Of a DNA stretch of 14,197 nucleotides, positions 1 to 14,197 are shown in pieces; within the stretch, counting starts at the first letter, position 1; every line of letters begins with the position of its first letter. The notes under the pieces are model-generated. The model ran no database searches and was not told the DNA's origin. It saw nothing but the letters and a program-made list of their open reading frames with translations. Source of the stretch: Ignavibacteriales bacterium. Lineage in GTDB: Bacteria > Bacteroidota > Ignavibacteria > Ignavibacteriales > Ignavibacteriaceae. The stretch covers positions 1-14,197 of the forward strand of contig JAGUXE010000305.1 in NCBI GenBank assembly GCA_020061995.1, given 5' to 3'. A program made the position numbers and the translations under genes.

Positions 1-553
1 CTATACCGGGCATTTTTTCGACCGGTAATGATTCCAAAAATTTTTTTTCATCCCCTTCACATATGTAAGTTATGCCAAAAGGTTTATTAAAGTCTGAAGC
101 TATTTTAGCAATTGATTTATTCGTGGCTATTCCAATTGAGGATGGGAGTAAAAGTTCTTTTAATATTTGACTCTGCAAAATTTTTCCTAAAGAATAATAA
201 TCTCCATACATCCTTTTACAACCTGTAAAGTCGAGATAAAATTCATCAATGGAAGCTTGTTCTACTTCGGGAGAATATTTGCCAAGAAGATTTTTTACCT
301 CTTTAGAATAACGTTCATATTCTTCAAAATGTCCTCTTAGATAAATTCCGTTCGGACATAGTTGATAAGCTTGTCTGATAGGCATTGCAGAGTGTAACCC
401 AAATTTTCTGGCTTCATATGAACATGCAGCAACAACACCTCGTCCTTTAGGATTTGCTCCAACAACAACTGCTTTATCTTTAAGTGATGGGTCGATAATC
501 CTTTCAACAGAGACAAAAAAAGTATCCAAATCGAGATGAAAAATAGTTCTCAT
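1..553 (-). CDS. dinB: DNA polymerase IV (Y-family), N-terminal part, cut by the window edge
   Basis: Error-prone translesion DNA polymerase of the DinB/UmuC family. The first 184 residues are present; the rest of the palm/thumb and the little-finger domain lie beyond position 1. The catalytic metal ligands are all visible and at the same numbering as in E. coli DinB: Asp8 in HLDLDTFFVSVE (residues 6-17), and Asp103-Glu104 in SIDEFYLD (101-108). The finger motif CSYEARKFGLHSAMP (44-58) and the GIATNKSIAKIASDFNKP block (141-158) are also typical of the family. Cys44 stands where Ala is usual before SYEAR. The ATG at 551-553 gives the normal N-terminus, with no clear Shine-Dalgarno before it. 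It is separated by 142 bases from the upstream response-regulator gene and has a perfect palindrome 34 bases before its start, so it probably has its own damage- or stress-regulated promoter. Family assignment is secure; DinB rather than another Y-family branch is likely. Confidence 0.95.
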   Translation of the reverse strand, partial: MRTIFHLDLDTFFVSVERIIDPSLKDKAVVVGANPKGRGVVAACSYEARKFGLHSAMPIRQAYQLCPNGIYLRGHFEEYERYSKEVKNLLGKYSPEVEQASIDEFYLDFTGCKRMYGDYYSLGKILQSQILKELLLPSSIGIATNKSIAKIASDFNKPFGITYICEGDEKKFLESLPVEKMPGI

Positions 554-587
554 TACAATAATTGATCAGATAATAATTATAAATAAA

Positions 588-611
588 TATAGTGTGCATA
601 TGCACACTATA
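588..611. promoter_or_regulatory. Perfect 24-base palindrome upstream of dinB, candidate repressor operator
   Basis: The half-site TATAGTGTGCAT is followed immediately by its exact reverse complement, giving a gapless 24-base palindrome that ends 34 bases before the dinB ATG. The core GTGC-ATAT-GCAC has the same 4-4-4 architecture and the same ATAT centre as the Gram-positive LexA box GAAC-ATAT-GTTC, but different half-site bases. A TATAAT-like -10 for dinB (576-581 read on the minus strand) lies just downstream, so a bound dimer would cover the -35 region. Read as RNA it could also fold into a hairpin followed by a moderately U-rich stretch, so a terminator role for the upstream gene is possible. 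The operator reading is inference. Confidence 0.55.
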
Positions 612-695
612 GATAATACAATTTCACAAAATAATCAACTAAAAAATTTTAATTTATATTTTGAGCAGGATTAAATTTCTTGAAGGTAAAATAGA

Positions 696-1082
696 TTAAG
701 CTGAATGCCGATTTACCATATTGATAAAATCATCAAGAGTAAATGGTTTTGTCATTACATCGTTCATTCCGATTTTCATAAAGCCGTCTAAATCTTCTTT
801 CATAATATTTGCAGTCATTGCTATTATTTTCACACCATAATTCAAACTTTTGTTTTCATTCCTAATTAAACGAGTTGCTTCAAGGCCATCCATAACCGGC
901 ATATGAATATCCATAAATACAATATCATACTTATCTTTTCTGAAAGCAATTACGGCTTCTTCACCATTACTGACAATTGTAAAATCTATGGATATTTTTT
1001 GTAACAGACGCGCCAATAATTTTTGATTTATCGGATTATCTTCCGCGATCAAGACTTTAATATTATTAATTTCTGAATTCAC
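696..1082 (-). CDS. Stand-alone receiver-domain response regulator (CheY-like)
   Basis: A 128-residue protein consisting only of a receiver (REC) domain. Visible landmarks are the acidic pair Glu14-Asp15 in LIAEDNPINQKLL, the phospho-acceptor Asp58 in FMDIHMPVMDG (56-66), the switch Thr90 in AMTAN, and Lys112 in MTKPF. The EDNPINQ, DIHMPVMDG and AMTAN signatures are those of receivers in hybrid histidine kinases, which pass phosphate to Hpt domains, more than those of DNA-binding regulators; no output domain follows. The start is GTG at 1080-1082; an in-frame stop lies three codons upstream and the next Met is residue 57, so this start is forced even without a Shine-Dalgarno. It follows the phosphoglucose/phosphomannose isomerase gene by 28 bases, so it is probably the tail of that operon. 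The cognate kinase is not in the window. Confidence 0.9.
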   Translation of the reverse strand: MNSEINNIKVLIAEDNPINQKLLARLLQKISIDFTIVSNGEEAVIAFRKDKYDIVFMDIHMPVMDGLEATRLIRNENKSLNYGVKIIAMTANIMKEDLDGFMKIGMNDVMTKPFTLDDFINMVNRHSA

Positions 1083-1110
1083 AATAAATTATTGATTTGC
1101 TTTATATTTT

Positions 1111-2148
1111 TCATTCAACGAGTTTTTGCTTAAGTAAATGTATGTTGTCAATTTCACTTGGATCTTTCCCGCGTAGAATTGCAAGGTAGTATGAAATCCA
1201 ATCCGTTAAATAAATCAAATCTAAAATTCTTTCTTTGAAAGAATTTAATTGACTCTCTAATCTTATTATGTCAATTGATTTTTCTTTTATCAAATCCGTT
1301 GAGATGTTAAATCTCTTTTTAATTTGAGGATGATAGGAGGAATCTTCAATATTTACAACAACTGGATTGAAATGTGAATTGGAAACGGTTTCCCAACCGA
1401 CAATTTCATTATGATTTAATTCAGGATAATTATTACAAAAAGCATGAACCTTTGAATTCTCATTTAGCTGACACTTAAATCTATTACCTACGGCGTTAGT
1501 AACATCACTGACAGAATAAATAACGGGAATAAGTCCAATCATTTTTTTTGCAATAGAATATGCGAAATTTTCATCCACCGAATATTTAATTCCACTTTCT
1601 CGAATTTGATTAGTTATCTTTTTGACTAAGTTCGTTTGATCTTCAATGATCCAAAGCTCTTGAAATACTTTTAAAAGAGAAAAGAAACTTAACCCGAGTG
1701 AATACCTTGGTTGAAATCCTTTTTGGAGCAACACAACCGGAATACTATTTTTAATCGCAATATCAAGCATTTTTCCACCGGTTGTAACACAAATAATATT
1801 ACATTCCCTCCCGATTGCCTGATTAAGAACTTCTAAAGTTTCTTCTGTATTACCTGAATAAGATGATGCAATTAATAAACTATCCGAATTTATGTGAGAC
1901 GGGAGATTATAATTTCTATTGACAAAATATGGGAAATTTAATTCGTCCTGCAAAAAATTTTGCAGTAGATCCCCGCTTATTGCTGATCCGCCCAAACCAG
2001 TAATAGTAATAGAATTGAATTTTTTATTTTTATAAATTGATACATCAAATTCGTTTGACCATGCAAATTCGATTTGTTTATATGTATCAATCAAAACTGC
2101 AAATTGGTTTTCCGGATCATATTGATTAACAAAATTTTTAATTTCCAT
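1111..2148 (-). CDS. Bifunctional phosphoglucose/phosphomannose isomerase
   Basis: Cytosolic SIS-fold sugar isomerase, 345 residues, predicted to interconvert glucose-6-phosphate or mannose-6-phosphate with fructose-6-phosphate. The first SIS domain carries GLGGSAISGDLL (51-62) and the phosphosugar-binding SYSGNTEETLE (96-106). FQPRYSLG (145-152) carries the expected Arg148. In the second SIS domain, Glu230 in CQLNENSK and His246 in ELNHNEIVGWE (243-253) match the catalytic Glu and His of the archaeal-type bifunctional enzymes, and Lys340 near the C-terminus matches their conserved Lys. The sequence is unrelated to the classical 550-residue Pgi. The gene starts 6 bases after the enzyme I stop, with TAGGA overlapping that stop as its ribosome binding site, so it is translated with ptsI/ptsH. 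It links the HPr/enzyme I pair to glycolysis and to sugar-nucleotide synthesis. Whether both activities are present cannot be read from the sequence. Confidence 0.9.
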   Translation of the reverse strand: MEIKNFVNQYDPENQFAVLIDTYKQIEFAWSNEFDVSIYKNKKFNSITITGLGGSAISGDLLQNFLQDELNFPYFVNRNYNLPSHINSDSLLIASSYSGNTEETLEVLNQAIGRECNIICVTTGGKMLDIAIKNSIPVVLLQKGFQPRYSLGLSFFSLLKVFQELWIIEDQTNLVKKITNQIRESGIKYSVDENFAYSIAKKMIGLIPVIYSVSDVTNAVGNRFKCQLNENSKVHAFCNNYPELNHNEIVGWETVSNSHFNPVVVNIEDSSYHPQIKKRFNISTDLIKEKSIDIIRLESQLNSFKERILDLIYLTDWISYYLAILRGKDPSEIDNIHLLKQKLVE

Positions 2149-2154
2149 AATTTC

Positions 2155-3921
2155 CTACAAAATATTTCGTGTTCGCTGAATATTATTCTCTTTAAAGAAG
2201 AGCTCAATTCTTTTTAATATTTTCTCTTGTGAATTCAGTTGTAAACAATCGTTAGCAAGTTCTTTTGCTTTTTCATATGAGAAAGATCTTATTATTTTTT
2301 TTGCTGTTGGTAATACAGCCGGTGATAAACTAAAACTGTCAAGATTCAATCCGACTAATAAAGGAATAGCTAGAGTATCTGCAGCCATTTCACCACAAAT
2401 ACTTACTTCGCAGTTCGCTTTTTTTGAACCGTGTACAATATAATTTATTGTCCTGACTATAGCAGGATGAAACTCTTGATACAAATAGGCAACAACATCA
2501 TTTCCTCTATCCACCGCCATTATATATTGGATTAAATCGTTAGTTCCTATACTAACAAAATCAACTTGTTCAGCAAAATCTTGTGCCATAACGGCAGCCG
2601 AAGGAACTTCCACCATGATACCAACTTTGATGTTTTTATCAAATTGTATTTTTTCTATAGCAAGTTCTCTTTTAGATTCCTCAATCAAATTTTTAGAATC
2701 AATAATCTCCTGAATTGATGAAATCATTGGAATCATAAAAAGAATATTTTTATTAATACTTGCTTTTAGAACAGCACGAATTTGTTCCTTAAAGAGTTTA
2801 GGGTTTGCTAGTAACAACCTAACCCCGCGTAACCCTAGAAATGGATTAGCTTCTTCATGATCCAAGAATTTAACTTTATCCCCTCCGATGTCAAATGCTC
2901 TTATGGTTAGGGGTTGAGGATAAAGTCGTGTAGCAAGATTCGAATAAATCTTAGTTTGTTGATCTTCATCAGGGAACTCACCAAGTTCTTCAATTATTTG
3001 TTCAGTCCTATATAATCCTATTCCCTTTGCACGATTTGTTATTACTAGATGGACTTCACCTGATACATCCACATTTGCATAAAGATCAATTTCATGACCA
3101 TCGGTTGTCATCGCAGGTTTGTCATGCAACTCGGCAAGTGATGCATTAATTTCTTCAAGATGCTTTATTTTATTAGAATAAAATTCAATCTGCTTTTCAT
3201 TCGGATTTGTGAAAACTAAACCATGAAATCCATCAACAATAACATAATCATCTGATTTAATGATCTCTGTTATATTATGTATACCAAGTACTGCCGGTAA
3301 ATCGAGAGAACGAGCTAAAATTGCAGCGTGTGAAGTTAAACCTCCATAAACAGTTACGTATCCTTTTACATTAAATTTTGTAAATAGTATTGTATCAGCC
3401 GGAGTTATAATATCACTAATTACAACTACATCGTTTGATATTTTTGATTCCCATCTTCTTTTCTGAAGATTTTTTACAATCCTATTTTTAATATCGTCAA
3501 TGTCAAGCGCTCTTTCTTTCATATACGATTCGTGCGCCATAACCATAAGTTGTTGATATTTGGATATTTCATCATGAACGATTGATTCAGGTTGTCTTTT
3601 CTCTTTTCGAATACGATCTTCTATTGATGTAATTAATACAGGATCATCCAATATCATTAATTGTGCTTCAAAAATGGAAGCTCTTTTTTCCCCCATTTGA
3701 TCTTTCGCAACACTGAAAACTTTTAATAATTCTTTTTTTGATTTATTAAGAGATTCTCGGAATAATTCTATTGCGTAATCAACATCTTCAATTAAATCAT
3801 GGTTGATATTTAGAATTTCTTTTCTATAAATATATGCTTTACCTATGACAATGCCCGGTGCAGCGGCAATACCGGTGAGAACATTGTCTGAAGACTCAAT
3901 TATTTGTTTTAATCCTCTCAC
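2155..3921 (-). CDS. ptsI: Phosphoenolpyruvate-protein phosphotransferase (PTS enzyme I)
   Basis: Cytosolic enzyme that autophosphorylates from phosphoenolpyruvate and passes the phosphate to HPr. At 588 residues it is a little longer than E. coli PtsI and has no N-terminal GAF domain, so it is enzyme I rather than the nitrogen-branch PtsP. Domains in order: N-terminal GIAAAPGIVIGKAYIY (17-32); HPr-binding helices; the phosphohistidine domain with GGLTSHAAI and His198; and the PEP-binding barrel with YRTE (304-307), RAFDIGGDK (341-349), SIGTNDLIQYIMAVDRGN (457-474) and the acid Cys509 in ICGEMAAD. All active-site residues are intact. The start is GTG at 3919-3921, forming a GTGA overlap with the HPr stop, which suggests translational coupling. 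The N-terminus is about 10 residues longer than usual ahead of the GIAAAPG motif, so a later start cannot be excluded. No enzyme II gene is nearby. Confidence 0.95.
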   Translation of the reverse strand: MRGLKQIIESSDNVLTGIAAAPGIVIGKAYIYRKEILNINHDLIEDVDYAIELFRESLNKSKKELLKVFSVAKDQMGEKRASIFEAQLMILDDPVLITSIEDRIRKEKRQPESIVHDEISKYQQLMVMAHESYMKERALDIDDIKNRIVKNLQKRRWESKISNDVVVISDIITPADTILFTKFNVKGYVTVYGGLTSHAAILARSLDLPAVLGIHNITEIIKSDDYVIVDGFHGLVFTNPNEKQIEFYSNKIKHLEEINASLAELHDKPAMTTDGHEIDLYANVDVSGEVHLVITNRAKGIGLYRTEQIIEELGEFPDEDQQTKIYSNLATRLYPQPLTIRAFDIGGDKVKFLDHEEANPFLGLRGVRLLLANPKLFKEQIRAVLKASINKNILFMIPMISSIQEIIDSKNLIEESKRELAIEKIQFDKNIKVGIMVEVPSAAVMAQDFAEQVDFVSIGTNDLIQYIMAVDRGNDVVAYLYQEFHPAIVRTINYIVHGSKKANCEVSICGEMAADTLAIPLLVGLNLDSFSLSPAVLPTAKKIIRSFSYEKAKELANDCLQLNSQEKILKRIELFFKENNIQRTRNIL

Positions 3922-4184
3922 AATTCGTCAAAGCCTCGTTTAAAAAAATCGATAACATCAAAAGCTAATTTTTCTTCATCGGGTCCTTCAAATGTCAATG
4001 ATAATTCACTACCACTTTCAGCAGCCAAAGTCATAACTCCAATTATACTTTTTCCATTTATACGGAATCCATCTTTTGATATGAAAAACTCAGATTTATA
4101 TTTTGATGCAATTTTTACAATAGTTGCTGCGGGACGTGTATGTAATCCAGCATTGTTAACAATTTTAACTGTTTCTGCAATCAT
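3918..4184 (-). CDS. ptsH: Phosphocarrier protein HPr
   Basis: An 88-residue phosphocarrier of normal HPr length. His15 lies in NAGLHTRPAA (11-20), the site phosphorylated by enzyme I. Ser46 lies in GKSIIGVM (44-51), the site used by HPr kinase/phosphorylase in organisms that have that regulator, so this HPr can in principle be both a carrier and a regulatory switch. The ATG at 4182-4184 directly abuts the TAG of the polyprenyl synthase, and the stop overlaps the GTG of ptsI, so it is translated in a tightly coupled chain. The only Shine-Dalgarno-like sequence is a weak purine run inside the end of the preceding gene. With no sugar permease of the PTS type in the window, a purely regulatory role is plausible but inferred. 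Confidence 0.96.
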   Translation of the reverse strand: MIAETVKIVNNAGLHTRPAATIVKIASKYKSEFFISKDGFRINGKSIIGVMTLAAESGSELSLTFEGPDEEKLAFDVIDFFKRGFDEL

Positions 4185-5174
4185 CTATTTGTTTCTCTTA
4201 ATAAGTGAGTTTGCAAGCCATGTAAATAATTCTTTATCCTCATAGTTTTTTAAATTCTCAAGTCCTTTCAATGCAGATTTTGTATACTTAACAATTTCGT
4301 TTTTAGCATCTTCAAGCACTCCCAATTCTTCATATAATGATTTATAGAAATCAATTTCTGAAGGTTCTATCCCTTTGTTCTTTACTATTTTGAGAAGACT
4401 TATTTTCTGTTTCTTATTAGCTTTTTCTAATGCTTTAATAAAAAGGAAAGTTTTTTTTCCTTCTATAAGATCCCCACCAATATTTTTGCCTAATTCAGCG
4501 GTTGTGCCTGCAATATCGAGCAAATCATCCTGAATTTGAAATGCAATTCCGATTTTTTTTCCAAAATTAGCCAATATTCTTATTTCCTCTACAGTACCAT
4601 TTCCTAATTGTCCACCAATTGTACAACACATCTCCGCCAATGCAGCCGTCTTTTTTGTAATCATGACCAAATATTCATTAATGCTTACAACTTTTTTTAT
4701 TTCATATTCTTTGTCAAGGCTTTGTCCTTCACATACTTCAATCAATCCTTTATTGAATGTTTTTATTATTTCATGTACTCTTAAGCCGATTGCATCTTTT
4801 AATAAAAACTCATATGCAATTGATAAAAGACTATCCCCGACAAGGATTGCTGTATTAGTATCATATTTTTTATGAAGTGTAGGTCTGCCGCGTCGTTTAT
4901 CGGCATTATCCATGATATCATCATGTACAAGAGTAAAATTGTGAAGCATTTCAACTGCAAGAGCAGCATTATATGCCTTATTAAAATTTAATCCAACTGC
5001 TTTTGCAGAAAACAAAACGAGAATTGGTCTTAATCGTTTTCCGGAACCTTCAAGTATATAGTTTCCCGGTTCATATAACGAATAAGGTTTTCTATTCTTT
5101 AAAGCTGAAGCAAGTTTTTCATCAATTTTAATTCTCTCTCGTTCATATAGATTCAAAAATTTTTCCTTTATCAA
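4185..5174 (-). CDS. Polyprenyl diphosphate synthase, probably geranylgeranyl diphosphate synthase
   Basis: Trans-prenyltransferase (isoprenyl diphosphate synthase family, all-helical fold), 329 residues, which adds isopentenyl diphosphate units to an allylic primer. Both aspartate-rich motifs are intact: DDIMD at 85-89 within LVHDDIMDNADKRRGRPT (82-99), and DDLLD at 216-220 within QIQDD. The GSGKRLRP motif (43-50) binds substrate. The first motif has no two-residue insertion, unlike bacterial IspA, and Phe80 sits five residues before it. That pattern in archaeal-type enzymes limits the product to C20, hence the geranylgeranyl call; a C15 or longer product cannot be excluded. The start is TTG at 5172-5174, overlapping the isomerase stop by four bases and preceded by a strong AAGGAG. 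It follows directly on the isopentenyl diphosphate isomerase gene, which supplies its substrates. Products would feed quinones, carotenoids or other isoprenoids. Confidence 0.88.
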   Translation of the reverse strand: MIKEKFLNLYERERIKIDEKLASALKNRKPYSLYEPGNYILEGSGKRLRPILVLFSAKAVGLNFNKAYNAALAVEMLHNFTLVHDDIMDNADKRRGRPTLHKKYDTNTAILVGDSLLSIAYEFLLKDAIGLRVHEIIKTFNKGLIEVCEGQSLDKEYEIKKVVSINEYLVMITKKTAALAEMCCTIGGQLGNGTVEEIRILANFGKKIGIAFQIQDDLLDIAGTTAELGKNIGGDLIEGKKTFLFIKALEKANKKQKISLLKIVKNKGIEPSEIDFYKSLYEELGVLEDAKNEIVKYTKSALKGLENLKNYEDKELFTWLANSLIKRNK

Positions 5175-6217
5175 AACAACTCCTTAGACTTTAGTAATTT
5201 TGTTCTATTCAATTCATCCAACGAATGAGAACCTGTTAAAAACATAATTTTCTTAACAACTTCAAACCAATTTTTAACAAGTAAGATAACTCCTTCTTCA
5301 TTAGAACTATTAAGTGTTTTTAAAATAGTACGAGCTGAGCCTGAAATATCTGCACCTAAAGCGAATGATTTTGCTAAATCAAATGGAGTATCAATCCCAC
5401 CTGAACCTATAAGTATAAAATCGTATTTCTTTTTCAATGATGCAACTTTTCTGATACAGTAAGATGTGGGAAGTCCCCAATCCCAAAATTTTTCTGATTT
5501 TACTTCCTTAGAACGCAATATTTCAACACCCGCCCAACTTGTTCCGCCGGCACCTGCAACATCAATTCCTTTAACACCAATATTTATCAATTCTTTAGCA
5601 ACATTCTTAGAAATTCCTGCTCCGACTTCTTTAACAATAATCGGAACAGAAAGCTTTGAAACAACTTTCTCAAGAGATTTTAAAAGAGACGGGAAATTTG
5701 GCTCTCCGTTTTCTTGTATTAGTTCCTGGAGTGGATTAAGGTGTATAACCATCACATCAGCTTGTAGAATATCTATGAGTCTTTCTAGTTTAGATGTTTT
5801 TTTTAACTGAAGAATTTGTGCTATCCCAAGATTTGCTAATATCGGAATTGATTTTGCCTTTACTCTGATTTCAGACAAATGCAAATCATGAGATTTATTA
5901 TCTAATGCATATCTTAAACTTCCAATTCCAAGCGGAATGTTCAACAATGAAGCAGATTCTGCAAGTTTCAAGTTAACGTTATCTGCTTCATCTACACCTC
6001 CTGTCATACAAGATATTAGAAACGGATACGAAATATTTTTGTTAAAGAAATTTTTAGTGAGATTAATTTTCGAAATATCGACCTGAGTGGTAGCGTGATG
6101 GGTAAATTCATAGTTCTCAAATCCATTAGATTTATTTTTAAAAGAGACATCATTTGTATAACAAAGTTCTAGATGCTCCTTTTTTCGTCGTAAAATTAAA
6201 TCTGATGTCTCTGACAT
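5171..6217 (-). CDS. fni: Type 2 isopentenyl-diphosphate delta-isomerase (FMN-dependent)
   Basis: Flavoenzyme that interconverts isopentenyl and dimethylallyl diphosphate, 348 residues, the usual length for the type 2 (Fni) family, which is unrelated to type 1 Idi. Visible family signatures on the TIM barrel are: RRKKEHLELC (10-19), FLISCMTGG (66-74), HLNPLQE (159-165) with His159, Asn161 and the catalytic Gln164, Lys196-Glu197 in VKEVGAGIS, the FMN-binding GIDVAGAGGTSW (217-228), and the phosphate-binding GSGGIDTPFD (271-280) with ISGSART (291-297). It starts at ATG 6215-6217, 73 bases after the PabB-PabC stop, and overlaps the polyprenyl synthase by four bases. The two genes together form the prenyl-precursor step of an isoprenoid pathway. 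No other mevalonate or MEP pathway gene is in the window. Confidence 0.95.
   Translation of the reverse strand: MSETSDLILRRKKEHLELCYTNDVSFKNKSNGFENYEFTHHATTQVDISKINLTKNFFNKNISYPFLISCMTGGVDEADNVNLKLAESASLLNIPLGIGSLRYALDNKSHDLHLSEIRVKAKSIPILANLGIAQILQLKKTSKLERLIDILQADVMVIHLNPLQELIQENGEPNFPSLLKSLEKVVSKLSVPIIVKEVGAGISKNVAKELINIGVKGIDVAGAGGTSWAGVEILRSKEVKSEKFWDWGLPTSYCIRKVASLKKKYDFILIGSGGIDTPFDLAKSFALGADISGSARTILKTLNSSNEEGVILLVKNWFEVVKKIMFLTGSHSLDELNRTKLLKSKELF
5180..5185 (-). promoter_or_regulatory. Ribosome binding site that fixes the TTG start of the polyprenyl synthase
   Basis: Read on the minus strand this is AAGGAG, five bases before the TTG at 5174-5172. It lies inside the 3' end of the isomerase gene. 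Good Shine-Dalgarno sites are rare in this window, so this one supports the unusual TTG start and the TTGA overlap. Confidence 0.7.
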
Positions 6218-6290
6218 TATTTTGTTGAGTAAAAGTTAAGTAAAAAAAAAGTTACATTATTAAAATATTAAAAAAATGTTAAAAACGTTT

Positions 6291-8174
6291 TTATTCTTTA
6301 GCCGTTTCTAGATTTTTGTTTCCGGTTTTAAAGTTCACAACATTAACTCTTAAGATTCCTCTGACACTGTTAGTTAAAATAATTTCTTCAGCTTCCAATA
6401 GATCTTTATGATATAATTTTGTCTCTTTCGCATCAGTTTTAACTATAAAACGTTCTCTTTCTATCCCATTTAAAATTCCGGACTCTAAAGGAGGAGTATA
6501 AAACATTTCCCTTTTCTTGATAAAAACATTACTCCTCGCTCCTTCACATAACTCCCCTCTTTCATTAAAGAAGAGGAGATCAAAACTACCGGAATACTTT
6601 TTCATTTTTAATACATCATCGTACTGTTTTCGATTTGTAGTCTTGAAATATTGAAACCGATTTTGAGAATTAATTTTTCTTCCTGAAATTGAAACCGCAA
6701 CATCCCCAAGGAAATCAACTATTTCATCCACAAGAATTTTGACTTCACCCCATTTTGTTAATAGTAATTTCATTTTATATTTTTTTGAATAATCAAGATA
6801 TCTGAGGTGTTCTATAATACTATTTAGGATTCTTGATTCATTAAAGCAAAATAAAAAATAATCTGATGCTGTTTTAAGCCTCTTCAGATGTGAATCAAGC
6901 AGAAATACTTGATTATTCTTAACAAGCATTGATTCAAATAGTTCAAAATATTCAGTTTGTTCTGTTAGAAACTTTGACTTTAATTTTACTTCATTGTATT
7001 CCTCGTTAGGATTACTATCCCACACGATTCCACCTCCCAAACCTACTTCGGCTTTATGTGATAATTTATCAATTTCTATTGTTCTAATTGCGACATTAAA
7101 TGTACATTTGTCTTTAAGCATAACCCCGATTGAACCAGTATAAATACCACGGGGTTTTACTTCTAAATTTTTAATGATATCCATTGTTCTGAACTTTGGT
7201 GCACCTGTAATTGAACCGCACGGGAATATTGCTTTTAATACTTCTGAGAATTTTATAGAATTTTTTAACTCAGATGAAATTGTAGAAGTCATTTGATAAA
7301 TTGATTCATATTTTTCAGTTTCAAATAATCTTTGAACCTTCACTGAAGCAGTTTTTCCAACATTCCCAAGATCATTACGGATTAAATCAACTATCATTAA
7401 ATTTTCAGCTTTATCCTTTTCTGAATCAATCAACTGTCTCCATTTTTCGTTATCCTCTGAAAGTGATTTTCCTCTTGCGATTGTACCTTTCATTGGACGT
7501 GATGTTATAATGTCATTTTCAATGGTAAAAAAAAGTTCAGGTGATATTGATAGAATATACTTATCGCTCAGATTTATAAATGATGAATACTGGGCTGATT
7601 GATTAAAAATTAATTGCTTAAAAAGCTCAGAAGGTTTTTGTCTTGATATAAATTTTCCTTTAAGAGTATAATTAACTTGATATGTGTTTCCTTCTTCGAT
7701 TTGAAATTTAATTTTCTTTAGATTCTTAATATATTCAGACTTTAAGTTAGATAACCGAAATTTTTCAATTTTTGTATTTCTGAAAGAAAAATCTGAAAAG
7801 TCAATTTCATCTGCGTCTAGTCCGAATATTTCTGATTCATCAAAAAAATAGAAACATAAATTTCTTTTTAAAGATGAAATTAATTCGCTATCAGTTTGGT
7901 AGGAGTCAAAATATTCATCCAAAAAATAACCCAACTCATATGGTAAAATCGAATAACATTGATGTCCATTCGCAATTTCATTTTCCAAAATATCGAAATA
8001 GTCTTGAATATGTCCACCCTCATATTTCAGAACTTTTTTAATATTTCTGAAGAAAAAAGATTTTTGATTCTCATAATTTGTACTTGTAGCAGAATAAAAA
8101 AATCCTGAGTAGGGATGCTTCTCAACATAGTCAAGTATTTCGTTAATGTGCATTAAAGTCTTTATCTTTTTCAA
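6291..8174 (-). CDS. pabBC: Fused aminodeoxychorismate synthase component I and aminodeoxychorismate lyase (PabB-PabC)
   Basis: Two consecutive steps of p-aminobenzoate (folate) synthesis in one 627-residue chain. Residues about 1-405 are the chorismate-binding PabB part: GNTYQVNYT (162-170), SRPMKGTIARG (225-235), IVDLIRNDLGNVG (261-273), GSITGAPKFRTM (320-331), and GGGIVWDSNPNEEYNE (380-395). Lys229 in the PMKGT motif is the residue that separates aminodeoxychorismate synthase from anthranilate and isochorismate synthases, which have Ala there. Residues about 408-627 are a class IV aminotransferase fold lyase: the likely PLP lysine is Lys511 in YFKTTNR, with the EGARSN block (544-549) and PPLESGILNG (561-570). 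The glutaminase subunit (PabA) is not in the window. The longest start is TTG at 8172-8174; an ATG seven codons later (8151-8153) is at least as likely, since neither has a clear ribosome binding site. It may be the first gene of the minus-strand operon. Confidence 0.93.
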   Translation of the reverse strand: MKKIKTLMHINEILDYVEKHPYSGFFYSATSTNYENQKSFFFRNIKKVLKYEGGHIQDYFDILENEIANGHQCYSILPYELGYFLDEYFDSYQTDSELISSLKRNLCFYFFDESEIFGLDADEIDFSDFSFRNTKIEKFRLSNLKSEYIKNLKKIKFQIEEGNTYQVNYTLKGKFISRQKPSELFKQLIFNQSAQYSSFINLSDKYILSISPELFFTIENDIITSRPMKGTIARGKSLSEDNEKWRQLIDSEKDKAENLMIVDLIRNDLGNVGKTASVKVQRLFETEKYESIYQMTSTISSELKNSIKFSEVLKAIFPCGSITGAPKFRTMDIIKNLEVKPRGIYTGSIGVMLKDKCTFNVAIRTIEIDKLSHKAEVGLGGGIVWDSNPNEEYNEVKLKSKFLTEQTEYFELFESMLVKNNQVFLLDSHLKRLKTASDYFLFCFNESRILNSIIEHLRYLDYSKKYKMKLLLTKWGEVKILVDEIVDFLGDVAVSISGRKINSQNRFQYFKTTNRKQYDDVLKMKKYSGSFDLLFFNERGELCEGARSNVFIKKREMFYTPPLESGILNGIERERFIVKTDAKETKLYHKDLLEAEEIILTNSVRGILRVNVVNFKTGNKNLETAKE

Positions 8175-8234
8175 TTTATTTTGAGATGAGTTAGTATATT
8201 TAATCAGAAAATTGACTTTATAAAATAATAAAAT

Positions 8235-8264
8235 TGCAAAGAGAATAAAATTAGACTAATTTTT
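8235..8264 (+). promoter_or_regulatory. Candidate Bacteroidota-type promoter for the rightward sugar transporter
   Basis: In the 125-base divergent gap, a TTG at 8235-8237 is followed after 19 bases by TAATTTTT at 8257-8264. This resembles the Bacteroidota -33 TTTG and -7 TAnnTTTG layout, although the final G is missing. It lies 36 bases before the ATG of the transporter. The whole gap is very AT-rich, so chance matches are likely; no clear operator was seen, and the promoter for the leftward gene could not be picked out. Confidence 0.3.
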
Positions 8265-8299
8265 CGCCAATATTTTTAATATCCTCATGAAGGTCAGAT

Positions 8300-9598
8300 A
8301 TGGAAAGAAAAAAACTTAACTTTTGGCAAATATGGAATATGAGTTTTGGGTTTTTAGGAATTCAGTTTGGTTTTGCATTACAAAATGCAAATGTGAGTAG
8401 AATTTTTGAAACTCTTGGTGCTGACATTGACGCAATTCCTATATTATGGATTGCCGCACCTGTAACAGGACTGCTTGTCCAACCGATTATCGGACACATG
8501 AGTGATAGAACGTGGAATCGTCTTGGCAGGCGTAGACCTTATTTTTTAATTGGAGCAATCTTAGCTTCGCTGGCACTATTAATTATGCCGAATTCACCAG
8601 TATTGTGGGTAGCTGCCGGTATGTTATGGGTATTAGATGCTTCAATAAATATTTCCATGGAACCATTCAGAGCGTTAGTTGCTGATTTGCTTCCTTCTCA
8701 ACAGCGTACAACCGGTTTCGCAGTACAAAGTTTCTTTATTGGAATCGGCGCTGTGGTAGCATCAGCATTGCCTTACATTTTTACTAATTGGTTCGGAATT
8801 GCTAATACTGCCCCCGAAGGAGAAATACCTCCTTCAGTTGTGTACTCATTTTATATCGGTGCATTTGCGTTTATTTCTGCAGTAGGTTGGACGGTGTTTC
8901 GCACAACAGAATATCCGCCGGAAAATTTGATTGAATTCGAAGAAAAGAAAAAACAGAGTGCCGGATTTTTTTTCGGTGTTAAAGAGATATTTGAAAATTT
9001 TGTTAAAATGCCTAAAACAATGATTCAATTGGCATTTGTCCAATTTTTTTCCTGGTTTGCGTTATTTGCTATGTGGATATATACAACGTCTGCAGTTACC
9101 CATCATATTTATGGGGCTACAGATGCAAATTCGGCACTATATAATGAAGGAGCAGATTGGGTTGGGGTATTGTTTGCTGTATATAATGGCTTTGCTGCTT
9201 TAACGGCATTTTTATTGCCATTAGTTGCTAAATACACAAGCAGAAAAATTGTTCATATGATTAGTCTTTTTATCGGAGGAATAGCGTTATCGTCTTTTTA
9301 CATAATCAAAGATCCACAAGTGTTGTTACTTTCCGAATTAGGAATTGGGCTTGCTTGGGCATCAATATTATCAATGCCTTACGCTATACTAGCCGGTTCA
9401 TTACCAAAAGATAAAATTGGTGTTTATATGGGAATTTTCAATTTCTTCATTGTAATTCCTCAAATAACCGCTGCCGCCATCTTGGGTTATGTCGTTAATA
9501 ATTTTTTCGGGAACGAAGCTATCTATGCTCTGATTCTTGGCGGTATCTCAATGTTTATAGCAGGGTTTTTGGTACTATTAGTCAAGGATGATGATTGA
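8300..9598 (+). CDS. MFS sugar transporter, SLC45/GPH-like (disaccharide-type cation symporter)
   Basis: A 432-residue, roughly 12-helix inner-membrane permease of the major facilitator superfamily. The loop after helix 2 has GHMSDRTWNRLGRRRP (65-80), the extended motif A with the Arg-Arg-Arg-Pro ending seen in SLC45/sucrose-type and glycoside:cation symporters. Helix 4 has DASINISMEPFRALVAD (113-129), and a charged central loop lies at about 201-240. Near the C-terminus is MGIFNFFIVIPQ. A GAAGG ribosome binding site at 8289-8293 supports the ATG at 8300. It is the only rightward gene here, diverging from the folate gene and converging on a sugar-uptake operon that carries a clear paralogue (11955-13244), with which it shares motif A, the helix 4 pattern and the MGIFN...VIPQ block. 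Maltose- or sucrose-like substrates are the family norm; the actual substrate is not determinable. Confidence 0.85.
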   Translation: MERKKLNFWQIWNMSFGFLGIQFGFALQNANVSRIFETLGADIDAIPILWIAAPVTGLLVQPIIGHMSDRTWNRLGRRRPYFLIGAILASLALLIMPNSPVLWVAAGMLWVLDASINISMEPFRALVADLLPSQQRTTGFAVQSFFIGIGAVVASALPYIFTNWFGIANTAPEGEIPPSVVYSFYIGAFAFISAVGWTVFRTTEYPPENLIEFEEKKKQSAGFFFGVKEIFENFVKMPKTMIQLAFVQFFSWFALFAMWIYTTSAVTHHIYGATDANSALYNEGADWVGVLFAVYNGFAALTAFLLPLVAKYTSRKIVHMISLFIGGIALSSFYIIKDPQVLLLSELGIGLAWASILSMPYAILAGSLPKDKIGVYMGIFNFFIVIPQITAAAILGYVVNNFFGNEAIYALILGGISMFIAGFLVLLVKDDD

Positions 9599-9607
9599 CC
9601 TTATTAA

Positions 9608-9639
9608 AAGCCTGTCAGTAGCTAATAGCTGACAGGCTT
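9608..9639. terminator. Bidirectional hairpin terminator between convergent genes
   Basis: A perfect 11-base-pair stem, AAGCCTGTCAG (9608-9618) paired with its reverse complement (9629-9639), with a 10-base loop. It lies 10 bases after the stop of the rightward transporter and 11 bases beyond the stop of the leftward STAS-kinase gene. Read leftward it is followed by TTTTAATAA, a reasonable U-tract; read rightward the tract is poorer (ATTCTC). It probably serves both transcripts. Confidence 0.85.
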
Positions 9640-9649
9640 ATTCTCAAAA

Positions 9650-11929
9650 TCATCTATTCATAGATTTTGTGAGTTCAATTATTTTTTCACACATTAATGC
9701 GGATGAATATGCTGAGTACTTCATTCTTCTTTCATCAACACCTTTATAACAAACTATTGGTAAAGTCCATTCAAGAATTGCTAGTAAATATGGGATTAAA
9801 TCATATTCAAAAAGAGTAACTGTATTTGCATAATCACGTAGTTGACAGACTACATGATAAGCTTTTTCCACCATAGGATCATTACCGTTATAAGTGAATA
9901 CAGGTCTTTCGTTTAGTTTATCAGGAAAAAGTAAACCTTGTTCAAATTCCAGCAAATATTTTATATCCTCCTCCGATTCAATCCGAACATTTTCTATCCT
10001 AACTATCGGTTCTATCCTTGCAAAATCGGAGACTGCATTACGGATTTTTGTTTCAGAAAAGTCAATTACATAAATATTATTTGATTCATCAATTAAAATA
10101 TTTTGGAGATTTAAATCACCGTGTGAAATACATTTATACCACAACTTCGAATTATTTTGGTATTCCTTATACTTGTGTTTTAAGTACCAATATGGATTTA
10201 CTACATCTCTCTCAATTGCAGGTATATATATCTTTTCATCATCAGAAGAAATTCCTAAAACAGTTTGCGCTTCTTGCTCTATATGCGGAAAAAAGACTTT
10301 TGTCGGATCATGTTCTTTATAGGGATATATTGATTCCAACCGCGGTTGTCCATACCAAGGAAGTAAAACCCCGGTAACTATTTTCTTCAATAATTCAAGA
10401 AATTCCTCAATTGGTTTTTCTTGATAATATAATCTTAACCATCTTAATTTACTTTCCGGACCGGTAATCCCGACAAAATTGTATCTGACACCTCCACAAT
10501 TTCCGAAATAAAAACTTCCTAAAACGGAGACACTGTTATTTAGTATATATCTTTTAACAAACTCATTGTATCTTTCAACTTCTCTTTTAATTAAATCTAA
10601 ACTACCGAGTTTTAAAACTGTAGGAATTATTCTTTTCCCTGAGAAGTCAAATCCGTTGATTAAAAATGTTTTGGCAGAATACCCGCCCGTCAATAGTTTT
10701 ACATGAATCGAACTACAATCAGTGTAGATATTTCGCATTATTATTTCAAATTCATGACTCAAATCAACATCTTCATCCAACTCAATTTTAATTCTGTCAT
10801 CATTTGAATCAACAATTTTTTCAGGAATATACAACCAGATTTTTGCAGAATTCAATACTCTATCTGTTTCTAATTCACTTATTGAGGTGATAGTCTCCGT
10901 ACTAAGTATTGAGTTAAATACTTTATCTCGATCTGTTCCTTCAATGGTAGACAATCCTGATGAGCATATAATTTGATTTGCGGAGAATGATACATTCTGC
11001 AAATTCGTTTTTTTACTAATTGTATTATAAAGTTGAACTTGTGAAGCATCTTTCCATTTGCTTATTTCAAAGTGATCACAAGTTATTCCGTTTGAAATTA
11101 CTAATTTGTTTGGATCATCATTATTGGTCAAGATTAATGAAAATCCAAGAAGTCCGATATTCTGTTTTATTTGTCCTGAAATCAATAGCAAATCACGCAT
11201 TAAATCTTGAAGGGAAATTTCTTTATCTGAGGTAATTTCAATAAATGCTTCAGGTTTACCTACAATACTAACTGCAGATTTAATAAATAAATATGTTGAT
11301 GTAGGATCTTCCGTAAATAAATAATCGGTTTCTAATTTTTCTTCATATGGTTTGAAACCAATGAAATTATTAGTAGTGATTAAATCACCGGATGTATTTA
11401 GTGCTTGCTCAATTGTTGATGCAATTGCACCAATTCCAAATGAAAAACCGAGCTCGTTCAGATTTACCGAAGAAAACCCATTATTAACAGAATTATTTTT
11501 CCATATTTTTATTACATTTTGACCACCGCCAAATAATTCAACTTTATACGACCGAGTCCCAAGATCAATCTTAAATGCTTTACCTTCTGTTACGATCAAT
11601 TCATTCACATATTCTTTTGCAGATTCTATCGAATCTAAAATAACTAACTGCTTTGAAAGCCCTGTAATATCGAGCACTTGTTTGATTGAAGGAGCTAAAT
11701 TTATGTAAATGGATTTCCCTTTTAGCTTATGTAAAGATTTTTCTAACTGAAGTAAGGCGCGAATTCCTGCAGATGAAAGGTATGTAACTTTTGAAAAATC
11801 AATAACAGGAAGTTTAAGTGTTTCGAATTCAGTAAGTTTTTTTTCAAATTCGATACCACCGTTGCCGTCAAATCTTCCTTCTAAAAGAATTAGATTTAAA
11901 TTTTCGGTTTGCACAAAATTAATCAACAT
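9650..11929 (-). CDS. STAS domain fused to an aminoglycoside/choline-phosphotransferase-like kinase domain (759 residues)
   Basis: A large soluble protein with three parts and no visible signal peptide or membrane helix. Residues 1 to about 112 are a STAS (anti-sigma-antagonist type) domain: FDGNG near 20-24 and VTYLSSAGIRALLQL (48-62), where Ser53 aligns with the phosphorylated Ser58 of SpoIIAA. Residues about 113-400 are not recognised; FGIGAIAST (164-172) and the position between STAS and kinase faintly recall a decayed PP2C-like phosphatase, but the expected Asp-Gly metal motifs are absent. Residues about 405-759 look like a complete kinase fold: Gly-rich LLTGGYSAKTF (412-422), Lys440 in VLKLG, Glu450, the Brenner-type HGDLNLQN (603-610) with Asp605 and Asn610, and the metal motif IDFSE (622-626) with Asp623. 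The kinase part may belong to the ternary-complex-associated family (TCAD9), by memory only. AAGGAG precedes the ATG. It is the last gene of the sugar-transport operon, 25 bases after the permease. Confidence 0.75.
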   Translation of the reverse strand: MLINFVQTENLNLILLEGRFDGNGGIEFEKKLTEFETLKLPVIDFSKVTYLSSAGIRALLQLEKSLHKLKGKSIYINLAPSIKQVLDITGLSKQLVILDSIESAKEYVNELIVTEGKAFKIDLGTRSYKVELFGGGQNVIKIWKNNSVNNGFSSVNLNELGFSFGIGAIASTIEQALNTSGDLITTNNFIGFKPYEEKLETDYLFTEDPTSTYLFIKSAVSIVGKPEAFIEITSDKEISLQDLMRDLLLISGQIKQNIGLLGFSLILTNNDDPNKLVISNGITCDHFEISKWKDASQVQLYNTISKKTNLQNVSFSANQIICSSGLSTIEGTDRDKVFNSILSTETITSISELETDRVLNSAKIWLYIPEKIVDSNDDRIKIELDEDVDLSHEFEIIMRNIYTDCSSIHVKLLTGGYSAKTFLINGFDFSGKRIIPTVLKLGSLDLIKREVERYNEFVKRYILNNSVSVLGSFYFGNCGGVRYNFVGITGPESKLRWLRLYYQEKPIEEFLELLKKIVTGVLLPWYGQPRLESIYPYKEHDPTKVFFPHIEQEAQTVLGISSDDEKIYIPAIERDVVNPYWYLKHKYKEYQNNSKLWYKCISHGDLNLQNILIDESNNIYVIDFSETKIRNAVSDFARIEPIVRIENVRIESEEDIKYLLEFEQGLLFPDKLNERPVFTYNGNDPMVEKAYHVVCQLRDYANTVTLFEYDLIPYLLAILEWTLPIVCYKGVDERRMKYSAYSSALMCEKIIELTKSMNR

Positions 11930-11935
11930 AAAAAA

Positions 11936-11941
11936 CTCCTT
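11936..11941 (-). promoter_or_regulatory. Strong ribosome binding site of the STAS-kinase gene
   Basis: Read on the minus strand this is AAGGAG, six bases before the ATG at 11929-11927, in the 25-base gap after the transporter gene. It fixes the start and implies efficient translation of the last gene of the operon. Confidence 0.75.
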
Positions 11942-11954
11942 AATTTCCGTTGTA

Positions 11955-13244
11955 TTAGTGTGTCGAAACTTGTTTCGTCTGTTTGAAAGATGAAGAAGTC
12001 TCTTTTACAAATAACCATAAAAATGAAGAGATTGCTAAGGAAGCGCCACTTATTATAAAAATGATATTTTTATCCTCTGTGTTTAGGATGAAATACCCTA
12101 AAACCAAACTTACAATTAGTTGAGGTATTACCACAGATAGATTAAATATACCCATAAAAAAACCCATTCTGGTTTTATCTACTTTTTCAGACATAATAGC
12201 AAATGGTAAACTTACAATTGCCGCCCAACCGATACCAACAATTCCCATCAATAAATACAATTTTAATGGTGTGTCTCCAATAAAAACAATTAAAAAGTAC
12301 CCAAACGCCATTATCGCAACTGAGAGTAAGTGAGTTCTAATTCTACCGATTTTTTGCGAAACAGGCTCAAGAATAAAAGCGGGTAATAAAAAACCTATAG
12401 TATTCAATACGGCGAATGATATTGCAATTATTTGTCCTGATTGCAATGAAATAATATCTTGTGATGCATCAGGGCTAATGAGTTTTTGTTGAATAAAAGC
12501 AATAATGTAAACAAACATCGTTTGCACACCTATCCATGAAAAAGAATGAGCAAAATATATTTTGAATAATTCATTCCAATTAGTTTTGGTTTTACTTGAT
12601 ATTTTTTCTGACTCATCAATCGAGTTTACAAGTTCTTCTTCTTCTTTGATAAAAAACATTGGGACAATTGAGAAAAGCATTACAAGTATTACACCCACAT
12701 AAATAAGTATGTAATTTCCAAATGAAGCTCCAATTACATAAGCTAATACACCAAAGAAACCGGAAATAGTTTGCATCCAGGTATAACCTTTTGTTCGAGG
12801 ATTTCCATCAGGAGTAACGTCGGCTATTATAGATCTGGTGGGATTGAAGCTAATATTAATTGCAAGATCAAGAGTTAATGCAACACCTGTCGCAACTACA
12901 ATCAAACTACCAATTCCGAAAAAAGCACTGATGTGATGAATGTTAGGTAAGGCTAATAACATTAGAGCTGCAAGTGGACCGCCAATTAATACGAAAGGTC
13001 TTCTTCTACCACCCCAAAACCAAACTTTATCAGAGATTAAACCTATTATTACTTGTCCAAATATTCCCGCAAGTGGACCTGCAGCCCAAACAATTCCTAT
13101 TTCATGAATATCAAGTTTATACTGCGTGCTTAAAATCCAGCTAAGTGCAGAAATTTGTATTGATAGTGCAAACCCCATCGCAGTAGCTGGGAGGCTCAAT
13201 AATACATAAAAAGAATTAGTAAGTTTTTTTTGTATATCTAACAT
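11955..13244 (-). CDS. MFS sugar transporter, SLC45/GPH-like, paralogue of the one at 8300-9598
   Basis: A 429-residue inner-membrane permease with about 12 helices. The loop after helix 2 reads GLISDKVWFWGGRRRP (68-83), again motif A ending in Arg-Arg-Arg-Pro. Helix 4 has DLAINISFNPTRSIIAD (126-142), which lines up with the other transporter at Asp, Asn-Ile-Ser, Pro, Arg and Ala-Asp. The central acidic loop is at about 199-228 (EEEEL and following), and MGIFNLSVVIPQ lies near the C-terminus. It sits 38 bases after the MalG-like permease and 25 bases before the STAS-kinase gene on the same strand, so all are probably one transcript. An MFS symporter inside an ABC-type maltose operon may take up a related sugar, or may move a sugar the ABC system delivers or that is released inside the cell. 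Substrate unknown; the family assignment rests on motif A and the helix 4 pattern. Confidence 0.85.
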   Translation of the reverse strand: MLDIQKKLTNSFYVLLSLPATAMGFALSIQISALSWILSTQYKLDIHEIGIVWAAGPLAGIFGQVIIGLISDKVWFWGGRRRPFVLIGGPLAALMLLALPNIHHISAFFGIGSLIVVATGVALTLDLAINISFNPTRSIIADVTPDGNPRTKGYTWMQTISGFFGVLAYVIGASFGNYILIYVGVILVMLFSIVPMFFIKEEEELVNSIDESEKISSKTKTNWNELFKIYFAHSFSWIGVQTMFVYIIAFIQQKLISPDASQDIISLQSGQIIAISFAVLNTIGFLLPAFILEPVSQKIGRIRTHLLSVAIMAFGYFLIVFIGDTPLKLYLLMGIVGIGWAAIVSLPFAIMSEKVDKTRMGFFMGIFNLSVVIPQLIVSLVLGYFILNTEDKNIIFIISGASLAISSFLWLFVKETSSSFKQTKQVSTH

Positions 13245-13282
13245 TTAATATTGTCCATTCTTTCACAAACAATGGGAATTAA

Positions 13283-14113
13283 CTATCCTTTAACACTTCC
13301 AAGAGTTAAACCGGAGACAAGCCATTTACTTAATATTACAAACAGTATAACAACAGGTATACTCACAATCAAAGAAGCAGCTGCATAAAGTCCCCATTCG
13401 GTAGACATATTACTTTCGAATGATTTTAACCCTAATGGTAAAGTATATAACGATGTATCCTGAAGGACTTGAGCCGCAACAATGTATTCTGACCAGGCTG
13501 TCATAAATGAAAATAATGCAGTAATAACAAGTGCCGGAGATGCTAAAGGTAATATAATTTTATAAAAAGATTGCCATTTCGTACAACCGTCAATTCTAGC
13601 ACTCTCCTCCAAAGTATATGGAATTGTATCATAATACCCTTTCATTTGCCAAACACAAAATGGTAATGCGGTTGCCGAGTAGACAATTATAATTCCGAGA
13701 TAACTATTCAATAATTCTAATTTTATCAACATTATATACATAGGCAGCAATAGCATTGTTGCAGGAAACATTTGAGTAGTTAATAATCCAAGCATACTTG
13801 CTTGCTTCCCAACAAACTTATATCGTGATAAAGCATATCCAGCCGTCGATGCCAGTGCAACTCCTGTAAATGTAACAGTTGCTGAAACAATCAAAGAATT
13901 CCATGTCCATAATAAAAATGGACGATTAGTGAATAATTCTATATACTGTCTGAAAGTTGCTTTATCCGGTATTATAGACAAATCAGTTGATAATAATTTA
14001 TCATCAGGTCTTATTGATATTGTAAATACATTTAATATCGGATATAGTGCAATTAGAGTAAAAAATATTAACACTAAATAGACTGAGATATTAATCAGAA
14101 GATTTTTTTTCAT
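13283..14113 (-). CDS. malG: ABC sugar transporter permease, MalG-like
   Basis: Inner-membrane permease of a carbohydrate-uptake (CUT1) ABC importer, 276 residues with six predicted helices (roughly 9-30, 72-95, 107-132, 138-157, 185-206, 243-266). The cytoplasmic EAA loop that docks the ATPase is at 169-191, EESARIDGCTKWQSFYKIILP, with Cys177 where Ala is usual. The C-terminus GLTLGSVKG closely resembles the GLTAGGVKG end of E. coli MalG, which is why maltose/maltodextrin is the favoured substrate class. The ATG at 14111-14113 lies 18 bases after the stop of the partner permease. The periplasmic binding protein and the ATPase are not in the window; they may lie upstream on the right or elsewhere. 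Confident as a CUT1 permease, less so on the exact sugar. Confidence 0.9.
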   Translation of the reverse strand: MKKNLLINISVYLVLIFFTLIALYPILNVFTISIRPDDKLLSTDLSIIPDKATFRQYIELFTNRPFLLWTWNSLIVSATVTFTGVALASTAGYALSRYKFVGKQASMLGLLTTQMFPATMLLLPMYIMLIKLELLNSYLGIIIVYSATALPFCVWQMKGYYDTIPYTLEESARIDGCTKWQSFYKIILPLASPALVITALFSFMTAWSEYIVAAQVLQDTSLYTLPLGLKSFESNMSTEWGLYAAASLIVSIPVVILFVILSKWLVSGLTLGSVKG

Positions 14114-14131
14114 TTATGACTCAATTAAAAT

Positions 14132-14197
14132 TTAGTAAACTGATTCAGTAGCTTTTGTTTTTCTTAAAAATGTTAAACCGAAACCAAGTAATATTAA
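14132..14197 (-). CDS. malF: C-terminal end of a MalF-like ABC permease, cut by the window edge
   Basis: The last 21 codons of a reading frame that enters from the right edge and ends at TAA (14132-14134). The residues are a hydrophobic stretch LILLGFGLTFL followed by RKTKATESVY, as expected for the last membrane helix and short cytoplasmic tail of a CUT1 permease. It is 18 bases upstream of the MalG-like gene on the same strand, the usual malF-malG order. The call rests mostly on that context, since too little of the protein is visible for motifs. Confidence 0.65.
   Translation of the reverse strand, partial: LILLGFGLTFLRKTKATESVY

Follow-up and report, generated by a model that had tools for sequence, protein, structure and literature searches.

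A conserved STAS-kinase fusion protein as a candidate partner-switching component with an enzymatic output

The window, by which we mean the whole 14,197-nucleotide stretch of DNA analysed, encodes on its minus strand (9650..11929; open reading frame and translation, ATG start) a 759-aa protein in which a STAS domain, a middle domain with an acetolactate-decarboxylase (ALDC)-like predicted fold and a kinase domain of the Pfam family TCAD9 follow one another in a single chain. The protein is real and conserved and, as far as our literature searches reach, its architecture is not described: no paper on a STAS-middle-TCAD9 protein was found among open-licence papers. The reading with most support is a variant of partner switching. 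Specifically, and with a confidence that falls just short of an even bet, we propose that the protein takes part in partner switching and that its output is enzymatic, the state of Ser53 being set by outside partners and gating the TCAD9 kinase. Partner switching is mostly known for freeing sigma factors; a conserved STAS domain with a built-in kinase, encoded in unrelated groups near genes for RsbW and SpoIIE, suggests that the switch can also have an enzyme as its output and provides a testable family.

Pfam recognizes STAS (residues 38-104, 6.2e-9), TCAD9 (5.4e-35) and APH (9.4e-6) in the protein, TCAD9 scoring 121.8 bits against a curated cut-off of 40 and APH 26.0 against 23.2. Prediction of the full-chain structure gave a pLDDT of 88.5 and a pTM of 0.72, a value at which the relative placement of the domains is uncertain; the STAS and kinase folds themselves are predicted with confidence. 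A database search returned 267 proteins matching the 759-aa protein at E ≤ 0.001. The 120 matches listed, with the query first, are 708-811 aa long, all carry both STAS and TCAD9 by Pfam and, where named, are called 'anti-anti-sigma factor', 'anti-sigma factor antagonist' or 'STAS domain-containing protein'; their source records include Ignavibacteriaceae, Bacteroidales, Cloacimonetes, Deltaproteobacteria, Sumerlaeota and Syntrophomonas. Because there are 267 homologues, and because those listed share the length class and the STAS/TCAD9 pair, the open reading frame is genuine and not spurious. Six bases before its ATG lies a ribosome binding site read from the sequence, AAGGAG (11936..11941, minus strand), from whose strength it had been predicted that the protein is made in quantity; the site is there, but a good site alone is no proof of high expression.

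The STAS domain (residues 1-111; 11597..11929, minus strand) is of the SpoIIAA/RsbV type by predicted fold and Pfam profile, with the phospho-acceptor serine in a conserved loop. The codon of this residue, Ser53, lies at 11771..11773 (minus strand), and its column holds Ser in all 120 listed rows as well as in 76/76 rows having that column in a second alignment (79 loci plus the query, 4 gaps). The kinases that normally act on STAS domains are of the GHKL type. The original prediction, that a STAS domain with its phospho-acceptor Ser is here joined to an apparently active kinase of non-GHKL type, is borne out by Pfam, fold prediction and alignment: the C-terminal domain (residues 389-759; 9653..10765, minus strand) has the APH fold and retains the active-site Lys, Glu, Asp, Asn and Asp of APH kinases as Lys440 (codon 10610..10612), Glu450 (10580..10582), Asp605, Asn610 and Asp623 (10061..10063, within a DFSE motif), all on the minus strand. 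Like Ser53, each of these residues had been named in advance, and each is identical in 120/120 listed rows, query included. Asp605 belongs to the catalytic His603-Gly604-Asp605 (HGD) triplet (10115..10123, minus strand), which precedes Asn610 and in which His603 is found in 120/120 and Gly604 in 111/120 listed rows. Ser625, Glu626, Asn464, Asn465, Trp525 and Gln528 are likewise identical in all 120. Judged by its kept catalytic residues, the kinase is apparently active. Across the same alignment the mean top-residue frequency is 0.48 for the STAS domain, 0.34 for the middle domain and 0.64 for the kinase; that constraint is strongest on the kinase speaks for a fixed substrate. One relative (L019:13800-14966) also encodes, two genes from the homologue, a further STAS-APH fusion as a separate protein of 388 aa, which has no middle domain. 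Another protein, P0172, was considered as a STAS-kinase lacking the middle domain and was rejected, as it has an internal deletion in which most of its STAS domain is missing too.

Residues 113-404, left without an assignment in the original prediction, contain a separate domain (residues 114-388; 10766..11590, minus strand). It has no Pfam match and a profile search of PDB sequences was likewise without a match, but a fold search with the predicted structure returned ALDC, PTD012 and PPC. Sequence comparison did not recover the relationship to ALDC, with hhalign probabilities of 0.2 for the fused form and 2.8 for a kinase-less form (decoys, 0.1-1.7). The possibility that the domain is a degenerate SpoIIE/PP2C phosphatase was rejected, given these fold matches and an hhalign probability against SpoIIE of 0.2. 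The metal site of ALDC, which we take to consist of three His and a Glu, is not retained in the 759-aa protein: in a loose alignment, Ser316, Asn318, Glu352 and Asp182 occupy the metal-site columns, and the three His are absent both here and in its nine closest relatives. Among the 120 listed kinase-fused rows, 18 have all three His, 79 have none and 23 have one or two. The associated Glu is present in 18/18 rows with all three His versus 3/79 with none, a contrast whose Fisher statistics are inflated by kinship.

The middle domain is also found without the kinase. Its profile matched seven more proteins in the relatives' loci, 406-444 aa long, that have a STAS domain and no kinase; one further match, in L059, was to a truncated N-terminal fragment of the focal gene. 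The fused middle domain and the kinase-less group match each other with an hhalign probability of 98.9 (E 2e-17). A search with one kinase-less protein returned 324 proteins, and of the 120 listed, 115 are 404-414 aa long, all keep both STAS serines and 119 have each of the three His (an HxH motif and one later residue), the remaining row having a gap. It thus looks as if an old metal site was lost in most kinase-fused members, and the kinase-less sister, in which the His/Glu site is kept, offers a route to the ligand of the middle domain.

The genomic neighbourhood of the homologues bears on partner switching. Genome contigs were scanned for relatives and 80 loci (the best of 150 relatives) were retained, with genes called by longest open reading frame and neighbours clustered, so that neighbours beyond the window come from the relatives' loci and not from the window's own genome. 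Pfam assigned representatives of the neighbour clusters to receiver-SpoIIE phosphatases, HATPase_c_2 proteins (145 and 494 aa), a 109-aa STAS protein, GNAT, GPP34 and ABC_sub_bind. Home-made profiles were used to count genes at most 4 genes away from the homologue: SpoIIE is found in 11/80 loci, an RsbW-type HATPase in 14/80 (20 genes) and STAS genes in 14/80; 17/80 have SpoIIE or RsbW and 21/80 have SpoIIE, RsbW or STAS. The RsbW profile had drifted to five ABC ATPases, which were dropped by eye on their P-loop sequence. Neither SpoIIE nor RsbW is within 4 genes in 63/80 loci, many of them on short contigs; of the 37 loci where four genes flank the homologue on both sides, 6 have SpoIIE and 11 have RsbW. 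By chance, about 0.8 SpoIIE genes would be expected in the 624 kb examined (the 33.1 Mb of eight carrier genomes gave 43 matches, a few of which score below the cut-off). The enrichment has a Poisson value of 1e-9, computed with 33.8 Mb, at which the expectation is 0.79 instead of 0.81; such values are overstated because the loci are related. For RsbW, two genomes with 14 matches above the cut-off give an expectation of about 1.1 genes, taken from the Pfam model, from which the home-made profile may differ in sensitivity.

The 17 loci with SpoIIE or RsbW are spread over records labelled Latescibacterota, Atribacteria, Verrucomicrobia, Akkermansia, BRC1, Sporotomaculum, Formimonas, Syntrophomonas and Bacteroidota. 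In L064 a single strand carries a STAS-middle gene, three ABC-transporter genes, the focal homologue, STAS, RsbW, STAS and SpoIIE; the order is SpoIIE-RsbW-STAS-gene in L003 and gene-SpoIIE-RsbW-STAS in L059, and L029 is a further locus with partner-switching neighbours. No sigma or anti-sigma gene had been seen in the window, and this agrees with our finding that none of its 14 open reading frames of at least 80 aa has a SpoIIE or HATPase domain. Locus L001 also has no SpoIIE or RsbW gene within 4 genes of its homologue; elsewhere its genome has 14 matches to SpoIIE, 13 of which pass the cut-off, and 8 passing matches to HATPase_c_2. The original prediction had named the kinase fold and recurring sugar-transport or regulatory neighbours as the points on which it could fail; the fold is predicted and regulatory neighbours recur.

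Several other features of these loci were observed. Directly upstream of the homologue in L029 (7992-9476), and alike in L027, L033, L038 and L067, is a gene for a 493-494-aa protein that has an RsbW-type HATPase domain (Pfam, L029 only) and a long C-terminal part. A 97-aa STAS protein near the homologue in L025, L044, L053 and L064 has the phospho-site motif GSLGIR instead of SSAGIR. The immediate same-strand downstream gene encodes a GNAT acetyltransferase of 286-314 aa in 7/80 loci (L029:11851-12720, L033, L035, L040, L067, L069 and L079), and in L020 a GNAT-histone-deacetylase-like fusion takes the GNAT position directly downstream. Genes for GPP34 proteins, relatives of Golgi phosphoprotein 3, are at most two genes away in 4/80 loci (L002, L008, L022 with two copies, and L076), the GPP34 open reading frame of L076 also matching the STAS profile.

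These neighbours bear on who phosphorylates Ser53. As first suggested in the original prediction, the TCAD9 kinase could phosphorylate Ser53 of its own chain or of a dimer partner, making a self-contained switch that is reset by a SpoIIE phosphatase. Self-phosphorylation of the STAS domain is possible and no finding favours the protein's own kinase over an outside one, but we regard this reading as unlikely. RsbW-type kinases, the usual STAS kinases, lie within 4 genes in 14/80 loci and count against a self-sufficient kinase, which would not need them; moreover, a STAS-middle unit with its Ser kept exists without any kinase, and the strong conservation of the kinase domain suggests a substrate site of its own. 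The kinase might instead act in trans on another switch protein of the network, whether an RsbW-type kinase, a free STAS protein or a STAS-middle protein. Such a role fits the STAS genes that lie within 4 genes in 14/80 loci and the distribution of the kinase-less protein in genomes. Within the order of a Bacteroidales carrier, a close homologue of the 759-aa protein was found in 7/295 genomes, the centre genome included, and middle-domain open reading frames of 413-432 aa, taken as kinase-less STAS-middle proteins, were found in 11/295. The kinase-less protein is over-represented among carriers, 4/7 having it versus 7/288 other genomes (p 3.5e-5, uncorrected for kinship), but this count is confounded by kinship and most loci are without such neighbours, and we think a role in trans rather unlikely. 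At least 5 of the 11 genes for kinase-less proteins have a SpoIIE match no more than 4 kb away, which counts in favour of the partner-switching reading. At the level of these genomes the SpoIIE link is weak, with no significant co-occurrence (7/7 carriers versus 213/288 others, p 0.125).

The original prediction also placed the gene downstream of malF, malG and an MFS permease. An upstream gene for an MFS permease (11955..13244, minus strand; Pfam MFS_1), 25 bases before the focal gene, and a malG-like permease gene (13283..14113, minus strand; best NCBIfam match MalG, at 178.9 bits under the cut-off of 261) are indeed present, both of them lineage-specific neighbours, while of malF the window holds only the last 21 codons. 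Its counterpart in L001 is a solute-binding-protein/permease fusion of 779 aa. The operon-like order malG-permease-gene, with gaps of 38 and 25 bases, is nearly the same in L001, and the fold comparison relates the kinase to maltokinase and glucosamine kinase, which share its fold. Both observations are compatible with a sugar-status kinase, the second idea of the original prediction, in which sugar entering the cell would be phosphorylated by the TCAD9 domain and reported on by the STAS domain. The wider sample speaks against it: when MalG and both permeases were searched in all called open reading frames of the 80 loci, they adjoined the gene in L001 only, so that the predicted link to sugar uptake finds no support among the homologues. 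With sugar neighbours in 1/80 loci and kinase residues that do not vary even between distant homologues, a lineage-specific substrate is unlikely; we consider the sugar-status kinase improbable. In the window's lineage the gene now sits within a sugar-transport operon, a placement that may carry meaning there. Other transporters near the gene include ABC genes in the neighbour clusters, BPD_transp_1 in L026 and MFS in L012 and L037. In the window, related MFS permeases on opposite strands (8300-9598, plus; 11955-13244, minus), with weak matches to sucrose/GPH symporters, flank the gene, an arrangement repeated in L001. Further away (696-4184, minus strand) the genes for PTS enzyme I and HPr lie side by side, and after them come those for a phosphoglucose isomerase of SIS type and a receiver protein; a PTS sugar permease was not found among the 14 window open reading frames.

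TCAD9 is named for vWA-MoxR ternary systems, and the protein could accordingly be an effector in conflict or defence. PMC7159879, where the name TCAD is not used, reports that the effectors of these systems include a few active kinases of the APH type. In PMC10910872, TCAD9 is described as associated with vWA-MoxR-VMAP and is shown near CRISPR arrays; judged by title, it alone among the listed papers containing the name concerns this domain. The patchy spread of the family would fit: in the class of the L001 genome, TCAD9 exceeds its cut-off in 4/149 genomes, that genome included, and in the order of the Bacteroidales carrier the close homologue is as scarce as given above. However, PADLOC returned a single weak match (mad6, E 0.0042, 14 bits), and those neighbours that were identified as recurring belong to signalling and transport. 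We consider a defence role improbable as well. Neither vWA nor MoxR is encoded among the 14 open reading frames of the window.

In the partner-switching reading that we prefer, the STAS domain would be the receiver, as suggested by its SpoIIAA-like predicted fold, its invariant Ser53 and the recurrent RsbW-kinase and SpoIIE-phosphatase neighbours of its homologues. Ser53 would be phosphorylated and dephosphorylated in trans by RsbW and SpoIIE partners whose genes would lie outside the window, in the rest of its genome. The phosphorylation state of Ser53, possibly in combination with a ligand bound by the ALDC-like middle domain, would then gate the C-terminal TCAD9 kinase, which, with its catalytic residues kept, would act on a substrate that may be a small molecule or a protein. 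A more speculative extension, which we offer only tentatively, is that the STAS phospho-state, read via a domain that senses metabolites and derives from an ALDC-like metalloenzyme, switches on the APH-type kinase to yield a phosphorylated small-molecule messenger or a protein mark. If true, this would be a widespread, undescribed branch of bacterial signalling with members in several phyla.

The protein resembles several known systems in part. SpoIIAA and RsbV are single-domain proteins that free a sigma factor, whereas the 759-aa protein adds two domains, one of them a kinase. The kinase-less STAS-middle proteins (~406 aa, labelled anti-anti-sigma factor) share the STAS domain with its Ser and the same middle domain, but they lack the kinase and keep the three His of the likely metal site, which are absent from the 759-aa protein. 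To ALDC, PTD012 and PPC the likeness lies in the predicted fold, with profile support and, in the 759-aa protein, the metal-site residues absent. By its score and kept catalytic residues the kinase belongs with TCAD9 (PF19974), a family of APH-like kinases that is linked to vWA-MoxR ternary systems; it differs from other TCAD9 proteins in being fused to STAS and middle domains with partner-switching genes recurrent nearby. Flanking regions that differ from those of the 759-aa protein are seen in two of the three further TCAD9 carriers among the 149 genomes, in the TCAD9 proteins of L113 (634-3309) and L114 (631-3249). These two proteins are 873-892 aa long and their remaining regions are without a Pfam match, the C-terminal part being, in our estimation, reminiscent of NUDT9-like hydrolases. 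Canonical partner switching and its non-canonical outputs are described in PMC8256260. As in the SypA/SypE and BtrV/BtrW systems discussed there, a STAS phospho-switch need not have a known sigma factor as its output, but in those systems the STAS protein is small and separate, and the available part of that source does not mention a fused APH-type kinase. The STAS-glycosyltransferase all4160 of Anabaena (PMC8256260) shares with the 759-aa protein the joining of a STAS domain to an enzyme; the enzyme is a different one, and a middle domain is not mentioned in the available part of that source.
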